NCBI RefSeq assembly: GCF_002775205.1
Contig: NC_036453.1
Span: 7,839,103-7,903,102, forward strand
Source of the DNA: Xiphophorus maculatus
Lineage: Eukaryota > Chordata > Actinopteri > Cyprinodontiformes > Poeciliidae
DNA: 64,000 nucleotides
Direction of reading: 5' to 3'
A program made the position numbers and the translations under genes. The notes beneath the pieces were generated by a model, which had not been told where the DNA came from, did no database searches, and saw only the letters and a list, made by a program, of their open reading frames with translations. Below, one piece after another: positions 1 to 64,000 of this stretch (positions are counted from its first letter, which is position 1; each line of letters opens with the position of its first letter).

Positions 1-2010
1 TTAAATTTGAGTCAATTTATCACTTAAAATACAACAGCCGACTCAATATTACACGAGTCAGCTGTTGTATTTTAGACTCTTCTTTGCAATTTCAATATTT
101 GACAACTGCTGGCTCTAAATTACATGACGGCAGGTCAGAAAACAACATCGACTTTGAAGCGTCTCTGGGGGAAAACAATGAAACGCTGGTTAAAGGCCAG
201 CGCCTGTTGCTGCAGGTAACGGCCATTTTCCCTGCGGTTTGATTAATCTGTTGCAAAACTCAAGACAAGACGTTTTCTTACAAAGAAACCAAATCCTGAG
301 AGAAATAGCTCCACCATGTGACCCCACCTGCATACCACTGGACTCTTACACAATATTCACAGTTACAATAATGTATTATACTGTTCAACTAATAGCTACA
401 TTTTCATATTCAGTGTTTTTAAAAAGCCTTTGCAGACGTTTTATTTGGTTGGTAATACTTAGTTGTATCAAACTAGAAAGCTGACTCATTATCTGCTTCC
501 ACTGGTTTTACTGGCGCTTTGCTCTCCTTTCCAGTTAAAGTTAAAAGTTTAAAATCTCAGCATCCACAACAGCTGTGCAGATCAGAACTTCATCCTGAAA
601 CAGCTGCTGTGGAGGAAAAGACAGGAGGTCAGAGAGACTTCAGGAGGCATAAAGTGAGTTTTAATTACAGTCAACTTGATAGAAAACCTTAAATGTTTTT
701 ATATTATACAGTAAATACAACTAAATACTCATTACTCTTTTCTTCTTTAACTGCCTCTTAAATGTGATGCATTTAATGGTTAGGCAGCTTCACAGATTTC
801 TGTTATGAATAAAGGAAGATTTATTCGCAAAATATGAAAAAGTGGAATATTACTCAATAAAATGAAAATTGACTAGATTTTACACTATTGTAAAATCTTG
901 TCAAATAAAGGTTAAATAGAGATATTTAACCTTTATTTAAGCAGGAATTATTTCCTTTTCCTACTGAAATAAAAAGTTAAATGTTGATTTTTCTCCCTTT
1001 AAAATGATAAAAAGAGTAAATACCACAAAGTTGAAATTTGTGTTTGGAAATAATTTAACCATTAAGGTTAGCAGCTGCCTTACCGCTTTATTTTACATAA
1101 ATATTATTTAATGGAGAATTCATTTGTAGTAAAGATGCACCAAAAAAAAAAAAGTTGTATTTTTAAATCCCACAGAAAAGTGAATTACCAAGATTATCTC
1201 CGTTTATGAATCAAAGAATATATGGCTAACATTTTTATCATTTTTCTTTTATTTTAAAATCTACATTCTTAGTTTGGTGCATTTAAAAATCTGATTTACT
1301 GATTTTCATCCAACAGAAATTACTCTGAGACTAAAGATAATCAGCCTTAAAATGATTTACTTCACAGTGTAGATGATCAGTTGGATGAAATGTGGAGCCT
1401 CTTTGACTCCACCGCTGACGAAACAATTAGTTTTTTTAAAGTGTTTTTTTCTATCATCTTTAAACAAATTATTTTCTCTCCATTGCAGCTTTTTACACTA
1501 AAGCTCTGATCTGCATAATCAGAGCACCTTACTGCATCATTTTCCTTCCCATCACCAGCAAACCAGCGTTTCCGCCTCTCAGCCCTCCATCCTGGTTTGT
1601 TCCTCCACTCCTGCTCTACTCAGCAATCAGCTTTTTGCTTTCCTTTAGAAACATATTTTACTCACAAAAAGCCAGAATAAATGTGAACATCAGTAGCTTT
1701 AAGGACAAATGCTGACAGTGGCAGACGGGTTTAAGGAGGTAAAACATTCGCGCTCTGCTCTGCTTCATTCTCACTCAGACATGTGGAGGAACTGAAGCCA
1801 GAAAAACAGAACAAGTTGTTCTCTCTGCGTTGTGTCTGCAGCCTTTCCACAGTCAAGTTAGCACACGGCTAATATAAACAATAAAACACATGCAACTTTT
1901 TAAGCTTTCTCTGCTCTCACTGATGCTCCTCGATTGCAAAGTGCAACAATCAAATCAAGCAAGCACTAAAGGAACGGGAAACATGCATTTAATAACTCGC
2001 TGATTATAAG
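1..2010. other. intergenic, no gene seen
   Basis: AT-rich sequence with only short chance open frames on either strand. No splice-linked coding, no RNA gene and no complete repeat could be supported. Confidence 0.5.
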
Positions 2011-2554
2011 AGGGATGTCAAACTCACTTTTATTTTTGGCCATATTGAGATTATAAAAGTCTGGTTCTGGTAAAATGTATTGATAAAACCCATTAACAAA
2101 CGTACTCCTTAAAGTTAAATACTGAACATCATTTTACATTTGTGTCATTTGGTGGTATTCATATGAAAACTACAGACGATGATTATGATGGCCACTGGGG
2201 AAAAAATAATTTGGGTTTTAATCTGAGATCAAAAGTCAGAATCTGAGAAAAATTTTAGAATTTTGACTTTTTTCCAAAATTCTAAATTTTTTTCTCAGAA
2301 ATTATTTTTCCCTGCAGAATTCTCAGAATTTTGACTTTTCTCAGAATTATAATTATTTATCTTAGAAGATTAAAGTCAGAATTTTCTTTTCTGTGGCCCT
2401 AATCATCCTCTGTTGAAAACTATTATTTGATTGATAAAATACTATTTAAGCAAACAACGGTTAGCTTCTTGGTTCGGTTTACATGTCCATCTGGGCCACA
2501 TAAAACTTTACAGTGGGCCATATTTGGCCCGTGGGCCTTGAGTTTGACACTTGG
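2011..2554. mobile_element. non-autonomous hAT-like element with 8-bp target duplication
   Basis: The ends are inverted copies (GTCAAACTCA on the left, TGAGTTTGAC on the right). They are flanked by the direct repeat attataag at 2003-2010 and 2555-2562. The 8-bp duplication and the terminal motif match hAT superfamily habits. There is no transposase frame, so it must have been moved in trans. The interior includes a string of AGAATTTTGACTTT-like words common in fish repeats. Confidence 0.75.
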
Positions 2555-2753
2555 ATTATAAGAACCATTAATCTGAAAGAATTAAACAGTCAAACTGGGG
2601 CTGTTTATTGATTTAAGAAGCTATATAGATATTAGATCATCATCTTAATGTTCCAGCTGATACATTGGAACATTAACGTATCAGTAGATTCACCATGAAT
2701 CTAGTGGAAAATGACAGATATGGTCAATCTAGGTTATGCATCTTGTCTGATAC

Positions 2754-3335
2754 TTAAAGAAGACATATTATGCAAAATTCACATTTTGAACATTTTTGTT
2801 CTTCCATTTGTGTCTCAACTGCTTCTAAAAACAAACCAAGCACTTAAAAACATTTATTGGTAATAAGTTAATGTACTAATGGCTGGAAGACGAGCCATTT
2901 CAAAAACCTTCCAGTTGTTAAGTCACATGCAATGAGCTCAGCCCGTTACCTAGCAACCCCAATGAGCCCAGCCCGTTACCTAGCAACCCCAATGAGCCCA
3001 GCCCAGTTCCCAGTTGATCTCCAGCCAGTTTGGTCAGCTGGTTTTCTTGCTGTATGGGCTGTATAATGGCTGCTGGAAAAACAAGAGTTTTGTTGTTGAC
3101 TCACCATCCAGAAACCAGTTGCTGCATTCTGGTTGGTTGTGCAGGAGGCTCCACTTCCTCTTTTCAAAGATGTACGGTTGTGTAATTGTACATCTGAGGC
3201 CCTAAAACATCTCATTCTGGAACTGATTAGACTGAAATCTCATTATCCAACAATAATTTAGTGCAAAAACTTATTGTACATGTTTGCATAGGCTGATTCT
3301 AACCTGTTTGAGGAAGCATAATAGATCACCTTTAA
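2754..3335. mobile_element. TTAA-flanked MITE (piggyBac-like)
   Basis: TTAA occurs at 2754-2757 and 3332-3335. Just inside, imperfect inverted ends read AGAAGACATATTATGC and, on the other strand, AGGTGATCTATTATGC. TTAA duplication is the hallmark of piggyBac-type transposition. The interior holds a 30-bp direct repeat (2931-3004). No transposase is present. Confidence 0.6.
2931..3004 (+). repeat. 30-bp tandem repeat, about 2.5 copies
   Basis: The unit begins AATGAGCCCAGCCCGTTACC and ends TAGCAACCCC. Two full copies and a partial third are nearly identical. It lies inside the TTAA-flanked element. Confidence 0.85.
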
Positions 3336-6300
3336 ATTTAACTTTCCTTTACGTATAAAAACTACCACTGGGATCCATTTGCAGTGGAGACTGAGGCTCC
3401 ACTGAATAGAACTATAACAAAAAGTTTATTATTCTGGTTTGTTTCAGTTGCTATACAAACTAAGAAGAAGTCAAATTAATAATGGTTATGTAAAGCATGT
3501 TTAACATCTGAGTGAACTTTTCATCCATTTTGGTCTTTAAAAGTAGATATATGATTTTGAAAAACAACAATAATTTAATTTACATAGTTTGTCCTGCAGT
3601 TTTGTTGATTGTACTACATTCAAGGTAAAGTAAAAACCTGTTCAGAGAACAAAATATTTTACAACAAATTAAATATAAAAGATTTACAAGTTATTGCCAG
3701 TGTACAACTAAAAAACATTTGGTAACCTTAGTTTGAGCAAGAACAGAGTTGAGTTTCCCTGCAACAGACAGTGAGTTTAATGTGACCAGTGCATAATATT
3801 GACTGTAGGGAGGTGCAACATGAGCAGACTCTTCAGGTGTAAATGCAATTCATATAAAAAACTATTTGTAATGCAAGTGAGCTCCTTCATTGATATTTCT
3901 TGCAATTTTATCGCTTTTCTTCATTTCCTTCAGGATCATTTTAAGCATTGCCCTAATCTATTTCCTTAACATTTGTAGCATTCAAATCAGTTTATTTTCC
4001 CAGTTTTAGCCTGAAAACTTCAATCTTTCCCATTTTCTTTCCTGCTCCACTCACAAAAAGTACAAAATCGATACATTAAATCTGAATTATGACAATCGTT
4101 TTATTTATTGTACTAACATTAAAAATGAAATTGACCATGGGGGCACAAGGAAGAGTCCATTTTGTTTCCTGAAAATGTGTTTTGCATAAAAGGCAAACCT
4201 GGACCAGACTTATGACACATTACTGTCAGTATTTTTATTTCCAGAGCTCAGCTTTATTTTCCTCCGTTTCTCCTCCAGTGCAGAACAGACACTTTGTGAC
4301 TCATTAATCACAGAAACACTCGCTCTTCTCTCCTTGACCTATAAATTAAGTTTTCTCCCTCAGGTTTAAAACTTGATGAAACAACAATTTTTGCCTTGCA
4401 AAATTCTTTCAAGGACTTTTGAATTTTCTAATGAAGCGTTTGCTGGAGTCCTCAGTACTAACTCCAGTTGCTGAAGTAAGATTTATCGATCGCTCCCTTC
4501 TTCTACAAAACTCCGACGGTTTTCATCCTTTTGCCTCTTGAATCCAAATCATTCAGTGAAAGCAGAGCTGCACAGAATCGCCTCTCCTGCTGTCGTATTT
4601 GTCCTTATGAAGGTGTTCAGGTTTCTGCTGTCATCCATTTCTCCTCCACTCCGCATCGGTTCTTCAATACAATAATATGAATGTTGCAGGAGTTAATCTT
4701 CTGTATTCTTTGTTTCAAAGAATGTTGTGCCATTTGTGAATAGCAAAGAGAACTATTGAACATATATGAAAAAGAAGAGCTATTTTAAATTATTTTTGGC
4801 TTTTTTTGCTATATTTATTTTATTGTATTAGAATCTTATTTGTAGGAGGGAAACAAAAAATCAAAAACTGTATTTTTCATTAGTGCAAAAAACCTATTTT
4901 CTTCCTTTTTGTACAATTTCAATGTTTTAAGCGAGACTTTAAAAAGCAATATGATGATGATGACAATGTTTCCTGTGACTGTAACTGCATGCTGTTTGTG
5001 TTGCCTTAATAATGGCTGCATCCCACTATGTCCAACCCTTCTGCTGTCCTTTCCTCAAAAATCAACCCAACCTCCAAAAGGATTTCCAGTCCCATCTGAT
5101 CTAGTCCAGACCAGTCCAATCCAGTCCAGTGCAGTCAATAAAGCAGTGCTTTCTGTGTACACAAAACTCTCTGCCTCTCTTTTCATCACACTCATTCCTC
5201 ATCATTCAACATTCATTATATTCTAAATTATGTTTAGTTCTGCAGCATTGATAAAAACTAACGCACCAAATTTTATGTTATGATTTTATTTGTATTGATT
5301 TTTGGGGTCAGAAACGTTTTGCAGCACTCAGTTCTCATGAGTGAAAGTTAAACGTGTCCAGACCCAGTTGGTCGGATTGACAAACTGTAAATACTGAAGT
5401 CTATTATCTAATAGAGATGCAGAAATCATTTAAATTTGAACTGATCTTTGCTCAGATCAGTTCAATAACTAAACTTAATAGACTTAATAACTTGGACTAA
5501 TAACTAAAGTAGGAATGATATTTAAATAGTATGACTATAAGTTTTCCACAGATTAGCTCTTTAGTTTTTATTTTCTCCTCAGATGAAACAATCAGGCTGC
5601 AAGTTACTGTCAACAACTCCGTTTATGTACAGAAACCTGAGTCTGCAGGTGGGAACGAAGCTGGAGGAGTTGGATCGACTGAAGTGGCACCAAACCAAAA
5701 ACATGAAAGAGCAAGTCTCCATTTCCATTTACAGTGTCTATAATGAAAACACGAGACCATCAAAATCAAAATGTCCAAACAGAGACATTAAACAGGAATG
5801 ACAAACAGTTCTTCAATTAAAAACTCTTCTGTTCACCACAGCTGCTGCTGAAACAAAGAATCTCAGTAAAGTTTCATTAAGGCCCTAGAAGTTCAATCAT
5901 AATTTAGCTCATTAATCAAATTTTCAGCCGCCGTTGGAAACTCCAATGTTAGCTGAACAGTTTTCCTCTGCAGTTATTTGGGGTGAAAACAGGCCAGAGT
6001 GAAAGTTACTGATGCAAAACAGTATTTTAATTCCAGTCATAAAACAAACTTTTCTACTTCAAACGTTGTTTACCAGATTCAGTTTTCTAGATTTGTTCAA
6101 ATTATGAAATGTTTTGCTCTCAGATTTTCTGAATTCTTTAATTGTAGCCTGGTTTTATTTCCCATCCACTAATTCATGAAACAGCAACACTCAAGTTCAC
6201 TTTTTTCTGGTTCTGTTACATTTTCTTAAATCTGAGTCATTTATTTTGCTTCAATAAAATTTTTTTGTTTGTTTCTGAGTCAGTAGCCAATTAAGAAGCA

Positions 6301-6430
6301 CTGGATCCCATTAATGTTGGTTTTGGGTAAAAGTCACTGAACAGATGTTTTCCAGTTCACTATAAAACCAGACTTTGGTGCACCTGACTTTAATTTCTTA
6401 AACAGGACTAAAATTCATCAAAAGTTGATG
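3336..6430. other. intergenic; possible 3' end signal near 5.14 kb
   Basis: No coding gene found. A plus-strand AATAAA at about 5137 follows a C/T-rich stretch with fair exon-like composition. It could be the tail of a transcript or of a retroelement. The rest is AT-rich with scattered short repeats. Confidence 0.3.
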
Positions 6431-6440
6431 CAGCACTATA

Positions 6441-6462
6441 AATATATATATACACATATATA

Positions 6463-6516
<54 letters not shown>
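6441..6516. repeat. (TA)n microsatellite
   Basis: An uninterrupted or nearly uninterrupted TA dinucleotide tract preceded by short imperfect TA/CA words. Confidence 0.95.
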
Positions 6517-6518
<2 letters not shown>

Positions 6519-7439
6519 CAAAAACATTTGAATGCATTTCTTTTAATAAGGCAAATGTGCAAAATCTTTTTTAATTTGGGGGGATATGTTATTTTAATTA
6601 TTGCATGATAAGTTTATTGTTTAACAGGTAAAATTAGATTTCAAATTGTTGTGACTTGAAAATTTTGGTCCATGTAACAAAAAGCTGACCCTTTTTTTCA
6701 AACCATCAGATTATGCAGGAAGCCAGATCCTAAAATCCTGCCGTCATTCAGCTAATTTAAAAACTGTTTCAGGAAGACGTTGCAACCAAACAAAACGTTT
6801 AAATCTAGTGACGTTTTGACTGAATAAAACTGAGGCTAGACTAGTAGCCAGAAGTTAAAATGAAAAAGCAGAGAAAACTAAATCAGCCTAAAGGCATTTA
6901 GGATATTCAAGTTAAGTAGATAAATATTAAATGACTACTGAAGTCGATCTGCAGCACTATGAAATCCAGCTGCCAACACATTATGCAAACAGTTTACTGC
7001 TCTTCATTGATTCCTCAACAAATTGTCGGACTAATTAACTTCCAGCACAGAGCCGTTAAATGGCTGCCGTTTCCTTCTGCCACCAATGTGTCACATCGGG
7101 GAGGAAACCGTTGGCTAACTCCTCTTCTCATACAGGACAGCACTAATTGGCAGCCCTGATTGACCAAAGTGAAACCTCCAAGCTGAGCAGCAGACTAAAG
7201 TCATTTGTATTCCCCACTGAGACACGAGTGGAAAAACTGAGGAGGAGGAAGTGAAGCTCCAGGTTTAGCTGTTTAAAGACGGATCCTTTATGTTACAGTA
7301 GAACCGTTAATTCATGCATAGTGAGGCCTGACTGCATGTCAACAGGACAAAATAAATGACTACCTGTGCAATCCATAAATATAATATATGGATTTAATTC
7401 ATCACCCTAAATACGTTCATCAATAAAACCTTCAATAGA
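6517..7439. other. intergenic, nothing recognised
   Basis: AT-rich, with one 66-codon chance frame. No splice signals link it to anything. Confidence 0.4.
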
Positions 7440-8037
7440 CAAAAAAGTGACACATTTTTTGCCGTTAATTTGTATTTGTGTACAAACTCAAAATCTCAAA
7501 CTCAAAGATTAAAACTCACAGCATCATATTGTTGCTATGGTAACAGTTTAACTATGAATATTCTTCTTTGAAATTTTCCAATGTAAACTTGCCAGCTCCT
7601 TAAAATCTTGCATATAAATGTTAAACCATTTAAAATCTTTTAATTTATGCTGAAACCATTAAATCAAATTTAGCAGCATTGATCATCTCAATAAACAAAT
7701 ATTACATTTATGTATCTGTGTTAAAATATGATCATTTATGGCCCCTGAAGCCCTGAGGGCCTCATGGAGCCGCCGACTTCATTTGGATTAAACAGAAGTT
7801 CAAATAATTGATATTCATTTTAATTGTATTTTTTAATTTGTTGTTTTTAGACTAGTTCTGGGTTTAGGTAGCGTTTCACTGTCTATGTTTTCCCATAACA
7901 TGAAATTACCCAGTAATACTTTTATATTTCCTGTCTACTTAACATCTTTTACTACAAAAACACGGTGGACCAGCGGTGGACGCCTCGGCGCGCCGACCGC
8001 CGGGCTCAGCAGGTTTACTGGGGGAAACTCTGGACTA
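7440..8037 (-). mobile_element. fragment of the transposon family seen intact at 29.05-30.05 kb
   Basis: The stretch is, in reverse orientation, similar to 29.05-29.57 kb. It shares the words CATAACATG and CAGTAATA near TTCTGGGTTTA, and the GGGCCTCATGGAGCCGCCGA block. It ends in GGGGGAAACTCTGG, close to the CAGGGTTTCCCCC terminus of the longer copy. Confidence 0.65.
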
Positions 8038-8066
8038 TAACATCTTCAATAAGGAAATATATTTAT

Positions 8067-8240
8067 AGGCCTATTGCAGTAAATCAGTTAACTGCATGAT
8101 AAATTAAAATGAGCTCAATAATTTAAATTTGCATGATTTATCTTTTATCATCCAGTTTTTGGTAGAAAGAGAAAGAAATCACTGAGCTCATTTTAATTTA
8201 TCATGAGATTCATTGATTTATTGCTTATTGAAACAGGCCT
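8067..8240. mobile_element. small palindromic MITE
   Basis: The two halves are inverted copies: AGGCCTATTGCAGTAAATCA at the left and its near complement at the right, both carrying TGATAAATTAAAATGAGCTC. Related sequence recurs at about 35.95-36.05 kb and inside other repeats in sec24a introns. Confidence 0.65.
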
Positions 8241-10768
8241 GTAAGTTTCTGATGAAAATCAGAGTTGATTAAAAAAAACCTTTCCAATTATTCTGGACTT
8301 GCTGCTTTGAGTTATTTACTCCAGTTTTGTCTTTATCATCTTCGGCTCTGTGAAACCAAGACAAACAACTTTCTGACACTTGTCTCATCAATTTCTAAAT
8401 TAACTCACTGGGTATATAAATGTCAGCTTAACTGATAAATAATATTTAGCTGAATGTAAGCCTCTTTATCCACCAGTTTCCACTGATCCCAGTAGATTTC
8501 TCTGCTGTTGTGGCGTTTCAGTCAATCAGGCTCAGATTTGAACGCCGCGGGGAAACGGAGTCAGTCAAAAACGAATCTAATGAATTATTCTTTTTAAAAA
8601 CGACTCGCTGCTGCTGCTGCTTCTACACTTCAAATATTAGACAAAAGATTCTACAGATGTGGTTGATAAAGATGACTAACATTAGTAAACTGTGGGTGAA
8701 AAACACAATTATGTTTGTTATGAGCATAAAGTAAATTAGCGGTTATCTGAAGCTGCCTGTGAAGATCTGAGGTTTAGTCACGGCTCCCTGAGCAGCTAAA
8801 GCTTCATAACAGCCTTGAATATCATTCAGCCTGCCAGACAAAACATCACAAAGATTTTTACCAAGGAGAAAAATGAAACTGAGAAACCAGCTGCATGAAT
8901 CTCTCCAGGTGTCTCTGGTTTAACTCCAGGTTGTGTTTTCATGTCAGCGAGGGATTCACACACTGAATCTGTTCGACCCCTGAGGATGAGCTCACACTGA
9001 GAGGTGAAAGGTCAATGGACTTACACTGGAAAACAGACTAGAGGCAAAAATATAACAGAAAATAATGTTTTATTGGACTAATTAATCATTGTTTTATTTA
9101 TTAACTGAATGTTCTGGCGTCATGTACTTCCCAATATTTTAGCATTTTTATAAAATGATAGTTTTATAAAACTTGCTCATTAGACTAAAACTTATTCCGA
9201 TGTTTCTCCCGGGATGAATGCAACACAAACATGAGCAGATATGGCTCTGAAAATAACCATTATTTTAGTAAGCTGTTATTCTGACGGTTAATCCCATAAA
9301 AAATTGGCACATTTATACAATTTTACAAATACATTATGCAAAAAACAATTTAAATAAGAAAATAAACATTTTGACTAAAATGCAAAGAACTGGGTCAAAT
9401 TAGAAGGAGTTTTGGCTGACAGTGATTTTATTTGAAACAGTTTTGACTTATTTTCTGTTCAGAGCGAAGCGTCTTTTCAGATCAAATGTTTTTCCTTCTT
9501 TAATCCAGACAACATGAAACGTTAATATACAGAGTTGAAGAGCTGATCAAATAAAATCCTTCAATTAAGACGACCATTAATCACATTTTGTTACTGTGAG
9601 CAGCACACAAAATGTTTGTTTTATGTTTTCCTTCAGAAAAACAAATATGATTCGTAATACATATTTCTAATTTAGATGACTAATATTTTGATCATTTAAC
9701 AACTTTTAAATGATGGCAGTAAACGTGAGGCGCCTTCCTGTGCTGCCCCCTGGTGGTGATGCTTCTTCACTGCATCCAGAGGAATCTGAAAATGTTCCTT
9801 CAGACTAAAATATGAGCAGATATAATACAGTTTTGGTGCTTATGAAAGTGTGCAACAACTGGACAAACAAGGTAAGGCATACAAATAAACATTGCATTAA
9901 CATACAACTCCTTTTAACTTTTCTAAGTTCTGTCAAATCTAAGGTGAAAGTACTGATGCTGTTACACAAGTTACACTGAATAACTGAGCTGGAGTAAAAT
10001 ACAACACTTATCTTGAAATGAAAGTAGAGTTTTATTTTTTAATCTATAGTAACCAAATATAAGGTTTTATTACATCAAGATCTCTTTATTTTGGGGGGAC
10101 ATCATCATGAGGTCTAAGCCAAACAGCTTTTTCTAAAACCAGGATATTCCTAATTCCATTTTCTGTTACAATAACTGATCACTTTGAAAAACTTGCCACT
10201 AATTTTAGTCACTTGCTAGATGTGGAAATAAAAAGAAAAACAGGCAATAGTTTTCCTAAATTCAAACCGTTAACAGTTTTTAAAAAAACACCAACAAGTT
10301 TGTTTCTGGTGCAGCTTCAGGCTTTCCACAACTTTTAGTCACAAATTAAACAGCCTTTCGGTTTTAACAATACGTTACTGAAACAAAAACAGAGCAGGTG
10401 TTTTAAAATGCTTGCTTTGAATGATTTAAGTTAGTTTTCTGATTAGCAGTTAAACCTGGCAACTCAGTTAATGAGGTAAATAATTATGTTTTTACATTCA
10501 AAGCAATGTGTGTGTAAAAAATTGCTTAAGTTATGTTTTATTTTATATATTAAAATAAAACATCTTAGTTAAATATACTGTGTTTTTTATTCAAAAATAA
10601 ATATTCACAACTGGTCAATATCAAGCAACCATCAACCGAAGCTGGACAGCAGGAAACAGTTGACCAAGTTTAACGACAAAGGAGATGAGGAAAATGAAAA
10701 TATTTAACTCTGCTGAAGAAATCGACTGTACTTTATATGCTGATATTGTTTGTAAAATCAAACGCCAG
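8241..10768. other. intergenic, with a CTCF-like motif
   Basis: No gene is supported. A reverse-strand CTCF-like match, GCTGCCCCCTGGTGG, lies at 9742-9756. The rest is AT-rich with chance short frames. Confidence 0.35.
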
Positions 10769-11640
10769 AAGATAAGATAAGATAAGATTTATTGTCATTG
10801 TCATCAACAGATTACAGATTGAGATTTGCTCGACTCGAGTTAAGATGCAGGTTATGTGTATATACATAATATACCAAGATAAAGACATGAATAGTACAAA
10901 ATGAGAAATAAATAGACATCAGAAGATGGTTGCAGCACCTGGAGGTGTCGCAACAGAATTGACATTTTTAACAAAGTGGTGTCAAGAGCAGAAGTTCTTA
11001 TGCCTTTGAATTTAGTGCCATGATTGCCATCGGGTAAAAACTGTGTTTTAGGCGATTTGTCCTGGTTTTTAGTGGGGAGGGGGCAGCCTATGGTTCTCTC
11101 TGCTGCCCTAACAACCCTCTGGAGCGCCTTCTTGTCCGCGGATGTGCTGCTGCCGTACCAGACACACAGACCGTACGTGAGCACACTCTCTATGGAGCAG
11201 TGATAGACGGCCTGCAGCAGGTCTGAGGGGAGACCGTTCTTCTTGAGTATTCTCAGAAAGTACAGTCTCTGCTGTGCCTTCTTCAACAGCTCCTTGGTGT
11301 TGGTGCTCCAGGTTAGCTTGTCCTCCAACTCCATGCCCAGAAACCTGAACACTGGGACCCTCTCCACACAGGTCCCACTGATGGTGAGAGGCTGGATGTC
11401 CGTTTTGTTCTTCCTGAAGTCGATCACCAGCTCCTTTGTTTTGGAGGTGTTGAGGAGCAGGTTATTGACTTTGCACCACTCTGACAGCCGCTTCACCTCA
11501 TCCCTGTACTCCAGCTCCCCCTTCCCACCTGAGATGAGACCAACAACAGTCGTGTCATCTGCAAACTTTATGATCTTGTTGCTGAGGAGGTTGGAGACAC
11601 AGTCATGAGTGTAGAGGGTGTAGAGAAGTGGGCTGAGAAG
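10769..11640 (-). mobile_element. 5'-truncated LINE remnant with reverse-transcriptase C-terminal part
   Basis: Read on the minus strand, an open frame from about 11640 includes IIKFADDTTVVG (the FADD catalytic motif at 11554-11565). It continues through KELVIDFRKNK, FRFLGMELEDKLTW, KKAQQRLYFLRILKKN and ALQRVVRAAERTIG, typical of the thumb and C-terminal part of fish Rex1/L2-type LINEs. The frame then degrades around 11.05 kb. The 3' tail is an AATAAATC plus (TTATC)n microsatellite at 10769-10795. The 5' two thirds of the element (endonuclease, RT fingers) are absent, so it is dead on arrival. Confidence 0.85.
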
Positions 11641-12853
11641 ATTTACTCAAAACAAAGCAAATGTTTCAAAGATGGTCCACAAGTTAGCAAACGTAGCCAA
11701 CAAACACGTAGCTACATCCTCAGTTACTGTGGAAAATCAGAACCTCTTATTCATTTAAATTAGACCTCAAATCGTCCTGAAACTATTTTTTATGTACTAA
11801 AATAGAAAATTTTTATATATATATGGTCTTATGAAAAATTAGTATAACAGCACAGCAGACCAACCTTGATGATTTTTAGCTTTAATCAACAGTTGTTAAC
11901 CTCACCTGACAAGCTTAGAGGAAACTGAAATACCGCCTCTGGCCACAACGCGAGTGTACATTGGTTAAGGTGGAAAACCGAGGAGGCGCTGTTCCATTTA
12001 ATTAAAAATAGTTTATATCGGGTAATATTACAGTTTTTAACAGACAAACAGATTTCTGACTCAGTATTCTGAGATTTAAGCCAAAATTCTGTCTATTTCC
12101 TTAGAAATCGGACTTAAAATTAGAATTTAATTTTCTGGTAATTCTGAGGTTAAAATCAAAATTCCAAGGAAAAAATGCATTTCTAAAGTGAAGCAGTAAA
12201 GCATACATTATATAAACAGATTTTTTTCTTTTACTGTATTTGCATAATTTATTGACCAACTCTACATTATAATTTTATCATCATCATCTTTTCATGGTCT
12301 GTAATAAAATTAAACAAAAAAAAAAAGAAGCCAGGTTTCAATTTAGACAAAAACTTTAGAAAGCACTCAAATTTATACAATCAGTTTAAAGAGAAGAATG
12401 TTAAACAGAGAAATGAAGGTAGTGACAGGCTTGAGATGCACAGTACGGATCCGATTTCCGTTCTCATGAGGATTTAATTGAGGCCAAATTCCCCCTAATC
12501 TGAGATCAGATCTGGCTCATCTGAGCAGACGAAGCAAAGTGACAAACCAAATATTTCCTGTTATGTTTATGAAGCTGAGCTGCCACTCTGCTTCAGAGGA
12601 CCGCTTGTTCTGTTTCATCTCTACGCTGCAGCACATCCAAACTGATTTGGTTTATTATTCTTTCTGAAAACACCAACTTATGAGTAATTAAAAATACAGA
12701 AAAAAAACTAAATATAGAAAAGCCCCTTTGAAGCCAGCTCAGAGTTTTTATATATATTTAAAAAAATCTAATCTGCACTATTGCTGTCAGCCGTAACATT
12801 TATCTGCTTTAAGATAATAAAGCACGGCGTATGAATGAAAATATTGTTACAGG
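11641..12853. other. intergenic, nothing recognised
   Basis: AT-rich non-coding sequence. It contains AGAATT/TCTGAG word clusters like those at 2.2-2.4 kb and 27.2-27.3 kb, suggesting old repeat DNA. Confidence 0.35.
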
Positions 12854-13360
12854 CAGAGTTGGGTAGTAACTAGTTACATTTACTTGGGTAACGTTTGAAA
12901 ATTTGTACTTTGAGCAGCATTTTTACTATGCTGTACTTTTAACTTTTACTTGACTGATTTTATTATAAAGTATTTTTACTCTTGAGTTAAATTTCTGGAT
13001 TTTCTTCCCACTGAATGAAAAACAAACATGTTTTAACTCACCAGACTCAGACGAACCTGCAGCTTCTGTTAAAGTTTAACACATTTTTTTATTGACAGAA
13101 ACTGATTGGGAAACATTTTAGTTTTGCTTGATTTTGTTATTTATATGAATTATTGTCATTTTGGTCCTTAAAAATGTCCACTTAACTTTTGGGTCCATCT
13201 GGTGTAATTTTTAAATATTAAGTGATTGATAATTCAATCAATCAGTCACTTAGGACTTGAGTAGACCTTTTAAAAAATACTTCTCCACTCAAGTAATTTT
13301 AGTGTTAGTAAATCTTGAAGTAGTTCAACTCTTTAGTATTTTTGGATACCCTAACCTCTG
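12854..13360. mobile_element. hAT-like element with 8-bp target duplication
   Basis: It begins CAGAGTTGGGTAGTAAC and ends GGATACCCTAACCTCTG, imperfect inverted ends. It is flanked by gttacagg (12846-12853) and cttacagg (13361-13368), a 7 of 8 match consistent with a hAT duplication. The same family occurs at 28.69-30.40 kb (reverse orientation, with nested insertions) and 41.63-41.85 kb (fragment). No transposase is present. Confidence 0.75.
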
Positions 13361-14975
13361 CTTACAGGTTTTGGGGGAGAAATTAAATCCAATACTGCAA
13401 CTGTTTGGATTTCCACTAAGCTGCTTTGTCCAGCAGAGGGCGCTCAAGGGCTCGTTTCATGTAGGCCAGATGCCTAAAATATATGTGCAAAGTTCATACA
13501 GAACGAGCACAATTACTGGATTAGGGATGTTATGTTGTGTATCAACGTTAAACTTTGTTCAGTTTGTAAGACTGGAGAGACATTTAAGATGCATTTAATA
13601 AATCTTAAGGAAAAAAAAAAAGATATTACATAACATTTAGCACTTCCTGCCCTGGGGAGGTTTAACCTGAATTATCAGAAAAGATTTTATCCAGTTCAGT
13701 TGCTATTAACTTTATTATAACATTTTTTTAAAACGGGTAATAGTCCACATGAGTATCAGCGTTATTTGTACTAAAGAGGATTTACGTCATCTCTATCGAA
13801 AATGACATAAACGATTTGTGTGTTTTGAGCACCACCTAGTGGCAGTGTTGAGCACTGCTCATGCCAGCAGCATTACACAACACACACCGTTATGTAATTT
13901 CAGTTTAAACCAGCCTGTGTTTCAGCGCTCAGGTTAGAAATAAAACACACACGTAACATCAAAATGTATAAGTTAACCAGACTACATTCATTTCTTCTAA
14001 ATGTGATTATTAATGTAGCACTATTTTAAACAGATGTTTTCACCAATTTCAGAGTTTTAAATCCACATTTTCTAATAAAGCAACAGAAATACCAGTCCAA
14101 CCAGATCATCTTTTTCATTCATTAGTGATTTATTTAATATTTAGAGAATTCAAACCATACTAAAGTCAAACAGGGGATGAGTCCCGACACATGGAGCTGA
14201 TGAACTGGCCTTCAGCGGCCCGCTGTGTGTTTGGGTTACAAAATGTTCAGTCATAAAGTCGGAGAATCACATGGAGAAATAACAGAATGAAGCCACCAGG
14301 CAGCCGAAGGGACGCCACAGTCGGTGCATAACCCTCAGCCAGTTCAATGCCCTACAAAGATAGATAGTGAATAAAAATCCCCATTTAAAATAAACTAAGA
14401 TAAGCCTGGTGGGGACAAATAGAGCCTGGTGGCCCACCAGGCTGGTGAAACACTGGAGAAAACCTGACTTCTGTCTACATCACTAGATCTAAGCAGGAAC
14501 ACACAGTTTCTGTATTTCTACATTTCTCTGGGCCGCTCTTGGCGCCGTTTCCCTGCCGGACCGAGCCAACCAGAAGCATGAGGCTGCAGACGGCTCCTAG
14601 GATCTCTGGGACACTCAAACCCCTCCACCACGATGAGGTGGCAGCCCCCGGAGGGGTAAAATGGAACCAGAAACAGTTTAACTGATCTGGGAGAGGCCTG
14701 AAGGTGGCGCTCTGGTGTTAGAACAGTGATGGTAGAGGAAGACCTGACAGTAGTAACTGGTGGAAAATGGCTGCCTTCAGCTTGGTTTCAGGTTCCTTTC
14801 ATTACAAACCGACATAAGAATTAAAAAGTTTTATTACCTTTGGGGTCAAACAGGACAATGAGTAATAGAACAATTCAAAAATACTTTGATCACAAAGGGA
14901 AATTAAATGCATCACCAGTCTATACAAATAATCGAATTGGTATGAACTGTTTACATTATTTCTTGTATTTTTTTT
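13361..14975. other. intergenic with CTCF-like motifs and GCCTGGTGG repeat words
   Basis: No gene. A CTCF-like CCAGCAGAGGGCGC lies at 13430-13443, and a CCACCTAGTGGC at about 13832. A GCCTGGTGGCCCACCAGGCT palindrome at about 14427 also occurs in variant form near 29.99 and 44.08 kb. Confidence 0.4.
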
Positions 14976-16415
14976 CTCCACCTGGTGTGGCGTTCTGATT
15001 GGCTGGTTCCTTCCTGGCGGAGGGCACCAGCTGGCATGATGCTGCCATCACCTAGCCGTTCTTCCTCTCCTGCTGTTAACTCTTCACTCCATGAATGTAG
15101 GAAGTTCTCCTGACCAGCTGACCTGTTGTGTCTCTGCTCTGTTTTCTCAGCTCCTTCTCGGCGGTGGTTTCAGATGGCTGCTGGTTCTGAGCCCGGTTCT
15201 GGTTCTGCTGGAGGTTTCTTCCTGTTAGAGGAGAGTTCTTCCTCTCCACTGTGGCTACATGCACGCTCCGTATGAGAAACTGATGTAAAGACAAGGACTC
15301 AACACAAGGGCGTAGCTGTGGCCCCCTGCTGGTCAGGAGGAATGAATGCTGTAAGTAATGACTTCATGCAGTCTGCTGGGTTTCCTTCAGTATAAACTCT
15401 AAACTGTTTTATTAACTGAACCCAATGCATAGATAACTTGGATCAACTGGAATTCATGATCAAATTGTAATGACTTCAAAATGCCTCGACAACATTGTAG
15501 TGAATCATCATTATTAATACAAATTTGAATAGACCTTTGTTATTTTACTGTTTAATATGCAGCTTTTGTTTTGTGTTGATTGTTGGGGGGTTTGTTTTGG
15601 TTGTTGGGGGGGGGGGTTTGTATTGGTTGTTGGGGGGGTTTGTGTTGATTGTTGGGGGGTTTGTATTGGTTGTTGGGGGGGTTTGTTTTGGTTGTTGGGG
15701 GGGTTTGTTTTGGTTGTTGGGGGGGTTTGTTTTGGTTGTTGGGGGGTTTGTATTGGTTGTTGGGGGGGTTTGTATTGGTTGTTGGGGGGGTTTGTTTTGG
15801 TTGTTGGGGGGGTTTGTTTTGGTTGTTGGGGGGGTTTGTATTGGTTTGGCACATTTGTTGGTTTAGGTGTTCAGTTTTATACAGCGCCAATTCACAACAA
15901 TTGTCTCAACGCACTTCGAAGTGAAATTTTTTTGTTCACATATATCCCAATTATAATTAGTACAATAAGTTAAATTAATTAAAACAGTTTAGAGTTTATA
16001 CTGAAGGAAACCCAGCAGACTGCATGAAGTCATTACTTACAGCATTCACTCCTCCTGACCAGCAGGGGGCCACAGCTACGCCCTTGTGTTGAGTCCTTGT
16101 CTTTACATCAGTTTCTCATACGGAGCGTGCATGTAGCCACAGTGGAGAGGAAGAACTCTCCTCTAACAGGAAGAAACCTTCAGCAGAACCAGAACCAGGC
16201 TCAGAACCAGCAGCCATCTGAAACCACCGCCGAGAAGGAGCTGAGAAAACAGAGCAGAGACACAACAGGTCAGCTGGTCAGGAGAACTTCCTACATTCAT
16301 GGAGTGAAGAGTTAACAGCAGGAGAGGAAGAACGGCTAGGTGATGGCAGCATCATGCCAGCTGGTGCCCTCCGCCAGGAAGGAACCAGCCAATCAGAACG
16401 CCACACCAGGTGGAG
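14976..16415. repeat. large inverted repeat, two 435-bp arms around a 570-bp loop
   Basis: The left arm 14976-15410 and right arm 15981-16415 have the same length and are near-identical in reverse complement. By eye only a handful of substitutions separate them, and in the embedded 219-bp frames (15076-15294 minus, 16097-16315 plus) two substitutions give one amino-acid change. Weaker similarity continues beyond the outer edges (ACATTATTT words). Each arm includes a fish repeat motif, CAGTGGAGAGGAAGAACTCT, and a CCAGCAGGGGGCCAC CTCF-like match. The loop carries a G-run minisatellite. Confidence 0.93.
15570..15847 (+). repeat. G-run minisatellite, 22-23-bp unit
   Basis: About twelve copies of a unit like TTGGTTGTTGGGGGGGTTTG, each with a run of six or more G. 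It lies in the loop of the large inverted repeat. All the open frames across it are by-products of the repetition. Runs of G separated by about 15 bases give G-quadruplex potential on the plus strand. Confidence 0.95.
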
Positions 16416-16674
16416 CTCCATTGGAGATAACAGCAAATAATGTAAAACAGAAAAGTGATCAGTTCATCCTCCAGTAACCTAAACCTACAGCAACATAACT
16501 ACAGAGGAAAACCTAAACCAGACTGAGCTTTTCCTTAATGCAATAACCATGAAACACTTTCTCAAGAACAAGAAACAAACATTTAACACTAAAACTGGAG
16601 GACATTTTAAATATCCAAAAGAATTTGATTTTTTAAGTCTTTGAACAAAACTGTCCTTAAGAAAAAAAAAAAAA

Positions 16675-17445
16675 TGTGATGAAGGCCTCTTCCCTCGGTC
16701 GATGGTGGAGCAATGAAGGGCCAAATCAGAGTCAAAATCAAGATCATCCAGGAGGATTCCTGAAGGACCACAAAATGGATACAGGTTTCAGGTCAAAACC
16801 TCTGCAACAGCTCAGTATAAATCACTTTTCAAAAAGTCATACTTGGAAATATTACTTAAAGAAAACTGGGAGAGTTTCAGTCAAAATGAATCAGGAGGAG
16901 TCTGCCTTACACTTGCAGGGTTTCCTCCAGAAAACCAACTGAACCCAACAGTAGAGTCACTAAGGTCATCCATCAGCGGGGGTGATGAAGGCCTTTTCAG
17001 TCAGTTGATGGTGGGGCGATGGAGAGGATTCCTGAAGGACAGAAAAACAGGGTGGATGCAGGTTTCAGGTCAAACCCTTTAACAGCTCAGAACAAAGTCA
17101 TCGCTTTTGAAAAACTCACTTTAAAATATTATTTAACAGCAAATACCTGCAGCTTTTCTTAGGTCATCAATCAGCGAAGTGGGACGAGGGGCCTCCTGCG
17201 GCGGTCGACGAGGGGCAACAAGGGCCAAGTCTGAGACGAAAACAAGATGATGCAGGAGATTCCTGAACAACAGGACAGAAAGACAACCAGATGGATGCAG
17301 GTTTCTGGTCAATGCCTTTAGCTGCGCAGAGTAAATAGTCATGTTTCAAAAACTCATACTTCTAAATATCACTAAAACAAATACCTGCAGCATTTCTTGG
17401 GTCATTATGGTCATCCATCAGTGGGGTGCAATGAAGGCCTTCTGC
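16675..17445 (-). repeat. degenerate tandem array of roughly 200-300-bp units
   Basis: Three to four diverged copies share, on the minus strand, a TTCAGGAATC start-like word, GGCCTTCAT, CTGATGGATGACC, and in two copies the donor-like GCTGCAGGTATTTG. Copies can be seen near 16690-16840, 16970-17090, 17150-17300 and 17390-17440. Frames differ between copies, so they do not behave as coding exon duplicates. Confidence 0.6.
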
Positions 17446-17567
17446 ATCCTTTGTTGTTGTGGGGGGGGCAGGGTCCTGTGGGTTTGTCTGAAGGACTTTT
17501 CCCTTATGTGTTGTTGGTCTAGTCAGTTTTTGTCGTCACACACACACACACGTTTTCTACACAAGCT

Positions 17568-17633
17568 TTTTACCCCGCCGCTCCTTTGCGCCCACACGCC
17601 TTTTACCCCGCCGCTCGTTTGCGCCCACACGCC
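17568..17633 (+). repeat. 33-bp direct duplication
   Basis: Two adjacent copies, one base different, each starting TTTTACCCCGCCGCTC and ending GCGCCCACACGCC, directly after a (CA)n tract. Confidence 0.85.
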
Positions 17634-17719
17634 TTTTACAATAAATTCCACATTTGTTCACAGACCAGAGAATCCCAGATTTGTTACGGTTGTTGTACCC
17701 GAGACCAGAATACCTACCT

Positions 17720-18010
17720 TTCATATAGATTACCAGATTTTCCTGCGTAGACTGTGGAATAGATCAACTGCTTTGTTGTACCTGTTACCAATTTTCTTTG
17801 AAATCCTCCAATGACTTCAAAGTCTTGAGGATTGGCTACAGGACGTAGCAAACCACATTTCCCACGGTTTGGTTCAGAGTCCAGTGCCATAGTGGCCTTC
17901 TTGATGTCCACAGGATCTTCAGTCTTCATGTCGACAAAAACTTGTTTGGCTTTTATATCTTCTTGCTCAGATTGTATTGACAACGCCTTAAATTCTGAAC
18001 CATGAGCTTG
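17720..18010 (-). other. unassigned minus-strand open reading frame
   Basis: An open frame of about 90 codons reads without an ATG near its start. It includes DIKAKQVFVDMKTEDPVDIK and GLLRPVANPQDFEVIGG. Composition is protein-like, and it lies downstream of the 19.4-kb candidate on the same strand. No phase-consistent splice link could be built and no family is recognised. It may be an exon of an unknown gene, a pseudogene or a transposon remnant. Confidence 0.2.
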
Positions 18011-18045
18011 AAACTATTATTACTATAGACAAACTGAGGATGCAC

Positions 18046-18270
18046 ATGGTGACAGTGGAGAGGAAAAACTTCCCTTTAACAGGAAGACTTCCCTAATGAG
18101 AAAAAAAAGATCACTACACCAATTATTTTAATTGGTTAAAAGTTATATAAGCTTAGGCAGTGCCTCATAATGAAGATGTATGTACTGACAGTGGAGAGGA
18201 AAACTTCCCTTTAACAGGAACTAACCTCCAGCAGAACCAGAAGGTGGTTCTGAAAGGCCATCTGTCATGA
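18046..18270. repeat. two copies of a common fish repeat motif
   Basis: ACAGTGGAGAGGAAAA followed by CTTCCCTTTAACAGGA occurs twice (about 18051 and 18187). The second copy continues into CCTCCAGCAGAACCAGAA. The same core lies in both arms of the 15-16-kb inverted repeat. Confidence 0.6.
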
Positions 18271-19356
18271 CCCCCGGGGGAATAGAAAGGACAGAGCAGA
18301 GAGAGAGAAAGAAAGAGCTGCTGCAGGAGTATTTCTATATTGGAGAAAATAAAGCGTTAGTTGCAGTAGAAGCTCCTTTTGTGGCTTTATCAGAGAAAAT
18401 AGTTAGGTGCAACACAATGTATGCTGGTATGTTAGTCTAGGAGAGAAACTGGGTTAAAAACTGACTAAAAACTCTTAGACAGGTCCCACTGGCTCTCTAG
18501 AAGGAAAACTGTTAATTTAATCTGAAAACCTGCAAATGAGAGGGTGGATTAGACAGTGAATATTACTTCTGTGACCTCTGACCTCCAGCAGATCTCTGTT
18601 GATCTCCGTCTTGCAGAAGAAATGAAATTGTTGTCCAGAAGAAATGAAGTCATCGTCCAGAAGAAATGAAATCACAAGAGGCCACGAGTTTGACGCAAAG
18701 ACAACCGGTTGTCATGTTTAAGTTGTTGGACGTAAATAAAATTTGTTTGAGTTAAATTATTTAAGTATGGACCCTATTTCTGAATACTTACATTAAGTTT
18801 CAAACTAAGTATTAAGTACATGCAAAAAATAATAAAGGTATGTATATTGAAATGTAAAAGACCTCATTTCCACCCAAAAACATGTGGTATTCATCTAAAA
18901 GACAAATATCTTATGCAGCTATAATAAATGGCAACATAGAAACATGGAATTATCACCAATAATGTGTAGGTATGGTATCAAGGATTATTATAGTGATATT
19001 TACTTGATCTAACTCAATGACTTCCTGCAGCCTCTATACTGTATTCTCCAAAACCTTGGCAGCCATCTTTCTTTTAAGGCAATTCCGATTTTTAACCATG
19101 AACTTCAGATTCCAACATGCTAATTACACCTAAACCTCCACAGGTCAACATGACCACAACCAAGACTTAAGGCTTTTAAACAGCAGAATCCTTCCCAGCT
19201 CATCGACTCTCAGCGGAGAATCAAACCAAACCAGCATCAGGCCTAGCGTTGGCCTTCAACAGCGTTAGCATCAGCAGCTAGCATCAAACCCGCAGCAGCT
19301 CCTACCCTGAGATGTCTTCTGGACCCGCCATCGAACAGTTGCTTGACTTAACCAAC
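18271..19356. other. non-coding, short GAAGAAATGAA triplication
   Basis: No gene supported. Three near-tandem GTCCAGAAGAAATGAA-like words occur at about 18615-18672. Confidence 0.4.
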
Positions 19357-19700
19357 CTTTGATGGGTCGGGCGGATCCCCCAGGCAGCTTGAAGCGATCC
19401 TCAGCCTGCTTGTAAATCCTCTTAACATCCATGATCGATTTGCTGCTAGTTCCAGACGCCATTGTTTTCCTCCACAGATATTTCAGGGACGCCATCAGCC
19501 AAACAAACCGCCTGAGACGCCAAGGTCGGCTCACTCTTCATCTGCTGCTCGGTTCTGCCACAAAAATGGCTTCAATAACTTAATCAGGAGCAACACAAAT
19601 AACTCAGTGTAAGGATTCCAAAAATTTACTTACCGAGTAACAACGCAGCTTTTTCCAACATGGCGCTCCCGCGGCCTGCTCGCCCACTCTAGCCGATCCT
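19357..19700 (-). CDS. weak candidate gene start on the minus strand (fragmentary)
   Basis: On the minus strand a short exon-like piece ends in a strong donor at 19628-19633 (CTCG followed by GTAAGT). A second piece, after a GTGGCAG acceptor, contains an ATG at 19462. From it runs a 35-residue reading frame (MASGTSSKS..., then DVKRIYKQAEDRFKLPGG and SARPIK) ending at a possible GTTGGT donor (19351-19356). The ATG at 19661 in the first piece would hit a stop soon after splicing, so it would be an upstream ORF. I do not recognise the peptide and could not find convincing downstream exons. The CpG-rich flank supports a promoter here. It may be a real gene, a pseudogene or a repeat-borne frame. 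Confidence 0.25.
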
Positions 19701-20030
19701 CAGCAGGTGAGTTTAGTCGCCAGTTTATTAGGCCTCAGGCAACACAAACCATTCCAGTTGGATTGGTTTGTGTTGCCAAACCAATTGGAAAAAGTTTTGC
19801 GTAATTTAGGCTATGCATTAAGAACGACGCGCGTCTTGGGAGAGCAGAAAAGATCATTTTTAAATCCGGGTTCCAGAGTTCATGAATATCACACCGCCAG
19901 CTCGATGTCTCCGGCTGCCAGGTACGAGCCGCGCCGTCTTTTGTCTTTCAAACAATTAACGTCGAAGCTGCGCCATATTTATATCCAGTATGGCGCATGC
20001 GCCTCACGCTCATAAAAGACAAACATGGCG
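19640..20030. promoter_or_regulatory. CpG-rich promoter-like patch with NRF1-type motif
   Basis: Locally raised CpG content stands out from the AT-rich surroundings. The patch includes ATGGCGC words typical of YY1-type promoter motifs and a GCGCATGCGC NRF1-like palindrome at about 19993-20002. It could drive the weak minus-strand candidate at 19.36-19.66 kb. Downstream (20.04 kb on) a dispersed repeat begins. Confidence 0.4.
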
Positions 20031-21499
20031 CTGTTCGACAGGGTTGCCAGATCTGACAATTTCCAGTTCAATGGTAAAACCTGGCCAACTGCAAAAACAG
20101 CCCAAATCTCAAACCCTAATAAAGCTAGTGAAAATAGCAGTTTATCCCCAATATAGTTTTAGAATAATTTAGGGAAATAGTGACATTTATATATATTTTT
20201 TATAATGTAAGACTGAAGACACGTTTCAAGCTTTGAAAATGTACATTTTAGTAAGAACAACAATTTATCTCTAATGCAGTTTTAGAATAGTTTAGAGAAA
20301 CAGTGAAATTTTATATTTCACATATATATAACTTATACTGCTACTCCAGTCCTCCACTCCTAAACAACTTATGAAATAATTGTGTAAATGTGTAAGTGAC
20401 TTATTAAAACTCTCCACTCATTCTGTCAGAACAATAAGGTCGAGTCTAGTCAGAGGTTTTCACTTTTTAGTTTTAAATCAAGATTAGTTATTTTCTAAGA
20501 AAGCAACAGGACAAGAAATGACACAACAGTCCAACCAGATCATCTTTATTATTCATCTTTTGCTTCATTTTACATTTAGAAAATTCAAATCACACAAAAG
20601 TTTTCTGTCCAGATAGTAAATGTATTTATTTTTAATGATGGACAAAATTATACCAAATTCTGCAAGCTGTTGATTGGCAGGACAGAGTTTTACATTTTGT
20701 CACCTTACTGGCAGGAATATTAAATCTTTATTTTTAATTATATTTTTTCAATGAAATGAAGATACAAGGAGCTTAAAATATATTTTAAAATAGAAACAAG
20801 ATGCAAAGTTTGAACTTATTGCTACTTTTCCAAACAGGCTGAAATGTAGAAAGGACACAGATACAAACGTTTAATTTAATGTTTAATTTACTTCTTTACA
20901 GAGACCTTACTGGTCCCATTTACCATGCAGGCTTTTTTACCTTTTTGAATTTGAGCTCAAAAAATCTTTATTTTTTATTCCCATTAACATTTATTCTGTT
21001 TTTGTCTTTTTTGTCATTATTAAATATTTCATAAAACAAAATTGAACAAACAAAAACCTTAGTTATTTGTGAGAAAAGGTACCCAAAACATCCTGAAATC
21101 ACGTTTCTAAAACCTTGTTCATGCCACAACCTATTGAATAGTTTTAAGCCCAGACTTTGACTAGGCCAATCCAGAACCCTCCATCTGGCTGATTTCAGAT
21201 ATAAATTACATGCATTTACTCAGGTTCTGTTAAATATTAAAACTTGTGGCAAAAAAGCACAACCTATATCCTGTATTACACTTTTTTACTTAATCATATT
21301 TTTTTGCCAGATTTTTTCCATTAATTTCAGAAATATTTTGGTTTGTTTTTTTTAGTAAACACGGGATAAAAAATAAATCTTTTCCTCCACATTTGTGTTA
21401 ACAGCCTTACTAATATTGACAATTTATGTAAATATATACATTCTATTCCTGAAAACCACTTTATGTTGCTCAGCACAAATAAAATTAGATTGACTGATC
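20031..21499. other. intergenic, old dispersed repeats
   Basis: It begins with GGTTGCCAGATCTGACAATT, a word frequent in fish repeats. The rest is AT-rich with no gene supported. Confidence 0.35.
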
Positions 21500-22760
21500 C
21501 GATTATTCAATGCAAACATTTATTACATTTTGTAATGATGCAAACAACAGCAGGTCCCATTCATGTTGGAACATCTCATTACTTATTCATGAGGGATGAA
21601 AGAGACACAAAGGGACAGGGACAGATTAAAGTATATTATGCACATTTCCATTGTTTCCTTAAAAAAAACAAAAACTTGACAATCATCTCTAGTTGGTAAT
21701 TTTGGCATCGTGTTCCCTCGTACAGAGTTAATAATAGTTCTTAAAAATAATCAAAAGAACAAGGCATGCATAATAGTTCCTGTTAATGCACATATTTCAA
21801 AGGTTACCACTCAGAAATAGAAAATCCATGTACGATGTTTGTGTACATTTCATATATTTATATTTAATATGGTCCCTTTGTCGGAGGTGTCCTAGGCCTG
21901 TCTACCTGTCTCCGCTGTTTTCACCAAATTCACCCTGTCAAAACGTCTCACTTGCTTCTAATATTGCCTAATTTTAACCACCGTCTCTTTATTCCTCCCT
22001 CATCTCTTTATGGCGTATTACGGTCGGCCGATTTGATTCCTTTAAATATCTATCTTTGCGTCAGCTGAACATTGTGATATCTACATAATTTTATCAAAGA
22101 GTTATAGCCAGTATCATATTCTATTGTGAAACAAAAACAAAAAGAAGTTGGCTCCATTTTAAAAAGGGAGCCTGCTCAGAGGCTGGACAGAAAGAGATAT
22201 GGATCTAATTTATGATACACTAAGATAAACGCACTGCTCCATTCAAATACACGGGAAACAGCCAAATGTGTGATGGTGAGGGCAATTTTTAAATTTACTC
22301 AAACCATGTTAAAGAAAGCAACAAAAAGAAAACACTGATTAAATACAACGTGGAATGAATTTATCTGTTAAAAAAGTGTACTGCTGTGTGGCCGTCTCTG
22401 AGTTTGGGGGAAGGAAGAAGTTTATTTAGCAACAGAATCAAACATTTTTAAACTTCTGAGTCTATCGGAAGAGGACAGCAAACGACAGACATGGTGTAGA
22501 AAAGATTCAACCATTTCAATGTGAACCCCTCTCTCTTGGAAAAAATGAAATAAAAATAAAGAGATGATGATGAAAGTGAGTGTGTGTGAACCAAATGTTC
22601 GACCAATAAAAGTCTATTGGGGTCGAGTCGTACTGGTTTCTCTGGAGGAGAAGGCAGACTTGATTAACCGAACGGGGCTGAGAGGATGATGATGGCGGCG
22701 TCTGGAACGGCTGGTTTTGGCGCCCCCTAGCCGATGGTGTAGTGGGAGGCGGGGCCTGGC
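21500..22760 (-). other. sar1b: probable sar1b 3' untranslated region
   Basis: The stop codon at 22761-22763 is followed on the minus strand by about 1.2 kb without coding signal. A minus-strand AATAAA (tttatt at 21519-21524 on the plus strand) is a candidate polyadenylation signal. The extent is inferred. Other AATAAA words occur nearby, so the true end could differ. Confidence 0.45.
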
Positions 22761-25700
22761 TTAGTCGATGTACTGGGACAGCCAGCGGAAGCCCTCGCCG
22801 TAGCCCTGCCTCTTCAACACGCTGCACATGAAAACCTCCAGCGGTCTCGTGTTCAGCTCCTTCATGGGAACGTTGCCCTGGAGACCAAAAAAGGTCAAAA
22901 CAGTTCAGTTTTTATCTGATGGAGAGCTAAACATTAGGAATTAATTACTGATCTATTGATTATTCTGACAAATTTTTAAAATTGACTAACCACTTTAGCC
23001 GTTTTTATTCATTAGAAATACCTACTATAAAAAAATACTCATTTGTTTAGTTTTAATAAAGGTGTACAGATTTATCAGAGGCGATTTCCTTACTTTTAGA
23101 TCAGCTCATAATCTGTGGGTGAATTTTTGTTTTTATATTATCAGAAAAATTGAATCATCAGATAGAAAATCGTCTCACAGCCACGCTGGGTTCTGCTTTC
23201 ACAGCGGCGTTAGCTACACTTTCTACAGTTTTGGTTTAATTACTATTCTAATTAGCTAATTATCAGAATATTCAATCATTTATGAAATCATTCTTTCAAT
23301 AATTGATTCATTGTGATTAATCCCATTAAGTATTAAAATTATGTTTTATTTTCGCTTTTCTTTGCATTGTAGACTGAACACAAACTCATCTTTGTAGTTT
23401 TAAATTTTACCTCATAAACCTTAAACATTAGTATAATAGTAAACATTTTAACACTGAACTTTTAGTTCATGAGTTTTCTTATTTTTCTTTGTTTTACTTA
23501 GTTGATCAATATCAGCTTTGTTAAAGAGCTGAAGAAGTTTGTTAATAAATTCTTTTATTTTGGAGAGAAGTTGTTGATGTTTAATATGAATATATCTGTA
23601 AATTCACTCCGTCTATTGTTCTAGATCTCTCCAGGCAGGTTTTCATGAAACAACTGAGAGCTGATTGGCTGTTATTTCCTGATAATCAGCCGATGATGGA
23701 TAAAAGAGGTTCAACAACAAATGGAGTCCAATAGAAAATTTTTATCTGATATGACTTTTTCCATTCTCACATTTCCATATTTGAAAAACCTGAATCCAAA
23801 TTCAAAAACATTTCCAGACTGTAAAAAAAAAAAGACGGATGATTTTGTTCCTCTTTTATTCGTGTCAGTCTTTGAGTTATTTTATCTTTTTATTTGTTTC
23901 TTGAACCAGAAAGCAGATCGTTTGCTCCGTTTCCTCACCTTGCCTGTCGTCTGTCCGTATAATCCAAAACATTCGCGCAGCTTCTCCTCGCTCACAGCTT
24001 CAGGCCTGTCGATTTTGTTGCCAAGGATTAAGATAGGCACATTTCCGATGGTCTCGTCTGTCATTAACGCCTAGAAAAGTGGATAAAAAAGAGCTGTAGT
24101 TATAGATCACTGAAACAGTAAATGTGAGATTAAATCCCAATCCCAGCAAAAAGCATAATATAAAATATTTAATCTGTAAAATCTAGTAGAAATCCAACAA
24201 TGTTTTTACTAATGTTTTTTATGTTTTGTAAATATGTTGTTAAAGTATTTTATAGATGAATATTACCTTTATCCAAATTCTGCCCCAGTTTTTAACAAAA
24301 TAATTCAAAGGAAATCCACAGAAAAGCTGAAAGCTCAGAAGTTTGATGATATATAAAAGTTATTGCTATCGGTGATACAGACCCTGTATTTACATATGCA
24401 GAATCAAACTCCTCGACTGGCAAAGAGCTCAGAAATGGCAGAAAGCTGAATGTTTTCATTCCCACATTAACCTTTCTATCTGTGCTGGAGAAAGACTTTG
24501 TGTCACATGTGCAGAAATTTTCCCAAACCGAAACGAGAAACCTGAAATATTCACCTTTCTGTCACAAACTATTCCATCACTAAAAGCAGCCGACACTCAC
24601 ATCAAGTTCTGCTTTAGATTCAGCCATTCTCTGGAGGTCTGCACAGTCCACGATGAAGACGATCCCGTTAATGGCAGGGAGGTAGGTTTTCCACACTCTC
24701 CGGGCTGCAGAGGCAAAAAATAACCAACTTGTCAAGTAAATTGAAGATGAAAATAAAGAAAATCTCAATTTATGTATAGACCCGCTCGCTGCATGTTATA
24801 GTTTACAAATGGAAATTTTGATCATGTGCTCAACGCTGGGGGGCAAAAAGACGATTCTTTTCCATCCACAGCAGCACTGCAGCAAAGTGAAAATAACGCA
24901 GAAAAAGTGCTGAAGCATAACTCAAAACCACTTTTATTCTGGCTACACAAAGACTTGTTGCCATAGCAACAGACAACCCCACCAATATATGAGGTTTCAA
25001 CACTAAAAAACACTCAAACATTTCCACACATAGAGCAGAACATTCAGTCAGTTAGTTTTATGTTTTCAGGCTCGACGTTTGTTTAATGATTATTAATAAT
25101 GATCGCTGTGGTACATTAGCTACCGCTGCTATCAGCTAAGCTAACACCGTGGTGGTAGATTAGCTACCGCTGCTATCAGCTAAGCTAACACCGTGGTGGT
25201 AGATTAGCTACTGCTGCTATTAGCTAAGCTAACACCGTGGTGGTAGATTAGCTACTGCTGCTATTAGCTAAGCTAACACCGTGGTGGTAGATTAGCTACC
25301 GCTGCTATTAGCTAAGCTAACACCGTAGTGGTAGATTAGCTACTGCTGCTATTAGCTAAGCTAACACCGTGGTGGTAGATTAGCTACCACTGCTATTAGC
25401 TAAGCTAACACCGTGGTGGTAGATTAGCTACCGCTGCTATTAGCTAAGCCAGCGTTTTCCAGCCCTGGTCCTCTAGACTCACTGCCCTGCATGTTTTAGG
25501 TATTTTCTTGCTTCAGTCCAGCTGATTTCAATTGATGACTGATTAACTGGTGTTTGTTGAACTGCAATCAGTTGATAGATTAGCTAATTTAAACACTTGC
25601 TCTACTTATGATCTGTCAGAGTTGGTATTTATGTCGCCTTTTTTAAAATTTTTAACTGAACTGAAAAACAGAATTCTGCAGCACATCAACATGTTAATTC

Positions 25701-28051
25701 TGTCATAGTCAAGCTAGCATAACTGAGCTACTTCCATCTGATTCACTATTTTTTCCTGATTTAAACTTTTTCCTGACCTTGTTATCTAGTTGCGTTAGTA
25801 GCGAAGCACTGCGTCCATTTTTCTTTTATATATCTGACATACATTTAAGATTTAGTGCGTTATGCTGACAATTTGGCAGCTAAAACCCATGCTAGTCATT
25901 GTTAGCTAGGAGCTTTTTTGCCCTCCAGCAGAAAGCTGTGGACGGGATCTTGTGCATGTGATGCCATGCTGCAGCAGGTCTGTGTGTGTATTTATATATA
26001 TATATAAAAAAATGAATTACACACCTTGTGCGTGGCCTCCAAGGTCAAAAGTGGTGAATGTCATGCCAGCAATCGTCAGCTCCTCTGATGCTGGGGAAAG
26101 AAACCAAAAATCCAGATTTACAAACTGCTGCATTATGTTTCCAAGTTATTGTATTTGCTAGAATGTGGAAACAACTGACTTGGGTGTAAAGTTGGCACAT
26201 GCTGTCCCAGTCTGTCATCTTTGAGCATGTGCAGTAGCGTCGTTTTGCCAGCATTGTCCAGGCCAAGAAATACTAACTTGCCCGATTTCTTGTACAGTCC
26301 TAAAATTAGAAGCAAACTTAGAAATGTATTTTTATATTAAATAAAAATATTTCTGGTGCATACTACACAAAGGACAAAGTTTCTGTTCTTTGTTGCTTTT
26401 GTTTAAATTGTTTAAAGGACAAAGAACTAAAAGCAAACTCAACAACATTAGATCAAGTTCTTTATTATCTGTTATGCAACTATGGAAACAAATACGCAAT
26501 GCTACAAATGCAACAGAAGTTGAATAAAACACATTTCATAAAGATACCAGGCCCAGCACCAGGTCTGCTGTCTGATTTCTGAATGAGCTGATATTTTTAG
26601 AACGAGTCGCTAAGAACTGAGAAAAGAACCAAGTGGGCAAAAAGCATCATGTGAAGCACTTTCTGTTGTCTTGTTGGCAAAATGTGCACCACAGAGAAAC
26701 ATGCTAATGAGTTTGTTGCTTCACATGTTCCTCCACAGCTGAGAGTGAAGTTTATGAAACTCCGCTGTGCTTCGGGACTTGATGTGAGAAAAGTAACATT
26801 TCTCTCAACTGGGCTGAATAAACCGGATGAAAGGTGCAAACTGAAGCCGCTCCTCACTCAGCTGAGTCAGCACAGCGAAACTCAGAGGATTTATAAGATT
26901 TGTGCCTGAGTCAGTGCTGCTGAACGTCATCGTTACTCACAGCGCTCTGAGCAACCTGTCAAACTGGGAGAACTGGAACAATCGCTGCATGTCGCTCTGA
27001 CTGAAACTGGAGCAGCGCACTGGGGAAAAGACCTACTGGTACACTTCAGGGATTTAACGCTAGTGTCAATCTAGAGTCTAGTCCAAACCTGAAGCAGATG
27101 GAGGAGGGACTTGTATTTCAAAATAATATTTCCTTTTTTTGCTTTAATAGATTAAGATTATGGAATAGGGTTAGGGCCACTGGAAAAAAATAATCTGACT
27201 TTATTCTCAGAATTTCTCAAGATTAAAGTCAGAAATTTAAAGAAAAAACTCAGAATTCGAAAGAACAAAAGTCCGAATTTTCATCCTCCGTCCAAATAAA
27301 AAGTAAAACAACAACAAAAAAAACAACTCAGAATTCTGAGCTAAAAGATATAAATTATATCTTTTGTTGTTTTTCAGTATAAACGTCCTGGACAGACAGG
27401 TTGACATTCTTCTGTTCGATGTTGAGGTCAAAACGTAAAAATCTCAGCAGACTCTTAACGATTCCCAGGAACAAACAGACGACTGAATATTTCAAATATC
27501 AAACTAAATCAAATCAGTTGTCATTTCTGAAGCTCTGTTTTGGTTACAGAAGCAAAACTTGCAATAATGTTGGTCATTTTTAAGCCAAAGATATGAGTTG
27601 TTATAAATATTTAACCCAACATTGCTTTTTCTGCCAGGTGTAAATTTCAGCTATAAAATGAAATAAATTCAGCATTTGCTGAAAAGGTTTTGGCAAACAA
27701 ACAAATATATTTCCTTTGTAATTCTCTTTTGCTGCATTAAATGTACATTAGCATATTATTTATGAGCATAGCATCTCTGACTACAGGGGTTTACAGAATT
27801 AGTCAATATTCTTTGACATGTCAGCAGTTCTCTGTTCAGCGATACTGAAATGGAAACAACCAGCAGCTTCACCAAAACTTTACCTCAAACTTCCAGCTCT
27901 GTTCTGTATAATTAGGCAACAATTTTCTTTTTATTCTTGGCTTTCTCTTGGTATAAAAAGCTGTGATAGTATCTCAAGGACTTTAGCACTCACCTAAAAA
28001 CTGTAGTACGCTATTGAAACCGCTATAAATCCAATCGAATAGGAATGACAT
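22761..28051 (-). CDS. sar1b: Sar1 small GTPase, COPII coat initiator (six coding exons, 198 aa)
   Basis: Sar1 is the Arf-like GTPase that inserts an amphipathic N-terminal helix into ER membranes and recruits Sec23/Sec24. Coding exons read on the minus strand are 28051-27994, 26299-26180, 26090-26025, 24704-24601, 24070-23939 and 22877-22761. All have GT-AG borders and phases that join to 199 codons including TAA. Visible motifs are an N-terminal amphipathic stretch (residues 1-20), P-loop GLDNAGKT (32-39), switch I Thr56, DLGGH (75-79, with the catalytic His79), NKID (134-137) and the CSV guanine-contact motif near 178-180. The length equals the family norm of 198. IDRPEA resembles SAR1B and the C-terminal RWLSQYID resembles SAR1A, so the paralogue call rests mainly on the sec24a-camlg neighbourhood. 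Residue 80 is Ala where human SAR1B has Val. The introns, especially the first, are heavily invaded by repeats. Confidence 0.96.
24785..25970 (+). repeat. dispersed element in a sar1b intron, copy A (with minisatellite)
   Basis: Similar in the same orientation to 48912-49692. Shared words include AAGACGATTCTTTTCC, ACACTCAAACATTTCC, AGAGCAGAACATTCAGTC, GATCTGTCAGAGTTGG, GTCAAGCTAGCATA and TTTTGCCCTCCAGC. Copy A is longer because of an expanded 44-bp repeat and a fragment of another repeat (from about 25450). Confidence 0.8.
25105..25449 (+). repeat. 44-bp minisatellite, eight copies
   Basis: The unit begins GCTACCGCTGCTATTAGCTA and continues AGCTAACACCGTGGTGGTAG then ATTA. Copies differ at only a few sites (C/T in the ACCGC triplet, C/T in CTAT.AG). 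A single unit is present in copy B at about 49258-49310, so the array expanded after dispersal. Confidence 0.93.
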
Positions 28052-28929
28052 ATCCGGAGCTGTTGAATTCTGCAAGACAAAACAAAAGAAAGAAGAAGTC
28101 ATTAATGAAAAAACAAATATAAGGAAACACAAAATGTTTAGTTTGTGTGAATCTAGTTCCTTCGGTTAACGCCTTACCCATCCAAAACACAAAATAAATA
28201 CAGGAACGTTTCAGCACTTAAACTGTTGTGGTAACAACCTGCTGAAGATGCAAAAAACAGCTCCGGAAATGTATGTTTTACAGAAATTAGCCATAAATGG
28301 GATTACAATTAAAACAGAAACTGATGGAAAAGCAAAGACAGAAATAAGTACACCTGTAATTTAATAAAGTCTAATATCATTTAACAAAAATAATAATTTT
28401 TGGAGACAAATCACAAGAAAGAAAGTTTTCTTTAATAAAAATCTATTGCAGCAACATTAATTAGAACAATGAAGCGTTTCTTCACCTAATGATGAACTTT
28501 TGTTAAAATCAGAGCAACATATCTGGAGCAGGAACACAATCTGGAAAAACCTCCAAACTAAAGACAGTTTTATAAATCACTATAACTGTAAAGTCAAGAG
28601 CTCATTATGGTACATATATAGTTTACGGTTTCTTATCACCTTATCCTTACAAGCTCATTTTGACTGTGATTAAATACCAGAGGAGGCAGAGTATCCAAAA
28701 CTATACTCAAGTAAAAGTAGAAATACTTCAACATAATTTTACTCAGGTCTAAATAAAAAGTAGCCGTTCAGGAAATAACTTGAGAGTAAAAAAAGTATTT
28801 GGTAAAAAGTTTATTCAAGGACTGAGTAACTGATCAAATTATCAATTATTTAATATGCTCTAAGTTGCTTTTTATATTAACAGCATTTTATATTTTTACA
28901 ATTTATAGGATTTTATATTTTATTTTTTA

Positions 28930-29040
28930 TTTTATCTACAACTGCTACTCAGTGGTAGTTGTTGTGTCTTGTCTCTATGCTGTAACTGCGAAATAATTTC
29001 CCTGCTGGGATGAATAAAGTACTTCTATTCTATTCTATAA
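28930..29040 (+). mobile_element. LINE 3' tail
   Basis: A short piece ending GGGATGAATAAAGTACTTC followed by a (TATTC)n microsatellite, the usual form of a severely 5'-truncated fish LINE. Confidence 0.6.
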
Positions 29041-29045
29041 AAATT

Positions 29046-30054
29046 CAGGGTTTCCCCCAGAAAACGTCCTCAGCCAGACGGTCAGAAATGTAAAAATATT
29101 ACTGGGTAATTACATGTTATGGGAAAACATCGCCAGTGAAACGCTATTTAAACCCAGAACTAGTCTAAAAACAACAAATGAAAAAATATAATCAAAATGA
29201 ATATTAAATATTTGAACTTCTGTTTAATCCAAATTAAGTCGGCGGCTCCATCAGGCCCCCAGGACTTCAGGGCCCCATAAATGCTAATATTTTAACACAG
29301 ATACATGAATGTAACATTTGTTTACTGACATGATCAATGCTACAAAATTTGATTTAATGGTTTCAGCATACATAGATGAAAAGATGTTAAATTGTATACC
29401 TTTTAAATTTAATTTTAAGGAGCTGGTAAGTTTACTTTCTAAAAGTTCAAACAATCTTCATAGTTAAACTGTTTTGTTACCATAGCAACAATCTGATGCT
29501 GTGAGTTTAATCTTTTGAGTTTGAGATTTTGAGTTTGTTCACAAATACAAATTAATAAACTGTAATTATAACTGATTGTTTTTGGTTTGGCCAGTTAATC
29601 TACTCTCTCTCTCCCAGATTAAATCCAACCCAGAAGCTGTTAGAGGTGCTGATGGTTTTAGCAGCAAGAGGGGCCCCTAGGTCAGATTCTGCCCCAGGCC
29701 TCATGCAGCCTTGGACCGGCCCTGCAGGATGAGTTCAATCTGCTGCACTGAGCAAAGATGAGCAACAAACTGGAGATTTAATTTAATGCTAATGTGGCTT
29801 TAGCAGCTCTAACATTTCTGTCTGTTGAGTTTTTAACAAGAGACACAGAAACTGTTTCGGTTGCTCCTCTGCCAATGAAACGCTCAGAGCAACAGAGACC
29901 CGTGCAATCCAGCATAATAATAATAAAAAAAGCGATTTTTAAAAAATTAATTTCCTAAAAACAAAAACAAGCTACGCTTAGCCTGGTGTGGAGGGGGCTA
30001 GTAAAGCCTGGCGGGCCACCAGGCTTATAATGCACTGGGGGAAACCCTGAAATT
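29046..30054. mobile_element. non-autonomous transposon, about 1 kb, with CAGGGTTTCCCCCAG ends
   Basis: The left end CAGGGTTTCCCCCAG is the exact kind of inverted partner of the right end CTGGGGGAAACCCTG. The CAG...CTG termini suit hAT elements, but no clear 8-bp duplication is seen. A fragment of the same family lies at 7.44-8.04 kb. No transposase frame. Confidence 0.7.
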
Positions 30055-32400
30055 ACATCATCAGACCAACCAAAATATAAAGTTATGCGGACATTTTGGT
30101 ATTTTAAGGACTAAATTACAATAAATCATATAAGTAACGAAAAAAAATTATAAACTCGGGCAAAATAAAATGTTTCTAAATCAGCTTCTTTCAATGAAAA
30201 CCTCTGAAACTGCAGGTGTGTGTCTGGTGGATTTTTGGTTAAAACAAGTTTGTTTTTCATTCAGTGGAAAGAAAATATGAAAATTTTACTCAAGTAAGAA
30301 TAGAAATACTTCATAATAAACTTACTCAAGTAAAAGTAAAATGTAGTAAAATTTTAAGGAAATTTAAAATAAATCATGTAAATGTAACTAGTTACTAAAT
30401 CCCATAAGTCAGAAGGAGTTATAAAATTAAAAGTTTCCTCGTTAAGGATTGCTCACTGCTGATTTCCAACCCCATCATCATCATCAGTGACTGATCCTGA
30501 AGCATATAGCGCGGTAAGCCAGCGCTGACCTCCAGCCTTAATTACGCAACGTTCAAACAACTCCAGGGCTAAAGTATAAGGTAGACAAAGGTCAAGATCA
30601 GACAAATACAAAATACAGCTGATGTCAGACATGTAAGTGGTCTGATGCACCAGAGAGGGAAACTAACTAGTTGAGACATTTCTTAAAGCTACAACAGAAA
30701 CTTGAATTAAAGTCTCTGGAGTTCAGAGCATTGTACTGAGGCTTCACTCGTTTTTACTCAAGCTGAAATGTGTCACAGGTCTGAGGCTCTGAACTAATTG
30801 TTCTGTTACTATTTTCTATGAACTTTGATCAAGTCGAACTGTTCACTAATATAAACAATGATCTGATAAATGTGATTAATATCCACTGACAATCATTTCT
30901 GGATTTGTACCTCATTAATTTCCAATTTCAGACAGACTCTGTAAATTAAAATAAATGGAATGAGAAATCCATACAGTAAAGATAATTGGTTCAATTCATC
31001 TGACCTTTTGACCCCAGTTATTACAACCAGTATCACCTGATGAGATTACACATACTATTTCTTTATGGAAAGGATAAAGATACAACAGTTTTCATTTTAG
31101 CCTAAATGTTATTACAGAAAATCAAACAAATATCAAAAATCTTGATTAGATTAAGAAAAACAGGAGTTGGGATGTAAATCCTGTGACAACTCCTAATGAT
31201 AACATCACTGTCACCAGTGAATACAAATATATTTTCACAGTTTAGGTTTTAAAATTAAACAGATTTTAAATATTTTTGAGGGACTCAATCAGTGATTGTT
31301 TACTATTATAACAAACTATGAAAGCCAGTGTAATATCAAAAATGTTATCTTATTACAAATATTTTACAAAGCCATCCTACCAAAAAAATCAAACTTTTAA
31401 AATGTGTTTGTATTATAACGTCTGTCGTTCCTACATTTAATGAACATGCGTAATAACGTTATATTTCTGCCCTAACTTTACACAACAATGTTAACGTTAG
31501 CTGAGTCTATTTAAATGTACACACATGTAACAGTCTCTGCTAACAAAATAAAAACCAGCAGCTACTCTGGGATAGTGTGATACCTACTTTGGGCTGTCAT
31601 ACTTCTAAAGGTTTCACAACATTAAAATGAGAAGAAGCGACATTTTAGGCTACGTGAGATAGGACCTATATCTTATGAAAAACAAGCATACAATGTCATA
31701 GCTCTTGTTTAATTTAAAATGATGGGTAACAAATATTTTAGATCAACATCAGTTAACGACCTGAGAACAAGCTACGTGTCATATTTAGTAGGCGACGTCG
31801 CTCCGAGTCGCTACTAGCGGCGCTAGCTAATTAGCAGTTAGCTAGACAAATAGTTATCTGATTGCCTAAACGCAGCAGGATTTGGGGTAACAATTGTGTT
31901 TCTCAATGTAATATTACTAAGAACTGTTATTACGCTAAGAATAATACATGTGTAGTTAATATCAAGTTTAAAAAAGTTCAATCGAAGCAAAAGAGGAATG
32001 CTAATGTAGCATCGTTAGCTACCGGGGAAACAAGCTAAAAAAGCCGACTGCTCACCTCCGTTTTTGTTGTGAAATATGATCAAAAAACTTACCGGTTGTT
32101 TAGATGTAGATTTATTTACCAAGTGCCTAGGCTCTAACAGTCATGTAAATTAATCTGTCGGTCAAAGGGAACAGGGAGAGCGGCTGCCAGGTCTTCCTCA
32201 GCCCTTTCCTATTTTGTTACTGAGCCACGACACTGCAATGGCTGTTCTGCTACTCCCCAGCCGCTTCCTGCTGGTGTCTCACCATCAGCCTTCCGGCAGG
32301 AGAGCTGAAGTAATCCAACACCCGAACGTTCCGATATTCTCAATTCTACAAATTTACACTTAATGCAAAAATTCCGATGCATTTAAAAAATGCATCGGTA

Positions 32401-32437
32401 TGTTTAGTTTAGTTTAGTTTAGTTTAGTTTAGTTTAG
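32401..32437 (+). repeat. (TTTAG)n microsatellite
   Basis: Seven perfect pentamers just upstream of sar1b. Confidence 0.95.
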
Positions 32438-32440
32438 AAT

Positions 32441-33899
32441 TGCTACCAGTTCAGCATTATTAAATAAAAAGTTAAGCTTATATTTAAACAAGAATGAAAC
32501 TTTTTGTATTTAAAAAGGTTAATAAATATTTATGGTGGGTAACATCTGTACAATTTTAGTGATTTTATAGTTATTACATTGAAATAAAGAAAACAAAGAA
32601 AGGAACAAGAAAAGATTAAAAAAATAAATAAACTAATTAGAATAATTAAAATAAATATAAAATAAAGGAAATAGAATGAAACAAACTAATAAAAAACAGA
32701 AATAATAACAACTCAATAAACAACTTGAATTAATAAGATAAATAAATAAAAACAAATGCAACAAATATTTTTATTCAAACAGATTTTTAAAATTTAAGGT
32801 ATGGAAAATAAAAAATTCTTAATGCCTTATTGTGCTCATGAGGTGAGGCCTACATCAAAACGGGTGAAACAGTGAGAAGTGTCCAGAAAAACAAACCAAA
32901 CACTTCTGAGAATGAAGCAGATGAAAAAATGAGAACTTATTAATAGGAAATATTAGCTTCTTGCTCTAATTCTTTTGTCTCATATTTTACTTTTGCTGCC
33001 AAAAAGGGAAAAATAATTGAGTGGTATTTTAATAGATTAATACAATAATATATGTGTTACTGAACAAAACAAGAAACTAAAACAATAGAAAATAATTTTT
33101 AAGTTGTTTATTTAAGTTGTTTTAAGTTGTTGAAAGAGTTATTTTTTAAAATCACCAATGCGAAATGAATACATATTGTTGTAATAGCACTTTGATTTGG
33201 GAAATCCAAAATAGGTTCTATAATTCTGATGTTTGTTGCTGACTGAAATGGATTTAAGTTTCTTTAACCTTCTCCAAAATCAATAACACCAAAAGCAAAG
33301 ACAAACAGTCATGTTTTTGGACTGTAGGAGGAAACCGTAGAACCTGCAGAGAACCCACCATGCACAGGGAGAACATGCAAACTCCATGCAGAAAGACCCT
33401 GGGCTTTCTTGCTGCAAGGCAACAGTTCTACCAACTGCGCCACTGTGCAGCCCCATGGAGTTACAATAACATTTAATATCACTTTGGAATTAATAAAGTA
33501 TGTTTGAATTGAATTCAAATTACATTATCTTAGCCATAATTTCATATATTGTATATTCTACAGGTTGCCATTAGTAGGTTAGATAATAATTTATTGTTTT
33601 CCACTGTACACATGTACTATGAGATCAAAGCCAGCTCCAAAACAGTGCAAACACTGTAAGAAATATATACAACATAAACACAAATATGGTGGTATTTACA
33701 GTATTAAATCAGTTAAATGTATGTATACAGTCATACACACATGACCACCATATAGTTGGTGCATGTGAGAGTTCAGGGTGTAAACTGGCTTTGAGTCTTT
33801 ATATATGAGGGTTATGAAGCTGGTCTGAGGTTTTGGATGGGGAAAATGTTTTGATGTAGTAAAATCTCAGTCCGTTTTGTTTCTGGTACTCTGAAAAAA
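32441..33899. promoter_or_regulatory. sar1b-sec24a divergent intergenic region
   Basis: About 1.5 kb of mostly AT-rich spacer between the two divergent promoters. It contains a tRNA-derived SINE remnant (33305-33455) and a LINE-like tail (AATAAAGTATGTTTG at about 33490). No gene lies between. Confidence 0.6.
33305..33455 (-). mobile_element. tRNA-derived SINE remnant
   Basis: On the minus strand it begins GGGGCTGCACAGTGGCGCAG TTGGTAG, a tRNA-type A box. It continues with GTTGCCTTGCAGCAAG, but the expected B-box stretch is missing, then TTTGCATGTTCTCCCTG and TTTCCTCC. This is a widespread fish SINE. The lost B box means it cannot be transcribed by RNA polymerase III. Confidence 0.7.
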
Positions 33900-34278
33900 T
33901 CCTGTGCACAGGAGGAAATGCCACGTGTACATACTGCGCATGCCCAACCATTTTTTACGTTGATCCTGCTGGGTGATCCCAACTTCCGGTGAAAGGGGAG
34001 AAGATTTACTCTGAGCAGGCCCGTCGTTGACCAACCTGTGGGTTGTCGAACCGGGTCTTGAGGTACTAATCATGGTTTAGTGACAGTGAAACGATCGCCC
34101 AATCAACACCTGTAAAGTAAGCAGATTATTTCCGCCTCGGACTTTGCTCCTTACTGTGAGCTTTCACCGTCACAGCCACAGGTTTGAGCGTTTACCCCGC
34201 GACGGTCAGAGCTAGCCAGCTAGCTTTCAGAGCAGTCATCCGAGAACCTCTAAATTAGATTCTGGTGTCCGTTTCAAC
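33900..34278 (+). promoter_or_regulatory. sec24a: sec24a promoter and 5' UTR
   Basis: Upstream of the ATG at 34279 is a GC-rich tract with a CACGTG E-box (33922-33927). An NRF1-like TGCGCATGC lies at 33935-33943, about 340 bases before the start codon. There is no TATA box in the expected place, which suits a housekeeping gene. The first coding exon ends at 34339 with a good GTGAGT donor. The exact transcription start is not visible. Confidence 0.5.
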
Positions 34279-37200
34279 ATGTCAACCGCCGGGTTCAACT
34301 CCCAGAACGGGACTGGGACGGGACAGACGTACACGAACGGTGAGTAACTTTTTAACGTGTGTGAAGGCGGTTCGTTTCGATGTAGCATGTGAGCTAACGC
34401 TGTTAGCTGGAGTCAGGAGACGTTTTGGACTGAGGTTACCCGTTAGCTGGCTTTACTTGGAGAGGTTGTAGCGTAAGCATGAGCTGTCAGGTTAACCCAT
34501 GATTAATCTCGACCCGATACCTAATTTAAGACGACAGAAATAGTTTCTGAAGAGTGAACTGAAGACTTCTAGAGCTGTAACAATTAGTTTTATTATTTAG
34601 ATTACATTATGAAGGTAGTGGAAAGGTTTCGGACTCAATGCGTCTCAAATGAGCAGTTAATTTATAACCTCGATAAACTTAATGTGTTGAGGAAAGGAAG
34701 TCATTATTCAGTAAAATGTTATCATATGTTTAAAAACATTAACATTCATATTCAAGACGCTCAGAAAGTGGTTGGGTTTTACTTTAGATTAGCTCTTTAG
34801 CTCATCAGCCAAACTGAAGCTATTCAGAAACATCCAGCTCGTCTTTTCCTCTTTTCTCCAGGGAGTTTCCACCAGAATAATTTGTCACACAGCCATGTTC
34901 CCCTCTATGGTTATTGGCTGGTTCTTTGTTGTGCAATAACAGAATATAGAGCCAAACAGGAGCAACTTGTGTTCTGCCTTTCTCTGTACATGTGGCAGTT
35001 TGGGGATGATCCACATGATTTCTTCCAGCCTGAGACATCATCTGATTATTTACACATTTTAATCACATTCCTTTGAGATCAGAAAAAATCTACACACACT
35101 TAGTGATTGCTGATGTAAGCATTCTGCAGCTTTTATTGTTGATGCATGAAAATAACTTTTCCTTTACTGCTGACTTTACACATCTCCAGTTTATTTCTTC
35201 TCCAAGCTTCATTTAAGACAAAATTCTCATTAATCTTTATATATTGCTTTGGATTTGACACCTGCTGTCTGTTAAAAACATCTTAAAGATGTCATGTTTG
35301 TGTACAGTGTGAGATCCTGTCGGCATTATCAGCCGCCGTATACTGGTTTCACAACATCACAAACTTTATTCAAAACATTTCAATCAAAATTTATTACAAA
35401 ATGCAATTAAATAGAAAAGCTAGATTTATTCCCACAGCCGCTGAATATTACAATACTTAAACAGTTTGATGAACACATGAGCAAAAATACAGGACAAAGT
35501 CAAAGTTAGCAGTGGTTTGAGTGATGAGTAATTTTCAGTCATAATACATAAGTATTTATTGAAAATGAGCTTACTTACTTAAATGAGCTTAGCCTTTAGT
35601 AAATGCTGCACTTCATGTTTTTACCACCGGAAACCTATCCAGACAGTGCGGCAGCCAGCTGATCAGCAGTGTGCAGCGACAGGTCGTCATTTTAAACTCC
35701 ATTCAGTCGAAGTGAAATTTACCACCTTCTTTTTTATGCTGGACAATAAAGAAGTTGGAATATATTGTTGTTTTCCATTAATATAACGGTAATGGCATCT
35801 TAACGCTCATTCTCAAATATCAATAAACTTTAAATTCTAATGAACATTTAACTCTGGAACTGAAGGACATTTTAAATATCCAAAATAAATAAACAAAAGA
35901 AACAACAAATAAAATGAATAATTAAAAAGCACCAGACTTTTATCACCCTGTTTTTGGTAGAAAGAAAACGATAAATCATTCAAATTGAAATTATTGAGAT
36001 CGTTTTAATTTATCAGGTGATTAATTTATTGATATTGCAACAATCCTTAATGTACCTGGTATATGTGTTTGATTTCTCCAGTCAGATTTGATGTGATTTT
36101 AAAACAGAACTTTGTCTATCAGGACAGAAAAACAGAGATAACAAAAGTATTGTTGAAGAATCCTTCTGTAAAATTATAAATGAATCAAAAGTTTCTTCCT
36201 GTGACTCATTTTTCCAGATTTTATTTCCAACACTTTTTATTATTTGTGACATAATGAGTGTCTGTTATCGCAGAGCGGCTGCCGAAAGTAATGTGACAAT
36301 AAGAACGAGCCACTTGGAGTGATTCCTGACGCAAATGAGTGACTGTGATTAGTTTTCATAATATTTATTATATTTAAATATTCATTATTTTAAAAACTGT
36401 ACTGCGTATCAGTGATGGTCTCGCAGTCAAACTTTTCAGTAATAATATTGTCTAAAGGCTAGTTTACCTTTGTAAATCCATACTGCGATTTGATTTGTGT
36501 GAAATTTCTGGAGGCATTGTTCTGATCTCATCCGATTGTCCTGGATGATAAATATATCTGAACCTAAAGATTTAGTTCATAAATGTTCTGCAAAGATGCA
36601 TAGAAATGAGAAACTGAATATTGTCCTTTTTTGTGTAATTGCTCTTTTCTTTTCTCTTGCATGTGTTGAGAGAGTCTTGGAGAACGGTAGCAAACTCCTT
36701 TTCAATTATGTTATAAATTTATAAACTGTAATCATTTGAAATGTTTCTCATCTTGTTGAAAATGCTTTAGATAATCTATCTGATGAGGTTTTATATCCTG
36801 TATTTATGAAACTGAGGGGAAAATGTCCAATAATGCTGATTCAGTAAAATAGTTTGATTGGCTGTGGTTTCAGATCCTGCTCAATTAAATCCCAGTAAGC
36901 AGATTAGACCTTTGGCTGCAGCTCAGCGGTCAGTTGATGCATTTTTGAGCGATTCTTGGATTGAATTTAACCTCTTTGGAAGAGTTTGGAGTTAATGTGA
37001 CCGGATTGGTCCATCTAAAACACAACTTTACTCTGAGAGATGAAACTTTAAGACGACAGTAAAGTACGTGATCAAACGTAGTGGGACTGAAACGATTAAT
37101 CTAATTAATCACGATTAATCGATCATTGAAATAATCCAACTAATTTAGTAATCGGTACATCATTAACTGGAGCATACAGGCCTTAAAAAGACAAACACTC

Positions 37201-40200
37201 AGCAGCAATAAAAACCAAAACTGTACAAAAATATAAACATTTAGCATTTCTTCATCTGTAAGTCTGTTCTACCCAGAACGACTCAAATTACATTTTTATC
37301 TTCGCCTGCTTTAAATTCAGTAAAAAACAAATATCGTATTAAGCACCTTCATAAGAGATTTATTAATTTAATAAAAAATAATCAGCAGATTATTAGACAG
37401 TATTTCTTTAGCTGCAGATGCATCTTTTGGTACAAATAAATGTTATGATGTTGCATTTTATCCAATAAAATGTAAAAATGTTTTTCTTATTTGTATCATC
37501 TAATTGATTTCTAATAAAGTGTAAAAAGGGCTGAAGTGTTTAAATTAAAAAATCTGCAAAATGTGACGATTTCTTATCCGAATAATTGATTACTAAAACG
37601 GTCTTCAGTTGCAGCCCTAAAATCTGGGTCAGTGAGGACTTTTGAGTTTCTGCGTTTGTTGTTTTGAGTAGCAGAAAAGTTTAATTTTTAACAAGTAGGG
37701 GTGGGTGCATCGATTTATCAGGCAGACGATTTATTGCCTCAGATTTCCTTAATTTTGGGCGATTGGCCGATACTGTCATGTGAGGCCGATATTTTCTACC
37801 TCAGCTAAGGTCTAAAAATCATCTGCTCTGCAGTGAGAGGTACGACTGACGAGTTTACAGATGTTGGCAACTCAGCGTTTATTGCTATATTTAGTAGGAA
37901 TGCACTGATTGCAGTTTTCTGTTCTATCCCCAGTTACCGATTGTTTAAAATTTTTTTAAACTGACCAGCTAATTTCGATTTTGGCTGAAATAATTTTTTT
38001 CTGTCTGAAATGTTGCTAAATATAGCAAGAAAGTTGCTGAGTTAATATTTGTTAACTGCAAACATTTGGACCTGAGCTGAGCCGGTCCGTCAGTCAAACC
38101 TTTCCCTGCAGAGCAAAAGGCGACAGCGGCTGATTTTTAGACCTTTGCTGAGGTAGAAAAGATCGGCCGATCTCCTAAAAGTATGGAAATCAGCGCCGAT
38201 AAGTCGGTGCACAACTGATATTTAACAGCATTGCAGACGAAGAATTGGTATCAGCCAAGCTCTGAATTGGCTTGTTGAAGGTCGGTAAACTCGGTGCCTT
38301 CCTAACAGTCTTCATTTGTTTTTCTCCTGATCTGCAGGTCCGTCACAGAATCCCGTTGCTCTGCAGCAGCCGCCGGGGGTCGGCTACGGCATGAATCACC
38401 AGCCGGCCTACAACCCGATGCAGACCAAAGTGTTGGGCCCTCCCAGCCCCGCTCTGTACGCTTCTGGGCCGTACCAGCCGGTTCCGCCCGGCCCACAGTT
38501 AGGCTCCTACCCTCCGCCGCCGGCCCAGCCTCTGCTGACCCGGCCGCCGATCGGCGTTCTCCCGTCCCACACCCCCCCTCAGTCCGCCAGTCCGGGCCCA
38601 GGGCCCCGACAGGCCCAGGCCACGCCCCCAGCTCAGGCCACGCCCCCTCCTCCTGCTGTCACCTCCACCAGCTACTACACCGGCCCTCCAGCGTGGCAGT
38701 ACGCTGCTCCCCGGGGCCCCGCGCCCAATCATGTGAATCCAGCTGCTGCTGCGCCGCCCCACATGTCCCACGGCTCCGCCCAGCCGCCGGGCCCAGGAGC
38801 CCCGCCCACCTCCATACACGGATACCCTCAGCCAGGTAGGAGCACTCCGACGAGGCCGATAACGGCGGGGCCCACGCCGGAGGGGCCCACGCTAACTATC
38901 CGCCTTACAGTTTAATTCCAGGCATATTTGCTCTGGGTTGGTGAAACAAAGTCCAGCTGACACAGATTAGCCTGAAGTGATGAATTATCTTGTTCAGTTT
39001 CTATAAAACCAAAGCAGCTTAAACTGCTCATTCAGGCTCCATCGCTGCTTAGTCACTGCCAGTTTCTGCAAACAAGACAATGAAGAAGATTGTGCTGATT
39101 TATTAGACACTTTTATATTTGAGACCCAGAGGTGATGAAGATTCAAATGGACACAAACCAGCTGCTTAAATGTTGTATGGCTGAAAAGATTAAAAGTATT
39201 AATCAGGATTAATCGATTATTATAATAATCAACTAATTTAGTAATTGATTAATCAGATATAGACCAAAAACGGCCATTTGCTGAACGAACACGACACTTG
39301 GAGCTGTAATTAATTAGACTGTATGGCATAATAATAATGCAAAAACAGATTCTCAAAGATCAATCAACTTTAAATTCTAATGAATATTTAAAAGTGGAAC
39401 TGGAAGACATTTTAAATATCCAAAATAAATAAACAAAGTGATAAATTATGAAGTCTCTGTAAATAAAATTATTCTAATAAAAAAAGATTAGTTGAAACCA
39501 AAAAACCAAAGTGAAAATGTTTATCATTTAAATAGAAAGAGAACAAAAGCAATAAATCATGTAAATGGAAATTGAGTTTGTTTTATCATGTGATTAATTG
39601 ATTTATTGTGACAAGCTTATTAAAGCGAATAGTTTTATCTTCCCCTGCTTCACTGTGTATTATAATAATGTTTAGTTTTCAGCGCTGAAAACTAAAACTG
39701 TAATTACTCTGATTGTAACATGATCTGAAGATACGCGTCTCTGCAGCCTGATACGTTGGAGCTGGACGTTGACCTCTGCTCCAACAGCGAACATGTTGGC
39801 CGGCGGCCCTCCCAGTTACATACACACACACACACACACGCCTACACAAACCCATCCCCCCACACACACCAACACACACACACACACACACGCAGACACG
39901 TTCAGTCAATCTCTGGACAAAGTCCGGATCAAACTCTGATCTGATCTGAATTAAAATCATATATTTTAAGTTTTATTTTCAGTTTCTGCTTCATATATTT
40001 GTGATAAAAATAGGAAACAAAAGCCACAAACGGAGATGAGAAATTTCTGTTGCGCATCACAGATTGTGTCATTTCTGCCCACAGCGCATAAAGTTCGCTG
40101 AGAATGTTGTGATTATTATTTTCTAAATCACATGAATCCATCAGAAGATGCAGAAAGTTGTTCCACTATCTGAGAAGTTATTGGTACTTATGTTAATAAT

Positions 40201-43200
40201 CTGTCAGTATTTAGTTTTTTTTTACTTCATAGTTTCAATAAAACCGTCACTCTGGGCCAGGATTAGATTATAAAGTTAGTCAAATTATTCTGGTGTCTTG
40301 GTGTTTACACAAGTTGATTTATGACATAATCATATTGAAAATTGAAGCTTCATTTATACTCTAATAAGAATAAGCAATAAATTTGATGAGTTATGTATCT
40401 TTAACATTTTCGACAAACCGTAATTTTGAAAAAAACTGCAGACATTTAACACAAAGTACCAAGTAGTTAGTGGTGTAAACATTATTTTTTATTATTTTAC
40501 AAAAGTCCTAACTGGAAGTTTTGCCTGTTTTTCCTTGTCTGAGCCTGATGATTAATATATTTTAGTTATCATTTTGGCTGTTTTGATTATTTATTTAAAA
40601 TATCTTACAGTTTCAGAGTTAAATATTTTTAGAAATTAAAGTTTATTGATCCTAGAGACACTGTACTTGAATTATTCTGCTGTAATTAGTTTAAAATAGA
40701 TTCAAAACAACAATATTATTGTTTAAAACAATATTTTTTCTAAATTTATTATGGCAGGTTACATATTATAAAATGTCCTATTTTGATTTATAAACTTCAA
40801 CAAAAAATTTAAATATACCCAAATTTTGATTTTAATTAAAAAGAAATTGCTCATTGCTCCAAATAATGTCATTATTTTTCTATTTTCCTCTTTATGGAGT
40901 CCAACAAGCTGATATATTTTCAAAGTATTGTTGTAAGTTTTCATTGGATGAGAAATAAGTTGAAGTGTTTTGCCTGTAAAATGTGTCTGATTAAAAAAGA
41001 AGCGGTGCTGATATAAATGTAAATCATCTCTGTGTTCACTGGGTTGTAAAGATGATTATTGGCACTAAATGCAGCTCTAGATCTGCTTCATTCCAAGATT
41101 TTTTCAACTGGAAACTGAAACACTAGCCTTACTGTAACATCAATAAAATATAGTATTTTTAACTCATGTTTCAATAAGCTAATGGGTGATAGCAGATTTT
41201 TTCCCCTCTAAATAAACAAGATATCTTATTTAGAAAAATGTAATAGTTTTTTTTCTCTATGGGAAAATGTCAAAGATGATCAGAAAAAGTTATTAATGAT
41301 AAATTTTTTCCAGGCACCGCTCCTCCACCGATGAACCCTCCGCCTCCCCACACATACCAGCCCAACAGGCCCGCCTACGGTCCTCCACCCACAGCGCCCC
41401 CTGCTGGACCCCCAGGAGCCACTGGCACACCTCCACCTCCCAAAGTTGATGGTGGGTTTAGCATCCGCTTGGTTTCAATCCCACTGTTGCTCGTAAAGAT
41501 TTAACTTGTTAACAATTCAGTGTTTTGTATTGTAAGTTTTAGAGATTGGTAAGAACAGAGTAGAATATGAAATGATCTGAAAAGTGTGGTGTGCATTTGT
41601 ACTCGGGCCCAATTTAGCCAGAGTTGGGTAGTAACAGTTACATTTACTCAGTTACATTTACTTGAGTAACTTTTTGGAAAAAATGTACTTTTAGGAGTAT
41701 TTTTACTACACTGTACTTTTAACGTTTACCTAAATTTTATTTTGAAGTATTTCTGCTCTTGCTGGAGTAAAATGATTTTTCTACCCACTGAATGAAAATC
41801 AAACATGTTTTGACCAGAAATCCACCAGACACACACCTGCAGTTTCTGTTAAAGTCAGACGTAAATCCAGAACTTAAAAAGTGAAATGCTCTTCCTCCAG
41901 TCTGATGGAGTTTAAGGTTTTTTGCAGGAAAAGTCTCAGGATTTCAGTCTGTGGGAGGTCGCAGCTGTGGACTAGAAAGTTCTGATTTAATTAGGCTGAA
42001 CACAGCACACTTTCAAAATATCATTTTCTTTTTACATCACAAATATGTACAGCCTTGAGTTGGCCTGTCTTATAAAGTTTTGTTAACGTGCATCAAAGTT
42101 CACATGTGTTTGTGACGAAACTTAAAATGTTTAAGGGGTGTGAATACTTTTAGGTCAAGAAGCCGTGATCGTTACATAATGAGTTGTTTTAGGAGCAGAG
42201 TGAACTTTAGGCAGGAGTGTTCATGTGGAGGTTGATCCGCTGTTTGGTTTCGTGAAGCAGGTCCAGTTTGTCTCTGATTATAAATCGACAGCTCCTTCTG
42301 TCCTGACCTTGTCCGTCCCTCTTTTTGTTCCCCCTCCTCATCCTTATCGAGGCCAGCTCAGTCCTGGGGGGCTGCCAGCAGCGCCCGGCCCCCCACTGAG
42401 CCCGACACCCAGGAAGGAGATGTTGAATGTCCAGGTGTGGCCAGGTCATGAGTGTTGCTGTGTTTGCTGTTCTGTGCTGTTTGGATCCTCCAGTCATCTT
42501 CCATCCTGTGTTCTGGTGGTCAAACTTCAGCCAATTAGCTTTGTTTTATTAGCAGAATGTCTTTAAATAAACCCCATGTAGAAAGTTTCAGTCACCTTTA
42601 GTTTCCATAGCTGTGTTCTTCATTGTTACTTTGTTTTAGGGCTGCAACGGTTATTTTAGTAATCGATTACTCTGTATTTTAAAAATTGGCTCACTCTGCA
42701 GATTTGTTATACAGTATAAGAAATGCAAATATATGCAAATATAACAACTAAATTCCTTTTTTAAGTAAGAAAATAAACATTTCATTGCGTAAAATATTTT
42801 CCCAGAAGTTATTGTGATAAATGATGATATTGTTGTTTTGCAACCATTTTCAAGAAATATTATTGTAATTAGAATTTAAAGTTTATTGATCTTTGAGAAT
42901 CTGTTCTTGCATTATAATTATACTAATGAACATTTAACACTGAAACATTTTAAATATCCAAAATAAATAAACAAAACACAACAAATAAACTGCCTTTAAA
43001 AAATGTTTAGTTGAGACCAAAACACCAGACTGAAAACTTTTAAGATCCAGTTTTTGTTAGAAAAAGAAAAGTGATAAAAGTGCAGATGGAAATTATTGAG
43101 CTTGTTTTAATTTGTCATGTGATTAATTGATTGATTATTGCTTGTTGTGACAGGGCTTTTAAAATGCAATCACAGAATCTGAACCAGATGAAACTAAAAA

Positions 43201-46200
43201 GCTGATTGTTGTTTTTATCTTAAATGCAAAATATACAGATTTTTGTACGGTTTTGGATTTTGAATATTTTTATTTTTTTTAGTCTGCGTACTCCAGTTAA
43301 TAATTAATCGATTAATAAATTAGTTATTAAATTATGTCACTAATCGATTAATCGTTGCAGCCCGGCGGTTTGAGTCCATCTGCAGTTTTTATTGCCTCTG
43401 GGTTGGAAACATTCAGGTGTCTAACAGATGAAACCCCGTCTGCTGTTTTTGTTCCAGGAGATGTTGCAGGAAACGGCCCACAGGCACCAAACAGCTACAA
43501 TCACGTTGACAACAGAATGGGTACGGCTTCCTCTGGCTCCGACACAAACCACTTTCACATTTCACATTCGCCAAGTTACAGCAGGGAAACGTTCAGACAT
43601 TTTGTTGCTTTTGTCTAATCTTCATTACCATCGATTAAAAATACTTCTAGTAAAGAATAACTTGTTTTTGCATCTTCTCTGAAGTCAACCAGCTTTTCTA
43701 CAAAATAATTTATAATTTTATGAAATGACCAGATCCTTTATTTCTTAAACTGCTGTCCCAGTAGACACGGCCCAGCATCAGTTTGACGACATAACTCAGA
43801 AACGGCTGTAGATGGTGATAATACACAGATTAATGTGAGGCATAAGTGTGTTTTTTCCACTGCTTCTCAGGAATTAGACCTGTAAAAATAACAGCTTTAC
43901 CATAAATCGTCCCAGAGATTATTGCGATAAACAATAATTTTACTTTGAGACAATTTTCCAGTAAAATAATGGTAATGGCATAATAATGCAAGAACACATT
44001 CTCAAACATCAAACTTTAAATTCTCATCAGGATTTCCGCCAGAAACCAGCTGAGCCCGTTGGAAGGTGCAAATAAAGCCTGGTGGCCCGCCAGGCTCATG
44101 AAACTCTAATGAACCCTAGTCACTGGAACTGGAGGGAACTTTAAATATCCAAAATAAACAAAACAGAAACAGCAAATAAAATTAATTATAAAGTCTCAGT
44201 AAATAAAATTATCCTTCTAAAAGGTTTAGTTGCAACCAAAACAGACTGAAGAGAAAAGCCATAAATCAAATGGAGATTAATTTATTTATTTATGCTGTTA
44301 GTGGATTTATTGTGACAAGTCACTAATTCTCCTGGTCTAAATGTTTTTGTTGTTTACCTCAGCTGGTGCAGCTCAGCCGGGCCCGCCTGGTCGGCATTTG
44401 GGCCACTACCCGTCCCTGCCCCCCGGGTACCAGAACACCTTGGCGCCGCCTCCCTCCTCCCTTCACCCGGCGCTCCAAGCCGCCACGCAGCCGTACATTC
44501 AGGGACCTCAGCCGTACCAACAGGTGAGGGAACGTCGCCTCTCAGTCACAGATTCAGTTCATTTTCTCGCAGATCGGCTCTGAAAAGCTAAAAGTGCTGC
44601 TGTCAGCCAAGCTGAACATGGAGCATTTTTAAAAATCATTATTATTGTCTCTGTGAGGGAGCCAGGGGGCCTGTAGGCCAGGGAGCCTGTAGGCCAGGGA
44701 GCCTGTAGGCCAGGGGGCCTGGAGGCCAGGGGACCAGGGGGCCTGGAGGCCAGGGGACCAGGGGGCCTGGAGGCCAGGGGACCAGGGGGCCTGGAGGCCA
44801 GGGGACCAGGAGGCCTGGAGGCCAGGGAACCAGGGGGCCTGGAGGCCAGGGGACCAGGAGGCCTGGAGGCCAGGGGACCAGGAGGCCTGGAGGCCAGGGA
44901 ACCAGGGGGCTGGAATTGAGAAGCTCTGGATTAAAGTCTGAATTGTGACCTTGTTCCTCTAGACCTCCTCTCTAAATTACACGTATAACTTCCAAATTAA
45001 AAATAAGTTCAGATATCTAATTGGAACAGAAAGCAAGATGTGGTAAAAATACTTCATGACAAGTCATAATTTATTTAAGATGATCAGTAATTAATTGTAG
45101 ATATTTTGAATTAAAATCTTCATGCAACTGAATGGTAATTATGACTTCTTTTATAATAGTCAGAATATAATCAGAGATATCAAATATGTATTTTGTCTAG
45201 TCAAAAATATTTTAATTAAGTAATATTTCTAGTCAGAGTATTTTCTGATGTCTGGAAAGTGTGTTGAGGTTGGTTTTTATGTTAAAACTGCTTGCCATAC
45301 GAGGAATGTTTTAGTTTATAGTTTCACCGTCTCCCAGCAGCCTGGCGGTCCCGGTCCGGACCAGCTGAGCCCGTCGATGGCGGCCATGAGCCTGCAGTCC
45401 GGCACGCCGGAGGCTCTGAGAGTGGTCAACCTGCTGCAGGAGAGGAACCTGCTGCCGCCAGCGCCGGTCCCCGCCCCGACGCCCTGCCTCACCCAGGACC
45501 TGCAGAAGCTCAACTGCAGCCCAGAGTAAGGCGAGACGGACGGCATGCAGCACCTCCTGCGGTTACACCTTTGGCTCTGATTGCTCCGTTTGTTCCTCCA
45601 GGGTTTTCCGTTGCACGCTGACCAGCATCCCTCAGACCCAGTCTCTGCTGAATAAAGCCAAACTGCCGCTGGGCCTGCTGCTGCACCCCTTCAAAGACCT
45701 CTCGGTAACTCCCAGGTCGTTTCTGATGCTCAGTCTGGACTCGTTTCTGAGTCGTTTGGAGATGAAACTGGTTTCTCTACGTCATGTGAAACAGTTGGAA
45801 GAACAAGAGGCAGAGCATTGTTGCAAACTTCACCTTGTTGGCATTTAAAGTGGGGGGAAATATTTTGATTGTTATTCTAACCAGCCTGAATTTAGTCACT
45901 GCACTGCAAAAATACAAATATCCTTGGACAAAAATAACTTTTAACAAGATAAATGAGCTGGTTTTGGGTCAATAATTCCTTAATATTCATAAAATAATGC
46001 ACTTTAACTTTTTCCAATCACAAAACTACCGAAGCATTTTGAATTTAGTTTTACTTTATCAGGTATTTTAAAATAATTAAATTGTGTTTCTCTTACTTCT
46101 TTTCAGAAAATTTGTAAAATAAAATAATTGTTGAAATGTGAACAGTTATATGATTTTTACAAGATTAAATGAAACATGAAAGCTACAGCTGTAAATATTC

Positions 46201-47190
46201 TTGTTATTGGTGAGATAAACATTACATATTGGACTTTTAAGGATCAAACATGAATATTAATTGTATAAACTGAAAATACAAACTGTGATGTTTTCACAAC
46301 TTATGACAAAACTGAACACAAAACGACTCATTTGATTTGTTTTTCTTGTGTTTGTATGAATGCAGCAGCTTCCTGTGGTGACGTCCAGCACCATAGTGCG
46401 GTGTCGGTCCTGCAGAACCTACATCAACCCGTTTGTTTCCTTTCTGGACCAGAGGAGATGGAAATGCAACTTGTGCTATCGAGTAAATGATGGTGAGAAA
46501 ATGCTTAGAAACCATGACTAGAGTCACACTGCATTGATCTATTTTATCTGAACATTATTCTCAAAAATGTCCATTTTAATGTGAAACCTTTAATGGGTTT
46601 CATGTTTTTGTGTTTTAGTCCCAGAAGAGTTTATGTATAACCCGGTCAGCAGATCATACGGCGAACCGCACAAAAGACCAGAAGTCCAGAATGCCACTAT
46701 TGAGTTCATCGCTCCTTCAGAATACATGGCGAGTTAAAATCAATTTTTATTACTGCATTAATGTCTGAGGAACAATAATTTTAATAAGTCTGTTTTTACA
46801 GAGAGTTTTGCCTCCATGAGGGCGACAATGACAGATTAACTTGACATGAAATAGTTTGAAAAACAGACAAAATGAGCATGAAAAGAAAGAAAATAACATA
46901 AATACTGCTGAGAAAATGTTGTGTAAAAACTCAACAAATACAATTTCAATAATCAGATATGAAAATCCTTAAAGTAAAATCACAAAAAAGACAAATTTAA
47001 TACATTAATTCCAATAAAAAATAAATGAGATATTTTTATAAAATAAAACTCAATTCTGTGGTAGAAATAAAAAATCTACAATCTTTATAAATGCTAAAGA
47101 TTTAGCATTTTTAAATGGCATCAGACCAAACCTTTTCTAATGTTATTATAATTATATTATTATTTGTAAATGTTATTTGTTAATTAATTA

Positions 47191-47226
<36 letters not shown>

Positions 47227-50200
47227 TAATTAACTAATTAGTTAAATTTTTTGGTGAGAAAAGGTTTTGTCTGATGCCATTTAAAAAAGAAAATTATACA
47301 AAAATAGACGTAAACAAAAATGTCTATTTTTTTCAAGTTGTTAATTAATCATAACTAAAGTATATTTGTAAAATGTAATTTGTTAATAATCTTAGTTTAT
47401 TGTCAGTAACTCTCCCTGCTTGCCTCTGCAGCTGCGGCCGCCGCAGCCGGCCGTCTACCTGTTCGTCCTGGACGTGTCCCACAACGCCGTGGAGACGGGT
47501 TACCTGAGCGTCTTCTGCCAGTCGCTGCTGGACAACATCAACGCGTACGTACCGATCACACGAGGAGTTTACTCAGAGCTTTATTCTGATTTATTCACAT
47601 GGAACCGGACGTCAGCAGGTTCTAATAAAATATTTAACATCTTCATATTTAAGACGTTTTCAGGACAGTCTTTGATTTAAAGAGCAAACTGGAGTAAAGC
47701 TTTGTTTCTGCGCCGCAGGCTTCCCGGAGACTCGCGGACCAAAGTGGGCTTCATCACCTTCGACAGCACCATCCACTTCTACAACCTGCAGGAGGGGCTT
47801 TCCCAGCCACAGATGCTCATCGTCTCCGACATCGAAGGTGAGTCGCGTCGGAGCGAACTGCTGGACGGCTACTGCATTTCTGCTTTTATTGAAATTCTAA
47901 CGTTTGATCCACAGATATCTTTCTACCAACACCAGACAGCCTTCTAGTAAACCTTAACGAATGCAAGGAGGTAAGCGGTTTGTTTCATCCGTTAGTCATG
48001 TTTTGACTAGGACTGGGCAGAAAAACCTCTATTTTTTTTATTACCTTGTTGATTTCTTGCTTTCTTTTTTAAGAAATGACAAACGATAGAAAATATTTTC
48101 AAAAGTGGCTTTTACTTCCATCCTCGACAGAATATTAGATAATTTTTGTTTAATTACAGAAATAGTGGTAATAGACACATTTTCAACAGAATAGAAAGTT
48201 ATTTTATTTTAATTTAATTTATATATTTTTTTGTTGTCCAAAGATTTCAGTGTAAAAATGAAATAATTTTATTTCATTCTCATATTAATGCAACTGTATT
48301 CTTGTAATATTTTGACTTTATTCTCGTTAAAAAACAAAAAAATGTATCTTGACTCTTACATTTTCTTGACCTGAATTCAAATCCAAATAAACAGCAGCTG
48401 TAAAACAAGATGGCCGCCCCGGGCGTGTTGACGTCGCACTGAAATATGGAGACCCAAAGAGTTTATTGGGGGAAAACAAAATCCAGATTTTCAAAAATTA
48501 AATGTTCAATAACCAATAGAATGTGATAAGTCGCCCAGCCCTGGTTCGATCCAGTAACTCTGACCACAGCTGCATCAGGAGAAAACTTTACCATGTTGGC
48601 TGTTTTTTCTCCAGCTTGTGCAGGATCTGCTGAAGAGTCTGCCAAACTTATTCGAGAAGACGATGGAGACGCAGTCTGCTCTGGGCTCGGCTCTGCAGGC
48701 CGCCTTCAAGCTGCTGTCTCCCACCGGAGGGCGGATGTCCGTCTTTCAGACGCAGCTGCCCAACCTGGGCGTGGGGGCGCTGCAGTCCAGAGAGGACCCC
48801 AACCAGAGAGCGTCTGCCAAGGTACAGACTGGGGGAAACTCGGTGATGGGTGTAGTTTTGTAGATCCTGAACTGCTGCAGTGAGAATGTGTTGATCATAT
48901 TAACCACACGGATCCCTGCATGTTGTTGTTTATATCTGGAAATTTCACACATGCGCCCAACGCTCCTTCGTCTTCTCGAATAAGGGTGAAAAGACGATTC
49001 TTTTCCTTCCCATCCACAGCGGCGCTGCTGCAGTAGAACCGTTGGCTAAATGAAACCTGGAGATGAAACTGTTCATAATTCAGCGCAGCAACGGAAAAAA
49101 TAACAGAAAAACTGTTGAAGAAAAACTTAAAATCACTTCAACACCAAAAAACACTCAAACATTTCCCTCACAAAGAGCAGAACATTCAGTCTGTAACAGT
49201 TTTATCATTTCAGGGTTCATGTTTATTTTGTGACTATTAATAATGGATCACTGTGATGGATTAGCCAAAGCTGCTATTAGCTAAGCTAACCCAGCGGTGG
49301 TAGATTAGCTAACTAAACACCTGCTCTACTGGTGATCTGTCAGAGTTGGTGTTTGTGTTGCCTTTTTTGTATCTTTACTTAACTGAAACAACAAATTCTG
49401 CAGCACATCTACATGTTAAGGTTGTCAAAGTCAAGCTAGCATAGCTGACCTACTTCTCTCTCCCTCACTATTTTTGTCTTAATTAAAACTTTTCCAGACC
49501 TTATCTAGTCAGTATTGACAATGAGTAGCAGAGCAATGTGTCCATTTTTATTTCGTACATCAGGCGTACATTTAAGAGTTAACACGTTATGTTGACAACT
49601 TGGCAGCTAAACCGATGCTAGTCATGGTCAGCGAGCAGCTTTTTGCCCTCCAGCTGGGGGCAGATCTTGTGTGATGTCACGTTGCTAATGGTCTATAATT
49701 GCACGAATTGGAATTACGAAAATAAATTTGCTTAATAGAAACACAACAGGTTTTTGTGCCAGGTGGTTTTTCAGCCATATTGAATTTAGTGAGTTTTCTA
49801 AAACTGAGAAACTTAAATTAATAAATGACTTTACAGATTTTTGTGATCAGTTGGTAATTTTATAAGAAAGCATCTCAGTGGAAATCTCTGATTGGCTGGT
49901 GTTTCCGTTCTCGTTTTCCTGCCAGGATGTCCAGCACTTATCCCCAGCAACAGATTTCTACAAGAAGCTGGCCCTGGACTGCTCCGGCCAGCAGGTGGCA
50001 GTGGACCTGTTTCTGCTCAGCGCTCAGTACTGCGACCTGGCGTCGCTTGGTGAGGAAAAAATCTGACCAACAACCAGCGGTTTCAAAATGCATGCTGTGG
50101 TGCTAAGACAAGCATGCATTTTGCTTGAAGTCGCTGCGTTAGTCCTGAGTTTAATTTGAAACGTTTCCTGCTGCTGCCTCTGTTTCTCAGGTTGCATATC

Positions 50201-53200
50201 CAGATTCTCGGCAGGGAGCGTTTATTACTACCCCTCCTATCACCATCAGCACAACCCGGCTCAGGTGGAGCGCTTCCAGAGGGATCTGAAGAGATACTTA
50301 ACGCGAAAAATCGGCTTTGAGGCCGTCATGAGAATACGATGCACCAAAGGCAAGCAAACCTCCCAGCTTTTTATTTCATTCTAGACTTTTAAAATCCCTA
50401 ATTTAGCTTAACGGCTGAAACAATTAACTAAATTAATGGTGATTATTGAAATCATCGTCAACCAATTAATTAATCAGTTTAGTAACTGGACTATCCAGAC
50501 CCCCCAAAAAAGAACAACATACTCAGAATAGTAATTAACTTTAAACTGTTTAAAAATTAATACATTTTGCATTTAAGATAAAAAAAACTGTAAATATGTC
50601 CTCAAATTATTTGGACTTATTTATTAATCCAAAAACAATCAACAGATTAATTGGCTGTAGTTTTTTAGCTGCATCTTCTGCTACATATGATCACATTTTT
50701 ATTATTCAGAAAAGTAGTTGAATTATTTGCTAATTTGCATCTTTTAATGCATCTCTAATGTGTAAAAATAGGCTTGTATGGTAAATGAAAAATGTGCAGA
50801 ATGTATAAGATAAGATAAATCTTTATCAGTTATTTATGATTAATCGATTACTAATCATTAGCTGCAGCCTGATTAGTTTAATCAGTAATTTTCTGCAGTG
50901 TAATTTGAGTTGTTTTGAACATTTTAAAGTGTAATTTTTCTGTTTTTCTTCTAGTTCATGTAAAGCACTCCCTTGTTGCTGTACAAATAAAGCTTCTTCT
51001 TCTTCTCCCTGCAGGATTGTCCATCCACACGTTCCACGGAAACTTCTTTGTGCGTTCCACGGACCTGCTGTCCCTCCCCAACGTCAACCCGGACGCCGGC
51101 TTCGCCGTCCAGATGTCCATCGAGGAAAACCTGGACGACATGCAGGTCGTCTCCTTCCAGGCTGCTCTGCTTTACACCTCCAGCAAAGGTTTGAGAACAA
51201 GCTCTTATTCTGAAAGTCAAACTCCAATTTTTTTCTTCCTGTTTTTATGAAACAAAATGTCTTCCCTTCACAGGAGAGAGGAGGATTCGGGTTCACACCA
51301 TGTGCCTCCCGGTGGTCAGTTCTCTGTCGGATGTGTTTGCTGGAGCCGACGTTCAGGCCGTCACTGGGCTGCTGGCCTGCATGGGTACGCACTCCTCCAA
51401 GCTGCGCAGACTCTGATGTCACGATATTATTCCCCTTCTCTGAATCCGCCACAGATATCCACACCCTTCATGCAACAAACCGTTTAATTATTATTTTATC
51501 TACATTAACTAGACATAAAGCAGTTCATTAAGACAGTGTTTGGCCACCAGGGGGCGCTCGAGAGCCTCCAAGTTGAAGGGAAGTAAATTTTTAAATCTTA
51601 ATATTTATACAAAAGATAAATGTGTCTGGTCTTCCATCATTATCCTAAATGTAAGTTAAAATAATTTATCAAAGGTGCAGATAGAAGACAGAAATAACTC
51701 TTATTGTCTGACAAGAAATTTAGGGAAAAAGTTTTGATCCTCAAACTGGAAACAGAAAAGTTTCTGACAAGAAAAAGAAAGAAGGAACCATCCAGCTGTG
51801 GAGGACTCGGCTGCAAAAAACTATTTTAAATCAAATTTGATGGCATTAATATAAAAATATAACTGTATGGTTTTTTTATCAAGAGGGGATGTGGTGGAAA
51901 TTTGTATCTAATATATTCAACATCAGATTAATAACATTTATAATATTTACCTGATCAAATATTTGCACTAGAAAACTCATTGCAAACTAAAATCAAAAGA
52001 TATAAAGCAACAGTTATGCTAAATCAATATAGTAATTATTGAATAGTAAATAAAAGTGAGAATAAAAATGTAAACCTGAATGTGTCTTTACATGTTTTGT
52101 TGGCTGAGTGGCATCGAATCAGCTGTTGCTGCTGCACTATGACTGAAACACAGACAGACTGTCTGTCTGTCGACGTCTGTCTGTCCCTGTCAGATCAACT
52201 TAGTAGATGTTGCAGCTTCTGTTAGCAGAACAAGCTAACCGTTTAAAAACTTTCTATTTATCCAGTTATGGCGTCACAATTACTCACCAGATCAAACTGG
52301 GATGAGACTCAAGAAGAAATAAAATAATTTAATTAAAAAGAAATTCAGAGGAGGGTAGACCATAGTTACTACCGAACTCTGAAGAAATCCTGTTCTCTGG
52401 AAACTCGATGGAAAAGTGTTGCGTTTCATAGAAACCACCGGTCTGTGTCTGTTTCCAGCTGTGGATCGCTCTGTGACATCCAGCCTGAGCGACGCCAGAG
52501 ACGCCATGACCAACGCCGCCATCGACTCGCTGTCGTCGTACCGGCAGTCTGCGCTGACCATCCAGCAGCCCGGCCTGCTGGCGCCGGCCTGCCTGCGCCT
52601 CTTCCCGCTCTACATCCTGGCTCTGCTCAAACAGGTACTGCCTCTGCTTCCATCGCAGCTCTGTAGTGTTGGTACCAAGAGTCACGTTTCAGAACCTCCA
52701 ACATTAGAAGAAGTGATTTTTCTTTGTCTGGCCAGAGATGAAGTGTCGATTTGTTCCTTATGCAGCTCACCTTTACTGAAACATTTGGATTTGTTAGATT
52801 GTGGATTAGATCCATTTTAAGTGAAACACAAAAGAACCGAGTTCCTCTGTAGCTTCACCTGAACATTTGGTTTGGATACATCCACCTGTACGTTTCTGTG
52901 TTCATACAAGTTTACATATCTACGTAATCTGGTTCACTTCAAGCAGCCTCAGAAGGTAAAACGCATAAAAACTCCCAATGCGATAAATTACGTCAATTAA
53001 AAGTGATTAAGGCAATTAATCAGGAAATTTAAGCACGCTAATGTTACATAAGAGATTAATCGAATCACCTGTCTTGACCTAAAAGCCTTTCTGCTGTGAG
53101 AAAACTTGCATTCAGCTTCTATGCTCCGTGAATCTGGAACAAACTTCCAAAAAACTGTAAACAGCTGAAACACTGACTTCCTTTACATCCAGGGTAAAAC

Positions 53201-55792
53201 CAGCTGGCCAGAGTTGATTTAAAACATAATCAATGAACCAATCAACATTTTGATGCCACTCTTCCAAATATAATGTTTGTTCATTTGTTGACTGTTTGCT
53301 GTTTTCTTTAGAAGTTTGTAGTTTTGTGTTTTTATGATTTAAGCAGCTTGAACCGCCTGAAATCTGCTATGGAAATCAAACCTGGTTGATCTGTAATATT
53401 GACCTGTTTTGTGTTTTTGTGTGTTCCCTGCAGAAAGCCTTCAGAACCGGAACCAGCACCCGGCTGGATGAGCGAGTGTTCGCCATGTACCAGCTGAAGT
53501 ACCAGCCGCTGGCGTTCGCCATGCTGATGATCCACCCGGCTCTGTACCGCCTGGACGACCTGAGCGACGAGGTGCGGCTCAGGAAGCCAGAACCATCTTT
53601 AACTGGCTGCGTTTCTTTATTTTCACCTGGTTTCCCGTCGTCCTCAGGGAGCGCTGAACATCAACGAGCGGACCATCCCCCAGCCCAGAGTTCTGCAGCT
53701 GTCGGTGGAGAAGCTCAGCAGGGAGGGAGCGTTCCTCATGGACGCTGGGCTGGTGCGTTTGGAGGGAAGGGAAACGTTCCTGTTAACAAGGTCAAAACGG
53801 TAACGCTTGTGTCTTTAATCCAGGTGATGTATCTTTGGATCGGACGAAACTGCCACCAAAACTTCCTCTCTCAAGTCCTGGGAGTTTCCAGCTACGCTGC
53901 CGTTCCAGAGAAGCTGGTAGGAAAAACTCTGCAACGAAATGTAAAGATAACGAATCTACATTTAATAAGGACAGCGGCAGGGTTACTGCACTGCAAAAAC
54001 ACTAATATTACCATGTAATTTTGTTTGTAGAGAAAATATCTGTAAATACATTTGAAATAAGATGAAAGTAACTTACCAGCAACTATTCAGCAAGAAATAT
54101 TAACTTGATTTAAGTCAATAAATCCTTAATATTGATTTAAAAAGTTTTAGTTCCACTGGCAGATTATTTTACTCAACATTTTCCATGTTGTAAGTGAAAT
54201 AATCTGCCAGTGGAACTAAAACTTTTTACATCAGTGTTAAGGATTTATTGACTTAAATCAAGTTAATATTTCTTGCTGAATAGTTGCTGTTAGTTTTGCA
54301 CTAAGATATTTGTTCTACAAACTAAACGATAAATATCTGGTCAAGTTTTCCAGCTATTGGAAAAAGAAAAGTGTAGTAAAATAATTCTTTATCTCGATGT
54401 TTTAACAGTTTAAAGTTCTCCTCCTTCCCACCAATCCTTCTCTTTTCAGTCTCCTTACTTTCTGTCCTTCCTTCATTCTTCCCTTCATCTTTTCTTTCCT
54501 TTCTTTCTGTTTTACTGGGCTCTGCCGTCACTTTTCTCCTTTCACATCTCGTCATTTCACCTTTCTCTCTGCTTTTCATTTCCTCTTTCCTTCCTTGTGT
54601 CCTCCTCTGTTTCCTTCCATCAGTTCATCCATGTTTTCCTCCTTTTTATTCGTTCCTTTCTTTAGTTTCTCGAACACTAAAACCTGCCTGGTGTAGAGAT
54701 GTTTTCTAAAACCCAGAGGGATCTCTGGGTCTCTGGCAGATTTAAAACCAAGCGTTTCCTGTTTTAGCCGACTCACTAGGCTGATGCTGTAACTCGGTTG
54801 TATCTTTTTATTTGTATTATTTTAAACGGCCTGTTGTTTCCTCTGCAGTGTCTCCTTCCAGAGCTGGACACTGCAGAGTCCCAGAGAACCAGAGCGTTGG
54901 TCAGCTGGCTCAGGGACCAGCGGCCGTTCTTCCCCTCCCTCCACATCATCAGGTGGGTTTTGTTTTAAAATGATTGAAACCAAACCATCTGTTTTTATTA
55001 ATAAAGTCGTGGATCTCTGTTGTTCAAACTGCTATAAACTCTACAGTTATTGGGGAAAACTTTGACTAGACACAGTCCCAGTCAGACATTTTAGGCATGA
55101 ATTTTAAAACTTTTTAGTTTTTTTAAAAGTCTTTAGCTAGGGTGAAATTAAAAATACAACTTCAATCAGTTTTAAAAATAGAAACTGGCTTTTAAATGTA
55201 TGAATTTCACACAGAATTATACATAAGACTCAAAACTAAACTCAGCATTCCCACTGATATTTGGTTAGAAAATATCTTAGATGCCATAAATAAATAAACG
55301 CTGGAGAAAATATTTATGGTCTGACAAAAGATGAATCTGTTTGATGGAAAACAAAGTGTCAAATGTCCAAAATGGGGTAAAAACTGGACTTCTAATCAAA
55401 GTTGGCCATTATATTTTAGTTTGCCAAGTCCCTGCTGTAGAAAATAGAAAACCATAACAAGATTTTGATAACGGTGATATCAGCTAATAGTGAATTTGTA
55501 TTATTTTTATCTCCAAAGTGTAATGCTTGAATGTTATGGTATAAAAAGTATAAGAATTCACAGGAATAGAAAGTATCTTGTCCCTAAAATAAAAGCTTGA
55601 TAGCTGCACTCTGAACGTTTGTTGGGTAAAAGCAGCATTGAGCAGGAATTTTCCTGTTGTGTTAATTTTCTGCTCAGGGACGAGAGCCAGCTGAAGCCTC
55701 ACTTCATGCAGAACATGATCGAAGACCGGACGGAGTCAGCTCTGTCCTACTACGAGTTCCTGCTCCACCTGCAGCAGCAGATCTCCAAATAA
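34279..55792 (+). CDS. sec24a: Sec24 COPII cargo adaptor, 23 coding exons, 1080 aa
   Basis: Sec24 pairs with Sec23 on Sar1-GTP at ER exit sites and binds cargo sorting signals. Coding exons: 34279-34339, 38338-38835, 41314-41451, 43458-43520, 44363-44523, 45338-45525, 45602-45704, 46366-46492, 46619-46728, 47432-47544, 47719-47837, 47915-47970, 48615-48821, 49926-50049, 50191-50349, 51015-51188, 51274-51384, 52459-52634, 53434-53571, 53648-53752, 53824-53916, 54849-54952, 55678-55792. Summed length is 3243 nt, in phase throughout. The N-terminal ~300 residues are Pro/Gln/Gly-rich and disordered. YPSLPPGYQNT is shared with human SEC24A. The zinc finger uses Cys417, Cys420, Cys438 and Cys441. 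It is followed by the trunk, beta-sandwich, helical and gelsolin-like domains, ending near EDRTESALSYYEFLLHLQQQ. Human SEC24A is of similar length (~1093). Two introns use GC donors (after 46728 and 50349). SEC24B is less likely given sar1b and camlg as neighbours. Confidence 0.95.
37083..37620. mobile_element. CTGCAAC-ended, ATTAATCGAT-rich element in sec24a intron 1
   Basis: It runs from about GGGACTGAAACGATTAATC to GTTGCAGCCCTA. Related elements or fragments in the same gene lie at 35.80-36.04, 39.19-39.64, 42.64-43.36, 43.90-44.33 and 50.41-50.87 kb. Probably a non-autonomous hAT-like family. Confidence 0.6.
37697..38230. mobile_element. palindromic MITE in sec24a intron 1
   Basis: The halves are inverted copies: ATTTTCTACCTCAGC / AAGGTCTAAAAATCA on the left against TGATTTTTAGACCTT / GCTGAGGTAGAAAAG on the right. 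CTCTGCAG and CAACTCAGC also mirror. It ends about 100 bases before coding exon 2. Confidence 0.65.
39187..39640. mobile_element. ATTAATCGAT-rich element in sec24a intron 2
   Basis: Shares GATTAATCGATTATTATAAT, TTTAAATATCCAAAATAAAT and ATGTGATTAATTGATTTATT words with the other family copies. The ends have diverged. Confidence 0.5.
39821..39893 (+). repeat. (CA)n microsatellite, interrupted
   Basis: Two CA tracts separated by CGCCTACACAAACCC-like sequence, in sec24a intron 2. Confidence 0.9.
41629..41850 (+). mobile_element. hAT-like fragment in sec24a intron 3
   Basis: AGAGTTGGGTAGTAAC and the following TTACTTGAGTAAC words match the 12.85-kb element. The right end is missing. Confidence 0.6.
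42352..42444 (+). CDS. sec24a: possible in-frame cassette exon of sec24a (31 aa)
   Basis: Between coding exons 3 and 4 lies a 93-nt stretch that would read G-QLSPGGLPAAPGPPLSPTPRK in the required phase 1-1. It is preceded by a long pyrimidine tract ending CGAG and followed by CCAG-GTCATG. A shorter version could start at the downstream gccag acceptor (42382). The Pro/Ala/Ser-rich composition fits the Sec24 N-terminal tail. The CGAG acceptor is unusual, so it may be an alternative exon or chance. It was not counted in the 1080-aa product. Confidence 0.4.
42639..43363. mobile_element. CTGCAAC-ended element in sec24a intron 3
   Basis: The clearest copy of the family, with GGGCTGCAACG at the left and CGTTGCAGCCC at the right as inverted ends. 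It ends 95 bases before coding exon 4. No clean target duplication is seen. Confidence 0.7.
44661..44910 (+). repeat. GC-rich minisatellite in sec24a intron 5
   Basis: About ten copies of a unit like CCAGGGGGCCTGGAGG plus CCAGGGGA, starting with variants containing CCTGTAGG. Confidence 0.93.
47181..47240. repeat. TA tract with mirrored flanks (perfect palindrome)
   Basis: TAATTAATTAGTG, then a TA run, then CACTAATTAACTAATTA: a self-complementary stretch in sec24a intron 9, able to extrude a cruciform. Confidence 0.85.
48912..49692 (+). repeat. dispersed element in sec24a intron 13, copy B
   Basis: Counterpart of 24785-25970 with one minisatellite unit. No terminal repeats or target duplications could be read and no coding capacity is seen. 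The element type is unknown. Confidence 0.8.
50405..50875. mobile_element. ATTAATCGAT-rich element in sec24a intron 15
   Basis: It runs from GGCTGAAACAATTAAC to ATTAGCTGCAGCC, matching the family ends seen at 37 and 42.6 kb. It sits inside the GC-AG intron 15. Confidence 0.55.
53984..54345. mobile_element. palindromic MITE in sec24a intron 21
   Basis: Two long inverted halves: CAGCAACTATTCAGCAAGAA and GTCAATAAATCCTTAATATT on the left mirror TTCTTGCTGAATAGTTGCTG and TAAGGATTTATTGAC on the right, meeting near 54180. The outer words CTGCAAAAACACTAAT / TTTGCACTAAGATATTTG suggest complete ends. A single-arm relative lies at about 45900-46015. Confidence 0.75.
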
Positions 55793-56785
55793 CCAGCAGT
55801 GCGTTGGACAGAGGACGTTCGCCGTGTGTATGCGTGTGTGTGTGTGTGTGTGTGTTAGGATGTCTGTGTGTGTGTGGGGCAGAAAGAGGCAGCGCTCTAC
55901 ACACCCTCCAGCTGCGATCCGCCATCACCTAGAAAATCCTGAGCGGACCGTCGGATCAGAATCTGTGACGGACGGAGGAACTGGACTCTGTCATTTCTGT
56001 GTCCGGCTGAGTCGGCCATGTTGATCATAATGGCGTTTATCGGATGAATCAGTGTTTCTTTTCCTCAGAACAATGCTGTCAGACCGAGGTGTCGATCAGA
56101 TGCAGGACTGGCGCTCTCTAGTGTTTCTGTTCCAAAAGCACATTTTGTCTTCACTAACAAATCAAACTCATCTTCATGAGTTCATCTGCTTAGTGGGTTT
56201 ATGAGGCGGCTGAGCTTCAGCCATCTTAACGTACCTGAAGGAGAGAGTGTTTCTTTTTCCCTTTTTTAGTCATTATAATTGTTGAACAAAGCATAGACTC
56301 TAAACCTGGAGGCCGATGAAACGGCCGTCTCTGCTGCCTGGAATGTGTCGACTCGGCGGCGGGGAAAAGGTCCGGTCGGTCAGACCTGTCCTCCAGAAAT
56401 TCGTCCGCCATCTTTTCTCTCTGGACTTTTCAGAACACCTCAGACGGCTTCGCTGTTCTGTTTTTCTTTATTTTCTGACTTCTGTTAATTTATGAGACTC
56501 CCAATCTGATTAAATTCTATAATTGCCTTGTATGGGAACTCACTTTTTATTATTAAACCTCTGTTTAAATACTGACTCTATATATGAAATATTTTAATAT
56601 AATAGGATATGGGAAATCTTTAACACAGGCGTGACGAAGCCATTCTGATCTTTTAATCCTGCTTATTGATACTTGTATATTGAACAGACTGCATTATGTA
56701 AAGGAGAAGAAATGCTGATGATTTTAGTATAAATAAGTTGAAATGGATGCTAAGAAAATAAACAGTTTGGGACTTTTTACATGTA
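55793..56785 (+). other. sec24a: sec24a 3' untranslated region with polyadenylation signal
   Basis: After the TAA at 55790-55792 the sequence lacks coding signal. It contains a (GT)n tract at about 55830-55880. An ATTAAA lies at about 56550 and a canonical AATAAA at 56757-56762. The latter probably sets the 3' end about 15-25 bases downstream. Confidence 0.65.
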
Positions 56786-57039
56786 GTTTGTGTTTTAGTT
56801 GGTCAATTATCTTTATTTTGGAGTTATAAGTTCCAGGTTCATTGAAATGGAGTTTATATGCCAATTTAGATTATCTTGAGTTATCATAAAAATAAAATAG
56901 AAATGGCTTTGAATTTAAAGATTTCCATGTCAAATTAAACGGATCCTGGTAACCTTAGACTTTCAGATCCCTGATTTGGGTTGGGGTACCTGCAGAACCT
57001 GAATGAATACTTCCTGGAATATCAGAGTAACTATGCTCT

Positions 57040-57235
57040 AAAACAGGGATCCCCAAAGTCGGTCCTGGAGGTCCGGCATCCTGCATGTTTTAGTCTCTCC
57101 CTGGTTTAACGCACCTGGATCCAATGAGGCTCGTTAGAGGCCTAAGAAGAACATTGACTTGCTGTAAAGGTTGTCGGTACCACCAGGGAGAGAACTAAAA
57201 CATGCAGGACGCCGGTCCTCGAGGACTGAATTAGA
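57040..57235. mobile_element. diverged hAT-like MITE downstream of sec24a
   Basis: The left end CAGGGATCCCCAAAGTCGG TCC and CATGTTTTAGTCTCTCCCTGG are mirrored by CCAGGGAGAGAACTAAAACATG and CCGGTCCTCGAGGACTG. The right terminus is cut short. Confidence 0.6.
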
Positions 57236-57764
57236 TTTTTTTTTTATTATTTTATTGTATTTGGCTTTTTCATTTTTCAATGTCCAGGTAATATCGGGAC
57301 TCTGGGTAGGGATCGTCAAGCTGCAGGTTGTGGCACTTTGGCAGATGAAGGTATCAGTCTGTCCAAAATCTGTCCTTTACGGTAAATGCGGTAAATGTAG
57401 ACACTTCTTCGGAGACTACAGTAAACTGTTTTCTTTTAAAAGGAAAATTGGAGTTCAGCTTGTTTGTGAGACAAGAATATTAGAGCAGGAAACCGTCTAA
57501 AACAAGAAGGGCGGTGTGTTCATCTGTGCTACCCGCAAATCAGTCCGACCTTGTGGTAATGCGCATGCGCGAGGCATGTTTCTTATGCACACGCTCATTC
57601 GCTGCCCACTGCGTGCGGAAGTGTCACTGCTGCGTTCAGGTTGTTCCGTTGGGAAGGAAATTCCAATGCTCCGATTTCCCAGTCAGGAAACTTAAATAGG
57701 GAGAAACTCCGACTAGAGTTAAACTTGTGAGACCGACTATCTACTATCCTACTATCTACTAGAC
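57236..57764. other. intergenic, NRF1-like palindrome
   Basis: No gene supported. An ATGCGCATGCGC match lies at about 57561 amid slightly raised CpG. The 109-codon frame from 57171 runs across repeat DNA and is not credible. Confidence 0.35.
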
Positions 57765-57988
57765 CAGGGGTGGGCACTCCTGGTCCTCGAGGGCCGGTGT
57801 CCTGCAACTTTTAGATGCATCTCTACTTCAACACACCTGAGTCAAATAATGAGGTCGTTAACAGGACTCTGGAGAACTTGACTGCACTTAGGAGGAGATT
57901 CAGCTGTTGGATTCAGGTGTGTTGGACCAGGGAGACATCTAAGAGTTGCAGGACACCGGCCCTCGAGGACCAGGAGTGCCCACCCCTG
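57765..57988. mobile_element. hAT-like MITE, 224 bp, intact with 8-bp duplication
   Basis: The ends CAGGGGTGGGCACTCCTGG and CCAGGAGTGCCCACCCCTG are exact inverted partners. It is flanked by tactagac at 57757-57764 and 57989-57996. No coding capacity. Confidence 0.9.
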
Positions 57989-58019
57989 TACTAGACTATC
58001 CTATCTCTCTGAGCTGCTA

Positions 58020-58660
58020 CATATACACTGTCCTCCTCGAGCTCTTAGATCAGCGAGCCAAATGAACCTGGAGGTGCCGAGGACTTCCAGGAGGCAGAGA
58101 GGAGACAGGGCGTTTGCTGTTGCAGCTCCCAAACTTTGGAATTCTTTACCTATGTTGGTAAAACAGGCCCCCTCTTTAGCAATTTTTAAATCTGCTCTTA
58201 AGACTTACCTTTTTCGGTTGGCATTTGATTCAGTTTGAGATGCTGCTTTTCTGTATTTATCTGGGTATGTTTATGTATTATATAGAGCAGGGGTGTCAAA
58301 CTCCAGTCCTCGAGGGCCGCTGTCCTGCAACTTTTAGATGTGCCTCTGCTGCACCACACCTGAATAGAATAATTAGGTCATTAAGGCTCTGGAGAACTGA
58401 TCTACACAAGGAGGAGGTAATTAAGCCATTTCATTGCAGTGTTTTGTAACTTTGGCACATCTAAAAACTGCAGGACTGCGGCCCTTGAGGACTGGAGTTT
58501 GACACCTGTGATATAGAGTGTTTTACGTCACTGCATTGTTGGTTTTTATGTGTTTTAATTTTGATTTTTATTTGTTTAATCTTGTGATTGTACAGCACTT
58601 TGGTCAGTGGTACTGTTTTAAAGTGCTATATAAATAAACTTGCCTTGCCTTGCCTTCACG
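58020..58660 (+). mobile_element. LINE 3' end, interrupted by a MITE
   Basis: The frame reads AAPKLWNSLPMLVKQAPSLA then IFKSALKTYLFRLAFDSV, the usual C-terminal end of fish L2-type LINE ORF2. After the inserted MITE (58288-58510) it continues to GTACAGCACTTTGG, AGTGCTATATAAATAAACTT and a (TTGCC)n tail. The 5' part is absent. Confidence 0.8.
58288..58510. mobile_element. hAT-like MITE, 223 bp, with 8-bp duplication, inside a LINE tail
   Basis: It begins CAGGGGTGTCAAACTCCAG and ends CTGGAGTTTGACACCTGTG. It is flanked by atatagag at 58280-58287 and 58511-58518. It splits a LINE 3' end, giving a relative age for the two insertions. Confidence 0.92.
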
Positions 58661-59014
58661 TGTCGTTACGGCCGATCCTCACATCAACAGTAGTAAACTG
58701 TTGGTGGTGGAAACTTTAATTATACAAGACGTACGTGCGAGAGCGTCTAAATCAATATTACTTGTTGCTCCTTTAACTATTAACTGAACACGTTAGCATT
58801 AGTGCTTGGACGTGGAAATGAATGTTTAAAATGTTTGTAAGAGCTACTGCACACAATGTACCTCGGGTCTGATGTCAAACCGAGCTCTGATTTACGTGTA
58901 TGTTCCAGGTAACTTAAACGCAACGCAGCTCAAGCAACAGTTCGCGAATCCTTCCCACTTTTACAGTGAAGTTCAGAAGAATGAACGTTCCTCTGCGCTT
59001 TTTCAGAAGCAAAC

Positions 59015-61079
59015 ATGGTTGCTGCAGCTGCAACTTTGGTTATTTTCTGTTTCTTCCACTTTGGATTTATTTTAGGTAAGAATTTATGATTGTTGTGTCG
59101 TGTTTAGTGCTTCATTATTTTGGTGTGGATTTCTCCCTTGTAATCTAATTTTTAAGAGATATAAGATTTATTTTTCATAATGTATTTTGCCAAATAATAC
59201 CGAAAGCAGTATTTCCATGTGGTGGTGGTGGGGGGGTTTGAACATTTTATTTTTCCATTTTGTGTAAAGGTTGTGATTTTTAAGAGGGCTTTATTTTCTT
59301 TTTTTTTTAAGCCTCTTATCTTTCTGATCTGTTCTCATCTTTTTGGCCACATGAAGTTTTTTGGCAAACGAACCTCATCTGAACGCAAATTTACACTTTA
59401 ATAAATAATATCCACCAAGATATTCATTATTACGAACCACGGAGGACCCTAAACTGAAGGTAATTAACCTAAGGTTTCTGCGCTTCGCGTGGTGGTCCCG
59501 TTATGGCAGGCAGTTTTAAGATAAAATCGGTTGCGTCCGACTATTCGTAATTACAGTGGTAATTACAATATAGATATCTAAAAAAGCATTTTGATTAGAC
59601 AAAACTACAATAAAAGTTAATCTCTAACGTAATTTGTCATATTTACGTTCGAGATATCTAAAATTGTAATTACGAATGTGTCCCATTAAATAAGTCATTT
59701 GGGATGTTTTGAAAGGAATTTTGACTCGTCCAAATATAAGTAAAGATATCTTGAAGTATTATTCTTACTAGTCAGAATGTAAAGACGGATATCTATAATT
59801 AACATTCCAGTTAGTCAAAATGCATTTGTAGATGTCTACAATGTAATTACTGTTAGTCAGACGAAACCGAATTTATATTAAAACGGCCTGCCATACAGGG
59901 CTGCGTTTTTTTTTTTTTTTTTTTTTTTTTGCGTTTGTTTCCTTGTGCGTTAGGAGACAAATGACCCGGTCTAACACTTTAATTCTATTGGCTGAGAGGT
60001 TGAGCTATGAGAGGTCATGTTGTGACTAAGTTGTGACTTTTGGATCTGTGGTTTCCTCTGAGCAGAGACGAGACCAGAACGGCAGGAGAAAGGTTTGAGA
60101 AAGTCCAGTGAATATTTGAAAGAGCAGAAGTTTGGAGTACAAGTATCGCAAGTTTTGAGAAGAAGGACAGTCCTGCTTTCAAGCTGAAAATGTGTGCTCT
60201 GGACTTACGGCAGTAAAATGTCCTCATATAATCAGCCAACAGTTTTAACATCTGAAGGGTCCAAAAATGCAAAGAAAAGCCATTTGAAGGATGAAACCTT
60301 TCAAATGCTTAAACGTTTGTTAAAAAATGATCGGATATTTTCTGTTATTTAAATGCCTGCTACAGTTTTAAACATTTTGTCGACCAAAAACACCCGAGCA
60401 GTTCCTCTTTAACTCTCTGCTCTGTGTTTTTCCTTCCTGCAGCTCAGAAAAACATCAGAGCTGAAACTGGGCAGGTTGTGATTCTGCTGTGCAAAACGCC
60501 TGACAACAATCCTGCCATAGTCATCGAGTGGAGGAGAAATGGTTCGGTACCAGAATACCTGCTTCTGTTCAGAGACGATCAGCTGGATCCAGAAAACCAG
60601 CAGCCGTCTTTTAGGAACCGAGTGGATCTGCTGTTCAGGCCGATAAAAGACGGAAACGCGTCTTTGGTCCTGAAGAACGTGACGACTGATGATGAGGGAA
60701 CGTACGAATGTCGAGTTATTGAGAGAAACCCAAACTGGGGAAAGAGAGCCGGTCTAACAGCTGAACCAGTCAGCATCATCAACCTGGACGTTGTTCCTCC
60801 TGGTGAGTCTTCATGTCACAGCAAAGATCCTGCTGCTGTTTCCTGTTAGCAGAGAAGATGTGGCTGCAGGAGAAATGTTTTGGTTCTTCATCCATCTCCA
60901 GTCTAACAGCTGATCCATGTTTCTGATCTGCAGGCCAAAAAGACAAGCAAGAAGAAAACCATGACAGCCATGGAGGACGTGATGCTCTGATCGGTGTGGC
61001 TGTCCTTGTAGCTGCAGCAGCTGCTGCAGCTGGAGGAAAATTAAAAATGGAGCTGAATGTGCAGAGGAACATCAGATGA
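59015..61079 (+). CDS. small membrane-anchored single V-set immunoglobulin protein (188 aa)
   Basis: Three coding exons: 59015-59075, 60443-60802 and 60934-61079. Phases are 1-1, borders are GT-AG, and the total is 567 nt with a TGA stop. Exon 1 encodes a typical signal peptide (MVAAAATLVIFCFFHFGFIL). Exon 2 encodes one Ig V-set domain with Cys37, Trp50, the DDEGTYEC motif (Asp103-Cys110) and probable N-glycosylation sites at Asn53, Asn92 and Asn99. Exon 3 encodes a hydrophilic stalk, a hydrophobic Ala-rich segment (158-175) suited to one membrane pass, and a short basic tail of about 13 residues without an ITIM or ITAM. This resembles the many fish butyrophilin/B7-like or CAR-like receptors, but no specific orthologue is recognised. 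A MITE sits in intron 1. A cell-surface recognition role is inferred from architecture only. Confidence 0.85.
59497..59902. mobile_element. MITE in intron 1 of the Ig gene
   Basis: The ends CGTTATGGCAGGCAGTTTTAA and TTAAAACGGCCTGCCATAC are inverted partners with few mismatches. The interior has repeated GTAATTAC/GATATCTA words. No coding capacity. A (T)n run of more than 20 follows just outside, at about 59906. Confidence 0.65.
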
Positions 61080-62110
61080 AAGAGTTTCCCTGATCAAATT
61101 TAACTTCTCTAGTTTTAGGCAACTGTTGAGATTTGTCTTATTTCTTCCACCAGATACTCAAAATGAGCCACTGTTTGCTTAAAAGATGCGTTAAGCATCA
61201 AATAATTTAACTGGTGACATTTTTTTATTTATAGATCTGAGATGGATTTATTGTTGAGGTGTTTTGTGTTTTTATAGCACAACCAAGTAACTCTGCTGCC
61301 TTCAGCTCTTATAATAATGCTGTAGAGGGAAATCCCATCAGGTTTTAATCAAATGCTGGAATTTGATTGGGTAAAAAATCATTAGACAAAATGAAAAACT
61401 TTATTTACTTTATATTTATATTAAAAGGAATCAAAACAACACTCCAGGTATGTTTCTTATGATAACATAACATGATGTAAAGCTAAAATTGGCATAATAT
61501 CCTTAATTCTGTAAAAGTAGAACAATGTACTATTAAAGTGTTCAGAAGTTAATTAAATCACAAGTAAACACATTTTTATCTAAAATATATCCACAATCAA
61601 GTGAAACAATGGAGATAGTAACTCAAATCTCAATGGGATTAATTTGATAATTCATGTGTTATTTTGTGTTTCTTTGCAACTCTGTTAAAATGTACCTGTA
61701 AATATTTAAGTGTTTTTATTACTATACTGCAGATGGTGTAATGAATACAGCTATGATGTTCAAACTATCTTAAACATGCAAAGCTTTATATGTTCACTGA
61801 AACGCTCATCTTCTTTAATTTAGGATCTTTGTGCAGACTGCTGATGCTGTATTGCAACTTTTTTGTTTCATGATTTATTGATTTAATGTGTAGCATGCTT
61901 TGTCTGAATTTTGAAATTAGCCAAACATGGAAGTTACAGAAAGTTATCCTGCTTCATAAACGAAGAACTTCTTCACAATACTGTAAAAGGAGCAGCAGTT
62001 TTCTTTTTGCTTGGTTTGTCCAACAATAGCAGTGGAGAAATCTGACCAGTCTGAAGTGAATTTAATCTTCAGGATCGGAGGCGGAAATAAAATGTTTTAA
62101 AAAATGTTGA
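61080..62110 (+). other. 3' UTR of the Ig gene and intergenic space before camlg
   Basis: AT-rich non-coding sequence follows the TGA at 61077-61079. An AATAAA at 62086-62091 is the best-placed polyadenylation signal, but several AT-rich words could serve, and the transcript end is not certain. No other gene is seen up to the camlg promoter. Confidence 0.4.
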
Positions 62111-62399
62111 CTATCAAATGAGCATGTTTATGGCTATCTGTCTCCATGCGTTTAGAAAAACATGCAGTGAAGTAAAGAAACGGTGACACTTGAATCAGCT
62201 TTTGGTCACAATTAAACAAGAAACAGTAAAATTATGACATAAAAACCTGGGAAGATAAAAGTGTTTTCAGTTGGTTTAGAAAAACTTCCACACAGTCAGC
62301 AAAACTAAACTGACTCACATTAATACTTTACTTTTTTTTTTTAATCGTTTCACTTTTTGAATTTAACTCCAACTTTCCTTTGATATTCTAACCCACTGA

Positions 62400-62631
62400 A
62401 ATGCAGACGGTTGTTCCTGTGAGGCAGCGTTCAGGGGGAAACAACCACATCCTGCGTCAGTCCCGTTGTCTACTCTTGATGACGTCATCAATGTGCGCCC
62501 GGCTCCTTCATTCTGTCGTGTTTTCCGTGAGGCATTAATCTGTCAGAAGCTTTTGTTCCGCCTGCAGCCTGCTGCTGGTCGCCGGTCCTGTTTTCTGTGG
62601 TCACACCGGGGAGTGTTAGCCGAACCTGGGC
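62400..62631 (+). promoter_or_regulatory. camlg: camlg promoter with CRE palindrome
   Basis: A full TGACGTCA (CREB/ATF site) lies at 62480-62487, about 145 bases before the ATG at 62632, in CpG-rich sequence. No TATA box is evident. That the site is used is inferred. Confidence 0.5.
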
Positions 62632-63967
62632 ATGGAGGCCGGGGAGGAGAAGACGGGCTCCATGTCTGCGGCTCAGCAGCGGGCGGAGAAACGCAGGAGG
62701 AAACTGCTGCTCAACTCGGAGGACAGAATGAACAGAATCGTCGGATTCGCTAAAACCGAGCCGGATCACAGCGGTAGGCAGTCAGAGAAAACCTGAAACC
62801 TGCCGCTGATTATTTAGCTTGATCATTTTTAAAACGTTTTGGACGATAAAATGAATCAGAGATAAAACATCGTATCTGAACTGTCCACACCTGAATTCAT
62901 AGAAAGAAGGAAAACGTTTTTAAAAACGAAACAGATTCTACAAGTGAAAAGCCAGTAGATTTATCCCAAATTAACGAGATCATACAGCAGGGCCGGATTG
63001 AGGAGGATTAGGGCCCCTGGGCTGGAGATGGTGCCTGGTGCCCTATCAAAAACAAAAGGAGCGTTTTACTCATGCTCTACACTGTGATGGCTAGAAATGA
63101 CTAGCTCCAAGTTAGTGCAACACTATTCAATCATAAATAATTATTTTAATGCCTCGAGGTCAATAACGTCTGTCCTTTAGTGAAAGTTTGATCATTTATA
63201 GCAAAGGCTGCATCTGCAGCTAAAACATCCTTCTAACAACAACATGAGAAAAACTCCGGCCTTCCTGCTGGATTGCCGTCAGTACAGTGGAGAGATGATC
63301 TGGAGATTATTTTTATTAATAATTGGAAAGCAAAAGGTGCTAAAAACATTTTTTTCAAACAGAATTTGAACCAGAGGAAACTAAAACTATCCTAGTTGAG
63401 GAGTTCTGGACAGAACATGTTCTGTCTTGCTGCCCTTTCTTAAAAATAATTTAATCAGCCTTAATTATTTTTCATCTTGTAAAATGTTGAGGTTTTTTGC
63501 CATTAAAGGTGAAAAAAGTTAAATTGTCTCTAAACATTTTGCTCTCTGCAGCAGCCGGCCTGCGTTCCGTTGAACCGCGCTTCCACCTGGACCTGGACAG
63601 GTCAGAGCCGTGGTCCTCGCCTTCGCCCAGGCCAGGCGCCCGCTCCCACACCGCCACGCCGGAGAGGCGGGGCTCCCCGCTGCCGGACTTCGGCCAGCCT
63701 CGCAGAGCGTCTCTGGAGGGCGACGTGGGAGGACTCCGCCACAGAGCGAAGGCGTCAGACGAGGCCGGCGGCTCGCCGCGCCGAGGCCTCCATCAATACT
63801 TATCTCGCTTTGATGACGCCATGAAGCTTCGGAGCCAGCTGGCCAATGAGAAGCCGGCGCAGGACGGCGATTCTGACGTAGAGGAGTTCGATCCGTTTCG
63901 GGTCTTCCGGCTGGTCGGCAGCGTCCTTCTCGCTGTTTTCGTCAGAGTTTTTGTCTGCAAGTATCTG
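62632..63967 (+). CDS. camlg: calcium-modulating ligand CAMLG, ER receptor for tail-anchored protein insertion (partial, first 186 aa)
   Basis: CAMLG with WRB/GET1 forms the ER receptor that accepts tail-anchored proteins from TRC40/GET3. Coding exons 62632-62773 and 63552-63967 join at phase 1 and end at a CTG-GTGGGT donor, and the gene runs off the right edge. The N terminus carries the basic motif [20 protein letters not shown] (17-36), the family's TRC40-binding region. It is followed by a low-complexity cytosolic linker (about 48-160) and the start of the first membrane segment, [20 protein letters not shown] (about 166-185). Human CAMLG is about 296 aa, so roughly the last 110 residues, with two further membrane helices, are outside the window. 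Its position next to sar1b-sec24a matches human 5q31. Confidence 0.93.
62774..63551 (+). other. camlg: camlg intron 1
   Basis: GT-AG intron of 778 bases. It contains a repeat fragment (AGGGCCGGATTGAGGAGGA near 62993, followed by GGGCCCCTGGGC) related to words near 29.66-29.73 kb. Confidence 0.8.
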
Positions 63968-64000
63968 GTGGGTCAACCTGCTGAAAACATGAAGCTACAG

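Follow-up and report, generated by a model that had tools for sequence, protein, structure and literature searches.

How do the two arms of an inverted repeat come to be almost identical? This question is raised by a palindrome in a 64,000-nt stretch of the Xiphophorus maculatus genome (contig positions 7839103-7903102; hereafter the window). The initial annotation had named three explanations: a very recent inverted duplication, an assembly foldback, and an older element whose core is homogenised by arm-to-arm conversion. We compared the window with other loci of the same repeat family, which were fetched from the same genome (704-Mb assembly, 101 contigs) and are referred to by L-numbers where they need to be told apart.

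A near-identical inverted repeat with diverged outer ends

The long, near-identical arms around a loop, which had been noticed at the outset, are real: each arm measures 436 bp, a loop of 568 nt lies between them, and they differ at three sites only (left-arm positions 15194, 15211, and 15342; 99.3% identity). An inverted repeat so long and so exact is not to be explained by chance. Weaker similarity past the arms had also been described, and we recovered it as a 17-nt pair (14950-14966/16430-16446) that is 88% complementary. In an alignment, the two sides of the window just beyond the arm core are 46% alike over the outer 45 columns and 61%, then 53%, alike over the inner columns. In several other copies, the inverted repeat extends through the outer stretch that flanks the window arms. 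The features of the locus are summarised in Table 1.

Table 1. Parts of the palindrome and of the surrounding repeat, in window positions
Feature	Position	Strand	Remarks
Shell A of the larger repeat	14288-14720	+	common to many copies
Outer end of the ancestral left arm	14950-14975	+	diverged from partner
Left (A) arm of the palindrome	14976-15411	+	436 bp; related arms genome-wide
~80-bp arm core, present outside the arms too	15197-15276	+	mirrored at 16115-16194; relative at 18157-18242
Loop	15412-15979	.	568 nt; rich in T (42%; G 31%)
Loop minisatellite, 12.5 copies of a 22-bp unit	15570-15846	+	twelve G6-G11 runs, 15 nt apart
Right (B) arm, inverted	15980-16415	-	436 bp; mismatched with the left arm at 3 sites
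Outer end of the ancestral right arm	16416-16446	-	diverged from partner
Shell B, degenerate ~250-bp tandem repeats	16677-17400	+	common to many copies
Distal body of the larger repeat	17630-20312	+	collinear with other copies

The ~80-bp core occurs without the rest of the arm near the repeat in the window, L012, L016, L018, L020, and others. We take it to resemble a conserved fish repeat motif; as letters, it was not found in the papers searched.

The palindrome as a module of a dispersed repeat

Searched with the left arm, the genome returned 974 first-look candidates, the best 40 of which were scored, and all 40 matched. Thirty of these 40 rows form 15 plus/minus pairs, with spacings from a few hundred bases up to about 1.8 kb, and 22 of the 23 loci fetched from this search have an inverted repeat of their own. 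Searching with an arm of L014 yielded 1261 first-look candidates, and again the best 40 were scored. Rows were dropped for L013 (a single arm), L051 (a pair already contained in L026), and L053 (unpaired), as well as for L036, L042, and L045 (clipped); L036 and L042 are covered again by L052 and L056.

The copies share the order of their parts, namely shell, arm, minisatellite loop, inverted arm, and tandem-repeat shell, and sequence outside both arms is common to multiple loci. Collinearity over shell A, palindrome, tandem repeats, and distal body amounts to ~6 kb in the window and to ~9 kb between L016 and L018. Judged from these alignments, the inverted repeat forms the palindromic module of a larger repeat, dispersed and apparently non-coding, which would occupy about 14288-20312 of the window. 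The ends of this repeat were not found by comparing copies, and its limits vary between them. No target-site duplication was seen by eye in the arm flanks that were compared. The arms do not form the termini, as they would in a foldback element with long terminal inverted repeats: shared repeat sequence continues beyond both arms. In L019, L026, and L028, local multiplication has affected the palindrome or single arms, which alternate in direction over ~2-4 kb. The family was not recognised in the literature searched, which is no proof of its absence there.

A distal-body search (window 18649-19709) returned 83 candidates. Among the best 40 of these, which were scored, no match covering more than 450 query bases was above 76% identity, and shorter pieces reached up to 87% over 247 bases. 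Ten copies were chosen by their distal match, not by their arms, and a 3.6-kb upstream stretch was fetched for each. Both arms were present in five of them (two clipped), one arm in one (clipped), and none in four, in which the palindrome may lie beyond the 3.6-kb stretch or be absent.

The loop and its minisatellite

A tandem array is present in all 25 loops examined, with units of ~7 to 34 bp and a sequence that varies by copy; where longer periods were reported, they look like multiples or compounds of such units, and the array of L011 comprises 30 bases only. For the window loop, about twelve G6-G7 repeats had been announced. We indeed counted twelve runs (three G6, eight G7, and one G11), with 15 nt between each. 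Among the 25 loops, that of the window alone has long G-runs throughout (12 runs of at least G5 versus 0-3 in the others). What appears in the window as a G-run array is its particular form of the minisatellite present in all 25 loops. Little is left of the suggestion that the loop is prone to form quadruplexes: it contains no canonical motif (G3+ with 1-7 nt spacers), its runs being 15 nt apart, and three matches appear once spacers of up to 15 nt are allowed. Mean GC content is 49% in the arms and 29% in the loops of the 25 copies, and 38% in the window.

Coding content and neighbouring features

None of the element frames submitted to Pfam gave a match above cut-off; the few weak matches (E 0.019-0.1) stayed below the cut-offs. 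Among the matches listed, translated similarity between copies is found in all six frames and runs across stops, and the repeat body therefore looks non-coding. Nothing in the window reached gathering scores in Rfam.

Part of the distal body, 19162-19405, is better conserved (85-87% in four of the nine copies aligned there). On the minus strand, the conserved stretch 19162-19640 carries an ATG-led frame at 19358-19462 and, farther out, a splice-donor-like GTAAGT. This frame, with its ATG at 19462, resembles an exon and was rejected as such because its relatives carry stops and indels; the stretch 19162-19640 could be the remnant of a captured or former gene. A PRY-SPRY frame (L034 1071-1493, minus strand) lies beside the L018 copy of the repeat. 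The link to an NLR-like gene was dropped, as this frame and two neighbours matched one locus only among the loci compared.

Elsewhere in the window, a minus-strand frame at 10852-11496 matches ALKBH8_N in Pfam and may be part of a LINE-type element. Two plus-strand frames match the Sec23/Sec24 helical domain (52416-52820 and 53386-54018, the second below the curated cut-off), and a Sec23/24-like gene may lie there. Further observations are an immunoglobulin V-set frame at 60424-60849 (plus strand), a clean 44-bp tandem array of 7.8 copies at 25108-25449, and a GC-rich 24-bp array of 10.8 copies at 44657-44914.

The two arms of a copy evolve together

Across 25 copies, divergence between the two arms of one copy ranges from 0.2 to 24% (median 7.4%). 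Arms taken from different copies are ~15% apart, and side makes little difference (A-A 15.8%, B-B 14.8%, A-B 15.4%). The partner is the closest of all arms in 13 of these 25 copies, the window included, and not so in the rest. Measured against the family consensus, the window arms have 52 changes in common and 3 unshared. At clear-majority sites, the arms have diverged from this consensus by ~10% and the non-arm parts of the window by 7-12%. The non-arm parts have thus drifted about as far as the arms, and the arms are therefore synchronised rather than slow.

We then consider the arm tree of 39 pairs. Sister arms from one copy were recovered for 16 of them, or for 16 of 38 once a duplicate pair is set aside; in the remaining 22 of 38 copies the arms are not sisters. 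No other sister pair has a stem as long as that of the window (0.124), whose tips measure 0.002 and 0.005. Placing all 38 left arms in one clade gave a tree that was rejected (p-AU 2.5e-5; log-likelihood 1130 lower). There is a weak left/right signal: the observed value was reached by 13 of 400 permutations over all 25 copies, by 13 of 400 for the 15 copies with arms >5% apart, and by 362 of 400 for the 10 closer copies. The sister and clade tests, like the tract test described below, were devised after the data had been seen. Taken together, the arms show concerted evolution, changing together within many copies while the copies drift apart. Of the copies examined, that of the window belongs to those homogenised most recently.

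As a possible sign of GC-biased conversion, changes shared by both arms lean more to GC than unshared changes do, with 197:205 versus 241:396 (odds ratio 1.58, p 5e-4; the copies are not independent). The non-arm parts of the window lean to GC too, less strongly (96:76 versus 39:25 over both arms, as sums).

Within the 25 copies, the nearest other arm to the window arms is 15% away. The best 40 of 974 arm candidates and the best 40 of 83 distal candidates contained no close sibling of the window copy. The 15% distance, together with long distal matches that do not exceed 76%, makes it unlikely that the window copy was inserted very recently from a source that survives.

Identity tracts and the timing of homogenisation

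A weighted run test was used to ask whether identity within a copy falls into clusters more than the variability of the columns would lead one to expect. Untrimmed, clustered identity was found in 13 of 36 copies (2 skipped). After trimming of 60 columns at either end, a step chosen after the untrimmed result had been seen, it was found at p<0.01 in 9 of 31 copies versus 0 of 34 between-copy control pairs; the control pairs exceed most own-arm pairs in divergence, so that power is unequal and the contrast imperfectly matched. The trimmed test skipped 7 of 38 copies (<5 mismatches or >12 gaps) and likewise 4 of 38 control pairs. The tract-positive copies include some that are locally multiplied (L019, L026) or in which one arm is split (L038). 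The window arms have too few mismatches for this test, and the tract result refers to other members of the family. A significant tract is absent from 22 of 31 copies. Since this is so, and since the arms are not sisters in 22 of 38 copies, conversion would be intermittent or patchy, or would have stopped in many copies.

The tracts bear on an alternative that we regard as unlikely, yet as the most serious one, namely that arms are homogenised at transposition: if one arm served as template for the other in the transposition intermediate, every new copy would begin with identical arms that diverge later. Own-arm sisters would be expected under this explanation as well, and the copies without a tract fit it. 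So do the related copies L016, L018, and L020, whose core arms are 0.7-3.1% apart with bodies mostly 92-96% alike. It predicts, however, that differences are evenly spread along the arms, and whole-arm copying at transposition would leave no tracts such as those seen here in contrast to the controls; the identity tracts therefore favour conversion. Moreover, a close sibling or source would be expected for copies with near-identical arms, but for the window, L009, and L025 none lies within 11% among the 25 copies.

How the arms are kept alike

With good confidence, we consider it most likely that the window contains the palindrome module of an old dispersed repeat whose arms are kept alike by in-place arm-to-arm gene conversion. 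The idea of an older element with a core homogenised in this way is supported by distances, shared changes, tree, and tracts. The window arms are probably near-identical because each copied the other, as would have happened in related copies to varying degrees. As the shared anatomy shows, the repeat spread to many chromosomes with the palindrome already in place. After insertion, non-reciprocal gene conversion would most likely have acted between the arms, as tracts and divergence suggest; this in-place timing is what we infer from the comparison of one genome. A broken or stalled arm was perhaps repaired from its inverted partner, either by folding back or via the sister chromatid. The loop and the outer arm ends escape homogenisation and drift, and the loop minisatellite is seen to vary from copy to copy.

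A wider reading is conceivable, although we hold it to be less likely than not: the dispersed family of short internal palindromes might represent many independent conversion machines, with dozens of copies ranging from freshly homogenised to fully diverged and a different minisatellite in the loop of each. Repeated foldback repair might then have both turnover of the loop and conversion of the arms as its outcomes.

Selection on an RNA hairpin, in place of conversion, is very improbable as the force that keeps the arms alike. Any transcript would fold into a long hairpin, but such selection poorly predicts ~15% drift between copies together with near base-for-base agreement within them, nor does it well predict tract-like identity, and Rfam is silent at gathering scores in the window. 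A recent inverted duplication at the window locus could be argued from the 99.3% arm identity taken alone. We give it hardly any credit, as the same palindrome occurs with the same shells and surroundings at many loci and divergence is far greater at the outer arm ends than in the core. Long reads can generate inverted copies and could so produce an assembly foldback, an explanation that is very improbable in view of the asymmetric 568-nt loop and flanks, which are collinear with other copies, the three mismatches, and the graded arm identity over many loci.

Comparison with known systems

Helitrons and Helentrons are marked by a Rep-helicase partner, a 3' hairpin, and an A/T target. No ends, terminal hairpin, or Rep/helicase were identified in the window repeat, which is unlike them in this respect. 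It resembles them as a dispersed element of an often non-coding kind, and a Helitron is reported from platyfish (PMC4021074).

Arm-to-arm conversion is best known from a few large sex-chromosome palindromes. Primate X palindromes are described, in parts of one study, as having inverted arms kept alike by intrachromosomal conversion (PMC8981503), and arm-to-arm conversion between inverted arms is what the present case probably has in common with them. As portrayed there, they are large and sex-chromosomal, with arms >99% alike, whereas the arms here are ~0.44 kb long, apparently non-coding, and spread over many contigs. Related short palindromes on many chromosomes of one genome amount to dozens of natural replicates, from which the rate, bias, tract length, and decay of conversion could be determined in relation to arm identity and to the length of the loop. 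They also call for caution when a long inverted repeat is dated, as the divergence of its arms need not reflect the time of insertion.

The foldback-like elements Galileo and Tetris of Drosophila, as far as the relevant passages go, resemble the family in their dispersed copies, long inverted repeats, and tandem repeats. For Tetris, the TIR-220 repeats are reported to group together in two of three complete elements, with possible homogenisation (PMC4079207), and recombination and conversion are proposed for Galileo (PMC3573991; passages also in PMC4168063). Arm-to-arm conversion is therefore a known process, given the within-element grouping in Tetris and the conversion proposed for both. Unlike foldback transposons, the present repeat yielded no transposase domain in the element frames and no visible target-site duplication. 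In contrast to the terminal repeats of Galileo and Tetris in these accounts, the inverted repeat is internal here, and the shells on both sides belong to the repeat. The family adds a well-replicated further case in which the palindrome is internal rather than terminal.
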